Origin: a virus
Reading direction: 5' to 3' (one strand)
DNA length: 64,000 bases
IMG/VR virus record: IMGVR_UViG_3300042317_001568
Coordinates: 141,011 to 205,010 of that record
Position numbers and translations under genes: made by a program. Positions 1 through 64,000 of this stretch are shown piece after piece; positions within the stretch are counted from its first letter, which is position 1; the number at the start of each line of letters is the position of its first letter. The notes beneath the pieces were generated by a model. The model searched no databases. It was given only the letters and a program-made list of their open reading frames with translations, and was not told the DNA's origin.

Positions 1-77
1 ATATGGATTTATTTGATATCATTCCAGAAATCGGCGTTCCGGAAAATGATCCTGAAACAACGCCGGTTGCGGAATGA
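1..77 (+). CDS. C-terminal end of an upstream gene (partial)
   Basis: An open frame enters from the left edge and stops at TGA 75-77. The visible residues are acidic and proline-rich (DLFDIIPEIG...PETTPVAE), as is common for phage protein tails. There is an ATG at position 3, but no upstream sequence is available to judge whether it is a start, so it is treated as the end of a longer gene. Function cannot be assigned. Confidence 0.55.
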   Translation, partial: MDLFDIIPEIGVPENDPETTPVAE

Positions 78-89
78 TTTTAGGAGAAT

Positions 90-221
90 ATGCATTCTCC
101 CTCTTTTTACCTATCGGTGGCTATGTTTACTTTAATCAGCCTGTCATGGCACATTGGGTTGTTCAGTCTTGTCGCAATGTCGTTTTTCATGGTGTACATC
201 AGCAAACGTTACGGTCGATGA
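90..221 (+). CDS. Small single-pass membrane protein (43 aa)
   Basis: This 43-codon frame starts at ATG 90 behind an AGGAG ribosome site (82-86 region) and ends at TGA 219-221. The product is almost entirely hydrophobic from about residue 8 to 36 (SVAMFTLISLSW, FSLVAMSFFMVY) and ends with the basic tail ISKRYGR, which fits one or two short membrane segments with a cytoplasmic positive end. A longer frame beginning at 74 overlaps it but has no good ribosome site and reads like shadow sequence. Function is unknown; small phage membrane proteins of this kind include lysis and superinfection proteins, but nothing here proves either role. Confidence 0.6.
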   Translation: MHSPSFYLSVAMFTLISLSWHIGLFSLVAMSFFMVYISKRYGR

Positions 222-302
222 TAGGTATGTCTTTACTCTGTATTCTGAGTAATCAGATACGTAGTACGGTCAAACTGGACACTGCGATCTTCCGCGTGTC
301 GC

Positions 303-330
303 TTGACACGATTCCCGAGCCGAATATGAT
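303..330 (+). promoter_or_regulatory. Candidate sigma70-like promoter
   Basis: TTGACA (303-308) is followed after 16 bp by TATGAT (325-330), a strong match to host sigma70 hexamers. It lies in the non-coding gap before the SEC-C gene at 404. A short inverted repeat (TGGTCG/CGACCA, about 345-372) sits between it and the gene and could be a leader structure. Confidence 0.6.
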
Positions 331-403
331 AGGCGATTCTTCGACATGGTCGCAGCATAGCGGACGCGACCAGCGCTGACAACTCGTTTTGCAAGGAAGC
401 ATC

Positions 404-916
404 ATGACGCAAAAAGATTCTTCTCACGTCGCCGAAAAAGATGCGGCGCTCTTACGTCACCGCCCACGCCGCAATGAGCGGTGCGCTTGCGGTAGCGGCA
501 AAAAATTTAAACATTGCCACGGCACCACGCCAAACAACATCAATTGGCGTAAGCCCGCCTACATCGACGGCGGCGAGTCTCCGGTGCGTTGGGTTATTGT
601 TAATCGATCCGGCACTAGTTTCTTTTCGACAAAAGACGACAAGCTTATGGTGTTTAAGTCTCGTGCGGACGCCAACGCCATTGCCATGTTGGATTTTTTT
701 GCGGATCAAGAACCCGGCGACATTAACGTTGGGGGCGTAGGGCCGACAAAATGGCAGCATTTGCAAGATACGCTGCCGTACATTGAAGTTGAAAACGCGG
801 ATCAGGGTTTTGTGTTTATTCAAGAACGCATCGACTTTGCCCGCGACACGTATCTAAACGCTGCCGGCGCTGACGCCGACATTCCTCCCACCGAAACGGA
901 TTCGCAGGAGAACTAA
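404..916 (+). CDS. SEC-C motif zinc-binding protein
   Basis: This is a 170-residue protein. Residues about 23-40 carry a SEC-C zinc motif (NERCACGSGKKFKHCHG): a C-x-C pair followed by C-H, as in the C-terminal tail of SecA and many small bacterial and phage proteins. The remaining 130 residues are an unrecognised domain with no membrane segment. The start is taken at ATG 404 because AAGGAA lies just upstream; the TTG at 389 lacks a ribosome site. SEC-C motifs often mediate protein or ribosome contacts, but the partner is unknown. It heads a run of tightly spaced genes after the promoter at 303. Confidence 0.75.
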   Translation: MTQKDSSHVAEKDAALLRHRPRRNERCACGSGKKFKHCHGTTPNNINWRKPAYIDGGESPVRWVIVNRSGTSFFSTKDDKLMVFKSRADANAIAMLDFFADQEPGDINVGGVGPTKWQHLQDTLPYIEVENADQGFVFIQERIDFARDTYLNAAGADADIPPTETDSQEN

Positions 917-921
917 TTCGC

Positions 922-1278
922 ATGGCATCGCGGCCCACAGCACGCGCTACGGCGCATGGTTGGAACGACTCGTGGTGGGATTACGTCAAGCACGGGCAGC
1001 CAATGGACCCCGCAAAAAAAGCGGAGTTAGCGGCTAAAAAGAAAGCGCGTCAGCAGGAAACAGCAAACAAGGGTTTGCGGTTTATTATTTTGAAAAGCTC
1101 GCGGTATGTAGACGAAACCGATCTCTCGGTTACTGACGCGTACACCGGACCTACTTGTCGCCGCGCTAAAGTTGAGCCGGGGCAGGTCTATACGTCGTTT
1201 GAGACGGCGCAAGCAGACGCTGACAAACTGTCAAAATTCAACTCTGCAGGATTTGAAGTGCACCCTCTTTCATCATGA
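922..1278 (+). CDS. Hypothetical protein (118 aa)
   Basis: Not recognised. The N-terminus is aromatic (HGWNDSWWDYVKHG), followed by a very basic Lys/Ala helix around residues 32-50 and a mixed alpha/beta C-terminal half. It starts five bases after the SEC-C gene, and AGGAG lies in the end of that gene, so the two are probably translated together. The stop overlaps an ATG at 1275. Confidence 0.7.
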   Translation: MASRPTARATAHGWNDSWWDYVKHGQPMDPAKKAELAAKKKARQQETANKGLRFIILKSSRYVDETDLSVTDAYTGPTCRRAKVEPGQVYTSFETAQADADKLSKFNSAGFEVHPLSS

Positions 1279-1427
1279 TCTATAGCGACTACACGGATGT
1301 TTTACGCGGCAATCGAATCTCGCCTCCGCATGGCGAAAATGCGGCAAAATCGTATTGCCCGCGTGATGTCCCGGGCGCGACACATATTCGCGCTGGTGAC
1401 GACATTCGGGTTAGCGCGCAATCGTGA
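1275..1427 (+). CDS. Possible small overlapping ORF (50 aa)
   Basis: The ATG at 1275 overlaps the upstream stop as ATGA, the junction style used throughout this genome. The frame runs 50 codons to TGA 1425-1427. The product (MIYSDYTDVLRGN...DDIRVSAQS) is soluble and mildly acidic. It overlaps the first 130 bp of the frame beginning at 1297, so either this small gene is real and the next gene starts later, or this is a chance frame. Undecided. Confidence 0.35.
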   Translation: MIYSDYTDVLRGNRISPPHGENAAKSYCPRDVPGATHIRAGDDIRVSAQS

Positions 1428-2406
1428 GAAACGCGCGGTACGCCGACGATGGCGTAAGTTTCAAGGCTGGTGGTTGCATACGCTAGAGCAGCTTTGCACT
1501 CACGGATTATGGTCACCGGTTTCAGACCAGTGTTTTTCTAATCTCACTGCAAACGAAGCCAACCGATTTGATTTCGCGTTTGGCTTGTGCACGCGGTGTC
1601 TGCCTTTATGTGTGAAGTGGGTAGAGTCTCGCGCGTCTTTTGTGCGGCGTCTTCGTCGCAAAATAAACGCGCAGATTATTCCCTGCCGTAAGACGCATTT
1701 CTGTCCATCTTGTTTTGCGTCTTTGTCGGCCAACCAGTATCGAAAATTTAAAGAGGTCGTAAACGATCTTATTCAGAGTCACGCCGTCGTTAGCGTTACG
1801 GCGCACGTCTCTGCTGTGTTTATTCCAGCGACCACACTGTACGATAAAAATCTGCAGCAGGACGAGTATTTACGGGAAAACATTGGAGCTCTTCGGCAGG
1901 CTATAACGCACGCAAAAAATTTGCGGCAAAAGCTGCACAAGCGGTTTCAGCGCAACACGCTTGGGTCGTTCTGGCGGATCATCGCTGTTCCAATGCCAGA
2001 CGGCTGGCGTTTGGAAACTCGATGGGTGGTGCTGCATCGAAGCGATACGCCCCCACCGATTGAAGACACTGACGACAGTCACGTACGGTTTCACAAAACT
2101 GTGGCTTTAGAGTACTCAACGTGGGCCGAGCGGTTTTCTAGCGGCGACCTTGATGACACGCTGGCCGACGTGCTGGCTCGATTTGCTAAATATCCAGTAT
2201 CGCTCATTCGCGGCGATGTAGACCTTATTGCTGCGTGGTTAAACGCTAGCGCAAGAACAAAAGTTTTGCTCGGAACTGGTCTTTTAAAACAAGCCGGCCC
2301 AAGCCTTATTGGTCACTACAAAAAACGCGACAAGCGCACACGCCGAGCTCGCGCGTACAGGAGAAGTCGTCTTGCCGGGCAAACGACGCAAACGCGCAAC
2401 ACGTAA
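1297..2406 (+). CDS. Hypothetical zinc-cysteine protein (up to 369 aa)
   Basis: Not recognised. It has CxxC pairs: LCTRCLPLC around residue 96-102 and HFCPSCFA around residue 138-141. A long arginine/lysine-rich N-terminus may bind nucleic acid. The CP.C motif followed by an amphipathic helix resembles the cysteine cluster of some rolling-circle Rep proteins, but I cannot locate a convincing HUH or catalytic tyrosine motif, so that remains a weak alternative. The true start is unclear: ATG 1297 has no ribosome site and the first 45 residues overlap a competing 50-codon frame. Confidence 0.6.
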   Translation: MFYAAIESRLRMAKMRQNRIARVMSRARHIFALVTTFGLARNREKRAVRRRWRKFQGWWLHTLEQLCTHGLWSPVSDQCFSNLTANEANRFDFAFGLCTRCLPLCVKWVESRASFVRRLRRKINAQIIPCRKTHFCPSCFASLSANQYRKFKEVVNDLIQSHAVVSVTAHVSAVFIPATTLYDKNLQQDEYLRENIGALRQAITHAKNLRQKLHKRFQRNTLGSFWRIIAVPMPDGWRLETRWVVLHRSDTPPPIEDTDDSHVRFHKTVALEYSTWAERFSSGDLDDTLADVLARFAKYPVSLIRGDVDLIAAWLNASARTKVLLGTGLLKQAGPSLIGHYKKRDKRTRRARAYRRSRLAGQTTQTRNT

Positions 2407-3508
2407 TGGTGTTGCTCCGGGTATTGCGTTTGACCCTGCGCCTACCACGCAGCGGTTACGCTACTTGTGTGAGTTCTTGTTTGCCGGCGACCCCTATGCC
2501 ATGGCGCAGGCGCTTGGCGTTTGTTATAGGCACTTCTATACGGTTTACGACGGCCGGTGTAAATTGTCGATTCGCATGGCGGGGCAAGTTATTGCCGCGC
2601 TGAACGTTCGGGCCGAGTGGCTGCTAAACGGAACAGGGCCAATGCTAGCGACAGACATTTCTGAAATTCGATTTCATCTTGCGCCGACTATACGTAGTTC
2701 GTTTCCGTTAAAATCGGCTGATCGGTTTATCCGGCCGGAAACTGTTTGCGCGGCGCCGTCTGATAATGCTGCGCCAGAAGCTGTGGGTGATTACTCGGAA
2801 GCCGCCACCGCGCTTTTTAAGGCGCGTGTGCAGAATGCTCCGGTACTCCTGTTGGTCGGCGGCACCGCGGCACCAGCTGGCCCGGCAATGGCTTCTTTTA
2901 TCCGTAGTGGTTATGCCGGCGCTGCTGGCTTTACCCTGCAGGCGGCAAAACAAGATGCCTCGCCGGCACTAGCCGCAGGTGAATTAGACTTAAACAACAT
3001 AGCTAGGTTTGCTGCCGCCGTTGGCCGAGGATACGGGGAGGCTATTGCGTCAAAGATTCATAGTCCCCGTTCTCCGTGGCCCAGAGAGCACAGCGCCTTG
3101 GCTGCGGCATACGACAACTCGCTGCCGATAGCTGTACAGGTTGAGCTTGGTGAAATACCCGAGCATTTTGGCCCAGTGCACGCCGGCGCAGAGTTAGGCG
3201 CCGCTGTTGGTTCTGCAGCGTATGTGGACCAGCTTGTGTTGGCTGACTATTTGCAAAAAATTGACTGCCATGACGCGGCAGTCATTATTTGCGTTGGAGA
3301 AGCACATCGTTGGCTGACTGCCTTATCGCGGCAGTCAACCTTACTTCGGAAAATCATCTTGGCAGACGCTGACACATCGGCGGCGCAGTGTTTTTCGCAA
3401 AAAGCGGCGCAGGTGATCTACATTGACAATAGTGCTTGTGTGTTTTTTCGTGAATTGCTTGTGGCGGTTCAGGCGGCTCAAGCCGCCGGTGAAATGACTG
3501 GAGAATAG
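2372..3508 (+). CDS. HTH domain fused to deoxyhypusine-synthase-like domain
   Basis: The start is taken at TTG 2372, which has AGGAG about 8 bp upstream; the TTG at 2309 lacks one. This gives 378 residues overlapping the previous gene by 35 bp. Residues about 31-91 look like a repressor-type helix-turn-helix, ending with RAEWLLNGTGPM, the signature that closes many phage-repressor HTH domains. From about residue 150 onward the order of motifs recalls deoxyhypusine-synthase-like Rossmann proteins of bacteria: a hydrophobic strand (VLLLVGGTAAP), SALAAAYDNSLPIAVQVELG, then HAGAELGAAVGSAAYVDQLVLADYL. True eIF5A modification is not expected in a bacterium. Function is unknown; NAD-type ligand sensing coupled to DNA binding is inference. 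Confidence 0.6.
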   Translation: MPGKRRKRATRNGVAPGIAFDPAPTTQRLRYLCEFLFAGDPYAMAQALGVCYRHFYTVYDGRCKLSIRMAGQVIAALNVRAEWLLNGTGPMLATDISEIRFHLAPTIRSSFPLKSADRFIRPETVCAAPSDNAAPEAVGDYSEAATALFKARVQNAPVLLLVGGTAAPAGPAMASFIRSGYAGAAGFTLQAAKQDASPALAAGELDLNNIARFAAAVGRGYGEAIASKIHSPRSPWPREHSALAAAYDNSLPIAVQVELGEIPEHFGPVHAGAELGAAVGSAAYVDQLVLADYLQKIDCHDAAVIICVGEAHRWLTALSRQSTLLRKIILADADTSAAQCFSQKAAQVIYIDNSACVFFRELLVAVQAAQAAGEMTGE

Positions 3509-3509
3509 A

Positions 3510-4724
3510 GTGGCAGATAGTGTTTTTGAACAAGTCGATCAGTTTGTGCTGCACTCTTCCGCGCCGACAGTTCCGAAAGAGGACGTATTGTCGGCGCAAG
3601 AGCAGCTCACCTTTGTGACGTCGCTTATTGACTTCTGGAAGCAGGTACCTAAAGCCTGTCGCGCTCAGTTGCAACGCGTGTCTGAAAGTATTTCGCAGCT
3701 TGATTTCCCACTAATTGGTGGAGATTTTTACTCGGCATTGTTTTCTAGCGAGCGGATTGCCAGCGCAGAGAAGAAATACGGTTTGTCGCAGGAAGAGGTT
3801 TTTGCTGCGTTGCTGTACGCGCTGCAGCTGTTTTTGATGCGGTCTGACCCAAAGACGGCGGTTATCGATGACTTGTGGAAACTGGTTGTAATTGCGCTGG
3901 AGAAAGCGGCCAACAGAAACAAGCCGACCAACGAGCCCGAGCTGTACAACGAGCGCATGGTGTCTCGGGTATTTAAACACCGCAAACAAACCATTGCGTC
4001 GTTGGGCGCCGTCAACGCCGAGTATGTGTATTTTGAAACCCCGGTAGCCGACGACAAACATGGGCCAGAGCTCCGCGGACTGGCATTTATTTCTCGCACT
4101 GATTTGCCAAAAGCAAAGCAGCCTGCTTTCGCCAATAAGCTTTTTGTGTTGCTCGAAACCGGCGAGCACATTATTGTCGAGACAAATGCTTCAAACCTAA
4201 GCCGCCACGCCGATCCCGAAGCCTACGAGAAAATTCCGGCGAGCTTGTTGCTGCAGGCGGTAATTGCGGCGCCACTGATGGTTCGCATGGGCGTTATTAC
4301 TCGGTCTCAGGCTGATACTATCGCAGAAACGTTTGGTGAGTTTATTGCGCCTGTAACAGCAGAGATTATTGCTGACACGGCGTCCATGCTGCCGATTGAA
4401 CAGGTGTTTGTGCGGGCGCACGCCAACACGGCTTATGCCGGGCACGTTACTGGACCCAACGGAGCCGAGGTGCGGTTTCCCGCACTAAGCATCGACGACA
4501 CCAATCAGCTCGCTTTTGTGTTGCGCGCGCGGATTACGCCGAGCAGCTATTACTTGGTATCTAGTCTGGTGGCGGGCGGAGACGACTCTCCCGATGTACC
4601 CATCATGAAAAATGACTACCCAAGACAGCTGTCTCCATACGGCGTATACTTATTTCCAACGTCGCAGGATTTGTTCGTGTTGTCGGCTTTTCCGCACAAC
4701 TTTATTCTTGGCCCCGAGGGATAG
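3510..4724 (+). CDS. Hypothetical protein (404 aa)
   Basis: Not recognised. It starts at GTG 3510 behind GGAG, one base after the stop of the HTH fusion, so the two are probably co-translated. The first 140 residues are helical and resemble an alpha-helical bundle (EQLTFVTSLIDFWKQV, EEVFAALLYALQLFLM). The rest is mixed, with several beta-rich stretches (YVYFETPVADD, KLFVLLETGEHIIVETN). There is no signal peptide or membrane segment. Its fixed position directly after the HTH/DHS-like gene makes it a candidate functional partner, but that is only context. Confidence 0.7.
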   Translation: MADSVFEQVDQFVLHSSAPTVPKEDVLSAQEQLTFVTSLIDFWKQVPKACRAQLQRVSESISQLDFPLIGGDFYSALFSSERIASAEKKYGLSQEEVFAALLYALQLFLMRSDPKTAVIDDLWKLVVIALEKAANRNKPTNEPELYNERMVSRVFKHRKQTIASLGAVNAEYVYFETPVADDKHGPELRGLAFISRTDLPKAKQPAFANKLFVLLETGEHIIVETNASNLSRHADPEAYEKIPASLLLQAVIAAPLMVRMGVITRSQADTIAETFGEFIAPVTAEIIADTASMLPIEQVFVRAHANTAYAGHVTGPNGAEVRFPALSIDDTNQLAFVLRARITPSSYYLVSSLVAGGDDSPDVPIMKNDYPRQLSPYGVYLFPTSQDLFVLSAFPHNFILGPEG

Positions 4725-4729
4725 GCGGC

Positions 4730-5344
4730 ATGTATTTGTTCATGGACACGGAAACCGGCGGGCTAACGCCAGACCGTAGTTTGCTTACGGCGTCGTTTAT
4801 TCCGGTGGACAAGAATTTCGGCATTATGCCGCTTACGTATTTCGATCCGCTAATGCAGCGGACAGAGCACGCTGAGTGCGGCCTGTATCTGGCTATTAAG
4901 CCGGAGACGTACGTCATCGACCAAGAGGCGTTAGCCGTTAACAAAATCAACATCGCCGAGCACGAGCGCGACGCGGTACCGGTCGACATGGCTCGCCGGC
5001 TGATCAACAGTTTTGTAGAAGCCGCGCGCAAAGAATCCGGCAAAAAGTATCTGGTCCCCGCCGGTCACAATGTGGCGTTTGACGTGCAGTTTTTGAAAGC
5101 GCAAATCTTCACTGAAGAAGAGTGGGACCGGTTGTTCACGTACCCGTTTCTGGACACAGCGTCTGCTGCGCGGTTCCTCAACGCAGCTGGGGCTATTGAC
5201 GGCGGGTACTCGCTGACCACGATGCGGTCCAAGTTTTTGAGCGCCGATTTTGGAGTTGCGCACAACGCAGAAGTGGATAATCTGACGACTATCGCGTTGG
5301 CTCAAAAGCTCACTGAATTCGTTCAACGGCGCGCCAGCGCCTAA
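4730..5344 (+). CDS. DnaQ-like 3'-5' exonuclease (DEDDh)
   Basis: This 204-residue protein has the full DEDDh set: MDTETGG gives Asp6 and Glu8 (Exo I), GHNVAFDVQF gives Asp118 (Exo II), and HNAEVDN gives His178 and Asp183 (Exo III). It should be a stand-alone two-metal exonuclease that degrades single-stranded DNA or RNA from the 3' end, perhaps for proofreading or nucleic-acid turnover. The fused polymerase at 20560 carries its own exonuclease domain, so this is a second enzyme. It follows the 404-residue protein by five bases and is the last gene before the RNA region. Confidence 0.9.
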   Translation: MYLFMDTETGGLTPDRSLLTASFIPVDKNFGIMPLTYFDPLMQRTEHAECGLYLAIKPETYVIDQEALAVNKINIAEHERDAVPVDMARRLINSFVEAARKESGKKYLVPAGHNVAFDVQFLKAQIFTEEEWDRLFTYPFLDTASAARFLNAAGAIDGGYSLTTMRSKFLSADFGVAHNAEVDNLTTIALAQKLTEFVQRRASA

Positions 5345-5451
5345 ATCGCGTCAAACTTCCGCGATCTGGCACCCTAGTCATGAGTGGGTCATAACCGTGA
5401 AGCGTACAGCAAAGAAAGGTGATACTCCAATTTGTGTGTGCGAAGCCGTGG

Positions 5452-5457
5452 TATAAA
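5452..5457 (+). promoter_or_regulatory. Possible -10 box for the tRNA region
   Basis: The 132-bp gap between the exonuclease and the tRNA contains TATAAA 25 bp upstream of the tRNA. No good -35 hexamer is present at 16-18 bp (only the T-rich TTTGTG nearby), so this is tentative. Nothing else is evident in the gap. Confidence 0.3.
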
Positions 5458-5477
5458 AGGACGTTACCGCGCGAAGC

Positions 5478-5548
5478 TGCCCGATGGTGTAACGGTAGCA
5501 CAAGAGATTTTGGCTCTCTTAGTCTAGGTTCGAATCCTAGTCGGGCAT
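5478..5548 (+). tRNA. tRNA-Gln (anticodon UUG)
   Basis: A complete cloverleaf can be drawn by hand. The acceptor TGCCCGA pairs with TCGGGCA (5541-5547). The D stem is GTGT/GCAC. The anticodon stem AGAGA/TCTCT encloses the loop TTTTGGC, giving anticodon TTG. A four-base variable loop is followed by the T stem CTAGG/CCTAG with the canonical TTCGAAT loop. CCA is not encoded. The UUG anticodon reads CAA glutamine codons and probably supplements the host pool. The 3' end of this gene is repeated at 6108-6132. Confidence 0.95.
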
Positions 5549-5549
5549 T
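5525..5549 (+). repeat. Direct repeat copy 1 (tRNA 3' end)
   Basis: This 25-bp stretch, from within the T stem of the tRNA-Gln to just past its discriminator base, is identical to 6108-6132. The two copies bracket a single protein gene, like attachment sites of an element inserted at a tRNA 3' end. Confidence 0.9.
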
Positions 5550-5561
5550 CGGAGGTTTTAA

Positions 5562-6110
5562 ATGAGTACTAGCGTAAATCTTTGGGATCAGCTAGACGTA
5601 CCGCACAAAGGTTGGATTTTTTTAGACGTTATAGATACGGAAACAGCAGAAGCAACCTGCGAGATGTGCGGAAACGAGCGTATTCGTTATGTACATATGA
5701 TGGCGCACGCAGATTACGCCGCACGACTCAGTGTTGGTTGTGTGTGCGCCGAAAAAATGGCAGATGATTATGTTAACCCGCGTCGTCGCGAACGTAAATT
5801 GCGCAATGCTGCTGCAAAACGCATTCGCGACAAAAAACGTGAACTTGAAAATAAAGAAACGCGGCGACAACAAATACTTGACGCGGTGTGGCAAGAATCA
5901 AAAAACGGCAATCCGTATTTGCGCATAAATCTATACTACAGCGACAGTAGCCACATCTGGACGCGAAAAATTCACGCTGTAGTAGTCAAATCAAAATTTA
6001 CAGCTTCTTGGGCATTCTCTGTCGATGGCGTGTTTTCATCGTATAAGCACGCCAGCATAAACGCGGCGATGGCGGCGGCAAAACAAGAAATTTTGCGCAA
6101 ATTTGTTTAG
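5562..6110 (+). CDS. Zinc-cysteine protein bracketed by tRNA-end repeats
   Basis: This 182-residue protein starts at ATG 5562 behind GGAGG, only 13 bp after the tRNA. Residues 33-62 hold a likely metal site (CEMCG at 33-36, His45/His49, then VGCVCA at 60-62). A very basic coiled region (PRRRERKLRNAAAKRIRDKKREL) covers about 73-105, and an alpha/beta C-terminal half follows. The basic helix suggests nucleic-acid binding; no integrase, nuclease or homing-endonuclease motif was found. Its TAG stop (6108-6110) is the first codon of the second copy of the tRNA 3' end, so the gene and the repeat are fused. Function unknown. Confidence 0.8.
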   Translation: MSTSVNLWDQLDVPHKGWIFLDVIDTETAEATCEMCGNERIRYVHMMAHADYAARLSVGCVCAEKMADDYVNPRRRERKLRNAAAKRIRDKKRELENKETRRQQILDAVWQESKNGNPYLRINLYYSDSSHIWTRKIHAVVVKSKFTASWAFSVDGVFSSYKHASINAAMAAAKQEILRKFV

Positions 6111-6132
6111 GTTCGAATCCTAGTCGGGCATT
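6108..6132 (+). repeat. Direct repeat copy 2 (tRNA 3'-end remnant)
   Basis: This is a perfect 25-bp copy of 5525-5549, comprising the T arm and 3' acceptor strand without the rest of a tRNA. It supplies the stop codon of the gene before it and sits 27 bp upstream of the next start. Confidence 0.9.
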
Positions 6133-6159
6133 GGTTTAATTTTACTTTTGGAGAACAAC

Positions 6160-6480
6160 ATGATTAAAAACAATTTGGTGTACCAGTCTTATCGTTCGGC
6201 TAAGCAAAAGACAGAGCGGCGTTTAGTTGGATTGCCGCTGCGTAAGCATTTAATCAAAAACATTTGTCGCGTCATGAAGGAGTATGCTCCGCTTGTTGGC
6301 GTAACTCAAAAAGAAATTGCTGCCGACATTAAGGCTATTCAGGCGTGGAAACTTGATGCGGTGACAGATTGGTACTTCCTATACGACGCGCTTGGGTCTT
6401 CTTCTCGCCTTGATATTGAACTGCTTGATTTTTGTTCTTATGCGCGGTCGCGCTGGTGGTACAACCAACTTTCGCGGTAG
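6160..6480 (+). CDS. Hypothetical protein (106 aa)
   Basis: Not recognised. The start is ATG 6160 behind TTTGGAGAAC; a TTG at 6148 is ignored. The protein is basic at the N-terminus (RSAKQKTERRLVGLPLRKHLIKN) and helical throughout, ending with an aromatic segment (SRWWYNQLSR). It lies between the tRNA-end repeat and the tRNA-like element, so it may belong to the same RNA-linked block. Confidence 0.7.
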   Translation: MIKNNLVYQSYRSAKQKTERRLVGLPLRKHLIKNICRVMKEYAPLVGVTQKEIAADIKAIQAWKLDAVTDWYFLYDALGSSSRLDIELLDFCSYARSRWWYNQLSR

Positions 6481-6496
6481 AGTATTTTTTGGTTTT

Positions 6497-6637
6497 TGAT
6501 CGGCTCCTCAGTGACAGCGACTAAGGCGGCGCTTTGGTGCGCCGGTACCCAACAGCCACGTGCTTGACCTAACCCGACGGGGTGAACTACACAGCATGCC
6601 GGTGAGGTACATAGCGGGTGCAATTCCCGCCCGATCA
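6497..6637 (+). ncRNA. tRNA-like structured RNA element (about 141 nt)
   Basis: The ends look like a tRNA. TGATCGG (6497-6503) pairs perfectly with CCGATCA (6631-6637), and just inside the 3' strand is a T-arm-like hairpin GCGGG-TGCAATT-CCCGC (6614-6630) whose loop differs from a normal T loop mainly at position 55. The interior is about 110 nt instead of the usual 45. It contains a strong hairpin (CGGCGC/GCGCCG, about 6527-6544), ACCC/GGGT around GACG (6572-6583 region), and a possible long-range pair GTACC/GGTAC (6545-6549 with 6606-6610). I could not find a normal D arm or anticodon arm. It is flanked downstream by ATTCGGAGG, the same bases that follow the tRNA-Gln. Confidence 0.5.
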
Positions 6638-6689
6638 ATTCGGAGGCTGACGTTAGAGTTACAAAAATTTGTTTAATAAGGACGCAGTA

Positions 6690-6998
6690 ATGACATTCAA
6701 CGAACTGGAAGAGAAGGTACTGCAGTGGGCGATAGACCGAAAGATCATCCCCAACAGCAATCCGACAGCGCAACTCATGAAGACGATGTCGGAGTTGGGC
6801 GAGTTAGCCGACGCCACGCTCAAGGACAATCGACACGGCATTGTGGACGGCGTTGGCGACGTGCTGGTGACACTGATTCTGTACTGCAAATTACAAGAAA
6901 TCAGCGTAGCGGCATGTTTAGGCCGTGCCTACGATGAGATTAAAGATAGAAAAGGCACTTTAACACCAGAAGGTATTTTTGTGAAGGAGACAGCATGA
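6690..6998 (+). CDS. MazG-like nucleotide pyrophosphohydrolase
   Basis: This 102-residue protein has the MazG/all-alpha NTP pyrophosphatase pattern: SELGELAD gives the ExxE pair (Glu35, Glu38) and VDGVGDVLV gives the ExxD-type acidic pair (Asp53, Asp57) that bind Mg. Phage MazG proteins hydrolyse NTPs, dNTPs or related nucleotides to monophosphates and are proposed to clean the pool or alter host alarmone levels. The start is ATG 6690 after AAGGA; an upstream TTG is rejected. The stop overlaps the start of the next gene. Confidence 0.8.
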   Translation: MTFNELEEKVLQWAIDRKIIPNSNPTAQLMKTMSELGELADATLKDNRHGIVDGVGDVLVTLILYCKLQEISVAACLGRAYDEIKDRKGTLTPEGIFVKETA

Positions 6999-7273
6999 TC
7001 GATCCAAATAAAGTAATAAATGACTGCGAGCAAGCCGATCATATTATGCAGGATCAACGGGCCGAAATTGATCGGCTCAAGGAAGCCATCCGCCGCCTCG
7101 CTGACCAAGACGCCACGCTCTCGGTGTGCAACGGCAACGTGATTGTGACGATGGACGCCACTCTCACCGACGAGGAGCGGGAGGCGGTGGAGTGGGCGGA
7201 AGAACTCGCTGGAAACTGCGAAGAGTTTGATCGCGTGAACACGCTGCGCAACCTACTAGAGAGAACGAAGTGA
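6995..7273 (+). CDS. LTDEEREA-family small protein, paralogue 1
   Basis: This 92-residue protein has a coiled-coil N-terminus (DQRAEIDRLKEAIRRLAD) and a C-terminal module beginning ATLTDEEREAVEWAEE and ending LRNLLERTK. The same module, a helix after LTDEE and a terminal LRxLLERL helix, recurs in the genes at 7270, 7530 and 8940. Start and stop overlap the neighbours (ATGA and GTGA). Function unknown; the module reads like a short helical hairpin, possibly a protein-interaction unit. Confidence 0.75.
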   Translation: MIDPNKVINDCEQADHIMQDQRAEIDRLKEAIRRLADQDATLSVCNGNVIVTMDATLTDEEREAVEWAEELAGNCEEFDRVNTLRNLLERTK

Positions 7274-7533
7274 CTAAAACACAATGTCAAGTTCCGTCGC
7301 AAATAAACGTGACGCTCACAGACGAGCAGCGAGAGTCATTGCGGGCGTCCTTGTCAGGCGGTGCAGGAGGCCCGCTGGTTCATCCACCGCAGCCCGCGCT
7401 CACCGCCGATGAGTGGGAAGCCGTCTGGCTGGCAATCGGAATGTTCGCGGAAGGGCCGGAGCATATCAAGCGACATGAGGAAATGGCCGACACGCTGCGC
7501 AACCTGCTGGAGCGGCTAGGAGGTGCAAAGTGA
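7270..7533 (+). CDS. LTDEEREA-family small protein, paralogue 2
   Basis: This 87-residue protein starts at GTG 7270, overlapping the previous stop as GTGA. It carries two versions of the family motif: VTLTDEQRESLRAS near residue 15 and ALTADEWEAVWLAIGMF near residue 42. It ends in the family helix DTLRNLLERLGG. The partial internal duplication suggests growth by unequal recombination. Function unknown. Confidence 0.75.
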   Translation: MTKTQCQVPSQINVTLTDEQRESLRASLSGGAGGPLVHPPQPALTADEWEAVWLAIGMFAEGPEHIKRHEEMADTLRNLLERLGGAK

Positions 7534-7838
7534 GCGACACAAACAAGCCTGTGGCATGGGCAGTGACGCCGAACGGCCGCGACGAGGAGATTGACTGCGA
7601 GTTCATCTACCCTGACGCCGCGACTGCCGGAGACGTTGCGCTGGGTTGCGATGGCGTGGTGTTGCCGCTCTTTCGTCCGAAGCCACCGCCTGCCACCACG
7701 CTCACCGACGAGGAGCGGGAGGCGTTGAATCGCGGAATCGACGCGTTGTACGGCGTGGAGGACGTATCGGATGGTGCGTGCCGCAGAGACGATGCCGCAG
7801 CGAGGACGCTCCTCGCGTTACTGGAACGACTGAAGTGA
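7530..7838 (+). CDS. LTDEEREA-family small protein, paralogue 3
   Basis: This 102-residue protein starts at GTG 7530, again as a GTGA overlap. The N-terminal 45 residues form a small beta-rich unit (PVAWAVTPNGRDEEID...DGVVLPLFRPK) that also occurs in the gene at 8940. The family module TTLTDEEREALNRGIDALYG follows and the protein ends TLLALLERLK. The two-part architecture shared with 8940 shows they are true paralogues. Function unknown. Confidence 0.75.
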   Translation: MSDTNKPVAWAVTPNGRDEEIDCEFIYPDAATAGDVALGCDGVVLPLFRPKPPPATTLTDEEREALNRGIDALYGVEDVSDGACRRDDAAARTLLALLERLK

Positions 7839-7850
7839 GAACGATGCGAT

Positions 7851-7882
7851 CTGCGGCGCAGTCCCCTCAATCGCGTGGTTCT
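7851..7882 (+). repeat. Hairpin plus TCGCGTGGTTCT motif, unit 1
   Basis: A small stem CTGC-GGC-GCAG (7851-7861) is followed after a few bases by AATCGCGTGGTTCT (7869-7882). The preceding GCGAT is shared with unit 2. It lies between the genes ending at 7838 and starting at 7897. Confidence 0.6.
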
Positions 7883-7896
7883 GGAGACACACACAC

Positions 7897-8064
7897 ATGA
7901 CAATCACTCAAATAATCGGTGCTGCACTGATCGCATCCCCCTTTGCGGGCGTTGCGGTGTTGTGCCACATGCACGGCGGCTGGCCCGCCGTTGCTGTAGT
8001 GTTTGGGGCGAGCGGAGCCGTTGTTGCTGTTATCGCACTTGGGTGCCGACTTCTGGTTCCATAA
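7897..8064 (+). CDS. Small membrane protein (55 aa)
   Basis: ATG 7897 begins 55 codons ending at TAA 8062-8064, with GGAG upstream inside an ACACAC run. Nearly the whole product is hydrophobic, with two likely membrane segments (IIGAALIASPFAGVAVLC and AVAVVFGASGAVVAVIALGC) joined by HMHGGWP. It has no cleavable signal peptide pattern. Function unknown. A different frame across this DNA is open but reads as low-complexity shadow sequence. Confidence 0.55.
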   Translation: MTITQIIGAALIASPFAGVAVLCHMHGGWPAVAVVFGASGAVVAVIALGCRLLVP

Positions 8065-8074
8065 CGCTTGCGAT

Positions 8075-8105
8075 CTGCGGCTCGTCCGCAGCATCGCGTG
8101 GTTCT
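8075..8105 (+). repeat. Hairpin plus CATCGCGTGGTTCT motif, unit 2
   Basis: A perfect stem CTGCGG-ctcgt-CCGCAG (8075-8091) is followed immediately by CATCGCGTGGTTCT (8092-8105). It is intergenic, between the membrane protein and the gene starting at 8128. Confidence 0.7.
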
Positions 8106-8127
8106 CTCAGGGAGTCTGGTGCGATCA

Positions 8128-8316
8128 ATGAGATGGTTCATCTGCAAAAACCACAGCGGCGAGAAGTTTGTGAAACGCTGGTACGCGATCTGGCCGGTGA
8201 CGGTCAAGGGTGAGACGCGATGGTTGGAGTGGGTCGCCGTGGAATACCGGAGGGTGTTCTACGTCGGCAAGGATCACATTCAGCACGGGGAGCAGGCGGT
8301 TCGGTTTGTGAGTTGA
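8128..8316 (+). CDS. Hypothetical protein (62 aa)
   Basis: ATG 8128 is used because GGGAG lies upstream and the product becomes compact: MRWFICKNHSGEKFVKRWYAI, then a strand-rich stretch (WPVTVKG, WLEWVAVEY, VFYVGKDHI). It is basic and aromatic, with no known motif. The start follows repeat unit 2 by 22 bp. Function unknown. Confidence 0.6.
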   Translation: MRWFICKNHSGEKFVKRWYAIWPVTVKGETRWLEWVAVEYRRVFYVGKDHIQHGEQAVRFVS

Positions 8317-8346
8317 GAGAACACGCAGGATCAGGAGCGGCGAACA

Positions 8347-8580
8347 ATGAGCGATGACAACACGCAGGACGGTGCCGAGCCGTCTCCTGCATCCGCTGGT
8401 TATCCGCAGCAAGTCGCCTGCGACGCTTGCGGTGGTTCTGGAAAGTTCTGCGTAGGGGAGACATTGGTCAGCCGCGACATGGCGATAGACGCAGAGTGTC
8501 CGTCGCTTGAGGGCACGCACTACGAGTACGAGTTCGCGCGGTGCCCGGCTTGCGGCGGCGACGGTTGGGTTCTTGGATAA
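8347..8580 (+). CDS. DnaJ-type zinc-ribbon small protein
   Basis: This 77-residue protein has two CxxCxGxG-like repeats, CDACGGSGK near residue 26 and CPACGGDGW near residue 68, as in the zinc-binding central domain of DnaJ. It lacks a J domain. Such short proteins are common in phages and probably fold around one zinc ion to bind protein or nucleic acid. Residues about 8-19 (DGAEPSPASAGY) are encoded by repeat unit 3, so the N-terminus appears to derive from the repeat element. Confidence 0.7.
   Translation: MSDDNTQDGAEPSPASAGYPQQVACDACGGSGKFCVGETLVSRDMAIDAECPSLEGTHYEYEFARCPACGGDGWVLG
8368..8404 (+). repeat. Hairpin plus CATCCGCTGGTTAT motif, unit 3
   Basis: A stem GACGG-TGCCGAG-CCGTC (8368-8384) is followed by CATCCGCTGGTTAT (8390-8403). 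This copy is inside the coding region of the gene at 8347 and is read as PASAGY. Confidence 0.6.
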
Positions 8581-8590
8581 CGACAAGGAT

Positions 8591-8628
8591 AAGCGGCGGC
8601 TTCGCCGTCCGCTTCATCCGCTGGTTCT
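8591..8628 (+). repeat. Hairpin plus CATCCGCTGGTTCT motif, unit 4
   Basis: AAGCGG-CGGC-TTC-GCCG-T-CCGCTT (8591-8614) forms a ten-pair stem with one bulge, followed directly by CATCCGCTGGTTCT (8615-8628). It is intergenic, between the genes ending at 8580 and starting at 8648. There is no T-run, so a rho-independent terminator is unlikely. Confidence 0.7.
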
Positions 8629-8647
8629 GCGTCAAACGAGGTGAGAC

Positions 8648-8893
8648 ATGAGAACGCTTGAAGACGAAGAAGACCCCTTCATTCCGACTCCGTCAGAGGC
8701 TCGTCGCTTCGGGCGGCTGGACAAGATGCCGGAACATAAGCGACTGAAGGCGACAGTGCGGATGTTTTTGGATGCGATCAGGTGTGTGCCGATGCGGGCG
8801 ATTGACTGCGATCAACTTCTGGTAAGTGAACTGTTGAACCGTCTGCACGATGAAACAAAACCAAACCGCAAGAAGAAGCGTCGCGCAAAGTGA
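8648..8893 (+). CDS. Hypothetical protein (81 aa)
   Basis: Not recognised. ATG 8648 follows a GAGGTGAG ribosome site. The product has an acidic N-terminus (TLEDEEDPFIP), a helical middle (KATVRMFLDAIRC, QLLVSELLNRLHDE) and a lysine/arginine tail (NRKKKRRAK). It lies in the accessory cluster between repeat units 4 and 5. Confidence 0.65.
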   Translation: MRTLEDEEDPFIPTPSEARRFGRLDKMPEHKRLKATVRMFLDAIRCVPMRAIDCDQLLVSELLNRLHDETKPNRKKKRRAK

Positions 8894-8939
8894 CGCAGAA
8901 CGCCAGAGATGAATGGCTGCGAACACAGGAGCATGACAC

Positions 8940-9251
8940 ATGACAGACGAAAATGAGCAGTCCATTCCATCGCGTGGTTCTCACGGGGAGCCGTGCGCGT
9001 GGGCTGTGGTGCTTGCTGACGGCCAGCGAATCTACGATGTCTATGGCATCGAAGAAGAGGCCAAGGCGATTGACGAGGCAGTTACTGGGAATCACGGCAT
9101 CGTCCCGCTCTACCGCTCTCCCACGCTCACCGACGAGGAACGCGAGGCGCTTGCTGAAGCGATTGGAGCCTACAACGACAACGACGACGACGAGGAATGT
9201 GCTAAGATTGCGGCCACGCTTCACGGCTTACTGAAGCGGCTGGGCGGTTAA
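8940..9251 (+). CDS. LTDEEREA-family small protein, paralogue 4
   Basis: This 103-residue protein is a close structural match to the gene at 7530. A beta-rich N-terminal unit (PCAWAVVLADGQRIYD...HGIVPLYRSP) precedes the family module PTLTDEEREALAEAIGAYN, and it ends LHGLLKRLGG. Residues about 9-15 (IPSRGSH) are encoded by repeat unit 5. An Asn/Asp-rich linker (YNDNDDDEE) comes from a short GAC/AAC repeat. Function unknown. Confidence 0.75.
   Translation: MTDENEQSIPSRGSHGEPCAWAVVLADGQRIYDVYGIEEEAKAIDEAVTGNHGIVPLYRSPTLTDEEREALAEAIGAYNDNDDDEECAKIAATLHGLLKRLGG
8968..8981 (+). repeat. CATCGCGTGGTTCT motif, unit 5
   Basis: An exact match to the 14-mer of unit 2, here inside the gene at 8940 and read in the same frame as unit 3 (P-S-R-G-S). 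No clear preceding stem was found for this copy. Confidence 0.7.
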
Positions 9252-9287
9252 TGTCAAGTTTTGTTGCAAAAAAACTAGGAGCAACTA

Positions 9288-9530
9288 ATGACCGACAAAG
9301 AGAAAAACCGCAGTTACATAACAGCATGTGTTTCGTGCGGCGGGCGTATTCAGGTCACAAACGGCGTCAGTGGCAGGCACGAATGCTCTAAACGGCATGA
9401 CGCCGCGCAAAAAGCTGCCGACACGCGGGCCTACGATGACGTGCCAACGCGGCGAAAACAATCCCTACTGACGCGGCTTTCAACCGGGTTTAAAATGCTG
9501 GCCGAAAAAGAAGACGACGACCCCGAGTGA
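9288..9530 (+). CDS. Small zinc-finger-like protein (80 aa)
   Basis: ATG 9288 follows an AGGAG site. Residues 14-33 hold CVSCGG...HEC, a plausible short zinc finger, and the rest is charged and helical. The opening MTDKEK resembles that of the gene at 9603, but the proteins are otherwise different. Function unknown. Confidence 0.6.
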   Translation: MTDKEKNRSYITACVSCGGRIQVTNGVSGRHECSKRHDAAQKAADTRAYDDVPTRRKQSLLTRLSTGFKMLAEKEDDDPE

Positions 9531-9602
9531 CCTGTCGCAAAAACGGAAAAATAGCGACAAGTTTTGGCAATATGTCGCCGGTAACAACATCAGGAGGATA
9601 AC

Positions 9603-9803
9603 GTGACCGACAAAGAAATTGAGCAAAAGTTGAGTTTGTGGGGAGCCGGCCGGCCAAAGACCGCCGAGGGGCAGTTAGCCTTGCAAGCCGCAGACGTTAT
9701 TTCCAAACTTCGTGCCGATCTGAAATATGAGCGCGCCCGCGCTGATTTGAATGACCACACTGAAGAATTAAGAGAACTGTACGCAAAAAATAAGGCGCAA
9801 TAA
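9603..9803 (+). CDS. Hypothetical coiled-coil protein (66 aa)
   Basis: It starts at GTG 9603 behind a strong AGGAGG site. The product is one long charged helix (ALQAADVISKLRADLKYERARADLNDHTEELRELY reads as heptads), so a dimeric coiled coil is likely. Its stop overlaps the next start. Function unknown. Confidence 0.65.
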   Translation: MTDKEIEQKLSLWGAGRPKTAEGQLALQAADVISKLRADLKYERARADLNDHTEELRELYAKNKAQ

Positions 9804-10201
9804 TGAGTCCAGAACTTGAACAACAACTGATCAAAAAATACCCTGCGCTATTTCAAGATACAGACAAACCGGCAACGGAAAGTCTGATGTGCTTTGGCTG
9901 CGAGTGCCGTGACGGCTGGTACAACATTATTGAGAGCGCGTGCGGAATCATTTCTCACTACATCGAGCAACGGCGAAAAACAAACGACCTTTCGTCATTT
10001 CGCTGGATGCAGATTAAAGAAAAATTCGGCACGCTGCGGCTGTATCACTCCGGCGACGCAGACGAATACATTTTGGGTGTAACTGACATGGCGGAAGACC
10101 TTTCCGGTTCTGTTTGTGAAGTGTGCGGAAATGTTGGCCAGCTGTGCGGTACTGGGTGGTATCAAACACTCTGCCCTGAGCACGAAAAGCTTCTTCCGTG
10201 A
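9803..10201 (+). CDS. Conserved phage cysteine-rich protein
   Basis: This 132-residue protein has the pattern of a family I recall from many phages: an N-terminal CFGCECRDGWYNII segment, a central IKEKFGTLRLYHSGD motif, and a C-terminal CEVCGNVG...LCPEH zinc site. The function of that family is unknown. The stand-alone form, the WYNII helix and the two cysteine pairs fit a compact zinc protein. It overlaps the stop of the previous gene by one base. Confidence 0.75.
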   Translation: MSPELEQQLIKKYPALFQDTDKPATESLMCFGCECRDGWYNIIESACGIISHYIEQRRKTNDLSSFRWMQIKEKFGTLRLYHSGDADEYILGVTDMAEDLSGSVCEVCGNVGQLCGTGWYQTLCPEHEKLLP

Positions 10202-10249
10202 TGGCGGTTATCGGCAAAAGCTGGTAGAATATGCCCGAGGAATTTTGCC

Positions 10250-10831
10250 GTGTTTAGTGCCGCACACATGTCAAAAGCCGAGTTGGATTTTATTCGTTTG
10301 TACGTGCAGATCACGCACAAACGCTTTGCGGCATTGCAGGCCGTGTTGAGCTTGGCGCATCCAGACAATCTGGCGCTTTTGGACATGGTGCACGCTACAG
10401 AATTGGTAGCGCACATGGAGCGGCTACAAAACGATTTTGACGGGCAGATACAGCAACTCCAGTTAAAACACAATATTCCGTCTAAACGTTTGCCGCCTGC
10501 CCCGCCAACAAATGAGCAACTGGCCGACATTGTTGTCATGTCATTTTTCAAAGTTGTCGGCGTAATGAACGCGACAAACGGTTTGATGGCAAAGACAAAA
10601 CAAAACGGGTGGTTTAGCGGTAAACCCAAAGAGTGGAATGATCTTTTCGACAAGCTGGCGACCGACTTACCCGAAAACCAAATGGATTCGGCGCTGTCGC
10701 CTTATCTAAAATCTGTCGCCAAGTTTTTTCCAAAATATTATCCCCCCGGGAACTGGTCAAAGTTGTTTCCGCCTCCGCAGCAAGAATTTTACGAAGACGA
10801 CGAATACGACGAAGAGTGGGACAACGAATAG
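10250..10831 (+). CDS. Hypothetical protein (193 aa)
   Basis: Not recognised. GTG 10250 lies about 9 bp after GAGGA; ATG 10268 is an alternative start. The product is helical, with leucine-rich stretches in the first 80 residues, a conserved-looking middle (IVVMSFFKVVGVMNATNGLM) and a very acidic tail (EFYEDDEYDEEWDNE). Acidic tails are common in phage proteins that contact replication factors. It immediately precedes the SbcCD pair, so a replication accessory role is possible. Confidence 0.65.
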   Translation: MFSAAHMSKAELDFIRLYVQITHKRFAALQAVLSLAHPDNLALLDMVHATELVAHMERLQNDFDGQIQQLQLKHNIPSKRLPPAPPTNEQLADIVVMSFFKVVGVMNATNGLMAKTKQNGWFSGKPKEWNDLFDKLATDLPENQMDSALSPYLKSVAKFFPKYYPPGNWSKLFPPPQQEFYEDDEYDEEWDNE

Positions 10832-10839
10832 GAGGGCCT

Positions 10840-12021
10840 ATGCGGCCGTTGTTTGTTTTTTGTGCTGATTTGCATTTGGAAGATGGCGCTTGGACTTCTC
10901 GGATAAACATCTACGGCGACGCGTATTACAGTTTTAAGCAGATCGTAGACCACTGCATTGAGCACAAACTGCCGCTCATACTTGGCGGCGACGTGCTGGA
11001 AAAGAAAAGCAATGCGGCGCGTCCAATTGCAAAACTGTGCGCCGAGCTGACCCGCATGCAGGACGCCAAACTCCCGGTGTACTACATTCAGGGTAATCAC
11101 GAATATGATCGCTATGCGCCGTGGCTAAGCGTGCACCCGTGGCCGACGCACATGCATAACCTCACAGTGGTGTTCGACAACGTCAGCGTGCACGGCATCG
11201 ATTGGTTACCAAAGGGAGAAATTCAAAAAGCGCTCAAAGATGTTCCGGCGACTACAGCCGTACTTGTCACGCATCAGGTGTGGCAAGATTTTATGGGCAC
11301 CGTTGGGCGAACCGAATGCGATTTGTCGGAGGTGCACTACGCACACACAGTCCTCGCCGGTGACTTTCACGTTACAAAAGTAGCTGAAGGTACAAACGCG
11401 CAAGGAAAACCGATTCGCATGTTGTCTCCGGGTTCAACTGCTATGCAAGACATCGGCGAAGAACCCGAGAAGTTTTTCTTCGTTATTTGTGTTGACGAAG
11501 CGGGCAAAATTGTTTTCGCCCCGCATCGGCTGCAGACACGCAAATTTTTGAGTTATGTTGTTAAAACAGCGGAAGAGCTGGACGAACTGTGCGCCGGCAA
11601 ACTGGCAAACGCTGTTGACCGGGTACTACAGGCGGCCCGGCTTTACGTTCCGCCAGAACTAGCAAAACCACTGGTTCGGGTGAAATTCAACAAAAACCTT
11701 CCGGACGCTTATCTTCGAATCACGACGGCCGGCGCTGACATAGCGCATTTGTTTTGCGACGCCATTGCGGATCGTGACGATGAGAACAAAGACCGCCCCG
11801 CCCGCCCGCGAGATGAAACAAAAAACGACTTACTGCACGCAATCGCCGAGCTGCTTGGCGACGACACAGATGAATATCGCTTCGCGCAAGAAATACTTGC
11901 GGCTACAAATCCAAAGCGGCTCGTTGAGTCGCACCTACACGAATATGTGAAAGGGGCAGGCAATGCAGCTATTACGGCTGGAAGTTCAGAACTGGGTGCA
12001 CCACCGGAAACGGGTTTGTGA
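10840..12021 (+). CDS. sbcD: SbcD/Mre11-type recombination nuclease
   Basis: This 393-residue protein starts at ATG 10840 behind GGAGGG. Calcineurin-like phosphoesterase motifs occur in order: CADLHLEDG (Asp10, His12), LGGDVLEKK (Asp51), GNHEYD (Asn86, His87), then THQVW and AGDFH. This is the Mn-dependent nuclease subunit that with SbcC/Rad50 (the gp47/gp46 pair in T4) processes DNA ends for recombination and recombination-dependent replication. The C-terminal third is the likely Rad50-binding and capping region. The gene overlaps the next by 59 bp, implying coupled translation of the complex. Confidence 0.9.
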   Translation: MRPLFVFCADLHLEDGAWTSRINIYGDAYYSFKQIVDHCIEHKLPLILGGDVLEKKSNAARPIAKLCAELTRMQDAKLPVYYIQGNHEYDRYAPWLSVHPWPTHMHNLTVVFDNVSVHGIDWLPKGEIQKALKDVPATTAVLVTHQVWQDFMGTVGRTECDLSEVHYAHTVLAGDFHVTKVAEGTNAQGKPIRMLSPGSTAMQDIGEEPEKFFFVICVDEAGKIVFAPHRLQTRKFLSYVVKTAEELDELCAGKLANAVDRVLQAARLYVPPELAKPLVRVKFNKNLPDAYLRITTAGADIAHLFCDAIADRDDENKDRPARPRDETKNDLLHAIAELLGDDTDEYRFAQEILAATNPKRLVESHLHEYVKGAGNAAITAGSSELGAPPETGL

Positions 12022-14116
12022 GTTTACCCGCGGCCTTGTCGCCATCCTTGGCGAAAATGGTTCCGGCAAAAGCAGCTTGTTCGGCGCGGTCAGCTGGCTG
12101 CTTACTGGAGAAAACCCCAACTACGGCACTAAAGCCGAAAACATCTCTCAATACGCCGAAAACGACGAGCCGGCTTTTGCGCGACTTGAGTTTGAGCACA
12201 ACGGCCATATCGCCGTAGTAACTCGCTGGCTTCGGCCCGAAAAAGAAACAGCCACGATGCTCGTCGACGACGTCGAGGTGGCCAGAGGCGACAAAAGCGT
12301 CACCGCGGCTATTGAGCAGTTGCTTGGAATTGACGCCAAGTTTATTTCGCGGTTTATCATTGTTGGTCAGCTAGACATTTTTTCGTTTATTGACCAACGG
12401 CAGAGCGAAGTCGACACTTTTTTTCAGCACCTCTTCGGCACAGCAAAAGCTCAAAAATGCGCCGCTGCCGTAGGCGACGTTCTTCTGACAGCAAAGCCAC
12501 CCGAGATATTGCGCACGTCGGCGGAGCTGCAGTTGGTAAGAGACGCGTTGGCTACAAAAATAAAAGACGCTCAGGACCGCGTCGACGCTATTCCGACAAT
12601 TGACGCATTTTTGAAAATGCAGCAGGTAGATCAGGCTATTATCGAGCAATGGCGTTTACGTGAAAAACTTGGCGCAGAGCTTTCAGCACTTGAGCAGCGG
12701 GAAAAAGAGTACGCAAAAGAGCTGCAAATAGATGACGACCAGTTGACTCAGTACGCTGCTGATCTCGCCGCGCTTACCGAGTCCGCTGACACTCAAGACG
12801 CAGACTACACATCGGCGAAGGTTGCTTTAGCGCATTGGGGCAACTACAAGACTATTGCTAGCCAACGCCGACAGATTGAAACACAGCGCGCGGGAATCGC
12901 TACTGCTCGAAACGAGAATATACGCCCGGAACCAGTGACGCAGTCGGTGATTGACATGGCTGCGCAAAAGTATGCGCATTTGCATCAAGAGATCACGCGG
13001 CTGCGAAATTTTGTTAGCGCTTTTTCAAAGGCCGGCACAGCCGAATGTCCGACGTGTCATACGCCGACCGCGAACTTACAGGCGCAACTCGATGAGTCGA
13101 AAAAGTTGTTGCCGATTCTGCAAGCACAGGCCGTAGACGCGCAAGAAGCCTTGACAGAGCTGCGAAAAGCCGCAGACGGTTATGCAAAGTGGGAAAAGAC
13201 AGATCACGAATTATCGGTACGGGAACAGGCGCTTCAAACATCACTAGCGCAACTTACAGCCGTCTCCCCCCCGACAGATGACGAAACGATTCTGCAGCAA
13301 ACTGTAATAGATTACGAGGAGTTGCAGGCGGCAAAAATCGGGCTTAATGAGCTGCTTCAAAAGCTTCGTGAGCACCGCGCCCAGCTTGCCGGAGTCGCTA
13401 CCACAATCGCGGAACGGAAAAGCGAAATAGATCAATCTGTCGCGGTTATTTCTACGACTCAGGCTGACGCACATTTGGCTTCTTTACGGTTGGAAAAACT
13501 CAAAGAGCGGTGTGCTTTGCGGCAGTCACTAGAGCGCGAATTTGAAGAACTTCGTTTTTCTGATCGACAATTAGCCGAGCAGCAGGCAAATAGTCAAAAA
13601 CTGGAGGAGGAGGCAGCCCGGCTTAAAAACTGGACAGAGCAAGCGACGCGCGTTCGGGAGGCTTTCAAGAGTGCCCCGCGGCTTGTGGCTACAAGAAATC
13701 TGCAGCGGCTGGAGACAGCCATTAACGAGCTGCTGCAAATTTTTAGCGTGAACTTTTTAGTCCGCGTCGCCACCGACGGTACCCCCACGTTTGTGGCCGA
13801 ATTTTATGACGGGCGAAAACAAGTTGCGCAGCGGTTGTCCGTCGGGCAGAAAACAGTTTTGGCGCTTGCGTTTCGCGTAGCGTGTAATGCAATGTTTGCA
13901 GAAGAAATTGGTTTGCTTGCGCTCGACGAGCCTACCGCTGCTTTGGATTCTGTGCGTATTCAAGCGCTCGCTCCGGTTCTGGAAAAGCTACGAGAACTAT
14001 CGACGGCAAAAGGGTTACAATGTCTATTGGTGACGCACGCGTCTTCTTTGTCGCATTTGTTTGAGTCGACGATAGAACTCGAAGCACCGGAAACCCGCCA
14101 TGTCAAAAAATTATGA
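11963..14116 (+). CDS. sbcC: SbcC/Rad50-type ATPase
   Basis: This 717-residue SMC-like protein has Walker A GENGSGKSS at residues 30-38, long charged coiled coils on both sides of a zinc hook ECPTC (Cys362, Cys365), an ABC signature LSVGQKT near residue 622 and Walker B LLALDEPTAALD near residue 650. The hook is central, as expected for Rad50/SbcC and T4 gp46. With the upstream nuclease it forms the end-processing complex; ATP binding opens and closes access to DNA ends. The length is typical for phage versions (shorter coils than E. coli SbcC). It overlaps both neighbours. Confidence 0.93.
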   Translation: MQLLRLEVQNWVHHRKRVCEFTRGLVAILGENGSGKSSLFGAVSWLLTGENPNYGTKAENISQYAENDEPAFARLEFEHNGHIAVVTRWLRPEKETATMLVDDVEVARGDKSVTAAIEQLLGIDAKFISRFIIVGQLDIFSFIDQRQSEVDTFFQHLFGTAKAQKCAAAVGDVLLTAKPPEILRTSAELQLVRDALATKIKDAQDRVDAIPTIDAFLKMQQVDQAIIEQWRLREKLGAELSALEQREKEYAKELQIDDDQLTQYAADLAALTESADTQDADYTSAKVALAHWGNYKTIASQRRQIETQRAGIATARNENIRPEPVTQSVIDMAAQKYAHLHQEITRLRNFVSAFSKAGTAECPTCHTPTANLQAQLDESKKLLPILQAQAVDAQEALTELRKAADGYAKWEKTDHELSVREQALQTSLAQLTAVSPPTDDETILQQTVIDYEELQAAKIGLNELLQKLREHRAQLAGVATTIAERKSEIDQSVAVISTTQADAHLASLRLEKLKERCALRQSLEREFEELRFSDRQLAEQQANSQKLEEEAARLKNWTEQATRVREAFKSAPRLVATRNLQRLETAINELLQIFSVNFLVRVATDGTPTFVAEFYDGRKQVAQRLSVGQKTVLALAFRVACNAMFAEEIGLLALDEPTAALDSVRIQALAPVLEKLRELSTAKGLQCLLVTHASSLSHLFESTIELEAPETRHVKKL

Positions 14117-15044
14117 CGAGACTGTAATGCGGTTGCACACAGACCAAAACGGTATTGTGTGGTTTGCACGCGGCCTAGACGCGCCGACGTCTTCCGAAAA
14201 AAATACAGACACGTTTATGCTGACGCCGGTTTGTTCTGGCAAAAGCGCGGTATTTCGGTTAATTGGAGCTGCGCAAAACGCTGAACTAATTTGCGGGCTT
14301 TTTTTACGGTTGCGTCAAAAAGAAGTCTTATCTGTTGAGTTGGGCGGACCGAATATTTTTGACGACAATTTGCGACAACTTGACGCGCAGCAGGTTGTTA
14401 TGCGCATGAATGGTGTTCGTTTACCGGCATCCCGTGGCGGCTGGCACTCAGCAACCTACGCCGACTACAACATATACGGCTTGCTGGCGCGTTTAAACCG
14501 AAACGGTTTTATGCCGGATACGCCGGCTAAGATTCATTTTGGTTCGCACCCAATTGCAAAAATTCTTCAGTTTATTCCAACACTGTCAGAGTCAGACGCG
14601 GCGGTCTTTGCTGCTACCGTCATCGACCCGCGTTGGTTTTCTGATCGGCGCACAACTGATTGCACTAAAAACGTGTTTAACTTTTTGGGGCTTACGCCGG
14701 CGTCGCAGCGCCGCGTGAGCGATCCGACTGCAATTTTAACGCGTGTTCGTGACGTACGTTGCGCTAGAGTTTTGGCCGCGTGGAAAAGCAAAGAAATTTC
14801 TCCGGACAGCGTAGACCTGAAAAACCCGGCAAATTTTTTGTACCGTATTTGGCACGCTGCCGGCGGTGGGCCAAAGGGGGACTTGCGAGCTTCGCAGGCT
14901 TTTGTACAGTATGCGGTGTCGAACTGGCTGTCAGCGCTGGAGCAGCGCGCCGGAGTCAGGGACGGGCTATTTGCGCCTAACCTGTATTTCAAAACACCAG
15001 CCGAGCAAAAAGCTTACACGCAATACGCCGCGGCCGTTTCGTGA
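14100..15044 (+). CDS. Hypothetical protein in replication block (314 aa)
   Basis: Not recognised. It starts at ATG 14100 inside the end of the SbcC gene. The sequence is alpha/beta with no obvious catalytic motif; features include a TPVCSGKSAVFRLIGAAQ stretch (not a proper P-loop, as it lacks the glycine pattern) and a conserved-looking tail (NLYFKTPAEQKAYTQY). Its place between the end-processing ATPase and the helicases suggests a replication or recombination accessory. Confidence 0.7.
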   Translation: MSKNYDETVMRLHTDQNGIVWFARGLDAPTSSEKNTDTFMLTPVCSGKSAVFRLIGAAQNAELICGLFLRLRQKEVLSVELGGPNIFDDNLRQLDAQQVVMRMNGVRLPASRGGWHSATYADYNIYGLLARLNRNGFMPDTPAKIHFGSHPIAKILQFIPTLSESDAAVFAATVIDPRWFSDRRTTDCTKNVFNFLGLTPASQRRVSDPTAILTRVRDVRCARVLAAWKSKEISPDSVDLKNPANFLYRIWHAAGGGPKGDLRASQAFVQYAVSNWLSALEQRAGVRDGLFAPNLYFKTPAEQKAYTQYAAAVS

Positions 15045-15047
15045 CCT

Positions 15048-15542
15048 ATGCAGGAAGTAGCAATCACTCTGCGGTTTAACCGTGTCTGTCTAGGCGCTGC
15101 CAGACGACGACGCAACGGGCAAACTATATTTTGCTTTGACCGTGATCCGGACGGCAGAGTGATGTTTATGCCCGCGGCGTGGCTGTCGTGTATGCGGTAC
15201 GCTGCCAAGCTCTACAACCGATTCCATACAGACGTAAAAAACATCGATTGGTGTCCGCTTGTAATGGGTACGCCAAAACCAGACTGGCGGCGAACAATCA
15301 TTTCAAACGCCAACAAAGAAGACACCCGGGCGCATTTTGCCGTGCATGAAGCCTTCAAGCCCGGCGACAAAATCACGTTGAGCGCTGTATTGCCGCAAGA
15401 AATTGGCGTGGAAGATTTTACCTACATGTTGACAATTGTCGGCAAATACCGCGGCTTCTCGCCGTTTAACAACAATCAAGAAAAATATGGCACATTCGAA
15501 GTCATCTCAGTCGACCCAATCGCCGGACCCGGATCGGAATAG
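15048..15542 (+). CDS. Hypothetical protein in replication block (164 aa)
   Basis: Not recognised. ATG 15048 is three bases after the preceding stop. The sequence is strand-rich (VAITLRFNRVCLGAARRRR, GQTIFCFDRDPDGRVMFMP, DFTYMLTIVGKYRGF, YGTFEVISVDP), suggesting a small beta barrel, which in this position could be an OB-like nucleic-acid-binding fold; that is inference. Its 3' end overlaps the helicase start. Confidence 0.65.
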   Translation: MQEVAITLRFNRVCLGAARRRRNGQTIFCFDRDPDGRVMFMPAAWLSCMRYAAKLYNRFHTDVKNIDWCPLVMGTPKPDWRRTIISNANKEDTRAHFAVHEAFKPGDKITLSAVLPQEIGVEDFTYMLTIVGKYRGFSPFNNNQEKYGTFEVISVDPIAGPGSE

Positions 15543-17079
15543 GTTTGCGGGTCTGCGTGTCGTTATCCATAAAACGGGTAACGTGTTGCGGCTGATGGGC
15601 GAGAACAATACGCCCCTGCCGCCTGAACTAATTAAAGCTGTTACGCGCGGCCTGCAGTATTCGCACGTCGAGCAGCTTCACGGAAAGTCGCACCGTAACC
15701 CAATTACGGGGCAGCGGCTGTTTTTCCAGACACGGGAATACAAACTATACCGCGTCGAGAACGGCCAGATTACTTTGCTTTTCGGCTACACTGCCCGAGC
15801 GCTTAAACGCCTCCGGCGGCTCGGTTGCGAAATTGCGTTTTTTGACCTAAGCCCGGCACGTGCGCGACCAAACTGTTATGTCCCGCAATGGGAGGGTCTT
15901 GCCGGCCGCATCGAGTTCCGCGCCCGGCAGGACGAGTGTTTAAATACGATTGCCCGCGTACCTTGTGGCATCATCAAAGCAGTTACGGGCTTCGGCAAGA
16001 CGACACTGATCGGAGCTGCCGCGCTGCTGTTTCCTGAGGCGCGTATTGATGTCGTCACAAAATCTGTCGACGTCGCTGAGCGTATTGTGCGCAGTCTGCG
16101 GCGGTTCGTGCCAAAGGTCGGACTCATTGGTGACGGCTCCCGCCGCCGTGAGCGCGTCACAGTAATCACCGCCGGCAGTTTGGCGCACGCCGACGGCGAC
16201 GCGGATTTTTTGTTTGCAGACGAAGTGCATCAGTTGGCCACAATCAACTTCTCGACAACGATAGCGGATCGGTACCGCAACTCACGCAACTTCGGTTTGA
16301 GCGCCACGCCGTATGCTCGGATGGACAACGCGCACGAAGTTTTGGAGCCGTTGTTCGGCCCGATGATTTTTGAGTTGACGTATCAGCAAGCGGTCGAGCT
16401 CGGGCTCGTCGTGCCTGTTCGCGTCAAATGGCTGCCTATCAGGCTCAGTCACAATCCTGCAGAACGGTTTCAGAATCGTATAGCGAGAAAACGGTACGGC
16501 ATCTGGACAAACCATGAGCGGAACCGTATGATCGCCGAAGCCGTTCGCGAGTATCCAGAAGAGTCTCAAATTCTGATACTCGTTGAGACCATTGAGCACG
16601 CTGTTTATTTGGGGGCGCAATTACCGGAGTTTACGCTGGTGTATTCCAGCATGGATAACTATGACTGCTCTAAGTACAGAAAAATGGGTTTGCTGCCAAA
16701 AGACTACAGGCCCATCTCCGACATTCAAAAGCACAATTTCCGCGACCAGTTTGAACGTGGTGAATTACGGCGCGTAATAGCCACGGATGTGTGGTCTACG
16801 GGCGTTGACTTTGAGCAGTTGAATGTACTTGTGCGTGCCGATGATCGTGACAGCGACATTGTGGACGTTCAAGGTCCCGGTCGTGTCAGCCGTATTTACA
16901 CGGCTCCTGACGGCACATCAAAAGAGGTCGGCGAAGTAATAGACTGCATGGACGTATTCGATCCCACTTTTTACAAGAAAAGCGCTGGTCGTCGTGATAG
17001 CTACAAACTACTTGGATGGGAGCAGAATTGGAATGATGCTCAAAGAAACTGGCGCAATATCCCCAACCATGAGCCGTGA
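15487..17079 (+). CDS. uvsW: SF2 DNA helicase, UvsW-like
   Basis: From ATG 15487 the protein has 530 residues; an upstream TTG at 15436 would add 17. An N-terminal domain of about 140 residues precedes the helicase core: Walker A TGFGKTTL near residue 166, motif II DEVHQ near 245, motif III GLSATPYAR near 270, and motif VI VQGPGRVSR near 461. UvsW of T4 unwinds branched DNA and R-loops and ends origin-dependent initiation; the gene order beside SbcCD and DnaB-like helicase supports a similar role. The ribosome site is weak, so translation is probably coupled to the overlapping upstream gene. Confidence 0.85.
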   Translation: MAHSKSSQSTQSPDPDRNRFAGLRVVIHKTGNVLRLMGENNTPLPPELIKAVTRGLQYSHVEQLHGKSHRNPITGQRLFFQTREYKLYRVENGQITLLFGYTARALKRLRRLGCEIAFFDLSPARARPNCYVPQWEGLAGRIEFRARQDECLNTIARVPCGIIKAVTGFGKTTLIGAAALLFPEARIDVVTKSVDVAERIVRSLRRFVPKVGLIGDGSRRRERVTVITAGSLAHADGDADFLFADEVHQLATINFSTTIADRYRNSRNFGLSATPYARMDNAHEVLEPLFGPMIFELTYQQAVELGLVVPVRVKWLPIRLSHNPAERFQNRIARKRYGIWTNHERNRMIAEAVREYPEESQILILVETIEHAVYLGAQLPEFTLVYSSMDNYDCSKYRKMGLLPKDYRPISDIQKHNFRDQFERGELRRVIATDVWSTGVDFEQLNVLVRADDRDSDIVDVQGPGRVSRIYTAPDGTSKEVGEVIDCMDVFDPTFYKKSAGRRDSYKLLGWEQNWNDAQRNWRNIPNHEP

Positions 17080-17794
17080 TGCTGAAATTCTAAAACCAGA
17101 CTGGCACACCCGGCTTACTGACAAACAACTGATGGCGTACATTCGCTATCAGTTTATTCGTTTAAAAGAGCACGTTATTGATCTTGATTCCCCGGCACAC
17201 ACGCACCGGCGCCCGAACTGGGACGGCGGCGAAAATAGCGCGGGTGTCACCTACAAGGCTTTGTGGCCAAAAGCCATGAACGCCATTAAGGAACGAGAAG
17301 CGCATCCCGGCGTTTGGGTGACGGCGCGGTTCTCGCCAATTGCGCTATCGTTTGATTTGTCGAACCGCATGTCAGCCCCGCCGATTAAACCGTCGTCGCT
17401 AGCCGACCACAATGCCGCGACAATTTACGCTGAATACTGCAAGCGGTTTACCGGGTCATTTACGTTTAATTTGAACATTGCGTTGAAGGTTGTGGCGTCG
17501 CGTTTGCGTGAGCTAGCGGCGCACCCAATGCCGGAAAACGCCCGGGTATTTTATGTTCTTTGTGACGAGGCGCATCTTTCAACGCCGGCATTTTTCCGGC
17601 ACGGCATGGCCTCCGCCGCCGAGTGCGATAAAGCGGCGCTCAAGTACCTGTGGCGCGCCGCAGTCGACTACGAGGCGCAGCAGCCGCTTTACGACGCCGC
17701 CTGCGCCGCGCAATCTGTTTCAGATTTTATTACTCCCGAATTGCAGCAGTATGTGATTAATATCCGCAAACATTGGATGACTTACAATGACTAA
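17069..17794 (+). CDS. Hypothetical protein between two helicases (241 aa)
   Basis: Not recognised. ATG 17069 overlaps the helicase gene by 11 bp and the 3' end overlaps the DnaB-like gene by 8 bp. The sequence is largely helical, with aromatic clusters (DKQLMAYIRYQFIRLKEH, RKHWMTYND). Being locked between the UvsW-like and DnaB-like helicases makes a helicase loader or accessory factor attractive, but no loader motif (such as an AAA+ P-loop) is present, so this is speculation from position. Confidence 0.65.
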   Translation: MSRDAEILKPDWHTRLTDKQLMAYIRYQFIRLKEHVIDLDSPAHTHRRPNWDGGENSAGVTYKALWPKAMNAIKEREAHPGVWVTARFSPIALSFDLSNRMSAPPIKPSSLADHNAATIYAEYCKRFTGSFTFNLNIALKVVASRLRELAAHPMPENARVFYVLCDEAHLSTPAFFRHGMASAAECDKAALKYLWRAAVDYEAQQPLYDAACAAQSVSDFITPELQQYVINIRKHWMTYND

Positions 17795-19478
17795 GAATCA
17801 GTTAGAAGATGGCCCACTAAAGGCCCGTGACATCGACGTCGAGTACCCAATTACCGTTACTGACGTGCGGTTGTTGGTGAAAACGTTGCTGCGGTATCAG
17901 CAGATGCTGCAAAGCGCTATCTCTGCCGGATTGAATTTCAATCAGTTTAATGGCCCGGACGAAGCGCCTTACGGTTACGTTATGCACGCCGCCGGCGCGC
18001 TTGTTAAGGAACATAACGCCGTAACAGAGGAAATGCTGAAAGCCGAACTTCAGGCTTGGTATTCTGGCGGGGCTATGGCGATAGCGCCGCAGCAGTTTGA
18101 AGAGTTGCTTGGCACTGAAGGGAATCCCGGATTTCTGAGCGAGGCTTTTGCCGCACCCGAGACAGACAACAAGCGCGTTACCGCGGAGAAAGATTATGCG
18201 CAAAAGCTGCTGTACAAGTTTCTAAAAGCGCGCATGCTGACAGCAGACTTGTCGGAAATGCTTCAGGCGTCGTCGGCTGACACGTCGCCGCAACGGTTTG
18301 AAGAGCTGCTCGGTAAGTCGTATCGCAAAGCGCAGTCAATCCGATTCATCGGCACGGAACTTGACGATGAAAATGATTTCATGCCAGAGTTCGGCTCAGA
18401 AACGAATTACGCGCCCGTAGTCGCCGAGCCAACCGGTATACCGTGGATTGACCAGTACATCGGCGGATTTTGCGCCGGAGACGTAATCGGTCTTCTTGGC
18501 CCTACTGGCGGCGGCAAGAGCAACATGATGATCTCGGCTGCGGTAAGAATGGCGCAATATTATGCGGCAAACAACCTGAACAAGTTGTCTGTCTACGTGT
18601 GCTATGAAGACGGCAATTACCGCATGAAACCGTTGTTCTGGTCCGCCGCGACGCGCATTAGCCGCGAGACCTTTGCAAACGCTGATTTCAACTGGGCAAA
18701 TATGTCTACAAGCGAGATGCCCAACGACGCTGACCGCCGTCTCCCCGAAAATCAAAATGGTGAGTTTATTCTCGGCGAGCGGGAGCGATATATTGCCGCG
18801 CAGTCTTGGATGAAGAAGCACTTCAAGTTTTTGGACTTTTCTTACAACGTTGCTACTGGCGGCCGCGGCCTTGGCGGGCTGCAGGAAATCGTATCAGTGG
18901 TTGAGCAGATTTGTGAGAAGCGTGGAATGTCGTTGGGTTTTATCGCCATTGATTATGCGGGCATACTTATTGAGCGTTACCTTGCAGCGACGGGGCGTTT
19001 AAAATCTACAGGCCCTGACGGCGTATATCTTCCGCTAAAAACGTTTGGTGACGAAGTGCGGTATAGTCTGTCTGCTCCGTACGGGGCTGTAGCTATGGTC
19101 GCGCATCAGATTGCTGGCGCCGCCGCAAACGCAAAGCCCTTTTATCGGTATCTTACGCACTGGGACGTACAGCACTGCAAGTCGTTCGCTGAGAATATGC
19201 AGGCTTGCATTTGCATAAATTCTGCGGACCCTGACACGCAAGCGCGGCTTATTAATTACTCAAAAATTCGATACGGCGCGCCCGGGATGCAGCACGGCAT
19301 TATCAAGATCAAGAGCGAGTACTGCAGTATTGACCTTGTGTCTGACTTTTATCAGGTCGATGAGTTTTCGAAGAAGATCGTTCCTAAAAATGAGCTTTCT
19401 TCAGCCGCCGGTCGACCAGCACGAACCCGGCCGTCTTCTGGAATGGTTCCCGGAGATAACTTTAGCAACATGTTGTAG
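17787..19478 (+). CDS. dnaB: Replicative DNA helicase, DnaB-like
   Basis: This 563-residue protein has an N-terminal helical domain (about 1-190) and a RecA-like motor: Walker A LLGPTGGGKSN at residues 236-246 and a Walker B strand GFIAIDYAG near 388, followed by a VAMVAHQ-type motif III near 435. This matches DnaB/gp41-type hexameric 5'-3' helicases. It should unwind the fork and recruit the primase encoded immediately downstream, whose start overlaps this gene's stop by one base. The C-terminus ends with a proline/serine tail (RPARTRPSSGMVPGDNF). Confidence 0.88.
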   Translation: MTKNQLEDGPLKARDIDVEYPITVTDVRLLVKTLLRYQQMLQSAISAGLNFNQFNGPDEAPYGYVMHAAGALVKEHNAVTEEMLKAELQAWYSGGAMAIAPQQFEELLGTEGNPGFLSEAFAAPETDNKRVTAEKDYAQKLLYKFLKARMLTADLSEMLQASSADTSPQRFEELLGKSYRKAQSIRFIGTELDDENDFMPEFGSETNYAPVVAEPTGIPWIDQYIGGFCAGDVIGLLGPTGGGKSNMMISAAVRMAQYYAANNLNKLSVYVCYEDGNYRMKPLFWSAATRISRETFANADFNWANMSTSEMPNDADRRLPENQNGEFILGERERYIAAQSWMKKHFKFLDFSYNVATGGRGLGGLQEIVSVVEQICEKRGMSLGFIAIDYAGILIERYLAATGRLKSTGPDGVYLPLKTFGDEVRYSLSAPYGAVAMVAHQIAGAAANAKPFYRYLTHWDVQHCKSFAENMQACICINSADPDTQARLINYSKIRYGAPGMQHGIIKIKSEYCSIDLVSDFYQVDEFSKKIVPKNELSSAAGRPARTRPSSGMVPGDNFSNML

Positions 19479-20563
19479 TGAGAGGAATGGGCGCAACAGT
19501 GGACGCGGGAATAAAACCCCTGAACCCAACACTTTACGCGCTGCTGGAACACAAATTCAGCGGGAGCGTAAAGATCGCAAATCCCGGCGTGGCGGCAGCC
19601 ATCGAGCGTTATCGTGATCCAGTGCACCCCGGCAGGTACGTAACCCGTAGTTCACACTGGGGCGAGTACTACTGCGTATGCTGCCCGTTTTGCAACGACG
19701 TTGGACACAAGCTCTGGATCAATCATCGCTACGGTGCAGACGTCGACCCCGAAACGGGACGACGCTCGGACACGTTTTTGGCCGTGTGCTATAAAAACAA
19801 TTGTATCCGTACGCGGTATCAGCAGTTTGAAGATTTAGTTTTTGGTCCCGGCAAAAAACTACCAGTGCGTATGGGTATCGCCACCGGCATCAAACCCGAA
19901 AACGCTGAATCTATTTCTCCGCCGGGCGAGATTGTTTCCTTGGTTGATCTTCCGGACTATCATCCGGCAAACGAGTATCTACGGTCCCGAAATTTTGATC
20001 CCGCTGTTCTCGCCGAAAAATTCGGCGTCGGCGTTTGCGTAAACCCCGTGCCGGCTTACGGCATCATGCGCGGCCGAATCTACATTCCTGTGTATTCCAG
20101 CGGGCAGCTTGTTGGTTGGCAGGGACGGATCGTGACACCCCCCGACGGCAAACCGAAGTATTACACGCAAGGCAGCAAAAGCCGCGCGCTTTACAACTAT
20201 GCGCAAGCGGCTCGTCAGCCGTACGTCGTTGTTGTCGAAGGCGTGCCGAGCGTGTGGCGCATTGGCGACCCTGCCGTCGCCATTTTTGGAAAAACGTTGT
20301 CGCAATGGCAGCAAAACACGATCGGCACGGCGTGGACTGGAAAACCTGTTTTTGTCGTGATAGATTTCGGCGAAGACGAGGGGCGTGCGCTTGAGCAGAT
20401 TGCCATGCAGCTGTACCGGTATCCCATCCAGTTGGTTCCAGTGCAGATGCCAGACGCCCGCGACCCGGCTGATTATTCTTTGCCGGATTTTTACGAGTTG
20501 CTCCACGAGGCGGCAGCAGACATAGGCGTAGATTCATCAGTATTAAACACGAGAAACCAATGA
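19478..20563 (+). CDS. dnaG: DnaG-like primase with TOPRIM domain
   Basis: This 361-residue protein starts at GTG 19478 (overlapping the helicase stop as TAGTG) or possibly ATG 19487. An N-terminal zinc site, CVCCPFCND near residues 66-72 with later Cys residues (AVCYKNNC), is followed by a TOPRIM fold: VVVVEGVPSVWRIG near 251 with the catalytic Glu, then VFVVIDFGEDEG near 290 as the acidic motif (DFGED instead of DxD spacing) and DARDPADY. It should make RNA primers on the lagging strand. It is short compared with bacterial DnaG, as usual for phages. Its stop overlaps the polymerase start. Confidence 0.85.
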   Translation: MRGMGATVDAGIKPLNPTLYALLEHKFSGSVKIANPGVAAAIERYRDPVHPGRYVTRSSHWGEYYCVCCPFCNDVGHKLWINHRYGADVDPETGRRSDTFLAVCYKNNCIRTRYQQFEDLVFGPGKKLPVRMGIATGIKPENAESISPPGEIVSLVDLPDYHPANEYLRSRNFDPAVLAEKFGVGVCVNPVPAYGIMRGRIYIPVYSSGQLVGWQGRIVTPPDGKPKYYTQGSKSRALYNYAQAARQPYVVVVEGVPSVWRIGDPAVAIFGKTLSQWQQNTIGTAWTGKPVFVVIDFGEDEGRALEQIAMQLYRYPIQLVPVQMPDARDPADYSLPDFYELLHEAAADIGVDSSVLNTRNQ

Positions 20564-23500
20564 GTGTAGTGTCTTTAAATCAGCGTCATACACGCTCTCT
20601 TTATGACCCTAAAAGCGCTAAGCTAACAGCAGCGCTTTTTCCGTTTTTGCCGCTCGACGCTCCGGGCATGCCGTCCGCAGGCCCGAACTTTATCGCGCAT
20701 GCCAATATCTTGGGCGACACGATCGATCCGGCAAAAACGAAAAAACAAATCCCGATCGGCGAGAAGCTGACAAACTTGTACAGAGACGCGCTGTACAACC
20801 CGCAGTTCTTTCTGCCTGTCGCTCACAAGAATGAGTTGACGGCGGTGCCGTTTCTTCCGGGACACATTCTCGGTCAAGTCGCGGACGAAAAGTTTAAATC
20901 GCTTCACGCGACTGATGACGAGTTTGGCCCTCGCCCCGCTCGCGTCATGATCGTAGGAAAGTCCCCCGGGCAGACAGAGATTCAATACCGCAACTCTTTT
21001 GGCGGTTCTGGCATGCGGCCTATGCAGCACGCTATGCAGGAGTGCGGCTTTTTGCCGGACGAGTATTTGTCGTGGTACGTAACCTTCGCCTGCAAATTTA
21101 TGTCGCCGGACGCAGAGCTGACGGCTCTCCCGGCCGCGTGGCTGAAGGACTGCGCGCTGCTGCTAGAGCAAGAAATACGGCTTGTACAGCCAGACTATAT
21201 TCTCTGCCTTGGCGCGGAGGCTACAAAGGCCGTGCTGCAGACAACCGGGAGCGTCACGAATCTTCTTGGCCGCGCTATAACGCGTAAGTCAAAAGATGCG
21301 GAAGGAAACGACCGCGAGATTCTTGTTGTCCCTGCCGTCAACCCGGGTTTTGTAGCGCGTAAGCCTGACGCTTACGAAGACTTTGTCGGCCAGATTCAGC
21401 GGTTTTACGACTTGGTTCACAACAAGCAGTCTGTTGAAGAAACAGTCGACCACGCCGAGATTTACACGGAAGAGACTTTACGTGAAATGGTCGATGAGAT
21501 GATTGCCGACACGACGCTGAACGCGAACATCATCGCCATCGACTGCGAGTGGCACGGCGAGTTCCCCACGGAAGATGGCGCTTACTTGCGCACCATTCAG
21601 GTCTCTAACAAGGACAAGTGGGCGCGCACGATTGTCTTGCGGCATCAAGGCGGTGGAATTGCTTTTCAGCCAAATCTCGACGTAATTCGCGAACAGTTGA
21701 ATCGGCTACTGAAGAGCACGCCTGATCGGCATGTCCGAGTTGGCGGGCATTTCTTTCGTGCTGACTTGCCGTGGCTTGTCCACTTCGGCGTCGATGTACG
21801 CGAGGAGTACGGTCCGGTTGATAACTCAGACGATAGAACTCGCGGGGGTTGGGACACGAGTCTGATGTATCACGCTGTAAACGAGACGGCGCGGTATGGG
21901 TTAGACGCGTGCTCCATGCGGTTTACTTCTGCGCCTATTTACTGGGAAGAATTGGACAACTGGAACAAGAAGCGAAAAAAGAATGGCGACGCAGACGGCG
22001 GTTACGGTAATTGCCCGGGCCACATTTTGCATCCGTACGCCTCGTACGACGCCGACGTCACGCGACGGATTATGTTGCGTTTTTACGGCACCAACGGCCG
22101 AGACGGCTTGTTAGCCAGCGACGCAAACGGCGTTGACTGCTGGTTACCGTACTGGACCGCGCATATCGCGTCGCTGGCGTTTCTGGAAATGGAAATGACC
22201 GGTCTCGTAATTGACCGCGACCGCGCTGACGAGCTGACAACCGTGTTTATGAATACGCAAGACCAGCTTTTGGACGAAATTAGGGCGGAACTGAACTGGC
22301 CTGAATTCAATCCAAAATCGCAGCCGCAACTATCTGTCGCGTTGTTCGGCGCCGACTTTGGCGCGCGGTATGTCAACCCACCCGAGCCGCCGGCAGACGC
22401 TTCGTTATTGAGCCTGACGCCAGTCAAGACAACCGGCAAACGCCCGACCTTGTGGGCGGAACTAGGCATGCGCGGCCTTGACGCAGCTACTGCGGTGCCC
22501 AGCACCGATAAAGAAAGTCTGGGTATTCTTGGGCATCAAAACGCCACAGCTGCCAAGATTCGCGATTACAAGTTTGTGAGTCAGGTCCTGCAGTCTGTTT
22601 TACGTAAACCAGCAAAAGACGACACCGGAGAATACGAAGCCGATGAAAACGGAAATTTCGTCTATGAGAAGGGGCTGGTGGGCTGCGTTCATTCCGACGG
22701 CCGTGTTCGCACACACTTTTTTCAGACGAAAGAAACCGGCCGCGCGTCAAGCTCTCGACCGCCTTTGCAAAACCTCAGCTCCCGCCGCGAGGACGACTAT
22801 CGACGTATCCTCGGCGCATCTTATCACCACCCAGTCCGGTCAGTCCTGCGGGTGCCAGAAGGGTACGTCGGGCTTGAAACGGACCTCACTGGTGCGGAAC
22901 TGGCGGTCCTCGCGTGGTTGTCGCAAGATAAAAACATGATCGAACATGTTCGGCGTAATCTTCTCCCAGAGAGTCACACCGACCATTACGACATCCACTC
23001 GCGACAGGCGTGCAAGGCGTTTAATCTCCACAACATCGAACCTACAAAAACTGGCCTCGTAAAGGCCGGGAAAAAGGGTTTGCGTGTTGCCGCTAAAAAC
23101 GTGAATTTCGGTATCCCATATGGCCGCGGGGCAGAAGCTATCGCGCGGCAATGCAAAGAAGAGGGTGTCGAGGTTACGCCAGCCGAGTGTCAGGCGATGA
23201 TCGACGCGTACTTTGACTCGTATCCCGGCACAGCTGATTTTTTAGCGGAGTGCCGCGCACGGTCTCAAAACCCCGGTTGGCTCGTTGGCCCATACGGCCG
23301 CTTGCGGCGCTTTTCATCTGCCGAGTTCAATCGTTCTTCTAACAGCAAGGGTACAAAAGCATACGCCGTTGTTGGAGAACAGGAACGGCAAGCGCAGAAC
23401 TTCCCGATTCAAGGCGGCGTGGCTGATGCGGTGTCAATGGCATTGGCGAACTTTTACGAGTATCGCACAAACCACTCTGACATTGATTACAAGATCGCGC

Positions 23501-23754
23501 TCCAGATTCACGACGCGATTGTTTTGTTGGTTCCCATTGAACACTCTGAACGCGTGTATAAGGAGGTTATTCCTAAATGCATGATTGATGATGTGCCGTT
23601 TTGGCCTCGCCGATTAGATGGCAGTTCCATCCTTGTTCCCGAGCCGTATCGGTTCGGCTGCTCCCGAGACGTCTTTGTGCACTGGGGCGAGAACATAACC
23701 CCCGAGCAAATCAGGGCTTACGGCATGGACTGGCTTTTTGATTGCAAGGACTAG
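20560..23754 (+). CDS. polA: DNA polymerase I (family A) with N-terminal uracil-DNA-glycosylase-like domain
   Basis: A 1,064-residue fusion. Residues about 100-290 resemble family 4 uracil-DNA glycosylases (MIVGKSPGQTE, a C..LLEQEI..VQPDYILCLGAEA segment, then VVPAVNPGFVARKP), but without the four iron-sulfur cysteines. A 3'-5' exonuclease domain follows (IDCEWHGE near 326, FFRADLPWL near 396, YASYDAD near 493). The polymerase domain has motif A TDLTGAELA near 773, motif B RVAAKNVNFGIPYG near 841 and motif C QIHDAIV near 981. Motif C normally reads HDE; here the glutamate is alanine. SPO1-type phage polymerases are, from memory, also fused to a UDG-like domain. This is the replicative polymerase of the block. 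Confidence 0.93.
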   Translation: MSVVSLNQRHTRSLYDPKSAKLTAALFPFLPLDAPGMPSAGPNFIAHANILGDTIDPAKTKKQIPIGEKLTNLYRDALYNPQFFLPVAHKNELTAVPFLPGHILGQVADEKFKSLHATDDEFGPRPARVMIVGKSPGQTEIQYRNSFGGSGMRPMQHAMQECGFLPDEYLSWYVTFACKFMSPDAELTALPAAWLKDCALLLEQEIRLVQPDYILCLGAEATKAVLQTTGSVTNLLGRAITRKSKDAEGNDREILVVPAVNPGFVARKPDAYEDFVGQIQRFYDLVHNKQSVEETVDHAEIYTEETLREMVDEMIADTTLNANIIAIDCEWHGEFPTEDGAYLRTIQVSNKDKWARTIVLRHQGGGIAFQPNLDVIREQLNRLLKSTPDRHVRVGGHFFRADLPWLVHFGVDVREEYGPVDNSDDRTRGGWDTSLMYHAVNETARYGLDACSMRFTSAPIYWEELDNWNKKRKKNGDADGGYGNCPGHILHPYASYDADVTRRIMLRFYGTNGRDGLLASDANGVDCWLPYWTAHIASLAFLEMEMTGLVIDRDRADELTTVFMNTQDQLLDEIRAELNWPEFNPKSQPQLSVALFGADFGARYVNPPEPPADASLLSLTPVKTTGKRPTLWAELGMRGLDAATAVPSTDKESLGILGHQNATAAKIRDYKFVSQVLQSVLRKPAKDDTGEYEADENGNFVYEKGLVGCVHSDGRVRTHFFQTKETGRASSSRPPLQNLSSRREDDYRRILGASYHHPVRSVLRVPEGYVGLETDLTGAELAVLAWLSQDKNMIEHVRRNLLPESHTDHYDIHSRQACKAFNLHNIEPTKTGLVKAGKKGLRVAAKNVNFGIPYGRGAEAIARQCKEEGVEVTPAECQAMIDAYFDSYPGTADFLAECRARSQNPGWLVGPYGRLRRFSSAEFNRSSNSKGTKAYAVVGEQERQAQNFPIQGGVADAVSMALANFYEYRTNHSDIDYKIALQIHDAIVLLVPIEHSERVYKEVIPKCMIDDVPFWPRRLDGSSILVPEPYRFGCSRDVFVHWGENITPEQIRAYGMDWLFDCKD

Positions 23755-23779
23755 ACATCTTCGGCGGCCGAGGTATAAT
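23752..23779 (+). promoter_or_regulatory. Candidate promoter before the ssDNA-binding/RecA unit
   Basis: TAGACA (23752-23757), overlapping the polymerase stop, is followed after 16 bp by a perfect TATAAT (23774-23779). The 16-bp spacing matches the candidate at 303. It would drive the gene at 23856, after an 80-base leader. Confidence 0.6.
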
Positions 23780-23855
23780 GCGGCTACCGTTGAAAGCAGG
23801 TACAACGCCCTGCACTTTTTGATTCCTAACTACTTAACAAAGAAAGAGCATAACA

Positions 23856-25232
23856 ATGCCTCGTTATCCCGGTCAGAATCTTGCTTCCGTTAACCCTGAA
23901 TACCGAAAAGAACACAAGATTGATGACGGCTCAGGTAAGACAAGCCGCTACACTTTCGGTAAAAACGTAGTCATCGCCGCCGGTGACAAAATTCTTTCTG
24001 GCGGTTTCTGCATGCGCCTGCTCCCACTTGTGGATCAGGCCGGCTCTGCGCGGGCAAACAAGCCCGAATTTATCTCGTTCCGCGAAGGTCGCGATCAGGC
24101 GGCCATCGGCGACTGGTGCCGGATTATGACGGTCGCGTACTGGGTTGGTAACCCGGGCGTGTGCTTCATTATTCATGACGGCAACCCGGAATTGGACATC
24201 AAGCAGAGTCCGTATTTTCTGCTGCGTGACGCCGCCCGCGCTAACACAGAAACTCCGGGCATTGGCCGGCTGTTTGCTGAGTTGACGCAAAATCGCGTGA
24301 TGAACTCGCATATCGGTTCGCTCTCGCAACCCGAGAAGATGCTGTTCGTTTCCGCGACGGCCGTGTATGTAGACGAGCGCGGGCAGGTAACTCTGGGCGC
24401 TTTCAGCGAAGACCCAAAGCGCAATGCGCGGGTCATCGGTCTGAAGTACAGCGCTACTCAGAGTCTGTATTCTGTGCTCAACGCCCGCGACCCGCAGACG
24501 GGTGAGTTTTACGTAAACGATATGTTGTCGTTTGGTCCGTCGCAACTTCTGTCGATTGTGCCTGAATCGTTTCAGGCAGGTCCGCAAAAGCAGATCGGCG
24601 TCGGCGAACACGGCCCGGATGTGTTTCACTGCCCGGCGTATGCCCGCAACAACGACCCGAACGCCAAGTTTGTGATCGGTCGTCCGGGAAAGCCGAGCTC
24701 GTATACGCACTACTGCATCGTGCACGACACGTTCCGCGGTCAGCCGATTTCGCTCGAAGCGTACGAAGATCGCATTACCAGCGAGAATCGTACGATGGAC
24801 GACATGCTGTACGTGCCGAGCTACGAAGAGCAGGCCGAGCTGCTGTCGCGAGCGTTCCCGCAGGAAGTGCTTGAATTTGCGTGGCAGGATTATCCTGAGT
24901 ATCGCAAGCATCTCCGCGGACGGACGACGACTGTTGAGACATCGCCGCAGCGCACTCCGACTCCGGCAGCTGATTCTAGCTGGATGGATCGCGCTGCTCC
25001 GACCGCAGTTGCCAAGGCTGCTCCGAAGCCAGCGGCTAATTACGATGATGTCCCGTTCGACGGCGAGATTTCCGAAGAGGATACCGCCAGCGTCGTGGAC
25101 ATGTTCTCCGAAGCGCCGCTCCCAGCCGGCGCGTCCGTTCCGCCTCCTCCGCCGCCCCGCGCTACTCCGGCCCGCTCTACGCCGGCTGAAATCATGAGTC
25201 GCGTGCGTAAGTCGTCGCGTAAGGACGGCTGA
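23856..25232 (+). CDS. Candidate ssDNA-binding protein (458 aa)
   Basis: No family is recognised with certainty. About 340 residues form a mixed globular domain with a repeated beta character. A long Pro/Ala-rich linker (TPTPAADSSW, PPPPPPRATP) follows, holding an acidic patch NYDDVPFDGEISEED. The patch resembles the acidic DDDIPF-type tail of bacterial SSB that docks replication partners, though here it is not at the extreme C-terminus, which is instead basic (RVRKSSRKDG). Its own promoter, and its position between polymerase and recombinase, is where a phage gp32-like protein would be expected. Alternative: another abundant replication accessory. Confidence 0.5.
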   Translation: MPRYPGQNLASVNPEYRKEHKIDDGSGKTSRYTFGKNVVIAAGDKILSGGFCMRLLPLVDQAGSARANKPEFISFREGRDQAAIGDWCRIMTVAYWVGNPGVCFIIHDGNPELDIKQSPYFLLRDAARANTETPGIGRLFAELTQNRVMNSHIGSLSQPEKMLFVSATAVYVDERGQVTLGAFSEDPKRNARVIGLKYSATQSLYSVLNARDPQTGEFYVNDMLSFGPSQLLSIVPESFQAGPQKQIGVGEHGPDVFHCPAYARNNDPNAKFVIGRPGKPSSYTHYCIVHDTFRGQPISLEAYEDRITSENRTMDDMLYVPSYEEQAELLSRAFPQEVLEFAWQDYPEYRKHLRGRTTTVETSPQRTPTPAADSSWMDRAAPTAVAKAAPKPAANYDDVPFDGEISEEDTASVVDMFSEAPLPAGASVPPPPPPRATPARSTPAEIMSRVRKSSRKDG

Positions 25233-25247
25233 GTTCAACGGTAAAGT

Positions 25248-25300
25248 CCGCATTTGGCGTGACACATATGAATGTGCACGCCATTTGCGGTGCTTTATTT
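25248..25300 (+). terminator. Hairpin between the putative SSB gene and recA (possible terminator)
   Basis: CCGCA-TTT-GGCGTG (25248-25261) pairs with CACGCC-ATT-TGCGG (25277-25290), and an inner CACAT/ATGTG stem extends it. The sequence TGCTTTATTT follows. The stem is strong but the T-run is imperfect, so it may attenuate rather than terminate. Confidence 0.5.
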
Positions 25301-25312
25301 CTGGAGGTTTTC

Positions 25313-25375
25313 ATGTCTGCAGATCGCTTACAAATTAACAATAGGACACGCACATGGCCCGCAAGAAAAAAGTAG
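25313..25375 (+). CDS. Possible 20-codon leader ORF overlapping recA start
   Basis: ATG 25313 has the best ribosome site in the region (CTGGAGG, 9 bp upstream) and encodes 20 residues ending KK at TAG 25373-25375, beyond the recA start at 25354. The recA start itself has only AGGA. A translated leader could couple or throttle recombinase synthesis; alternatively the frame is chance. Confidence 0.35.
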   Translation: MSADRLQINNRTRTWPARKK

Positions 25376-26730
25376 ATGCTCGTGACGTCGGTCTGCCTCA
25401 CAGCTACGACGGCGAGCATCCAGTAATCACAGAAATCCTGAAGGCCACCGCGGAGGATCAGGACCCGCTTATTGGGTTACCGCTCCCGACGTTGGCCGCG
25501 CGGTACTTGTTGCAATCAAACATCTTCCCGCTGTCTCGGTTTACGCAACTCCGAGGCGAATTCAGCGCCGGCAAGTCTGCGCTGTTAACCGAGATCATGC
25601 GGTGGTTTCATGTTTATGGCGGCGGCGGAATCCTTATCGACACTGAGAACAAGGGTTCCCCGACAATGCTGGCCGGCATGTTCGGCCACAATCAGCAGTA
25701 CATGGCCCGCACGAAAGTCACGACCGCGGCCAGTGTCGAAGAGTGGCAGAGCAAGTACATGGGTTTCTGCAAAGCTGTGCATGCGCAAATCGATGCCGCT
25801 GGAGCGCCAGAACGCGTAATCCCTATCTGCATTGGTGTTGACTCTATTTCTGCCGTCGAGGTCGACCGCCGTGTAGAGAAGGTTGCCGAGGAGGGACATG
25901 CTGCCGCCGGTCACCCGTATCTGGCCCGAAACCTCTCTGACTTTATGCGGACCGCTTTAGTGCCGACATTGCGGCACTATCCAATCGCGTTTGTGGCGAC
26001 AAATCATCTCAAGGAGGAAATTAACTCTATGGGATTCGGCCCGCCAAAGAAGTATGCTCCCGGCGGCGCTAGCCTCGACTATTACCCGACCCTGATTATC
26101 GACATGTCGCGCGTCAGTCGAAACAATATTCAAGTCGGCCGCGCAGAAGGGCAGGCGGTCCGATTGATAGCGACCAAGAATAACCTTGGTGCTCCCGGTC
26201 GCCGATTAGTTGTAAATCTTATGTGGTACAACGACATCGTAACCGGCAAAGACGCTAACGGAAACGAAACGTATCGCAATCAGCAGTATCACTATTGGGA
26301 CTGGCACACGGCCACGACGCGGTTACTCATCGAGTTGCAGGATGCCACTAAAAAGCTTCCGCCCGGCATGGACCCGAAACTTCCCGGGCTGATCAAGCAG
26401 GTCTGCGATATCGAGTATAAGCACGGCACGAAGAATGCCGATGTGCCGTTGGTGTTCTCTTCGGCTATGGGCATCACGAAGCAGGAAGCGGTGTCTGAAG
26501 TCGAGTTTTCAATGGCGCTTGAAGAAAACAAAAAGGTGCTGGGTGTTCTAAATGGTTTACTCGGGGTCAACGAGTACATCATCTGCGACCCGGCACGAAA
26601 GTATCGCGAACAGATTATGGAACAGCTGCGTGAAAAGCAGATGACGGACGTTCCTGAACTTATGGCCGCTTCTAGCATGGCCGCAAGCATGTTACCCGAA
26701 GACTTTGATCCCCTAGGACAGGTGGAGTAA
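25354..26730 (+). CDS. recA: RecA/UvsX-like recombinase
   Basis: This 458-residue protein has Walker A GEFSAGKSA at residues 68-76, a ...ILIDTENKG catalytic-glutamate segment near 92-100, and Walker B PICIGVDSISAV near 157-168, followed by a disordered loop region (EEGHAAAGHPYLARNLSDFMR) and an NH-containing strand (AFVATNHLKEE). It should polymerise on single-stranded DNA and catalyse strand exchange, driving recombination-dependent replication together with SbcCD and UvsW. It is longer than E. coli RecA (353 residues), with an extra C-terminal domain. The order SSB-candidate then recombinase supports both calls. Confidence 0.9.
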   Translation: MARKKKVDARDVGLPHSYDGEHPVITEILKATAEDQDPLIGLPLPTLAARYLLQSNIFPLSRFTQLRGEFSAGKSALLTEIMRWFHVYGGGGILIDTENKGSPTMLAGMFGHNQQYMARTKVTTAASVEEWQSKYMGFCKAVHAQIDAAGAPERVIPICIGVDSISAVEVDRRVEKVAEEGHAAAGHPYLARNLSDFMRTALVPTLRHYPIAFVATNHLKEEINSMGFGPPKKYAPGGASLDYYPTLIIDMSRVSRNNIQVGRAEGQAVRLIATKNNLGAPGRRLVVNLMWYNDIVTGKDANGNETYRNQQYHYWDWHTATTRLLIELQDATKKLPPGMDPKLPGLIKQVCDIEYKHGTKNADVPLVFSSAMGITKQEAVSEVEFSMALEENKKVLGVLNGLLGVNEYIICDPARKYREQIMEQLREKQMTDVPELMAASSMAASMLPEDFDPLGQVE

Positions 26731-27042
26731 ATGGCTGTTTTACAAGTTGAATGTTTCGGTGGCCCGATCGATGGACAGACGATGCCGATTCCGGATGAAG
26801 CTGAGCTCGCGTGCGGTGTGGCGGTAGACAAAGAAACCGGCGAACCGCATTTCTATGTGCTGGCAAAAAAGTGGAGCTTCGAAAAGCTTGGTGAAAATTG
26901 CGTGTTTGAGTATTTTGGCAACAATCCCGAGCGGGTCGTTGCGCGGCTGCGGGACATGAACTCGCCGCTCGCCGACCAGATTGAAGCAGATTTGTATGGC
27001 CGCAGCGATGACGGCCCGGAGTTTGAAAACGACGATGACTGA
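26731..27042 (+). CDS. Hypothetical protein (103 aa)
   Basis: Not recognised. It begins directly after the recA stop. The first part looks like a small beta sheet (LQVECFGGPIDGQTMPIP) and the tail is acidic (GPEFENDDD). The motif CFGGPxDGxxMxxP recalls small phage proteins of unknown role. Its stop overlaps the next start. Confidence 0.65.
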   Translation: MAVLQVECFGGPIDGQTMPIPDEAELACGVAVDKETGEPHFYVLAKKWSFEKLGENCVFEYFGNNPERVVARLRDMNSPLADQIEADLYGRSDDGPEFENDDD

Positions 27043-27649
27043 CGGCGACAATCGCGATAGTTTTTTCAACGAGCTATTCGACGACAATAGTCGACAAGCT
27101 GGCGCTAATCGGGAGCAGCGCCAAATATCGTATGAGTCTCGGTTGGTCCGCCGAGTGTTTAGCGAATGCCGCGTGCCGCGTGTGAGCATGGGGCAACTTG
27201 TTAATCACTGCAAAGGCGCTACCGGCAACCACGAGCTCACGTTTGAGTGGTTTAATTTTACGTTTCCTGAATTCCCAGCACGCCTTATGGGTCGGCGAAT
27301 CGGATACTGCGCTCGGCGTAAACAAGCAGACGGAACGTCGGTACCGTTGTCGTTATATCAGTTACAGTTCGCCGATATTTTCCGACCAAAAAACAATCTT
27401 GTTCTGCGGTCAGTATCCCGGGCATTAGCTGATTACGAACAGGAACTCACCGACCCCTACGTGTTTATTTTTCCTATAGTGCGCAAAATGTTTTGTGCGC
27501 ACAATTTGGAGTTGCCCGGCAATCCCGGTATTGACGAACCGCGAATTCAGTGGATAATGCAAGCCCAGTCGGGCGTACGGATGACCATTGAACCGACGAC
27601 GTCATTGTTTGCCGCCGTTGGGCCGGATTGGTTTCAACCGCCAGAATAG
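27035..27649 (+). CDS. Hypothetical protein (204 aa)
   Basis: Not recognised. ATG 27035 overlaps the preceding stop by 8 bp. The sequence is soluble alpha/beta with several aromatic-rich strands (FEWFNFTFPEFPARLM, DPYVFIFPIVRKMF). No cysteine cluster, P-loop or membrane segment is seen. It is followed after 7 bp by the gene at 27657. Confidence 0.65.
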   Translation: MTDGDNRDSFFNELFDDNSRQAGANREQRQISYESRLVRRVFSECRVPRVSMGQLVNHCKGATGNHELTFEWFNFTFPEFPARLMGRRIGYCARRKQADGTSVPLSLYQLQFADIFRPKNNLVLRSVSRALADYEQELTDPYVFIFPIVRKMFCAHNLELPGNPGIDEPRIQWIMQAQSGVRMTIEPTTSLFAAVGPDWFQPPE

Positions 27650-27656
27650 CGGCACC

Positions 27657-28796
27657 ATGGATTCTATCGCGCAGCAGACGCGCAGCGTATTTGCACCCGT
27701 TATTGCGCTGAATTTTAACTCAGCGCAATTCGACGAGTGCAAAACATTCTTAGAGTCACGAGTAGCCGACACAGAGCGGCTGCCCGTTGTCGACCCGCGC
27801 CAACTTGTTATGACGGCCGACGGCCGGTTGGCTGAAACTGGCTATCGGTTTAACGCTATTGGTTTTGCTGCCGTCGCGAACGCTTTAATGTCTGGGCTCG
27901 TCGGCGTGTTTAACGACCTGTCAGGCGAATCGAGAAACAGGTTCAACGCTAGTAGTGAAAGTGGTGAACTCGCCGCGGCTGTCAGCATTTACAACACGGC
28001 TTTGCGGTCCCGGTTTGATGTCATGCGTGAGCGCACGTTATTGGCAGACCACCGATCCCGCACGATTGAGGGCTGCCTTGGCATTGAACATAAGCTGCTC
28101 GACAACGCCGTGTTTTTTAACACCATTGCCGAAGAGCTAGAGGCCGCACAACCTAACGCCGAGTTCTACCGGGCCGAGGTCATAGGTCGTGAGTTGCGTG
28201 TGTATTACATGGATGTACGTTCTCGGCGAACAGACGTCTACCGTGATCCGCGCCACACGTTTGCTGCCGGTTGGTACTTCTCAAATCGCGAAGACGCCGG
28301 ACTGGCAATGCGGGCGACGAACTGCTTATTCACCAAATTTGGTCCCGCTGTGGACGGTCGCAGCCGGCACACGAATCTTCGGCATGTCGGCGCAGATTTC
28401 TTTGGTCGAGCTACTTTGCTGATCCGTAAAGCCGCCGGCAATAGCCTCGACATGGCCACTGTAAGCAAAGCTATTTCGCGTCTGAACTCGGTACCCCTTA
28501 ATTTTTCAGAAGATCGCGCGGTATTTAATTCTGCGCTGGCTCAATGGATGGGTTATCTTGGGCAGTTCAAAATCGGTCGCGAGTTCGCTAAGCACATCGC
28601 CCGTAACGCCGCGGTAATAGGCTCTGACATGTCACCGCGAAATCCCTTGGAGGCTTACAACGATGAAATACTGACAAATCGCAACATGTACGACTTGTTT
28701 TGCGCTACGTTACGTTATTCAAAAAATCAGTACCATACTGTTCGTGATCTTTTACAGTCGGCCGCAATGCAGATGCTGCTTCCGACCAAACAATAG
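27657..28796 (+). CDS. Hypothetical protein (379 aa)
   Basis: Not recognised. ATG 27657 is chosen because the upstream frame lies within the previous gene. The protein is mixed alpha/beta, without signal peptide or membrane segments, and contains repeated Arg-rich stretches (VYYMDVRSRRTDVYRDPRHTF). It sits between the recombination genes and a DUF1016-like gene; role unknown. Confidence 0.65.
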   Translation: MDSIAQQTRSVFAPVIALNFNSAQFDECKTFLESRVADTERLPVVDPRQLVMTADGRLAETGYRFNAIGFAAVANALMSGLVGVFNDLSGESRNRFNASSESGELAAAVSIYNTALRSRFDVMRERTLLADHRSRTIEGCLGIEHKLLDNAVFFNTIAEELEAAQPNAEFYRAEVIGRELRVYYMDVRSRRTDVYRDPRHTFAAGWYFSNREDAGLAMRATNCLFTKFGPAVDGRSRHTNLRHVGADFFGRATLLIRKAAGNSLDMATVSKAISRLNSVPLNFSEDRAVFNSALAQWMGYLGQFKIGREFAKHIARNAAVIGSDMSPRNPLEAYNDEILTNRNMYDLFCATLRYSKNQYHTVRDLLQSAAMQMLLPTKQ

Positions 28797-28805
28797 GAGT
28801 TAATC

Positions 28806-29666
28806 ATGCCCGCAACGAATGCGATTGTTGAAAAGAATCCCGCCCCGGCTGAACTCGTGCCGGTTGTAAATGTGGATACCTGCACAGCTGAGTTGCAGGA
28901 CGTTGTTATCGAAATTGATCAAATTTTTAGTGACGCTCAGGTCGCTGGCTTAACAGCTTTTTGGCGTATCGGGCAGCTGATTACTCGGGTCAAGAATGAA
29001 CCCGAGGTGTACCTGACTCCCGAGCAACGCTCGGCTCATGTGGACGGAGCCTCGCTGCTTATTTCTATTTTTGCTCCGGTGTACACGGCCGACCAGCTTC
29101 GGAGCGCCGTAAACTTTTTTGAAAAGTACCCGACGGAGAGCGAAATTCACCGATTGCTCGCAATGCGTTGCCCGGAGCGCCCGCGGTGGCGTATGACGCT
29201 GTCGCACGTACAGCTTTTGGCGCAGGTCGCCGACGAGGACACGCGGAATACGCTTGAGAGCACTTGCGCCACGGAGGCGTATACTGCGCGCGCCTTGGCG
29301 ATGGAGCTGCAAGAGATGCGCGGCAAGGGCGCTAACACCGGTCGGCCTCACGCCGCGCCAAAGGGCCTCAAGCAGCAGCTACAGGATTTGCTGCTTCATC
29401 AGAAGCGGTTTATCGCGCGATCTGAGCAAATCTGGCTGAACGACGACGTCGAGAATGTCTACGATACGCTAGCGAACACGGCGCCCGAAAAGGTTGACGA
29501 GAACATGCGGGCGTATTTCACAGAAATTTGCGGCAATTTTACGATCATGTCCGACATGCTCGGCGACCATATGGCGACCTGCAATCGGCTGGCCGAGTTG
29601 CTTCAAGGGACTGAGGGTGACGCGGAGACCGTGACACCTAAAACCGAATCAACGATTGTGCGGTGA
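28806..29666 (+). CDS. DUF1016-N/YhcG-like helical protein
   Basis: This 286-residue protein follows an AGGAG site. Residues about 45-170 resemble the winged-helix N-terminal domain of YhcG/DUF1016 proteins: FWRIGQLITRV, then a LL.SIFAPVY.ADQLRSAVNFFEKYP segment and a MTLSHVQLLAQVADEDTR stretch, which parallels the LSWSH...L...D...R pattern. The PD-(D/E)xK nuclease half of full-length YhcG is absent, replaced by a helical C-terminal region. A DNA-binding role, perhaps as a regulator, is inferred from the fold resemblance. Confidence 0.45.
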   Translation: MPATNAIVEKNPAPAELVPVVNVDTCTAELQDVVIEIDQIFSDAQVAGLTAFWRIGQLITRVKNEPEVYLTPEQRSAHVDGASLLISIFAPVYTADQLRSAVNFFEKYPTESEIHRLLAMRCPERPRWRMTLSHVQLLAQVADEDTRNTLESTCATEAYTARALAMELQEMRGKGANTGRPHAAPKGLKQQLQDLLLHQKRFIARSEQIWLNDDVENVYDTLANTAPEKVDENMRAYFTEICGNFTIMSDMLGDHMATCNRLAELLQGTEGDAETVTPKTESTIVR

Positions 29667-30202
29667 CTATGACAAACGAAATGATCATTCGAAATGTACC
29701 AATTGTTGTTGAGCCCGGCGTAAACGTAATTGAAGCAACTGTAGAAGTTGCTGAGAATGCCGGCACTCGAGAATTTCCTGTACAGCTATTTCGGTTATTT
29801 GTCGACCGCAAGGTTCTAAAGCGTTTGCCGTTTGTGCCGTCCACCACGACGCCGCACGTGTTCTCGCCTGTATCCAGCATCCGTGACTCGCCCATACTTA
29901 TCGTTTATGATCACACGGGCAGGCTCGCGATGTTATACAAACGAGCACGCCGCGACACGTGGGATCGGTATGATTTGTTTGACGAGGTTGTCGGCCGCTG
30001 CGTAATTAGTCCGTCGGTACGCTTTCGCTTTACTAACGAGAAAACGCGGGATAAGTTTTTGCGTTTAGCGGAACAGTTAATTGAGCAAAGTCGCGGTAGC
30101 GTTGTAAACTATGACGACGTGCAGGAGTTCGTCAAAATCATGGGGCGGATGCGCTCGCCGCCCGTGCTGGTTCCTGTCGCGGTTGTAAATCCTGTAGTGT
30201 AG
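29663..30202 (+). CDS. Hypothetical protein (179 aa)
   Basis: Not recognised. The start is GTG 29663 (GTGA overlap with the previous stop) or ATG 29669. The first 60 residues are strand-rich and hydrophobic (IIRNVPIVVEPGVNVIEATVEV), and the middle is basic (YKRARRDTWDRYDLFDEV). No motif supports a function. Confidence 0.65.
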   Translation: MTMTNEMIIRNVPIVVEPGVNVIEATVEVAENAGTREFPVQLFRLFVDRKVLKRLPFVPSTTTPHVFSPVSSIRDSPILIVYDHTGRLAMLYKRARRDTWDRYDLFDEVVGRCVISPSVRFRFTNEKTRDKFLRLAEQLIEQSRGSVVNYDDVQEFVKIMGRMRSPPVLVPVAVVNPVV

Positions 30203-30222
30203 CGCAAGGATGCGATAGCTAT

Positions 30223-30897
30223 ATGGCGGAAGGACCCGCAAGTACGTGCATATGTGTTTTCTTTCGGGACACGCCTGAATGCGTATCGGACGTGGCTACA
30301 GCAGCCACGGGCCCGATTACCCGACTACTCTCGTTGGGTTGCCGTATTCGGTTTGTTTGCGCTGTCGCGCCCGAAAAAAGATCGGCTATTTTTAGTCGCG
30401 TAATGGCTGAACAACCGGCCATTCAATTTATCTTTTTACCGGATACGGCAAGCAAAGCCGACGCGATGTATTTTGCGCTTAACAGCCCCACCCCAGAACA
30501 ATACTTTGCGTGGTTCGATAATCCTACGACACTGCAGGCAAAAACAGATTCCCGCGGTTGGCTTTTTCGGGCTGTCCGGCAATTGCGTGTTTCTGAGCTT
30601 GTAGGCGCTGTGTACCGCGCGCCTGTAGAGTCTCGGCACTGTTCTTGGTTGCAGCGGCAACTGCTTGATTTCGAATTTCATTGCCCTAAGTACGTGAATT
30701 GTGTGACGAGCAATTGGTTGCTAGCGCAGCGCTCTGATCTGCTCAACTGGTCGTGGCCTAAACCGGACATGACAGAAACCGACATGGATGTTTTTCTCGG
30801 GCTGTGGCTGCACGCTAAAAAAATGCGCGTCAACCATTTCCGGGATGACGTTCAAACAACCGCAAACAATTGCGGCATAGAAAAAGCATTATGTTGA
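30223..30897 (+). CDS. Possible GT-A-type glycosyltransferase (224 aa)
   Basis: This 224-residue protein is suggestive rather than certain. An opening hydrophobic strand (CICVFFRDTPE), a second strand with IQFIFLPDTASKADAMYFAL, then YFAWFDNPT in the place where GT-A enzymes have a DxD metal motif, and a GAVYRAPVESRHCSWLQRQ segment. It is short for the family and the second Asp is replaced by Asn. If correct it would act on phage DNA, virion or host glycans. Confidence is limited by the incomplete motif. Confidence 0.4.
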   Translation: MAEGPASTCICVFFRDTPECVSDVATAATGPITRLLSLGCRIRFVCAVAPEKRSAIFSRVMAEQPAIQFIFLPDTASKADAMYFALNSPTPEQYFAWFDNPTTLQAKTDSRGWLFRAVRQLRVSELVGAVYRAPVESRHCSWLQRQLLDFEFHCPKYVNCVTSNWLLAQRSDLLNWSWPKPDMTETDMDVFLGLWLHAKKMRVNHFRDDVQTTANNCGIEKALC

Positions 30898-31733
30898 AGA
30901 CAAGATTCAGCTATGTTCAAACAATTAAACGCCGTAACGAACTATACGCAAATGTCTTCGGGCCGCGTATTGGTACGCTCATTGACGGCGACGCGTTAAT
31001 CGCGTTGACGCAGGCGGTAATGTTGTATTTGCCGCAGACAACGTCACGAAACGCCGTATACGAATCTTTGCGTGCTTACGCCGGTACGCAGATCAGTCAG
31101 AAAAACGCCGCTGAAATAGCGTGGCGTCTTGCCGGGAATGTTTTGCGGCTGATCGACGGGACACCTATTTTACCGTGGGTGCAGCAAACTCAGGACGAGA
31201 TGCTGCCTGTCATGGTTGAGCGTGTTGTCTCCGGCGACCGAAAAGGTAAACCCGGATATTATTTCACATTGCGCTGCGTAGGCGGCTCGGCGTGTACCCT
31301 GCAATTTACGCATTTTATGTCTCGCGTGGCGATTAAAATTCTTGCGCGTGCAGTCGGGTTTTCTACAACTAAATGGGGTAAATATCCGTTTGCCGGCCGC
31401 GCCCAGCACTTTGTCGGGCTCCTATTTTTTGCTCACGTGGAAGCCGAGCGTAGCGGCGACCGGCCGTACTTCCACGAAATCAGCGCGTCTACGAGCATGT
31501 TGAAACATAACAAAGCCTTGCTGGAGGTCCGTTGCCGTGCCGCACCGTGCCCTGAAAACTATCAACATCACTGTGTTGACTGCCCTGTAGGCACCGACCA
31601 GTGTCGTTACAGTACGCATCCGCACACATACGACGTTCGCTTTTGCGCGGCCTGTCAAAAAGAAGCCTTTTTCGATTCGCGAATGCCGGCTATGATGTGC
31701 TTGCGTTGCCAACGAGCGGCACGAAGTAATTAA
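30891..31733 (+). CDS. Hypothetical protein with C-terminal zinc cluster (280 aa)
   Basis: ATG 30891 overlaps the previous stop. The first 210 residues are not recognised. The last 65 hold many cysteines and histidines (CRAAPCPE, HHCVDCPVG, DQCRY, RFCAACQK, MMCLRCQRA), enough for two zinc sites. The basic tail after the last CxxC suggests nucleic-acid binding. No catalytic motif was seen. Confidence 0.65.
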   Translation: MLKTRFSYVQTIKRRNELYANVFGPRIGTLIDGDALIALTQAVMLYLPQTTSRNAVYESLRAYAGTQISQKNAAEIAWRLAGNVLRLIDGTPILPWVQQTQDEMLPVMVERVVSGDRKGKPGYYFTLRCVGGSACTLQFTHFMSRVAIKILARAVGFSTTKWGKYPFAGRAQHFVGLLFFAHVEAERSGDRPYFHEISASTSMLKHNKALLEVRCRAAPCPENYQHHCVDCPVGTDQCRYSTHPHTYDVRFCAACQKEAFFDSRMPAMMCLRCQRAARSN

Positions 31734-31744
31734 AGGATTAATGC

Positions 31745-32407
31745 ATGTCAGGCATAGGTTTTAAACCTCGCGGCGCCAACGGCCCGATGTACAACCCAGA
31801 GCGGGATTATGCGTACATCACCCCGACGCTGATGAGTTACGCAATCGAGAACATGGTTCGCTACGAGCCTGAAGAGCTAAAGCGCTGGAAGGCGGCCAAC
31901 GAAGTTACTGCGTTTGAGATTGAACGTGTCGCAGAGGCGCTTGCTAGGGCGCAACGTGATTTTGTAAATGCAAATGATCCGGTCGCTACGCTTGAGCAGG
32001 CGTTAAGTCGACACGAGTTTTACAATCATCGGCATTGCGTACGGCAACTGTTGTTCGCCAGCATCGGCGAGGTCTTTTGCGCGGCATGGTTCAAAGCCGT
32101 TCGCGAGGTATCCATTGTCGGCGAAGAGTCGCCGGCGCAGGCCGACATGGCGCGCTTTGTCGCGACCGTAAGAGATTTCGCTGTCGCGAGCGCCGTACCC
32201 ACGTACAACCCAGACCATCGCGCCGAGCTCTTGCAGTTCCAAAATGATGTGCTACAAACGCGCATCAACGAGCTGGGGCAGAGCCTGCAAAAAATGCGTG
32301 CCGAGCTAGAGGCCGCACGAGCTACACCCGCCCCAGCCGAAATCCCCGAACCAAAAGCCTCTCGCGGCTGGCGGCATTTTTTTTCTTGGTGGAGTGACCA
32401 TGCCTAA
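31745..32407 (+). CDS. Hypothetical protein (220 aa)
   Basis: Not recognised. ATG 31745 follows AAAGGA. The protein is helical, with a coiled-coil stretch (ELLQFQNDVLQTRINELGQSLQKMRAELEAARA) and a C-terminal Trp-rich end (RGWRHFFSWWSDHA) that might be an amphipathic membrane or protein contact. It overlaps the RuvC-like gene by 8 bp. Confidence 0.65.
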   Translation: MSGIGFKPRGANGPMYNPERDYAYITPTLMSYAIENMVRYEPEELKRWKAANEVTAFEIERVAEALARAQRDFVNANDPVATLEQALSRHEFYNHRHCVRQLLFASIGEVFCAAWFKAVREVSIVGEESPAQADMARFVATVRDFAVASAVPTYNPDHRAELLQFQNDVLQTRINELGQSLQKMRAELEAARATPAPAEIPEPKASRGWRHFFSWWSDHA

Positions 32408-33038
32408 GTACAGGATGTACAAGGACCCGCAAGAGTTCAAAAAGAAGATACCGAAAAAACCTTCTGACGCGCTGCGCCTGTTGGGATTGGATTTGGGTAA
32501 CAACTGCGGCGTCGCGATTTACGACTATTTGCCGAAAAAACAGATGTTCAAGGAAAACCTTCATCTGTTTCAATGGGACTTATCGCCGCAGGGGCTTGAA
32601 TCTAGCGTAGCCCGGTACGTCCGCCTGCGCGAATTTTTAAATGTTACGTCTCCTGACGCTATCGCGTACGAAGACGTCAAGTACTCGCCGCCCAAAGAGT
32701 TTTTTGTAAACAAGAAGTTCGGTATTCCGGCGATCCTTTCGCGGGTATCTACTGCGGCTGAAGTTCTTGGCGGAATGAAAGTAACCGTGGCGACATGGGC
32801 TGAAGAGGCCGGATTGTTGAGCAACGGTTACGCCATCAGCACAATTAAAAAGTACGCTACTGGCAGCGGCAAAGCGAGTAAAGACGACATGATTGCTGCG
32901 CTCAACAAACTGCTGGGCGCCTCCTTCGACCAAACCAAGTACAAGTCGACGGGAATCGATAACGTAGTAGACGCGGCTTACGTGTTGTTGCTCATGTCAA
33001 TGCACGTGCAAGCGTCTGCAGAACACAGCAAACTCTAG
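32400..33038 (+). CDS. ruvC: RuvC-like Holliday junction resolvase
   Basis: This 212-residue protein has the RNase-H-fold acidic set: LLGLDLGNNCGVAI (Asp31), IAYEDVKY (Glu91) and GIDNVVDAAYVLL (Asp187, Asp191), with a helix carrying KKYATGSGKASKDDM in the expected place. It should cut four-way junctions made by the recombinase, and could also debranch DNA before packaging. The start is ATG 32400, overlapping the previous gene by 8 bp; GTG 32394 is an alternative. Confidence 0.85.
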   Translation: MPKYRMYKDPQEFKKKIPKKPSDALRLLGLDLGNNCGVAIYDYLPKKQMFKENLHLFQWDLSPQGLESSVARYVRLREFLNVTSPDAIAYEDVKYSPPKEFFVNKKFGIPAILSRVSTAAEVLGGMKVTVATWAEEAGLLSNGYAISTIKKYATGSGKASKDDMIAALNKLLGASFDQTKYKSTGIDNVVDAAYVLLLMSMHVQASAEHSKL

Positions 33039-33040
33039 CG

Positions 33041-33676
33041 ATGGCCAAAGCAATCCTTCATGAGCTGTTGCCAGTCACAGGCGCCGACGATATTGTGACG
33101 CTGTCGTGCGCTGACATGCTCAGCAGGCGAGAACGCCCGGTCTCCCTTTTTACTCCGGGATTGCTGATCACGCACGGGCACCTCGACCGCGACCCCGTGC
33201 AAGAGTTTAACGCGTTGTACCCGGCACCGTCGGACGACTTGAAACCCTTCGCTTTTGATCTGCGAAAAGACAGTGAGCGGTTTTTCGAAGGTCTTGGCGC
33301 GGCGATGATTCCGGGGAAACCGCGGCCCATAAACTTCGACAAACGTCTTTACGCCATCGACAACGAGCGCGCTGACGAGTGTTTTGAGTTTTTATCGGGC
33401 ATATCTTTCTCTGATCCGCGGACCGGTTTTTTTGCGCAGACATGTTCGTACGACCTGATTACGCCCGACCCGACATCTAAATTGCAGCAGATGTTGACCG
33501 TCCGCGTTTTCGGGGTTGTTGCCAATGATTTTGTGGCGCTCTTGCAGGCGCGACCGTATCTGCCGGCAAAGGCTATCAAGATCGGCCTGACCGGCGATAA
33601 CAAATCGTTGTTTTTGCAGAGCCACGGAATTACGGGTATTTTTGACGGAATTGATCCTCTGCAGCATAGGGAGTAA
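33041..33676 (+). CDS. Hypothetical protein (211 aa)
   Basis: Not recognised. It starts two bases after the RuvC-like stop. Sequence features are modest: an N-terminal LPVTGADDIVTLS, a TPGLLITHGHLDRDP segment (HGHLD looks like metallo-beta-lactamase HxHxD, but the rest of that family's motif is missing), and a mixed C-terminal half. I do not call a nuclease on that alone. Confidence 0.65.
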   Translation: MAKAILHELLPVTGADDIVTLSCADMLSRRERPVSLFTPGLLITHGHLDRDPVQEFNALYPAPSDDLKPFAFDLRKDSERFFEGLGAAMIPGKPRPINFDKRLYAIDNERADECFEFLSGISFSDPRTGFFAQTCSYDLITPDPTSKLQQMLTVRVFGVVANDFVALLQARPYLPAKAIKIGLTGDNKSLFLQSHGITGIFDGIDPLQHRE

Positions 33677-33678
33677 TC

Positions 33679-34089
33679 ATGGCAGAGAAGAAAGAATCTG
33701 AGGCGTGCGGCGTTGTTATCCTGACGCCAGACGGAGAATTCAAAACTGAAGTATTCGCCACCCTCGACGAACTCACCGCCCGGCTCACCGAGCTTATTGA
33801 CAAGGACGTATCAGTCTCTTGTTTTGCCGGAATACCCTTACCGATATCAAAACCGCCTTTTAGGCATTTGATGACGCCGCACGGCAACAAGCCTCTTTTT
33901 GCTGCACCCACCGCCGAACTGGAAGCCGACGAGACAGGCTATTTAGGCGTCGATCCGATCCACGTGTTTCCGCCGTCGTCTATACAGGCGCCGGTGAAAG
34001 CACGTCCGGCGGAAGACGAATTTTTCGATGACGAAGTCAGCGATACGATTGATGTTTTTAATCGCATGCTCCCTGACCCGGACAGCTAA
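33679..34089 (+). CDS. Hypothetical protein (136 aa)
   Basis: Not recognised. ATG 33679 is two bases after the previous stop and behind GGGAG. The N-terminal half is alpha/beta (CGVVILTPDGEFKTEVF); the C-terminal third is acidic and proline-rich and probably disordered. It is the last gene before a strong terminator. Confidence 0.65.
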   Translation: MAEKKESEACGVVILTPDGEFKTEVFATLDELTARLTELIDKDVSVSCFAGIPLPISKPPFRHLMTPHGNKPLFAAPTAELEADETGYLGVDPIHVFPPSSIQAPVKARPAEDEFFDDEVSDTIDVFNRMLPDPDS

Positions 34090-34130
34090 ATTTGTTCGCA
34101 TAACACGGCATATTATCTGCGTCTCTGTTG

Positions 34131-34162
34131 CGCGCTATTCAAAGTAGCGCGTATTTTTTTTA
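34131..34162 (+). terminator. Rho-independent terminator
   Basis: CGCGCTA (34131-34137) and TAGCGCG (34145-34151) form a perfect GC-rich stem around a seven-base loop, followed by a run of eight T (TATTTTTTTTAT). It ends the recombination/RuvC transcription unit. Confidence 0.9.
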
Positions 34163-34196
34163 TCCACCAGCGAGAAAATTAAGATGAGTAGCACCA

Positions 34197-34385
34197 ATGC
34201 GCGTAGTCATGTTTCAGGGAAAAGCTGTAAAACGCCAGCGGAGGATCGGGGACGATAAGATCATGGTCACCTTCTACAATAATCACGCGTCGGTTGTCGT
34301 AAGTGCAGCCGCGTGGGAGAATGGAAGGACAGACAAGTACACGGATGGAACGGTTCCGCGAAAGATGGTTGTTAGAAGCCTCTAG
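34197..34385 (+). CDS. Small hypothetical protein (62 aa)
   Basis: Not recognised. Basic and strand-rich: MFQGKAVKRQRRIGDDKIMVTFYNNHASVVVSAAAWENGR. The start may be ATG 34197 or ATG 34209; an overlapping 24-codon frame at ATG 34184 competes for the GAGAAAATTAAG leader. It is the first gene after the terminator. Confidence 0.5.
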   Translation: MRVVMFQGKAVKRQRRIGDDKIMVTFYNNHASVVVSAAAWENGRTDKYTDGTVPRKMVVRSL

Positions 34386-34398
34386 GAGTAAATAGGCT

Positions 34399-35424
34399 GT
34401 GATGCGTACTTCTGTAAAAACTCGCGCGCAAGTATCGACACTAATCACCGAGCACCGAAAACTGCTCCGGCGATTCAACCGTGTGTCGCACTATATCTCC
34501 GGCATTTGTGCCGGACTGTATCTACCCGGTGTGCATCAGACGTTCGACGTTCCGATGCGCAAGATCACCGGCAAGCGGCCAGTATTTGTGACGCTCGAAG
34601 CGTCAGGACCGAGCCTATCGTTTGTCGGCGCCATTAGCCGACTAAAGGCAGGAAAGCTGAATTGGCAGTCGATCTTCAATTACGACTTAGCTATTCCCAT
34701 GACGCCCCGAGGTGGCGGCCGAGTGGTGAGTGCCAAGAACGTCGTGATAGCTCGGCGTGGTTTAGAGCTGCTTTCTGAGCTGGTGGAATACGGTGAAGCC
34801 GCAGCCGCTAACGAGCACGCGCCGTTAGAGCCCGCGACGTTTCCAACCGTGGTTTACGGGTACGGCCGAATCACGGGTGAAGATTATTCCGCGGTGCTGG
34901 GTTTTGCAGTTCCTAACCCCGCAGATGGTCTTGAGTCTGTTACGGCGCGCAGGTACAGCGCGGCGGAAAAGGTTTTGTCTCGTCGTGGACTAGAAAAGCT
35001 GGAGGACATCGCTGAGGAAATGTGGCCAGTACTGATGGCCGAATTCCGCGCCGAGTACCCCGACTTCCAAATCGCCGGCGAGGTGGTATTGGACGCGCTT
35101 AAAACGCGCGCTGATTTTGTGAATATTCCGCTCCCCGCCGATGAGGCGTTGGCGGTCGATCCCGACGCAGTCGTGCAGGCAATGCGCGATAAGCTGTCTG
35201 GCCGGTTCCGTTACGAAGCGTCCTACAAGGATTTGCTTCTTGCGGCGGCTAATCCCGGCAAACCGCTGCGGATCAGTCGGCTTTCCGCGCTGCAACTGTT
35301 TCCTGTGGAAACAGCGCAGGACTTGCCGGAGTGCTACACGGGTTCGGTGTTGTCGCCGGTGAAGCTGTCGGAAGCCGCCGCCGCGGTTTCCCCCGGAGAC
35401 CCGACACCGGTAGAGGGTAATTGA
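34399..35424 (+). CDS. Hypothetical protein (341 aa)
   Basis: Not recognised. GTG 34399 sits about 10 bp after AGGAG; ATG 34402 is the neighbouring alternative. The protein is alpha/beta, with an N-terminal basic segment (TRAQVSTLITEHRKLLRRFNRVSH) and a region with many beta strands. Nothing identifies catalytic residues. It lies between two terminators with only small partners, so it may form its own unit. Confidence 0.65.
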   Translation: MMRTSVKTRAQVSTLITEHRKLLRRFNRVSHYISGICAGLYLPGVHQTFDVPMRKITGKRPVFVTLEASGPSLSFVGAISRLKAGKLNWQSIFNYDLAIPMTPRGGGRVVSAKNVVIARRGLELLSELVEYGEAAAANEHAPLEPATFPTVVYGYGRITGEDYSAVLGFAVPNPADGLESVTARRYSAAEKVLSRRGLEKLEDIAEEMWPVLMAEFRAEYPDFQIAGEVVLDALKTRADFVNIPLPADEALAVDPDAVVQAMRDKLSGRFRYEASYKDLLLAAANPGKPLRISRLSALQLFPVETAQDLPECYTGSVLSPVKLSEAAAAVSPGDPTPVEGN

Positions 35425-35706
35425 ATGTCGCGCTATTTTCTAAACCACGACTGTTCGTTGGACTGGTTATTGCGGCAAGATAGTCGACCTGACATTTTGC
35501 CGAAATTCCCGGACGACGATAGTTTTGGTTTGGTTGTAGCGTACCTTGCGTCAGGGCGCATGGTGTCTGAAGTTATTCCCACGCCGCAGCAGTTCCCCGA
35601 AATCTGCGGCGTCGGTCTTCCGTTGGGCAGGCTGTATTTCCATATTTCCAAAAATCGGTTATACAGTGTGTGCGAGGGATTAACTCCAGAAGCATTTAAC
35701 AACTAA
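35425..35706 (+). CDS. Hypothetical protein (93 aa)
   Basis: Not recognised. The start ATG follows the previous TGA directly. It is a small alpha/beta protein with aromatic clusters (RYFLNHDCSLDWLLRQ, GRLYFHISKNRLYSV). A strong terminator lies 33 bp after its stop. Confidence 0.65.
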   Translation: MSRYFLNHDCSLDWLLRQDSRPDILPKFPDDDSFGLVVAYLASGRMVSEVIPTPQQFPEICGVGLPLGRLYFHISKNRLYSVCEGLTPEAFNN

Positions 35707-35738
35707 ACGAGCGCTAGGCAGTGCGCGTTTTGAAGGAA

Positions 35739-35794
35739 CCGGGCGGCAGATGAAAGCTAGTAATCTGCCGCCCGGCCTTCCCTTTCTTTTTTTT
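35739..35794 (+). terminator. Strong rho-independent terminator
   Basis: CCGGGCGGCAGAT (35739-35751) pairs perfectly with ATCTGCCGCCCGG (35763-35775) around an 11-base loop, and CCTTCCCTTTC leads into eight T (35787-35794). AAGG before and CCTT after can lengthen the stem. It separates the early/middle genes from the virion-related genes. Confidence 0.92.
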
Positions 35795-35810
35795 AGCTAT
35801 TGAGGGAAAC

Positions 35811-36716
35811 ATGGCGCAGCGATACGGCGACCCACGCTCCGAGCGGCTGTCTAACGGACGAAGTTTGGCCGATGTAATGCCGGGCCGCACCAGAGGCATT
35901 CAAGGCGTTATTGTTGCCCCCTCAACTAAAGGCGGCGTACCTATTAACTACAACCCGCACGACATATCAAACATGTCAATTACCGTAGACCCCGACGGAG
36001 AAGGTAAGACGGTATTAAACATTGGTCGGTGCAGCGCCGACGAGATACACACTGCAAATGACGAGGCTAGAAAAAAGTTTCCGGGGCAAGACATAGAGTC
36101 ACAGCGTGAACGCGCGTTATACGCTTTTCAGTTGCTGGCAAAACCGGCAGTAAAAACCGCTGTAGCCCCACAACCTGTTTTGTCGCGTGAGGACGTGCTA
36201 GCAGACGAGGAAAGTGAAGAAGCAGAATTAATCCGGCAGCTTGCAGACGACGCCGGCATTTCTCTGCCTGCTACTCCCCCCATCGAACAAATTGATCGGA
36301 GCTACAGCCCGATGACGGCCTTTGGTTTAAAGAAAAAGGTAGGGCTTTCAGCGCCACCCACGGCTGCGCCCAGTAGCGCTAAAATCGGCCCACCGCAAAA
36401 ACTGGTGTATTTTGAGAAAGAGGGTATAGGGACTGTCCCCGCTTTTTTTCATGACATTATTACGGCCGTGACATACGCCGACGATACGAGCACAGAAGAA
36501 AGCGGCTTCATGGTGTTAATATACGACATTCGTTTTGAGCAGAGCGCCGCGCGGTGGTTTCCTCCAGCTAACGACCCGTATAACCGACCGTGGGCTGTTC
36601 AAATTAACGGCGCCAACAAGCTGTATCTTGTGCATACAACTGGTTTCCAGTATGTTTATGACAGCCACGAATACTGTATTCTGTTGGTTGAGAAGGCTGT
36701 TACCGTGCAGGAATGA
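35811..36716 (+). CDS. Hypothetical protein before the portal (301 aa)
   Basis: Not recognised. ATG 35811 follows TTGAGGGAAAC. It has a basic N-terminus, a low-complexity acidic middle (DVLADEESEEAELIRQ) and a compact C-terminal beta-rich domain. Its place just upstream of the portal gene suggests a virion or head-assembly role, which is inference from order only. Confidence 0.6.
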   Translation: MAQRYGDPRSERLSNGRSLADVMPGRTRGIQGVIVAPSTKGGVPINYNPHDISNMSITVDPDGEGKTVLNIGRCSADEIHTANDEARKKFPGQDIESQRERALYAFQLLAKPAVKTAVAPQPVLSREDVLADEESEEAELIRQLADDAGISLPATPPIEQIDRSYSPMTAFGLKKKVGLSAPPTAAPSSAKIGPPQKLVYFEKEGIGTVPAFFHDIITAVTYADDTSTEESGFMVLIYDIRFEQSAARWFPPANDPYNRPWAVQINGANKLYLVHTTGFQYVYDSHEYCILLVEKAVTVQE

Positions 36717-36720
36717 GAAA

Positions 36721-36876
36721 ATGGAAAAAATGGCCGTGATTCGCCCCGGGCTTACACCTCCCGAAAACGGCGTCGAATCTGGTAAAATTGAAGAGAAAAC
36801 CGCCGCGGTAGAAAACCTCGACAGCGATTTTCGAAAAAAAGCTGCGGAAGCCGCGGCAAAAATTCCTCAAAAATAG
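36721..36876 (+). CDS. Small hypothetical protein (51 aa)
   Basis: ATG 36721 gives MEKMAVIRPGLTPPENG, followed by a charged helix (DFRKKAAEAAAKIPQK). It starts four bases after the preceding stop. Short charged proteins between structural genes are common in phages; role unknown. Confidence 0.55.
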   Translation: MEKMAVIRPGLTPPENGVESGKIEEKTAAVENLDSDFRKKAAEAAAKIPQK

Positions 36877-36888
36877 CGAGAAATTGCC

Positions 36889-38820
36889 GTGGTTTTAACG
36901 CCATCTGGGCAGGGCGGTTACGGCTCTATGGGCCGTGGCACAATGGCCGACGAACGGTTTCCCGACCCGTTCTGCGACATGGCCAGCCTATCCATGCCGG
37001 AAAGCATTCAGACCGCCTTGCGGTGGACTGAATACATCATGAATGCCAACGGTGTATACCGGCAGGCTATTGATCGCGTTGTGTCTTATTTTATTACAGA
37101 CGTAGAAATTTACGACATCGGCGAGAATACGACTGGCAGAGAAGAAAAAGAAAAGTATCAGGTTTTCCTTGAAGATACGCTGAAGATTCGCAACGTGCTG
37201 CATACGATTGCCATGGATTACATGACATATGGCAATTCGTTTACCAGTCTTCTGTTGCCATTTCGCCGCTATTTAATGTGCAAACGTTGCGGCTTTGAGA
37301 TGCCGTTTGACAAAGTTTACAACTCACCGCAATGCGCGTTTAAATGGCAGAATTTCGAGTTCCACGCGACATGCCCTAAGTGCAAATACTCTGGCGTCTG
37401 GCGGCACATCGACCGGCGCTCGGGCGACTCAGAAAATATGCACGTTAAACGCTGGAGCCCACATGAGATCGACATTTTGTGGGACCCGTACACCGATGAG
37501 TGCTCGTATGTTTGGAAGATTCCGCAAGACTATCGGACACTGATTAAAGAAGGGCATTTACATCATTTAGAGCGCGCTAGTTGGGAGATAATTCAGGCTA
37601 TCAAAAATGAGCAGAACCTCATGTTTGATAAGGGCATGATCTATCACTTGAAAGAAGACGCGCTCGCCGGCATGCGCAATCGTGGCTGGGGCATCTCGCG
37701 CATTTTGGCTAATTTCCGACAAGCGTGGTACGTGCAGATTCTCCACCGCTACAACGAGGCCATTGCGCTGGACTATGTCGTGCCATTCCGCGTCATTACT
37801 CCGGCACCCCGCGGCGGCGATGGGCAGTCATCTGACCCTGTGCATACAATTAACCTTTCAAATTTTGCGTCGCGTGTACAGTCTATGTTACGCGCCAGAC
37901 GAACAGACCCGGCCCGCTGGAACGTGCTGCCGTTTCCCGTGCAGTATCAAGCCCTCGGCGGCGACGCCACGCAGCTGGCGCCCAAAGACTTAATTGATCA
38001 GGGGCTAGATACGCTTTTAAAGTGTATCGGTATGCCCGTCGAACTGTTTAACGGCACGCTGCAGTTGCAGGCAGCACCGGCAGCTTTACGTTTATTTGAG
38101 GCGAACTGGAGCCATCTGCCGCTGAACCTCAATACGTTCATGGCCGAATTAGTAACGCAAATTGCGCGCTTTATGTCGTGGGAACCTGTCGGCGCCAAGC
38201 TTGTTCGCGTCACACACGCTGATGACCTGAATCGTCAGATGGCGAAACTGCAGCTTATGCAGGCGCAACAGATCAGCAAGGGTACTGGACTTAAGAGCGT
38301 TGGGCTTGACTACGAAGAAGAAATCAAACGCATGCTCGACGAAGAAAAGATTTACGCTGAAGAGCAACAGCGCATGCAAAAGGAAATGGAGCAGTCGCAG
38401 CAGATGCAGGACCTGAGCCAGCAGGCCCAGATGATGGGCGGAGTTGGCAATGCGGGTGCTGGCGCAACCGGCATGCCGCAAGGCGGCGCTCCGGCGCCTG
38501 CTGGCGGTGGTGGCGCACCTCCTCCGGGAACGCTGCCCGGCGCGGCCCCATCGTCTGTCGACCAGTTCATTATGCAGCGACAGAACTCCCCAAATGTTCC
38601 GCGCACGCCGGAAGACTTACAGCAGCAAGCCCAGCTCATTGCGAACGACTTGCTGTCTAAGCCTGAGTCCATAAAGGATTCGGAGCTAATTAAGTTGAAG
38701 CGCAGCGATCAAACGATGCACGCGCTTGTAACAAGCATTATGGACGATATTCGTCAGCAAGCCCGGTCGCAGGGCGGCGCTATGGTTATGCAACAACAGT
38801 TCGGCCAACCTGCGGGTTAA
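36889..38820 (+). CDS. Portal protein with inserted zinc ribbon
   Basis: This 643-residue protein starts at GTG 36889. The N-terminal part (SIQTALRWTEYIMNANGVYRQAIDRVVSYFI) and the segment DYMTYGNSFTSLL are typical of large-phage portals, which form the dodecameric DNA gateway at the head vertex. Residues 131-165 insert a zinc-ribbon-like block: CKRC (131, 134), Cys149 and CPKC (162, 165). The C-terminal 150 residues are low complexity, with Gln/Met-rich helices and a Pro/Gly linker (GAPAPAGGGGAPPPG). Portals with a cysteine-rich insertion are unusual. No terminase or capsid gene is next to it in this window. Confidence 0.8.
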   Translation: MVLTPSGQGGYGSMGRGTMADERFPDPFCDMASLSMPESIQTALRWTEYIMNANGVYRQAIDRVVSYFITDVEIYDIGENTTGREEKEKYQVFLEDTLKIRNVLHTIAMDYMTYGNSFTSLLLPFRRYLMCKRCGFEMPFDKVYNSPQCAFKWQNFEFHATCPKCKYSGVWRHIDRRSGDSENMHVKRWSPHEIDILWDPYTDECSYVWKIPQDYRTLIKEGHLHHLERASWEIIQAIKNEQNLMFDKGMIYHLKEDALAGMRNRGWGISRILANFRQAWYVQILHRYNEAIALDYVVPFRVITPAPRGGDGQSSDPVHTINLSNFASRVQSMLRARRTDPARWNVLPFPVQYQALGGDATQLAPKDLIDQGLDTLLKCIGMPVELFNGTLQLQAAPAALRLFEANWSHLPLNLNTFMAELVTQIARFMSWEPVGAKLVRVTHADDLNRQMAKLQLMQAQQISKGTGLKSVGLDYEEEIKRMLDEEKIYAEEQQRMQKEMEQSQQMQDLSQQAQMMGGVGNAGAGATGMPQGGAPAPAGGGGAPPPGTLPGAAPSSVDQFIMQRQNSPNVPRTPEDLQQQAQLIANDLLSKPESIKDSELIKLKRSDQTMHALVTSIMDDIRQQARSQGGAMVMQQQFGQPAG

Positions 38821-38825
38821 ACTGC

Positions 38826-39869
38826 ATGCGCATCGGAATATGTACTCATTACGCACATTGCGATCAGGCGTACCTAGCGATTCGGCTCGCGGATTTTTTG
38901 CGTGAGCAGGGCGTCGAGGCGTCTCTGTATGCGCACGACAAACCCGGTAAACTCGGCGCTGCGTACGACAATAAAATAATTCATCGCGGTCGCGCCCGGT
39001 TTACGGCGTGGGCGAAAAGTTGTCGTTCGATTATCTGGACGCATGTTCCGTCTATTGAGCAGTTAAATTACGTAAAACGTCAAAACGTACAAACCGTAAT
39101 TGTGCCCATGTGGCAAGACCTGCGGACGCCGTTTCGCAAGACGATCCGCGCTGCTGACCATGTGGTCGCGATGTCCGCTGAATGTCGGGAACTTTTTCAC
39201 AGCGTCTACAAGTTTAAAAATACGACGCTTGTGCCTTTTGACACAGGGTTGCCTCCTACACGCAAAACGGTGAATGTGAACCAGCGTCGGATACGGCTGT
39301 TGTTGCCGTGGTTTGACCGAAATGCGCGCTGCGCTCACCAGCTATTTTTGACAAATCTGCAACTGCTGCTTACCCGGATGCCGGAGGCAAATTTAACGGT
39401 TGCAATTACGTCTAGTCAGTTTTCCCCGGCGATAGCGAAGTTTTTTACGCGGCTTGGCGAAAAACTCGACAAACGTGTAAATGTTATCCGGCGTGTGCGT
39501 TACGCCGACCGACCGAAGTTGTTCTTGAATCACGATTTAACGCTATACCCTGCAGAGTGTGACAACTACGGTTTTTGCGGTCTGACGTCTATTGCTTGCG
39601 GCACGCCAATATTAACATTTGCCGTACCGCCGCAAATTGATTTTGCATATCCGGACACAAACGCAGTGGTAGTAAAAACAAAAGTGAATTATGATGAGTA
39701 CGGCGTCGCTCATGCTGACCCTGATTACGAGCGATACTTTTCGGCGCTGCAAACGCTGATTGCCGAACCTTGGCATATTGATGCCATGAACAAACGAATC
39801 AACTACAACTTAAACTCTCGACGCAAATCTTTTGAAACGGGGTGGCAAGCTATTTTGCGTCTTGTGTAG
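38826..39869 (+). CDS. GT-B glycosyltransferase
   Basis: This 347-residue protein has the two-Rossmann layout of GT-B enzymes of the GT4 type: an N-terminal acceptor half beginning RIGICTHYAHCDQAYLA, a donor half with RRIRLLLPWFDRNA, and the donor motif PAECDNYGFCGLTSIACGTP near residues 241-260, a version of the ExFGxxxxEAMACGxPV signature. It should move a sugar from a nucleotide donor to a virion, DNA or host glycan. It sits between portal and thymidylate kinase. Aromatic Tyr/Phe replaces some usual residues, so the donor is not predictable. Confidence 0.75.
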   Translation: MRIGICTHYAHCDQAYLAIRLADFLREQGVEASLYAHDKPGKLGAAYDNKIIHRGRARFTAWAKSCRSIIWTHVPSIEQLNYVKRQNVQTVIVPMWQDLRTPFRKTIRAADHVVAMSAECRELFHSVYKFKNTTLVPFDTGLPPTRKTVNVNQRRIRLLLPWFDRNARCAHQLFLTNLQLLLTRMPEANLTVAITSSQFSPAIAKFFTRLGEKLDKRVNVIRRVRYADRPKLFLNHDLTLYPAECDNYGFCGLTSIACGTPILTFAVPPQIDFAYPDTNAVVVKTKVNYDEYGVAHADPDYERYFSALQTLIAEPWHIDAMNKRINYNLNSRRKSFETGWQAILRLV

Positions 39870-39885
39870 CGCATGGAGGCGCCGC

Positions 39886-40647
39886 ATGAAAAAAACTCAC
39901 GAGCTATCGTTTGATAAAACAATCGAATTTTCGCGGCGGTATTACAAAGATCACACTACTTTGCTCGGAGAGTCGTTATCGGCGCACTGCCAACAAGTAG
40001 CGCGTCAAGCTGAAACGATTGCCGGTCGGTTGTACAAAGATGTGCGCCCAGACTATTTTCAAGACTCCAGCAAAGACGGCATTGCGGCGATTATCCACGG
40101 CGCCCTACTCCACGACATTTTCAACGTCGGCGCCTGCCCGTTTGAGCACGTAGCTGAGGCCACGACCGTTCAGATTGCGGCCAGCGTCGCCGACATTAGC
40201 CGCGACTTTCGTTTAGTAGAGACAAAGCGCGATATGGAGTTCCGCGGCCGGCTAAGTCAAAGCCCTGTCTCGTCGCAAGTAATCGCCGCGGCAGACATTA
40301 TTTGTACTGCCAACGACGCGCTTAAATTTCTAACCGCTTCCGGCCACTCAGCGATACCAAAGGTTAAGAAGATTCTTACCCAGCTTGACGGTGACTTGCT
40401 AGCAATACATGCAGCCAACAAGTACTACTCTCTGCGCCTGTACGTTCACGCCGCTAGAAACCTCTTGACAACTATTAGTCAAGAGATTAAAACCTGCAAG
40501 AATCGCGTCAAAATGGCTAGAATTGCAGCGGCGTCAACAGAGTCGCTGCGGGAAAAAATAGCCGCACGCGAAAAAGAAACAGCAGTTCCGGTAGAAACAA
40601 AAGGACGAAAAAATGCCGGCAAAAAATCTCGTACGTCAAATTCTTGA
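39886..40647 (+). CDS. HD-domain phosphohydrolase, SpoT/MESH1-like
   Basis: This 253-residue protein starts at ATG 39886. HD-family residues appear in order: His34 (SAHCQQVAR), HGALLHDIF with His76-Asp77, a downstream EHVAEATTVQIAASVADIS helix that mirrors the motif after the HD in SpoT-type hydrolases, and Asp137 (AAADIICTANDALKFL). Such small proteins hydrolyse (p)ppGpp or related nucleotides in bacteria. In a phage this could lower alarmone during infection. The C-terminal 60 residues are basic and disordered (KGRKNAGKKSRTSNS). Other HD nucleotide phosphohydrolases remain possible. Confidence 0.6.
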   Translation: MKKTHELSFDKTIEFSRRYYKDHTTLLGESLSAHCQQVARQAETIAGRLYKDVRPDYFQDSSKDGIAAIIHGALLHDIFNVGACPFEHVAEATTVQIAASVADISRDFRLVETKRDMEFRGRLSQSPVSSQVIAAADIICTANDALKFLTASGHSAIPKVKKILTQLDGDLLAIHAANKYYSLRLYVHAARNLLTTISQEIKTCKNRVKMARIAAASTESLREKIAAREKETAVPVETKGRKNAGKKSRTSNS

Positions 40648-40948
40648 TCAGTACAAGACGGCTAATCCTAACCACACCGAACCAGAGACAAAGCTGCTCA
40701 ACGGTTTCGGCGAGTTCGCTGAACAATGGTTGCGTACGATAAAGATTATCGGCGTGGGGTATACGGTTAACGGCATGGTGCTTCGTACGGCCGCGGGGGA
40801 AGAGTTGGTCTTGGATGACTCGTCCGCCACGCCCCCGACAAACATTCCGGGATACAACGCGGTCGGTATTACTGGCAACGCCGCCCCGATGTCCGTGACC
40901 ACACCGATGCGGCCATCGGACTTCTCTATTACCGGGGGGGCTGGCTAG
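40613..40948 (+). CDS. Hypothetical protein (111 aa)
   Basis: Not recognised. ATG 40613 follows AAAGGA and overlaps the previous gene by 35 bp. The first 40 residues are helical (VRQILDQYKTANPNHTEPETKLLNGFGEFAEQWLRT) and the last 50 are Thr/Pro/Gly-rich and probably extended. Its position before thymidylate kinase gives no clear clue. Confidence 0.65.
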   Translation: MPAKNLVRQILDQYKTANPNHTEPETKLLNGFGEFAEQWLRTIKIIGVGYTVNGMVLRTAAGEELVLDDSSATPPTNIPGYNAVGITGNAAPMSVTTPMRPSDFSITGGAG

Positions 40949-40950
40949 GC

Positions 40951-41619
40951 GTGTTTATTTGTTTTGAGGGCATTGACGGCGCTGGTAAAACAACTCAAGC
41001 GCGCATGCTGCATCAACGTCTGTGTGCCGAAGGACTATCGCCTGAACTAGTCCACGATCCCGGCACGACAAAAATCGGTACGGCTATTCGGCAGATTCTT
41101 CTGCACAACGACGCCCCGATCTCTGCGCACGCGCAAATGCTTCTTTTCTCGGCCGCGCGGGCTGAACTAGCAGTGCACATTCGCGCGGTGCTTGATGCCG
41201 GCGGCCACGCCATTTGTGACAGATGGTTGCTTTCCACGTTGGTTTATCAGGGCGAAATAAACGGCATCAGCGAAAAACTAATTACGACAATTTTTCAGGA
41301 AACCTCGCGCGTTGAGCCTGACCTCTGCTTTCTTCTAGACCTCGACCCTGAAGATGCGGGGGCTCGGATGACAAAAAGGTCCGGCAGCCAAAAAATGGAC
41401 CGATACGAGCGGCGTTGCGTCAGTGACCGAATCCGTATGCGCGATGCTTATCTCCGCTACGCCGACGAGCCGCCCCACAACAAAAACATGTATGTTGTCT
41501 CTGCCGCTGAAAGCCCAGAGGAAACACACGAGTTGGTGTACGATGCCGTCATGACTGTCTTTTCTAGAATGGAGTCTAAAAATGACAATGGCCGTAAGCG
41601 TTTGCTTGAAAAATCGTGA
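40951..41619 (+). CDS. tmk: Thymidylate kinase
   Basis: This 222-residue protein starts at GTG 40951. Residues 5-16 read FEGIDGAGKTTQ (P-loop 7-15), CDRW (90-92) matches the DRY/DRW motif of dTMP kinases, and a lid-like ARMTKRSGSQKMDRYE segment follows. The length fits bacterial and phage dTMP kinases (about 205-220). It phosphorylates dTMP to dTDP for phage DNA synthesis, or a hypermodified pyrimidine if the phage makes one. Its end overlaps the next gene by 38 bp. Confidence 0.88.
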   Translation: MFICFEGIDGAGKTTQARMLHQRLCAEGLSPELVHDPGTTKIGTAIRQILLHNDAPISAHAQMLLFSAARAELAVHIRAVLDAGGHAICDRWLLSTLVYQGEINGISEKLITTIFQETSRVEPDLCFLLDLDPEDAGARMTKRSGSQKMDRYERRCVSDRIRMRDAYLRYADEPPHNKNMYVVSAAESPEETHELVYDAVMTVFSRMESKNDNGRKRLLEKS

Positions 41620-42094
41620 ACGTTCCGCTGCCTTATTGCAAGCCCGGCAACAAGCGCAGCAGCTAGAAAAAAAGCTGTTGCTGTCGCCACAAAACAGAAC
41701 AGCTGTTGTGGCTATGCGTACGGTATGTTATTTGTTGATTCAGTTAGTGCAAAAATACGTTACACGGTCCCCGAAGGCTTATCAGGACTACGAGCAGCTT
41801 ATGCACTGCACTCGCATATTGCGCGAGCTTGGATTTAAACCACCAAGCGCTACAGAAACCACCGCTGACGAAACTACGTATAACGCGGACGCTGTAATTA
41901 ATTCGCAGGACTACCGGTATCTGCGTAACCGCGCGATTGCGTGTTTAGCCACTATTGCTGATCTCACTGAAAAACCTACGGCTGTCGGAACACCCGAGTT
42001 TCAAAGCGGTATGCGTGAGGGTTACCGGCGCGCTAGCGATATTGCGGCGGCTTTTTTAACTGACTTTGGCGCAGGAGTTTCTGACGATGAATAG
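41582..42094 (+). CDS. Hypothetical helical protein (170 aa)
   Basis: Not recognised. ATG 41582 lies inside the end of tmk. The sequence is helical, with a basic N-terminal third (RERSAALLQARQQAQQLEKKLLL) and a helix-rich middle (YEQLMHCTRILRELGF). There are no metal motifs. It overlaps the next gene by 8 bp. Confidence 0.65.
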   Translation: MTMAVSVCLKNRERSAALLQARQQAQQLEKKLLLSPQNRTAVVAMRTVCYLLIQLVQKYVTRSPKAYQDYEQLMHCTRILRELGFKPPSATETTADETTYNADAVINSQDYRYLRNRAIACLATIADLTEKPTAVGTPEFQSGMREGYRRASDIAAAFLTDFGAGVSDDE

Positions 42095-42347
42095 CACTTT
42101 GATCGAACTACGGGATTTGAATCCCGAGGCTCTTTTGTTAGATAATATGGACGAGGCGCTTGTTGGCGTCGGTCAGGTTGGCCTTGCTGACCCGGTCGCT
42201 GTCTATAGCCAAGCTTTGATTTTTGCAAAATTGTCGCGCGATGGTTTTTCCCCAGAGGAAGCCGCCGCGTATTTTCAAGAAAAAATGACTGAGATGGCCA
42301 ACGCAACCTATGCTCCGGTAATTTTACGGGACGTCATCGAGGAATAA
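42087..42347 (+). CDS. Hypothetical protein (86 aa)
   Basis: Not recognised. ATG 42087 overlaps the previous stop. The product is helical and acidic (LIELRDLNPEALLLDNMDEALVGVG, FSPEEAAAYFQEKMTEM). Role unknown; it is part of the small-gene run before the fibres. Confidence 0.6.
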   Translation: MNSTLIELRDLNPEALLLDNMDEALVGVGQVGLADPVAVYSQALIFAKLSRDGFSPEEAAAYFQEKMTEMANATYAPVILRDVIEE

Positions 42348-42352
42348 TTTTC

Positions 42353-42667
42353 GTGGCCACCATAGTTCTTAATTCTGCAGACACGATTCAATTTGTTAAC
42401 ATTAGTGTCCGTGATAAACAGTCTGCCCCAACAATGCTCATGCAGGCCGGTGATTGGCAAAACGAGTCTGGCGTAGAAACCGGTATAACGGTTGACGTCA
42501 CCGGCGCCGAAGTGCCAATCTTAACTGCCGACAATGCCCGAAAGCTGGCCAAATGGTTACAACGCGCCGCCGACAGCTTAGACGGCGTAAAATCGCCCGC
42601 TAAAAAACGCCACAAATTTACGTACGAAGAAGACGACGATAACGACGATTTTTCGCGGCGGTATTGA
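42353..42667 (+). CDS. Hypothetical protein (104 aa)
   Basis: Not recognised. GTG 42353. The N-terminal half is beta-rich (TIVLNSADTIQFVNISVRD, GVETGITVDVTGAEVPIL), then a helix and a charged tail (KKRHKFTYEEDDDNDDF). Possibly a small structural or chaperone protein for the fibre genes that follow; only context supports that. Confidence 0.6.
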   Translation: MATIVLNSADTIQFVNISVRDKQSAPTMLMQAGDWQNESGVETGITVDVTGAEVPILTADNARKLAKWLQRAADSLDGVKSPAKKRHKFTYEEDDDNDDFSRRY

Positions 42668-42690
42668 CGTGTGCGTGTGTTGGGTCGGGC

Positions 42691-44389
<1,699 letters not shown>

Positions 44390-44406
44390 TGGGGTGTTGT
44401 TGAGCC

Positions 44407-47400
44407 ATGACTCTCGCACCTCCAAAAATTCTTCAGATACGTATATTAAGCGTAACCGAGTTGCCGGATCGGCTATCCGGAAACTATTGGTCTAGCAGCG
44501 CTTATCGGTGGACAGCCACGTTAGCGGTTAATCCGCAAACTCACGGCGACCCGGCGTCTTCAACAGGCTTTTACTACACAGCCCGCGACATCAAAATCGG
44601 CGACTATGTCGTAACCAGCGGCCGTGGTTTAATTCTTAAAGTAATTGCTGTAAATGCCGGTTCGGTTACAGACACGTCTATCCAGTGCACGCTTGAAGAC
44701 GAAAATCAATACAACGCGTTTCTAAGCGAAAACTCAGACGGTGACGGTTTAATTCCGTCAAACAATACAGAAGGCGTACTGTTTGAAACAAAAAACGGCT
44801 GGCCTATTTTGCATCCTTTACCGGACGCGTTGGCTGGTACGTTGCCGCCCTATTTTTCAGCTGACATTATTTCTCGGTTTATGTACACCCGGCCCGCCGA
44901 CTCTGGCGGCAGTGGGTCTGCAGGCCCTACAGGTGCTGCTGGTCCTACTGGTGTTGCAGGCCCAACCGGCGTTGCTGGAGCTACTGGTCCAACTGGCGCT
45001 GCTGGGCTAAACGGAGCTACTGGTCCAACCGGTGTTGCTGGAGCTACTGGTGTTGCTGGTCCAACTGGCGTTGCTGGGTTAGATGGCGCTACTGGTCCAA
45101 CTGGGGCTGCGGGCGCTACTGGCGTCGCAGGCCCGACTGGCGTTGCTGGAGCTACCGGTGTTGCTGGGTTAGATGGCGCTACTGGTCCAACTGGGGCTGC
45201 TGGCCCAACTGGCGCTGCGGGCGCTACTGGCGCCGCAGGCCCGACTGGCGTTGCTGGAGCTACCGGTGTTGCTGGGTTAGACGGAGCGACGGGCCCAACC
45301 GGCGCTGCTGGGCTAAACGGAGCTACTGGTCCAACCGGTGTTGCTGGGCTAGATGGCGCTACTGGTCCAACTGGGGCTGCTGGTCCAACTGGCGTCGCGG
45401 GTGTTGTTGGGGCTACGGGCGTTATTGGCCCAATTGGCCCCGCTGGCGTCACCGGTCCAACTGGTCCTGTTGGAGCTACTGGTCCAACTGGGGCTGCTGG
45501 GTCGCAAGGTATAGACGGAGCGACGGGCCCAACCGGCGCTGCTGGGCTAAACGGAGCTACTGGTCCAACCGGTGTTGCTGGAGCTACTGGTGTTGCTGGT
45601 GTTGCTGGATTAGACGGAGCTACTGGTCCAACCGGTGTTGCTGGTCCAACTGGTGTTACAGGCCCTACAGGTCCTGCTGGTCAGCAAGGTGTTGCTGGTC
45701 CTACTGGTGTTACAGGTCCTACAGGTCCTGCTGGTGTTGCTGGGCCGCAAGGTATAGACGGAGCTACTGGACCTACAGGCCCCGCCGGGGTTGCTGGTCA
45801 GCAAGGTGTTGCTGGTCCAACTGGTGTCGCCGGGCCGCAAGGTATAGACGGAGCTACTGGACCTACAGGTCCTGCTGGTCAGCAAGGTGTTGCTGGTCCA
45901 ACTGGTGTCGCCGGGCCACAAGGTATAGACGGAGCTACTGGACCTACAGGTCCTGCTGGTCAGCAAGGTGTTGCTGGTCCAACCGGTGTTGCTGGCGCTA
46001 CAGGTGTTACAGGTCCTACAGGGCCTGCTGGTGTTGCCGGTGTTGCTGGTCCAACCGGTGTTGCTGGCGCTACGGGTGTTACAGGTCCTACAGGGCCTGC
46101 TGGTCAGCAAGGTGTTGCTGGTCCAACTGGTGTTGCTGGGCCGCAAGGTATAAATGGCGCTACCGGGCCTACAGGGCCTGCTGGTCAGCAAGGTGTTGCT
46201 GGACCAACTGGTGTTGCTGGCGCTACAGGTGTTACAGGTCCGCAAGGCTCGTCTTTAAATATTCGCGGGCAGCTTGTAGAGTGGCCGCCGTCGTGGCTGC
46301 CCGAGTTTGGCGATATGTGGGTGGCCGTCGATCCCGTGCCGCTTGACACGCCAGTTTATTTGAGCGTGCAACCCGGCGACGGCATCGCGTGGGTCGAGTC
46401 GGGCGATGGCGGAGATTGGTTAAATGTCGGGCCTTTCAGAGGACCTATTGGTCCGCAAGGTTTATTGGGCCCTAGCGGCCCAACGGGCGCACAGGGTATT
46501 CAAGGCATTCGCGGCGCGACCGGCGTACAGGGTCCGTCTGGCCTCGTCGGCGCAACAGGCCCGCAAGGACCGGCGGCAAGCAATATTGTGCTCAGCGTTA
46601 ACTCTCAGACAGGGGTGGTTGTGTTGCAGTCTGACGACATCACGCTCGACACAGAATTTACGGTTTTAGCAGTCGACCAAGGCGACCTTGCAAATAATAC
46701 AGTCATAGCAGCCGGTACGTCGTTGACGACGATTATCCGGCGCATGCTTCAAAAGCGCGTTCCGGCGACGTACTTAACGCCGACGCTCGTTATTGGTAGT
46801 ACGACCGCCACGGCCACAATTGAATACGGCTCTACTATAAATACGACGTTGTCATTGACGTGGACAAAAAGGGACGGCGGCGACCCAACACAGTTTAGAT
46901 ACCGGCAAAACAATCAAACTATAAACACAATTTCAGGGGCCACGGCCGCCGATTTTACGGTCCCGACATTTAATTTAACCAGCACAGCGACATTCAACGC
47001 TGTTGCGGACTACGCCGCGGGACCAGCAAAACCAGACAACTTTGGCGACGCTACGTTGCCGTCTTTGCCGGCAAGTACTGCTTCGTCTGGCAACGTGGTC
47101 CTAACGCCGGCGCATAAACGGTATTATGGTTGCACAGGCGCAGACACGCTAGACAACGATCTTGTGCTAGGGCTGCCGAATAGCGACTTACCAGCAAACA
47201 ACGCCGTTTCGCCGCCGATCGGTTCCGGATCGGACTTTACAAATTCGCGTAGCATTGCTAGAAAATTTAATCCAGATGGGCAGTACATTTACTTTGCGTG
47301 GCCTAACTCGTTAGAGGGCAGCACCGCCCCGGTCTTCACCGTAGGCGGATTATCGACTAGCGGCTGGGTAAAAACGACGGTACAGTTACGAAACGAACAA

Positions 47401-47496
47401 ATAACAGCGAAATTATCAATTGCTGCGACTACCTACGCCGTGTACCGTAGTCCAAACAAAATTAACGGCACCGATGTTAATGTTCAGGTGACGTGA
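44407..47496 (+). CDS. Collagen-like tail fibre 2 (1,029 aa)
   Basis: An N-terminal globular domain (about 1-170, [22 protein letters not shown]) precedes a very long Gly-X-Y run (about 172-617, mostly [10 protein letters not shown]-type units). A folded insert ([18 protein letters not shown]...GDGIAWVES) matches that of fibre 1, then a second short collagen block, then a C-terminal beta-rich domain (about 740-1029; [19 protein letters not shown]). Trimerisation is expected. The DNA of the repeat is near-identical from unit to unit, so assembly length and allele length may vary. It starts at ATG 44407, 17 bp after fibre 1. Confidence 0.85.
44921..46250 (+). repeat. Tandem collagen-coding DNA repeats
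   Basis: Units encoding [23 protein letters not shown] and [16 protein letters not shown] recur many times, several as near-identical DNA blocks (for example the GGTCAGCAAGGTGTTGCTGG block near 45680, 45795, 45877, 45957, 46103 and 46185). This is long tandem-like repetition able to expand, contract or collapse in assembly. Confidence 0.8.
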
Positions 47497-47786
47497 TGAG
47501 TAATCTACCCGGAACAAACATAATCGCGGCTATTGTTCCGTTTACAGAGCTCGACCAGTACGCTACCCATGACGCCAAATACGGTAAAGGCGGGTATCGG
47601 TCTGTAACGAATGTTACCGCCCGCAACAATATTCCGCCTGACAGGCGCAGTATCGGCATGACAGTTCGGACAACTGATGATAATATAGTGTGGATTTTAA
47701 CGTCAGATGACGGCACTTTGAATTGTGTAAACTGCGTGTGGGTTAAAGAAGTCGATACGCTATCCATGGATGGCGGTGAGTTTTAA
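47496..47786 (+). CDS. Hypothetical small fibre-associated protein (96 aa)
   Basis: ATG 47496 overlaps the fibre 2 stop. The product is compact and beta-rich: NIIAAIVPFTELDQYATHDAKYGKGGYRSV, then IPPDRRSIGMTVRTTDDNIVWIL. The latter resembles N-terminal segments I recall in phage tail fibre and receptor-binding proteins (RR.GM.V...D...Y.L). It may be a small fibre tip or adaptor. No motif proves it. Confidence 0.55.
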   Translation: MSNLPGTNIIAAIVPFTELDQYATHDAKYGKGGYRSVTNVTARNNIPPDRRSIGMTVRTTDDNIVWILTSDDGTLNCVNCVWVKEVDTLSMDGGEF

Positions 47787-47817
47787 TCGTTTTTTTCGGT
47801 CGCTAGTTTTTTCTGGG

Positions 47818-47823
47818 TATACT
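47818..47823 (+). promoter_or_regulatory. Candidate -10 box before the large fibre gene
   Basis: TATACT sits 35 bp upstream of ATG 47858. The preceding bases contain no good -35, so this could be a phage-specific promoter (as in phages with -10-only late promoters). A similar TATACT lies at 58943 before another fibre gene. Confidence 0.4.
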
Positions 47824-47857
47824 GTACTCGGCGGTATCCCTTACTTGGAGTAGTCTC

Positions 47858-50800
47858 ATGCCTAATGTTATTCGGATTAAGCGTCGTCTTGTTGGTGCTG
47901 CGCTCGGCACAGCGGTTCCCACGCAGTTACGCAATGCCGAACTAGCGTTCAACGAGATCAACAATACGCTGTACATCGGGCGCCAAGGCGACACGACCGG
48001 AGCGACGGAAAACGCCGCCGCCGTGGCGCTTGCCGGCGATGGCGTGGTGTGGACTGGTACCGCAACGTTTGGCAACGTTAAGACTACTGGATATTTCGCG
48101 GCCGGTGACGAAGCCTACGCATACACAAATACTTTTCCGCCGTCGGTTGATAGCGCGCAAGGCGGCAAGTTGCTGGCTAGCACTGAATATGTCGACAGCG
48201 CGCTGGCGCGGGGCACTGGAAGCGGTATGTCGCTTTTCCCTGTTGCCGCTGACGTCGCAACAACTGTGCCGATTGTTGCCGGCAGTTACTACGACAATCT
48301 TCAAGGGCTGGGCAGTGTAAGAGTCGCTATCCCGCAACCGTCGTCGGCTTCAGCGGGTCTGGCGCTATACGAGTTGAAGGGTACGCCGACAGTGCAAGGC
48401 GTTAACCTTGTCGCCAACGACCGCGTTTTAATCATGGGTCACTTGGACCCGACGAACATCGGCATTTGGACGATTCCGGCTGGCGCCGGTTCTTCCACGC
48501 CGTGGGTCCGCGAAACTGCTTTGAACGTCGCGCAGTCGTACACGTACGGCGCGCGTGTTTTTGTAACCGCTGGCGACTATGCAAATAAAACGTTTGCCGT
48601 AGCGAGTGACCCGCTAAATCCGACAAAGGATGTCGGCGGACCTAACTTCAATACGCTTAGTTTTATTCAGCATAGTTCTGGTGCGACAACAGTACCGGCT
48701 GGTGCCAGCATAAAGTTCAAGCGCGTTGTCCGCGCCAAGAGCGACTATTACCAGATCATCAACGGTAAAGTCGTTGTTGACGGTATTGTGCTGAATCAAA
48801 ACGACCGATTTATTTGGACGCCTAAAAACGAGAATCCCGGCGGGCATAACATAATCGGCAGCACCTACACCCCCGGCTCGGTGCCCGGCGACGGCACCGG
48901 CGACGAATCCGGCGGTTACGACAGTTCGCGCGCTGGTATCTATCGCGTCAATTACGACAAAACACTGACTACGAACATTACGACGGGGTTACCGGATTTT
49001 TACAGCGTTGTATCGCGCGCTGGTGATTTCAATGAAGACGCAGAAGCCGTCGCCGCGCACAACACTAAAGTGCTCGTTCGCGAAGGGCAGAACAACGCAA
49101 ACAAAATATTCACTATTACCACGAACGCGTCGAGTTTTATTCTTGCCGACGAGTTTCCCGGTGAAGTTGCGCTGTTTACATACGACTCAAATTGGAGCGG
49201 CGCGGGCGGGGCATTGTCTGGCACACCGATGATCGACGGCGTGCAAACTGTTTTCGAAGACCTTACCGCCAATCCGCCGCGTCTTGGCAGCGTTGTGCTG
49301 GTTAAAAACGAAGTCGATAAAACAACAAACGGCCTGTACTACATCAAAACAAATAGCACGTGGATTCGTCACCCGGCCGCTAACGAAACAGGTGAACTAA
49401 CTTACGGAAGTTATATCCGCGTGAAATACGGCGCGATTAACAAGAACAGCGGCTTTGTGCAGGTTTCGAATTTTGATCCGCTTATTATCGGCACGAACCC
49501 CATTGTTTTTGAGTCGCCGCAGGCATTGCTGGACTTCCGCGCTGGTGTTGGCTTAGGGCGCGACGGGCGATCTTTTTACGTCAAAACAGCAGACGCTTCA
49601 CGCATCAACGTCACAGAAGTCGGCGTCGACCTCGGGCTTGTTCCCAATGTCGAAACGACTCCCGCGACGCTTACTACGGCGTACATCAAAGTCCACGCTG
49701 ACAAATATGGCCGCGTCACTGCAGATAGCCGCGAAACTATCACGGCCAGCGAATTGCGTGACTCCATTTATTCGGGAGTTACGCCAGACACTACTGGTAC
49801 GAGTTATCTCGTGTTCTCCGAGAGCCCTGCCCTCACCGGCGTGCCGACAGCGCCAACTGCTACTGCTGGTGACAATTCAACGCAGATTGCCACTACAGCA
49901 TATGTGCTGGCTAACGGTGGCAGCAGTATTTTAGGGACTAACAACGCGTTTACCGGCGCAAACACGTTTACCAACGCTACTGGGCAGACGTTCCGTACAG
50001 CCGAAACCGCTGACGCCATTATTGTTAAAGGTGGTGGCAATACAAACAGCCGGTCTATCACGCTGATTACAGATACGCTGAGCGCGAGCAGGACTGTCAC
50101 GTTCCCCGACCATACGGGTGACTACACGTTAGTCGGCGCTGGGACTACGCAAACGCTGACGAACAAGACGCTCACAGCGCCGAAGATGACCGGCACCTAC
50201 ATTGCTGACACAAATAACAATGAGTTGATCAAGTTTCCAGCGGTCGTGGCCGGCGCTACGAACGAGATTACTGTAACCAATGCGAGTAACGGTTTGGCCC
50301 CTGAAATCTCGGCTACTGGCTCGGCCGACGCTAACATCGACCTCAAGTTAACTGCAAAGGGCACTGGCGCCGTTAATTCGACGAGCAACTTTACGGTGTC
50401 ATCCGGTAAATCGCTTAATCTATCCAACACTATTGTAACCGCAGGCACGAATGCGCAGGGGCAAGGAGCACTCACTAACGATATTAACATTGTTACGTCC
50501 GCGGCCACTGCACCGTCCGGCGTAACGCTCCCAACAGGTACGGCTGGTCGTGTTGTGGTTATTGTTAATCGCAGCAGTCAAGCAAATACGGTAAACGTAT
50601 ACCCGGCTTCTGGCGGTACAATTAACGCCCTCTCCGCAAATGCTTTTTTTGCTGTTGCGGCAAATTCTACTGCTATTTTTCGCGCCTCCAGCGCCACCCA
50701 GTGGTATTCCGAAATAGTCGATCTTGTTAACGGCACGACCGGCACATTGGCTGTCGGCAGCGGCGGTACTGGCGCGACAACGTTTACTAACGGTGCAATT

Positions 50801-53377
50801 TTAAAGGGAGCCGGTACGAACGCGATAACGACGGCTACTTCCGGAACTGATTACGCGCCTGCAACACCGAACGGTACGGCTATTCTCAAGGCTAACAACT
50901 CTGGCGGATTTTCCAGCGCCGCCGCCGGAACTGATTACGCTCCCGCAACACCGTCCGGTACGGCTATTCTCAAGGCTAACAACTCTGGCGGATTTTCCAA
51001 CGCCACCGCCGGAACTGACTACGTTGTTGGCGGCACGGCCACTTCCGGCAAGATTGTCACCCAAGCGGCGACGGCTACTAGCGGCACCTCGTCATTGTTA
51101 ATTACCGCGTCTACGGGCACGCCTACGGCCGGACTTGTCTCCGGCGACCTCTGGAACACCTCTGGCGTTCTTAAGTTCTACAACGGCAGTGCCACTAAGG
51201 ACATTGCGTTTACTGATAGCGCGATGTCGGGTAACACAAGCGGCACGGCTGCTGGTTTGTCGGCCACGCTTGTTGCCACGTCTGGTGGCACGGGGCAGTC
51301 AGCGTACAGCACGGGTGACTTTCTTTACGCTGGCAGCACGAACCCATCGTCTCTAACCAAACTCGCGAAAGCAAGTAGCGGCACAGTCGGCGCGTTAATT
51401 CAAGACGGCACCACTGGCGTGCCATCGTGGCAGACTGTTACAGGCACCGGTAACGTCGTCCGCGCCACGTCGCCGCAACTCACGACAAGTCTTACGACTG
51501 ATTCAGGCACGTTTGCGCTGCTCGACACAACGGCGACAACTATTAATGCGTTCCGCGCCGCAACTGCCATCACAATCGGCTCGGCGACGTCGGCTACAAC
51601 TACTATTCAAAGCACACAGGCGTCGTCAAATTCGACTACTGGGGCGCTGGTCGTATCCGGTGGTCTTGGTGTGGCTAGCGCCTCTTTCTTTGGCGGCAAT
51701 CTCACGGTCGCGAGCAACGGATCAATTGGCGGAGATTTAACCGTCACGGGCAACCTGACGATCAACGGTACAACGACTACTGTTAATACTAACACGTTAA
51801 GCGTTGAAGATAAAAATATTGAAATCGGCAACGCTGCTGTGCTTTCAAACGTCAGCGGCACGTGCGGTTCCGGCGTGCCTCAGATATCGGTCTCAAGCAC
51901 AAACGGCATGATGGCCGGACAGGCTTTAACATATGTGTCCGGTTCAGGGAATTTTGCTGCAGGCACGCGCATCGCGTCTGTAGACAACGCGACCCAAATT
52001 ACTTTAAACACTAATCCAACGGCCGCCGGGCCGATTGTGTTTAACGTAGGCGGGGCTACCAATTTTACGGCTATCGGTGGCGGCGTTACGATTAAGGGTA
52101 CTGTAGATAAAACGTTTCAAATCACAACCAGCAACGTACTCGACTCTAGTTTATTCAACTTTACCAGTAGCGAACATATTAATGTTGTGACTGGTAAAAC
52201 GTACAAAATCAACGACACATTAGTTCTTTCGGCCACAACGCTTGGTAGCGGCGTTACAGCCTCTAGTCTTACAAGCGTCGGCACGATTGGAACTGGCACG
52301 TGGCAGGGCACGGCTGTTGCGGTGGCCTATGGCGGCACCGGCGCCGCGAACGCTGCTGATGCCCGTACAAATCTTGGCCTCGTTATCGGAACGAACGTGC
52401 AGGCCTACGATGCTGAACTTGCGGCTATTGCCGGATTAACAAGTGCGGCTGACCGTCTGCCGTACTTCACGGGTTCAGGTACAGCGTCGCTTGCGACGTT
52501 CACGACGTTTGGGCGTAGCCTCGTCGACGACGCCGACGCGTCTGCTGCGCGGACAACCCTCGGACTCGTTATCGGAACGAACGTGCAGGCCTACGACGCT
52601 GAACTTGCGGCTATTGCCGGTTTAACAAGTGCGTCTGATAAACTGCCGTACTTTACCGGTGCTGGCACCGCTTCAGTGGCTGACTTCACAACGTTTGGTC
52701 GTAGTCTCGTTGACGATGCCGACGCGGCTGCTGCGCGGACAACCCTCGGACTCGTTATCGGAACGAACGTTCAGGCGTACAACGCCACCCTCGGGCACGT
52801 CGCGGCCGGCACGTACTCAGGCGATGATAGCATCACGACGGTTGGTACTCTTGCAAGCGGCGCGCTCGGCACGGGTTTTACGGCAGTCAACGTGGCGCAA
52901 GGCGGCACAGGTGCAACAACTCTTACCGGGCTTGTAAAAGGAAACGGCGCTTCTGCCTTCACAGCCGCCACTGCGGGTTCAGACTATGTTGTCGCCGGAA
53001 CAGCAACTGTTGGCGGTTTGCTTCTTTCTACGACAACCGGGATATCGGCCGCCGGTACGGTTCAAGCAGACGCGACTGCTCTTACAAACGATATTAACGT
53101 AGTAACTACGACGGCAAGTAATACGGGTGTTCGCCTGCCCGTGCCCGCTGCTGGTCGCGTTATCGCTGTAGTTAATCGCGGTGCAAACGCGCTCAAAGTT
53201 TATCCGGCCACTTCGACCGCTATTAATGCGCTCGCTAACAATGCGGCGTTTTCGGTGGCCGCTAACGCTACGTTAACGTTGCGCGGAAGCAGTGCAACTC
53301 AGTGGTATGCAGAACTAACCGCGGAAAGCCCGTGCGCCCTTGTCGCGGACTGCACCCTCGACGGCGGCACGTTCTAA
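47858..53377 (+). CDS. Very large tail fibre protein (1,839 aa)
   Basis: The N-terminus ([13 protein letters not shown], then [18 protein letters not shown]) is the attachment module of many phage fibres and recurs at 53614. The body is built from short beta-rich repeats: [12 protein letters not shown] units near residue 1010-1050, and three copies of [19 protein letters not shown] near 1508-1640 (the third diverges), each followed by a RSLVDDADA link. Motifs [11 protein letters not shown] and [12 protein letters not shown] occur in the middle, as in other long side-tail fibres. The C-terminus ends [13 protein letters not shown], with a Cys pair. It probably forms a trimeric shaft with a receptor-binding tip. 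Confidence 0.85.
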
Positions 53378-53387
53378 GGAATTAACA

Positions 53388-53546
53388 ATGCAATTTAACG
53401 TGTCCGTACAGGGCAGGCCGTATAAGACCATTGAAGCTCCCAATACCGGGGTTGCTTTATCTATGGTGGCGGAAGACATCGCGGCCGGGTTAGTCCCCGA
53501 CCTCGACCCTGACGCCGATCAGAATATTGCCATTGTTCCGGCCTAA
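53388..53546 (+). CDS. Small hypothetical protein (52 aa)
   Basis: ATG 53388 follows AAGGAATT. MQFNVSVQGRPYKTIEAPNTG and a helix (VALSMVAEDIAAGLV) make a compact small fold. It is directly downstream of the large fibre gene, so a fibre chaperone or small virion protein is possible. Confidence 0.55.
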   Translation: MQFNVSVQGRPYKTIEAPNTGVALSMVAEDIAAGLVPDLDPDADQNIAIVPA

Positions 53547-53552
53547 TCTGAC

Positions 53553-53608
53553 TTGTCAGGTTTTTAGCCCGGGTGTAGTATAGCGGCGTCTATTCCGCTA
53601 TACGGGCT
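53553..53608 (+). promoter_or_regulatory. Candidate promoter overlapping a perfect inverted repeat
   Basis: TTGTCA (53553-53558), a 17-bp spacer and TAGTAT (53576-53581) form a plausible promoter. The -10 overlaps the left arm of GTATAGCGG/CCGCTATAC (53578-53586 and 53595-53603), with an outer AGCCC/GGGCT pair (53566-53570 and 53604-53608). The gene start at 53614 follows at once, without a clear ribosome site. The layout suits an operator or a structured leader; a terminator is the alternative (only TTTAT follows). Confidence 0.5.
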
Positions 53609-53613
53609 TTATC

Positions 53614-54120
53614 ATGCCTAACACGATTCTTCTCAAAAAAAGCAGCACCGCAGCTGCCACGCCTACTGCCGGGCAACTTTCACCGGGCGAACTGGCTATC
53701 AATACAGCCGACGGCCGGTTGTTCGCCAAGAACTCTGCCAACGCTGTGGTGAATCTCCCGGTGTCGAGCATTAGCGGGCAGGCTATTACGCCGTCTTCTG
53801 TCGGGGCTACCGGTAATGTTTCAGGCAGCACTTTAACTTCCACCGTGGCAACAGGCACTGCGCCGCTCAGTGTGACATCGACGACTGCCGTTACGAACTT
53901 AAATGCTGATACCGTAGACGGCCAGCACGCGAGTGCATTTGCCACATCGGCCCATACGCACGGCAGCGTTACCAGCGACGGTAAAATCGGTTCGACCACC
54001 GGGCAGGTAATTACAACGGGCGCGGCCGGTGTGCTGCAAGCCTCTGCGACCATACCAGCCGCAAACCTGCCCGCTCCGCAGCGGCTCTCTTCTTATTGCT
54101 CTGGCCTTTTCTTTGGGTAA
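53614..54120 (+). CDS. Short tail fibre / receptor-associated protein (168 aa)
   Basis: The N-terminus (TILLKKSSTAAATP, then QLSPGELAINTADGRLFAKN) is the same kind of attachment module as in the large fibre at 47858. A beta-rich body includes TVDGQHASAF, a motif of many phage fibres. It is short, so it may be a stub or a base for a partner. No ribosome site is evident before the ATG. Confidence 0.75.
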   Translation: MPNTILLKKSSTAAATPTAGQLSPGELAINTADGRLFAKNSANAVVNLPVSSISGQAITPSSVGATGNVSGSTLTSTVATGTAPLSVTSTTAVTNLNADTVDGQHASAFATSAHTHGSVTSDGKIGSTTGQVITTGAAGVLQASATIPAANLPAPQRLSSYCSGLFFG

Positions 54121-54123
54121 ACA

Positions 54124-54495
54124 ATGGCTGCACCAAATCTACAGGCTCCGACAACAGTCACTGGCAAAACGACGTATTTGTCTTTGTCCGCAACAACTGA
54201 AACGACGCTGCTGTCAAACGCGGCGGCAAGTAACAAAGCGTTGCGTATCGCTAACTTAACAGTGGCGAATAAATCTACTACCACAAGCGCGTCAATTGCA
54301 GCAAAAATCTACACGGCTGCGAGCGCCGGTACGGGCTATTCTTTAGCCGCTACGGTGACTGTACCTGTAGGCGCTGTTGTTATCTTAATCGGCAAAGAAA
54401 ATCCGGTGTGGCTGGAAGAAGACAAGCGCATCACAGTTACAGCCGGCACAGCAAATATTCTTGACGTTGTTTGCTCGTATGAAGAGGTTGCATAA
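54124..54495 (+). CDS. Small structural protein, paralogue of 61089 gene (123 aa)
   Basis: The protein begins MAAPNLQAPTTVTGK and contains VVILIGKENPVWLEEDKRI and a CSYE end, matching the gene at 61089 (MAAPNIAATTNIIGK, NPLWLEEGDSI, CSYE). It is beta-sandwich-like. Each paralogue lies directly upstream of a LamG-like protein, suggesting a two-gene module. The stop overlaps the next start by one base. Confidence 0.7.
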   Translation: MAAPNLQAPTTVTGKTTYLSLSATTETTLLSNAAASNKALRIANLTVANKSTTTSASIAAKIYTAASAGTGYSLAATVTVPVGAVVILIGKENPVWLEEDKRITVTAGTANILDVVCSYEEVA

Positions 54496-56474
54496 TGCCC
54501 CGCCCGTCTGGTGGTTATGCTGCTGGGTACGTGACGCCCGTACTGAGTTCTAATGCGGCTGTGGGAGTGTGGACGCCGCGCGATGTATACGCCAATCGAG
54601 CCGCCGGTACGTGGCCTGTTGAGGGCACGGCTACGCCAGCGTTCTCGACTGTTGGCTACACGCGACTGTGGGGTTTAACCACAAAATCTTCTGGGCTGGT
54701 CACGGGTACGGCCGCAACCGACACCGGTCGGTATAACGTGAAATGGTGGGACAACACTATTACAAACCATCTTTCCGGCGGCACATTTAGCAAAGCAGCC
54801 GCGGGTGGCTATCGCGCGTTTGAGATTTATCCGGTGCGGCAAACACTCACTTCCGCGTCTAGCAATGCGGTTTTAGCCTACAAAAACGGCTATAACGTCA
54901 CTATCGACACCGGGCAGAGTAAGTTCGGCGGCGCAAGCGCTTCTTTTGGCGGCAACGGCGACTATCTCAGGACATCTGTTGCGTTTAACTACTCATCAAA
55001 CTTCACGATAGAGTTTTGGTTTCGGCGATATGCCTCGGGCAGCGGTCAGGCCCCTACGTTTTACGAAGCCGGTGATATTCAAGGCGGTCAGGGCGGCTTG
55101 CATATTTATTATTTAAACGGTCAGATGCAGGTTAGCGACGGAATCGCCCCGGGCATCTCTGGCGGGTCAATTCCGGCGTTAAACACGTGGGTACATATTG
55201 CCCTAGTGCGGAACAACGGCACAAATACGTTGTACGTTGACGGCACCAGTGTTGGAACGAGCACGCAAGATTACGCGGCGCAGATAACAAATAACATCAT
55301 CTCAATCGGCGGCGCCCCAAACTACAGTTTTTATATCCACGGCTGGATCGACGATTTTCGGCAAACGCAAGCCGCTGTTTACACAGCCAATTTTACGCCG
55401 CCTACGGCAGCCCTCACCGCGATTACTAACACAGCGCTCCTGTACAACTTTAATACAGACTTTGACTCTATACCGTTCGGACAGTTTGACGGCTTTGACG
55501 TGTCGTCTAACAACATCACCAAGTTGCGAGGAGAAAGCCTCATAATCGACCGCGGACCGGGCTTCAATCAGTCGGTATACATGTATATCGGGTATCCGCA
55601 TTATGGTTATGGGTATGTGCCACAGTGGGTTCCCGGTCCAGCAGAATTTGCAAGTTTGAAAAACAATGATCTTGCAGCCGCTGATTTGGACCAGTTCTAC
55701 ACAGACCTCGGCGCCAGCAACGCCGGTGTTTTGAGCGTGCAGGGCAACCCCGGCATATCAGCCGACACGCCATCTATAGCCACAGCGAAAGGCTATACGG
55801 TGTTTGGCAGCGTGCCTCCGGCTACGACATTGCTTTTAAATTGCGAGGGGGCAAATAACGGAACCACGATTACAGACTCTAGCGTAACAGCGCAGACTAT
55901 TCGCCGCCTCCACACCGGCAGCACTGCTCCCGTTACCAGCACAACGCAGTTTAAGTATGGTTCGTCTTCGGTTCTTTTTAACGGCAACAACTGGCTGGAC
56001 AACTTAAACGGCAATTCGGCTAATGTCTTGGGTACCGATAATTTTACTGTAGAAATGTGGGTGTACTTAGCGTCTCGGGGAACGGTGACGCCAATCTTTG
56101 AGTTAGACCAATACACTGCTGGTATTTTGTGGCGCGTAGGCAGCAGCGTAGATAGTCTTTGGATCAAAAACAACCAATACAACTGGTCGCCGGCTACGCA
56201 CGTTCCTTTAACGACATGGACGCACGTGGCGCTTGTCAGAGAGAACGATAATGTGCGCGTATACGCAGGTGGGGTGCAGCGGCTGTCTGTCAACTTACCT
56301 GCAAACACGTTAGTTGGCACAGCGGGCAAAATAGTTATCGGCGCGTCTACGCATGATAATTACACTACCCGTATGACCGCCAACAGTTATCTTGACGACA
56401 TCCGGCTGACACGCGGACTTGCTCTTTACACGGGCACCTTCACGCCGCCGACGGCGCAACTTACGGCACTATAA
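54495..56474 (+). CDS. LamG/concanavalin-like tail protein (659 aa)
   Basis: Two laminin-G-like lectin domains are visible. The first (about 140-310) has SKFGGASASFGGNGDYL, FTIEFWFRR, NTWVHIALVRN and LYVDGTSVG. The second (about 440-658) has NFTVEMWVYL, TWTHVALVREN, VRVYAGGVQ and YLDDIRLTRG. Such domains in phage structural proteins bind carbohydrates, which fits recognition of host surface glycans. A linker rich in Tyr/Gly joins them (YMYIGYPHYGYGYVPQ). Confidence 0.8.
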   Translation: MPRPSGGYAAGYVTPVLSSNAAVGVWTPRDVYANRAAGTWPVEGTATPAFSTVGYTRLWGLTTKSSGLVTGTAATDTGRYNVKWWDNTITNHLSGGTFSKAAAGGYRAFEIYPVRQTLTSASSNAVLAYKNGYNVTIDTGQSKFGGASASFGGNGDYLRTSVAFNYSSNFTIEFWFRRYASGSGQAPTFYEAGDIQGGQGGLHIYYLNGQMQVSDGIAPGISGGSIPALNTWVHIALVRNNGTNTLYVDGTSVGTSTQDYAAQITNNIISIGGAPNYSFYIHGWIDDFRQTQAAVYTANFTPPTAALTAITNTALLYNFNTDFDSIPFGQFDGFDVSSNNITKLRGESLIIDRGPGFNQSVYMYIGYPHYGYGYVPQWVPGPAEFASLKNNDLAAADLDQFYTDLGASNAGVLSVQGNPGISADTPSIATAKGYTVFGSVPPATTLLLNCEGANNGTTITDSSVTAQTIRRLHTGSTAPVTSTTQFKYGSSSVLFNGNNWLDNLNGNSANVLGTDNFTVEMWVYLASRGTVTPIFELDQYTAGILWRVGSSVDSLWIKNNQYNWSPATHVPLTTWTHVALVRENDNVRVYAGGVQRLSVNLPANTLVGTAGKIVIGASTHDNYTTRMTANSYLDDIRLTRGLALYTGTFTPPTAQLTAL

Positions 56475-57208
56475 TGATTTTCTATTACGGCACGCCAAAG
56501 TACTCTGTCGCGCTGAACGCTAAAGTCGGCTCAAGCAGTATGGCGCGGGCGATTATTGAGCAGTTTTATCCGCGGCAAGATTGGTTGATACGTACCGCGG
56601 CGTACCCAGAAGGCAAATCTCCTGAAACTGAACAGTGGCATTGGCTGTGCGGCGGCTCGCCCACGCCGCCAAAGCCTGTAGTGCTACTCGTGCGTGACCC
56701 GGTTGCTCGTTTTGTGTCCGCGTGCCAGCAAGTAAACATTAAACCCAGCAATGTCCAAAACGCTATAGACTCAATTATCGATGACGTCCAATGTCATCGC
56801 GTCAGGCCAGAAAATTTATCCGACGAGCAGTGGCGCAAACAGTTGGACTACGCGACACGCCAAAATACGCGGATGGGGCAGCAGATGATGGCTCAAGGAA
56901 AAAAGCCGCCTCGCCTTGGCTTCCTGCGCGACAACGTGCACTTTCTTCATCAGCACGAATACGCCGTAGGCCCGACGACTTGTTTTCGGTTTCCTCGGGA
57001 TATGAAGGCCGCTTGGGAGTTTCTTGAGATCGCGGCGCCAATACCGGAAGCAAACAAAGCCCGGCGAAAAAAAGCCGTGTTAACAGAAGAACAAGAAACT
57101 GCTGTGCGGCTGTACTACTCGGCAGACCAGCAATTATTTGATAGCATTACTGCGCCGGGTTATGTGTTTACTCCGGACACGACGCCGGCAACAACCGCTG
57201 ATCTTTGA
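56474..57208 (+). CDS. Sulfotransferase-like enzyme
   Basis: This 244-residue protein overlaps the lectin gene by one base. It shows the two PAPS-binding elements of sulfotransferases: NAKVGSSSMARA (residues 15-25, the 5'-phosphosulfate loop) and VVLLVRDPVARFVSA (Arg74, Arg79 and Ser82, the 3'-phosphate site). A basic DNA-like region and a C-terminal RYY-type helix follow. It should transfer sulfate from PAPS to a sugar, or to a tyrosine or other acceptor. Being embedded among fibre and lectin genes makes modification of virion or host glycans the obvious hypothesis. A rarely described function for a phage gene in this location. Confidence 0.7.
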   Translation: MIFYYGTPKYSVALNAKVGSSSMARAIIEQFYPRQDWLIRTAAYPEGKSPETEQWHWLCGGSPTPPKPVVLLVRDPVARFVSACQQVNIKPSNVQNAIDSIIDDVQCHRVRPENLSDEQWRKQLDYATRQNTRMGQQMMAQGKKPPRLGFLRDNVHFLHQHEYAVGPTTCFRFPRDMKAAWEFLEIAAPIPEANKARRKKAVLTEEQETAVRLYYSADQQLFDSITAPGYVFTPDTTPATTADL

Positions 57209-57238
57209 TTTACGCTATTTTTAAACAAAGGACTAACC

Positions 57239-57577
57239 ATGAGCGTTCTTGACCCAGAAACATCCCCGATTTTAGACCCGGCGACCCGCATTGCGAACCA
57301 ACTTAAACAAAACGCCCGCAATATATTTCGCAACATTACCGGTTCTTTTGCACAAAACGCCAAACTTTTTTGGCAGAACCCGCAAGCGACGCCGCAGGAA
57401 ATCGCCGCGGCACTAGGCACCGACGGCGTTGAACTTTTTCAGTTGCACGCCAAACTAGGCGAATTGCTGTACTCGATAAAACCCGAAGTCACTACTGCCA
57501 CTATGGCTATCGTGGGCGACTCTACGTACAACGAGGACGGCTCTGTGACTATTCCGACCACGCCGCCCGCTGAGTGA
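57239..57577 (+). CDS. Hypothetical phage protein (112 aa)
   Basis: ATG 57239 follows AAAGGA. The product is helical, with a central NARNIFRNITGSFAQNAKLFWQNP and a later LGTDGVELFQLHAKLGELLYSIKP segment resembling small phage proteins of unknown role. It lies between the sulfotransferase and a glycosyltransferase. Confidence 0.65.
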   Translation: MSVLDPETSPILDPATRIANQLKQNARNIFRNITGSFAQNAKLFWQNPQATPQEIAAALGTDGVELFQLHAKLGELLYSIKPEVTTATMAIVGDSTYNEDGSVTIPTTPPAE

Positions 57578-58218
57578 TGTCGGCTAAGCCCCGCGTCCTC
57601 GGCGCGTTGTTTACAAAAGGTCTGCAACCAGACTCGCCGCCCCACCACGACCGTATGACACCAGAGATGGGGCGCGCGTGGGCGGAATCAGTAAACGACC
57701 ACGGCTACGAAGCAATTCTGTTCACCGACGTTGACTGCAGTTTTTTACCGGTGACTGAAGTGCGAATTCCGTGCCGCGGTTTTCCGCACACGTATCGCTT
57801 TATCGCGATAGCCGATTATGTAAAAAAGCAAAACTTACGCGGCGAAATCTGGTGTACGGACGTGCGTGACGTAATCATGATCAACCGCCCGCGGCCACAA
57901 CCCGGGTTTTTGTATGTCGGGTCTGAGCCTGATGGCCCCCGCTCGTGGCGTTGGATGTCGAGTGTGCAGGCTGGTTGCCCTTTTTGGACGTACACAAATT
58001 ATCCGGGTATAAACTACAATTGCGGAATTGTAGGCGGCATTGATATTGGTGATTTTTTGCAGACGCTCGGTAAGTTAAATAAAATGTGCCGCGGCCTACA
58101 TGACATGCACTCTTTTATTTATGCCCTGCAGTCGCAAAAAAACATTGTAACCGGCCCTTTGGTGCACAGTGTTTTTACGGCTAATACTCCTACTGACGCT
58201 TGGTTTGCGCACAAGTAA
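57577..58218 (+). CDS. GT-A-type glycosyltransferase-like protein (213 aa)
   Basis: ATG 57577 (GTGATG context) overlaps the previous stop. The fold order fits a GT-A enzyme: YEAILFTDVDCSF near residue 45, WCTDVRDVI near 92-100 with a D..D metal-type motif, and NYNCGIVGG near 146-154, plus a DMHSFIYALQ stretch. Donor and acceptor are unknown. With the sulfotransferase upstream and lectin-like neighbours it belongs to a possible glycan-modifying set. Confidence 0.6.
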   Translation: MSAKPRVLGALFTKGLQPDSPPHHDRMTPEMGRAWAESVNDHGYEAILFTDVDCSFLPVTEVRIPCRGFPHTYRFIAIADYVKKQNLRGEIWCTDVRDVIMINRPRPQPGFLYVGSEPDGPRSWRWMSSVQAGCPFWTYTNYPGINYNCGIVGGIDIGDFLQTLGKLNKMCRGLHDMHSFIYALQSQKNIVTGPLVHSVFTANTPTDAWFAHK

Positions 58219-58325
58219 TCCCGTTGCCATTTTTGCGCGACGGCATTACATTACGTTAAAGCGCGCTAGCGTAAACCCGTTTTTGCGCTACAACGTAAAC
58301 ATTGCTTATTCATCGGAGCATTACC

Positions 58326-58892
58326 ATGGCTGACCCGCAGATCATCGACGCCGTTTCAGAGCCGACCGATACCGCGCAAGTATCTCTTGATACGTCGGCG
58401 CTATCGAAAGCCATTCAGAACATTATCGCTAACAACACGCCAGTTGAGACGCGCACGGTTAACCCGGCTGAATACATTAACCGTGCTGGCAAGTCTATGG
58501 TGGAGCTCTATGACTCCTACACCAAGCTGCGCACGATCGGCACACACCTAAACGGCAAACTTGTATCAGACCCCATCCCCGATACGCTGCGGATTGAAAA
58601 CATCTCTATTCGTTTCCGCTCTGTTGAGAACGGGCAAGAATCCGAAGCGCAGACTGTAGAGCTAAAAAATCTGCAGTCAGTCGGAGACATATCGAATATT
58701 CTTTCTACGGAAATTGGCGCCGTCATCGTGCTGCTTCAGCAGGAAACAGCCGGCATCCTCGACATCGCCACCAAGACCAAAGAGCTTTGCGACAAGTCTC
58801 GGAAGGCGTGGGAAGAGTCGAACAAGGACAAGAAAATTCAAGAAATTGACGCGGACGGAAACGCCGTCACAGAAGAATCGACCCCCGAGTAA
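58326..58892 (+). CDS. Hypothetical structural-region protein (188 aa)
   Basis: ATG 58326 follows CGGAGC. Acidic and helical, with a middle (IENISIRFRSVENGQ) and a C-terminal coiled stretch (LLQQETAGILDIATKTKELCDKSRKAW). Beginning after a 107-bp gap with no clear terminator, it may be a virion or assembly protein; function unknown. Confidence 0.6.
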   Translation: MADPQIIDAVSEPTDTAQVSLDTSALSKAIQNIIANNTPVETRTVNPAEYINRAGKSMVELYDSYTKLRTIGTHLNGKLVSDPIPDTLRIENISIRFRSVENGQESEAQTVELKNLQSVGDISNILSTEIGAVIVLLQQETAGILDIATKTKELCDKSRKAWEESNKDKKIQEIDADGNAVTEESTPE

Positions 58893-58942
58893 GTTAACAT
58901 TAACGTCGGCAATACCGCAAAGAAAAATACCCGCTGGCGAGG

Positions 58943-58948
58943 TATACT
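58943..58948 (+). promoter_or_regulatory. Candidate -10 box before the third collagen-like fibre
   Basis: TATACT, 48 bp upstream of ATG 58996, lies in the context CGAGGTATACT, which resembles the CGAGGTATAAT at 23768-23779. No -35 is evident. The leader also holds GACCCGACAGGTC just before the start. Confidence 0.4.
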
Positions 58949-58950
58949 AA

Positions 58951-61086
<2,136 letters not shown>

Positions 61087-61088
61087 TT

Positions 61089-61448
61089 ATGGCTGCACCA
61101 AACATTGCTGCAACGACAAACATTATCGGCAAGCTTGACACTGCGGCAGTGACAACGTCTATGCAGGTTATGGTGTCTAATCCGGCATCTAGCGGCAAAG
61201 TCTACAAAATAAACACGCTCTTTGCTGTGAACGTTACGGGCGCTACCGCGACGGACATGCACATATCGTTATTCAGAGGCAGCAGCGAAGTTCCGATTAT
61301 TCGGTTTACAGCGGTGCCTGCCGATGCCACACTGGTTGTCATCAGCAAAGACAACCCGCTCTGGTTAGAAGAAGGCGACTCGATTAAGGCGCAAGCCGGT
61401 GCAAATGGTCGAACCGTAATTCTCTGCTCGTACGAGATTATTTCTTAA
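61089..61448 (+). CDS. Small structural protein, paralogue of 54124 gene (119 aa)
   Basis: MAAPNIAATTNIIGKL, a middle beta domain and the shared end (DNPLWLEEGDSIKAQ, CSYEIIS) match the 54124 protein across its length. It is likely a beta-sandwich small fibre component. It lies between fibre 3 and another LamG-like protein, mirroring the 54124-54495 arrangement. Confidence 0.7.
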   Translation: MAAPNIAATTNIIGKLDTAAVTTSMQVMVSNPASSGKVYKINTLFAVNVTGATATDMHISLFRGSSEVPIIRFTAVPADATLVVISKDNPLWLEEGDSIKAQAGANGRTVILCSYEIIS

Positions 61449-61458
61449 GGATTGCGTC

Positions 61459-63081
61459 ATGGGTAATCGATACTTCGGCGGTTGGTGGCCGGAAAATTTA
61501 CCTGTCTTTCCGTCATCGGGCGAGACGTCAATTCCCGGCGTGTGGCACATTGACGATGTGCATATGCTGCTTGGAGAAGGCATGACGTCGGAGATAGACC
61601 CGACCGTATACATTTACAAACGTAGCCGCGGCGGTAGCTACCCTTACATAAGCTGGCCGCGCGCCACATTCACAGTTGGCGACATTGATGACGTCACTCT
61701 CGGATGTAAATCATCTGTTGATTTTTTAGCCAGCGCAACAAAAGGCTCTTCGGCCAACTTTGGGCACGAGTTTAAATTTTATTGGGAAAAAAAAGCGCCG
61801 GGTAGCAGTACGTGGGAGCCGTACTCAAGCCCACTTGATCTGATCACAAACAAAATCAAGCTCGGTCAAGAAGTGTTTACGACCGACACTAATGTTTTTC
61901 GCGGGTACATGGCGAATTTTCGTTACAGCTCGACTGCCCGGTATATGACCGGTTCAAACGACACGACGATCACCGTAGTGGCGGACCCGGTGTTTGACGG
62001 CAATACGCTTGCCCTGCTGAAATTTAATACGAGTTCTACAACGCCGAGTGTTCCGTGGACGTCATTAGACCCGGCCCCAACACCATTTGTGCAAAGTTTT
62101 TCAACGGTCACAGACGGTGATTTACCGGGGCAGCAGTACGCGGCTTACACATACGCCGGTTTATACACGCTGTCACATAATACGGGCTTTACACGAAACG
62201 ACGGCGACTTTTGTGTTGAGTTGTATTTCAGGACTATAGACAACTTAAACTGGGCTTACTCGAACGATCAATACGCCACGCTCGTTGACATGCGTGCTGG
62301 AAATACCACAACCGGACCGATCAACGTCAACGCAATAGCTATAACATTATCAAAGCTAAACAAAGTGCAGGTCCGCCGCGGTGATGCGGTTATTATTGAA
62401 AGTGACACGTCGGTCGCAAGCAACACAATCAACCTTGAAAACTCGTGGTATCACGTAATTCTCAACAGCAAAGATGGCGTCTTGCGCTTATACCTGCGGC
62501 CAATTAGCGACCCAAATCGGGCCGCTACGCTTGTCGGCGAGCCGTACGCCGGCGAACATATTAAAAGACTTCGTTTAACTGACCTCACAAGCGCCGACGA
62601 CGATACGCAGTTTCGTGTGCGGGTTACATACGGCGCGCTACGAGAAGCGTACAGCGAGCCAGCAACGCTATCAGCGAATGCCCCCGACATTACGTGGAAC
62701 GATCCGGATGGCGGCCCGGCACCGTACTTTACTGTATCGGGAAATTATTTTCCGCATCTGCTTGGTGCAAACGCGCTTCCAAACCCCGGAAATTTTACAA
62801 TAAGCTCGGGTGTCGATCCCGGACCCGGGTTTGCCAATAATCAGTTAGATTTCAGGTGGGAATTCGCTACCGAGCGGCTTGACGGGACAGCCATCGAGTT
62901 CGACGACGCCGCAACGATACTGGCGTGGAACACGTTTGCCGGTGAAACAGACACAAGTTTTTCTTACAACCTTGTTTGGGCTGGCTCGGGTAACTACTTT
63001 GCTTTGCGCGCAGTAGCTATTTGCGGACAGGTCGCCACTGTGTATAGCCCCGTGGCATTTATCGAAAGAGCCGAAACCTGA
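61459..63081 (+). CDS. LamG-like tail protein (540 aa)
   Basis: It starts at ATG 61459 behind AAGGA. An N-terminal Trp/Gly-rich segment (NRYFGGWWPENLPVFP) is followed by beta-rich domains. A LamG-like domain covers about 170-360 (GDFCVELYFRTID, SWYHVILNSKDGVLRLYL). The C-terminal 160 residues are another beta sandwich with FTVSGNYFPHLLGAN and a DGTAIEFDDAATILAW stretch. It is probably a receptor or glycan-binding virion protein. The Trp-rich N-terminus is echoed by the gene at 63604. Confidence 0.65.
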   Translation: MGNRYFGGWWPENLPVFPSSGETSIPGVWHIDDVHMLLGEGMTSEIDPTVYIYKRSRGGSYPYISWPRATFTVGDIDDVTLGCKSSVDFLASATKGSSANFGHEFKFYWEKKAPGSSTWEPYSSPLDLITNKIKLGQEVFTTDTNVFRGYMANFRYSSTARYMTGSNDTTITVVADPVFDGNTLALLKFNTSSTTPSVPWTSLDPAPTPFVQSFSTVTDGDLPGQQYAAYTYAGLYTLSHNTGFTRNDGDFCVELYFRTIDNLNWAYSNDQYATLVDMRAGNTTTGPINVNAIAITLSKLNKVQVRRGDAVIIESDTSVASNTINLENSWYHVILNSKDGVLRLYLRPISDPNRAATLVGEPYAGEHIKRLRLTDLTSADDDTQFRVRVTYGALREAYSEPATLSANAPDITWNDPDGGPAPYFTVSGNYFPHLLGANALPNPGNFTISSGVDPGPGFANNQLDFRWEFATERLDGTAIEFDDAATILAWNTFAGETDTSFSYNLVWAGSGNYFALRAVAICGQVATVYSPVAFIERAET

Positions 63082-63083
63082 TC

Positions 63084-63614
63084 ATGCGCGTACCCATCAA
63101 TCAGTTAACGCTACCCGAACAAGCAGCGGCGTACAATCCAGAATTTAAACGCGAGTGCATGCGTACCGGGAATCCCGTGTACGACAAAAATCGAAACATC
63201 GTCGCTTTAGACATTGACCGCATTCCGCTGCAGCGGGCATTTCACAAATGCATGATGCGGCACATGGGCTACACCGGCGCAAAGATACCCCCGATGTCAA
63301 TTGAAATGCCGCTGCCCAAAGAAATGCCGCCTCCACCTGTAGGCGCGTTAGACGCCGTCAAAAAAACAGGTGTCGGGACAGAGTTAAAAACTGTGTTAAA
63401 TCAATACGGCTTTGTGCTCTCTCCAATTTACGACATTCTCATGTACAAGTTAAATGACAAGTCGATAACCGACTGCGCACAAAATATTGAAGGCATGCTA
63501 GACGTACTGGAAGACGAAGCATATCGCAACAAGGTAACCTTCGACCGGGACAAGACTGAGATCATGATCCGGCTCGCAATTCGTAACGCACGGAAAAATT
63601 CAAATGGCAGCTAG
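63084..63614 (+). CDS. Hypothetical protein (176 aa)
   Basis: Not recognised. ATG 63084 is two bases after the previous stop. It is helical in the C-terminal half (VLNQYGFVLSPIYDILMYKLND, NIEGMLDVLEDEAYRN), with proline-rich segments (EMPLPKEMPPPPVG) in the middle. It overlaps the next gene by 11 bp. Possibly a virion assembly protein. Confidence 0.6.
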   Translation: MRVPINQLTLPEQAAAYNPEFKRECMRTGNPVYDKNRNIVALDIDRIPLQRAFHKCMMRHMGYTGAKIPPMSIEMPLPKEMPPPPVGALDAVKKTGVGTELKTVLNQYGFVLSPIYDILMYKLNDKSITDCAQNIEGMLDVLEDEAYRNKVTFDRDKTEIMIRLAIRNARKNSNGS

Positions 63615-64000
63615 TGGCGCGTCTGGACCATCTTCTGGTTTGCTCACGAAGGGCAGCGCTTTGTTTTTGACAAACTGCCGCGACAAAAAACCTATTTTCG
63701 GCCCCAAGGACGATCCTTGCAGTAAAACAGTCAACGAAGATTGTTGCGGCTGCGGCAAGAACCAGTGCGAGTGCGCGAACCCCACGTGCATGTTTAGTTA
63801 TCCGGGAAACTCCTACACCGAGTGGGAAGACACCGAAACTTATCAGCAGCTATTTCTGTGCGATGCTGAGAACACCAGCGGCTACGGCATGACGGTTTTT
63901 TCTGGCGGCGTTAACAGCTGGTGGGGCTACTACGGCGGCTGGTGGGGCGGCTACGGATGGAACTGGTGGTGGGGCGGCGGATATTGGGGCGGCTGGGGTT
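63604..64000 (+). CDS. Cys-rich / Trp-Gly-rich protein, partial at right edge
   Basis: A frame opens at ATG 63604 and runs 132 codons to the window end without a stop, so the right end is unknown. The middle has a cysteine cluster (DCCGCGKNQCECANPTC near residues 47-62), as in metal-binding or disulfide domains. The final 30 residues are a striking aromatic-glycine run: WWGYYGGWWGGYGW, then WWWGGGYWGG. No family is recognised. It overlaps the preceding gene by 11 bp and lies in the adhesion region. Confidence 0.7.
   Translation, partial: MAASGASGPSSGLLTKGSALFLTNCRDKKPIFGPKDDPCSKTVNEDCCGCGKNQCECANPTCMFSYPGNSYTEWEDTETYQQLFLCDAENTSGYGMTVFSGGVNSWWGYYGGWWGGYGWNWWWGGGYWGGWG

Follow-up and report, generated by a model that had tools for sequence, protein, structure and literature searches.

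A diverged family of sulfotransferase-like phage proteins encoded directly behind a tail adhesin gene

Introduction

Sulfotransferase genes are already known from phages. The genomes of OM43 phages carry sulfotransferases of the Sulfotransfer_3 type, and the excerpted text of that report states that the function of sulfotransferases in phage genomes remains unclear (PMC10580990); sulfotransferases are also reported, in an excerpt of a second study, from glacier viruses (PMC8290583). As far as these two excerpts go, the genes resemble the one described here in being phage-borne and of unclear function, but differ in being lone auxiliary genes that are not described as invariably paired with a tail adhesin. 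Two further examples come from Synechococcus phage ACG-2014f, in which gp216 (phrog_3542) and its near neighbor gp220 (phrog_3347, "Galactose-3-O-sulfotransferase") both score above the Pfam cut-off for Sulfotransfer_2 (29.3 versus 22 bits for gp216, protein P0001). No direct study of phage or tail sulfotransferases was found in the literature that we searched. The original prediction for the DNA analyzed here, which called sulfation a seldom reported phage function, is fair with respect to experiments but not with respect to databases and genome surveys, which already hold phrog_3347, many phage entries in BFVD (predicted viral structures) and the genes in the excerpts cited above.

Here we describe a sulfotransferase-like gene in a 64,000-nucleotide stretch (hereafter the window) of an IMG/VR virus record of 205,010 bases. 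The new observation is that all 15 checkable contigs with the N-terminal module of the adjacent adhesin also carry the sulfotransferase; neither this fixed pairing nor the diverged sulfotransferase family was found in the literature searched.

Results

The sulfotransferase-like gene overlaps a tail adhesin gene

The gene lies within a run of tail genes, of which the following features are relevant here.

54495..56474, + strand: tail adhesin-like protein with an N-terminal VKWWDN module, an LRR-like GNPG..IATAKGYTV segment and two Laminin_G_3 domains (Pfam, PHROG, locus comparison)
56472..56476, + strand: TAATG stop/start overlap of the adhesin and sulfotransferase genes (sequence)
56474..57208, + strand: sulfotransferase-like gene, 244 aa (ATG-started ORF, related viral loci, Pfam and PHROG matches of the family, structure comparison)
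57239..57577, + strand: 112-aa protein (relatives near the sulfotransferase in loci L004, L005, L035, L036 and L040)
57574..58218, + strand: glycosyltransferase-like protein (phrog_1579), accessory (PHROG, locus comparison)
58996..61086, + strand: collagen-like tail fiber, 696 aa (Pfam Collagen, E 2.7e-81; tail fiber PHROGs)

Both the ORF and its one-base overlap with a lectin-like gene, as originally predicted, were confirmed: the TAA stop codon of the LamG gene and the ATG of the sulfotransferase gene have one base in common, and the upstream ORF contains Laminin_G_3 domains (E 8.6e-29, Pfam). Because stop/start overlaps are common elsewhere in this phage too, as judged from the ORF list, the TAATG overlap alone is weak evidence. 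The predicted location among tail genes was likewise borne out by Pfam and PHROG matches, which place the LamG protein, the collagen-like fiber and small fiber-related proteins nearby.

A search of the 205-kb record for two glycosyltransferase families detected a single such protein, the phrog_1579 protein encoded two genes downstream of the sulfotransferase. L005 has a relative but L004 does not, and the glycosyltransferase is therefore not essential to the adhesin-sulfotransferase pair. The 112-aa protein is also encoded close to the sulfotransferase in distant phages, with two tandem copies in L035 and one copy further upstream in L040.

The protein belongs to a diverged family with both PAPS-binding loops

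Searches of viral contigs with growing alignments yielded 32 related loci, some of them near-identical and others down to ∼24% identity, from which 21 representative phage proteins (24–95% identity) were aligned. The window protein alone matched Pfam Sulfotransfer_2 (PF03567, carbohydrate sulfotransferases) with an E-value of 0.13 and 12.8 bits, short of the curated cut-off of 22 bits, and the Pfam alignment covered residues 71–95. For this reason we regard the protein as a diverged relative of Sulfotransfer_2 and not as a formal member, though 17 of the 21 relatives matched PF03567 at E ≤ 1 (best E 2.2e-5). Similarly, phrog_3347 was matched by 18/21 relatives (best E 9e-7) but not, at E ≤ 0.1, by the window protein itself, which on its own matched phrog_3542, the group of ACG-2014f gp216, with an E-value of 0.005. 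The family profile matched gp216 with an E-value of 9e-12 over residues 40–202, whereas the best of 1000 shuffled controls gave 0.56. Single-sequence searches with the window protein gave no credible match in the PDB and a best E-value of 0.06 among annotated phages, and NCBIfam contained nothing useful for the family. No cellular relatives were found in ∼85,000 genomes by two family-alignment scans, although absence is not proven by these scans because each used only two short motifs.

The alignment of the 21 relatives delimits three conserved motifs within the gene.

56510..56542, + strand: putative 5′-phosphosulfate-binding loop, residues 13–23 (ALNAKVGSSSM), with Lys-17 invariant (alignment)
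56684..56722, + strand: putative 3′-phosphate-binding loop, residues 71–83 (LLVRDPVARFVSA), with Arg-74, Pro-76 and Arg-79 invariant (alignment; Pfam)
56939..56953, + strand: third motif HFxxQ, residues 156–160, with His and Gln invariant (alignment)

Lys-17, Arg-74, Pro-76 and Arg-79 are present in all 21 sequences of the phage family alignment (24–95% identity), and residue 82, a serine in the window protein, is Ser or Thr in 20/21 relatives and Cys in L050. The alignment thus contains the hallmarks of the superfamily, namely a 5′-phosphosulfate loop with an invariant lysine and a 3′-phosphate loop with arginine and serine. The original prediction that the gene encodes both PAPS-binding loops holds, with Lys-17, Arg-74 and Ser-82 in the window protein, and survived the check that had been proposed for its refutation: when aligned with sulfotransferases, the PAPS-binding residues were kept. 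With loops invariant throughout the family (21 relatives, to ∼24% identity), a chance motif match is ruled out. Also invariant across the 21 representatives are His-156, Gln-160, Asn-194, Lys-200, Tyr-215 and Asp-218; of these, His-156 and Gln-160 belong to the HFxxQ motif, which we consider a candidate for catalytic or acceptor-site residues. The H-x-x-x-Q pattern recurs in the cyanophage proteins P0001 (HFESQ) and P0002 (HIRPQ).

Overall, gp216 and gp220 of ACG-2014f resemble the window family in the loop residues (Lys; Arg, Pro, Arg and Ser) and in H-x-x-x-Q, yet they share only ∼19–25% identity with it, and their first loop has PK(N/T)(G/A)G where the window family has NAKV(G/A)S. Compared with PF03567 as a whole, both PAPS loops are held in common, whereas the score of the window protein (see above) sets it apart. 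Purifying selection on the family is clear, with dN/dS of ∼0.08–0.17 for near pairs (dN 0.068 and dS 0.518 between the window and L005).

The predicted structure agrees with a sulfotransferase fold

An AlphaFold model built with the 21 sequences reached a pLDDT of 88.9 and a pTM of 0.83, compared with a poor pLDDT of 72.7 when 8 sequences were used. In BFVD, the first four matches of the model were annotated sulfotransferases, all with a probability of 1.00, from an uncultured phage, Synechococcus phage ACG-2014f, a giant virus and Prochlorococcus phage P-SSM7. Among solved structures in the PDB, the best 11 matches were all sulfotransferases, albeit weak ones, with a best E-value of 0.12 and none reaching 0.001. 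The best of these, heparan sulfate 3-O-sulfotransferases (PDB 3bd9 and 1vkj) and the glycopeptide sulfotransferase StaL (PDB 4eec), resemble the model in the general fold only (TM ∼0.3). The model and its BFVD matches thus indicate a sulfotransferase fold with weak support from the PDB, and because the PDB E-values are weak, the fold assignment rests on several agreeing lines together with the invariant residues. Judged from its sequence, the window protein is sulfotransferase-like and related to the carbohydrate-type Sulfotransfer_2 group.

The sulfotransferase gene is paired with the adhesin gene

Relatives of the adhesin-like protein also sit immediately 5′ of the sulfotransferase at other loci. 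We divided the loci into group A, which are window-like (13 inspected), and group B, with 24–28% identity. In all 13 group A loci, the gene immediately upstream encodes an adhesin-like tail protein of the LamG or LRR type, or else a protein sharing a segment with it: the LamG proteins are related to the window adhesin, LRR proteins occur in L038 and L040, and the upstream proteins of L041 and L042 have the "NPG..IATAKGY" segment in common with the window adhesin. The start of the sulfotransferase gene overlaps the upstream stop codon in 11 of these 13 loci, in the forms TAATG, TGATG, ATGA and GTGA. The reverse test gave the same picture. The N-terminal module of the adhesin was found on 18 viral contigs, and the sulfotransferase was present on 15/15 of those with enough downstream sequence (several near-identical, representing about six lineages); the remaining three end within ∼620 bases of the match. 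Although it falls short of proof, the pairing suggests the virus's own tail, or something in contact with it, as the target of sulfation by the virus.

In group B, the gene immediately upstream of the sulfotransferase encodes a Pro/Ala/Glu-repeat protein, possibly a surface-exposed virion protein, and the region includes the gene for the major head protein in L044 and L047. The repeat protein genes (5580–5975 in L044, 5508–5966 in L048, 5397–5735 in L032 and 5676–5954 in L050) have long repeats at the protein end. In addition, large ORFs at 2854–4380 in L044 and 943–2523 in L032 combine matches to HNH endonuclease, Mom-like/acetyltransferase, head closure and endonuclease VII proteins in a single frame.

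Discussion

The best explanation of these results, which we favor by a modest degree, is that the gene encodes a PAPS-dependent sulfotransferase that is co-translated with the upstream adhesin and would most likely sulfate the adhesin, a neighboring fiber or a glycan thereon. The enzyme would be made late in infection, translated together with the preceding adhesin gene, and would draw on PAPS made by the host. Neither an APS kinase nor a PAPS reductase was found in the 205-kb record; with no APS kinase found, PAPS would come from the host. Sulfate would then be placed on the tail adhesin or the neighboring fiber during virion assembly or, alternatively, on a glycan attached to either of them by the glycosyltransferase encoded two genes downstream. 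More broadly, and more tentatively, viruses may carry a family of sulfotransferases whose dedicated role is the post-translational sulfation of phage tail adhesins or fibers, in which sulfated residues or glycans would tune host binding. The adhesin and the sulfotransferase, as a fixed two-gene unit, offer a concrete and testable acceptor, and if the proposal is confirmed, sulfation joins glycosylation among the ways in which phages decorate their tails.

The main rival reading is that the predicted enzyme adds sulfate to a polysaccharide on the host surface (O-antigen, capsule or exopolysaccharide), altering the receptor so that it no longer binds sister phages or so that progeny avoid adhering to debris. 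The two related sulfotransferases of ACG-2014f are encoded within a sugar-modifying cluster (epimerases and glycosyltransferases), a setting that suggests glycan acceptors. The window family gene, in contrast, lies directly behind a structural adhesin gene on every checkable adhesin contig and in no sugar-synthesis cluster; its neighbors are tail genes rather than the sugar-nucleotide and glycosyltransferase genes that mark clusters for host-glycan modification, and the single glycosyltransferase detected with the two families searched also argues against this reading, which we consider unlikely. The original prediction had further proposed marine planctomycetes or algae-associated bacteria as hosts, a proposal that gained no support, as no finding here points to a host; the DNA polymerase of the record is only ∼24% identical to those of cultured phages.

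Fiber chaperone genes are often found directly after the fiber gene in phages, and the position of the sulfotransferase-like gene would suit a protein of sulfotransferase descent that has lost sulfate transfer and now helps the adhesin to assemble, as a chaperone, or accompanies it as a structural partner. Such a role would also accord with L038 and L039, in which the enzyme is fused to an extra C-terminal phage domain (phrog_6034/phrog_14311) that occurs in Sinorhizobium phages and other phages. However, the PAPS-contacting residues, which a chaperone does not need, are under purifying selection to ∼24% identity, and we regard the loss of sulfate transfer as rather improbable. Sulfation of a small molecule or nucleotide, in a metabolic or DNA-modification role, appears very improbable: sulfotransferase-based nucleotide modification in phages is mentioned in PMC10829341, but the window gene lies in a tail module, in fixed pairing with an adhesin gene and not among replication or base-modification genes. 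Sulfation of the adhesin, a fiber or a glycan on them thus remains the reading that we prefer.

Two further observations concern the organization of the tail module. Collagen-like tail fiber genes occur in it at three separate places (42743–44389, 44407–47496 and 58996–61086). Moreover, the small proteins encoded at 54124–54495 and 61089–61448 (123 and 119 aa) are alike, both beginning with MAAPN and sharing P(V/L)WLEE and CSYE toward the end; they adjoin two different fiber cassettes, as if a cassette had been duplicated.
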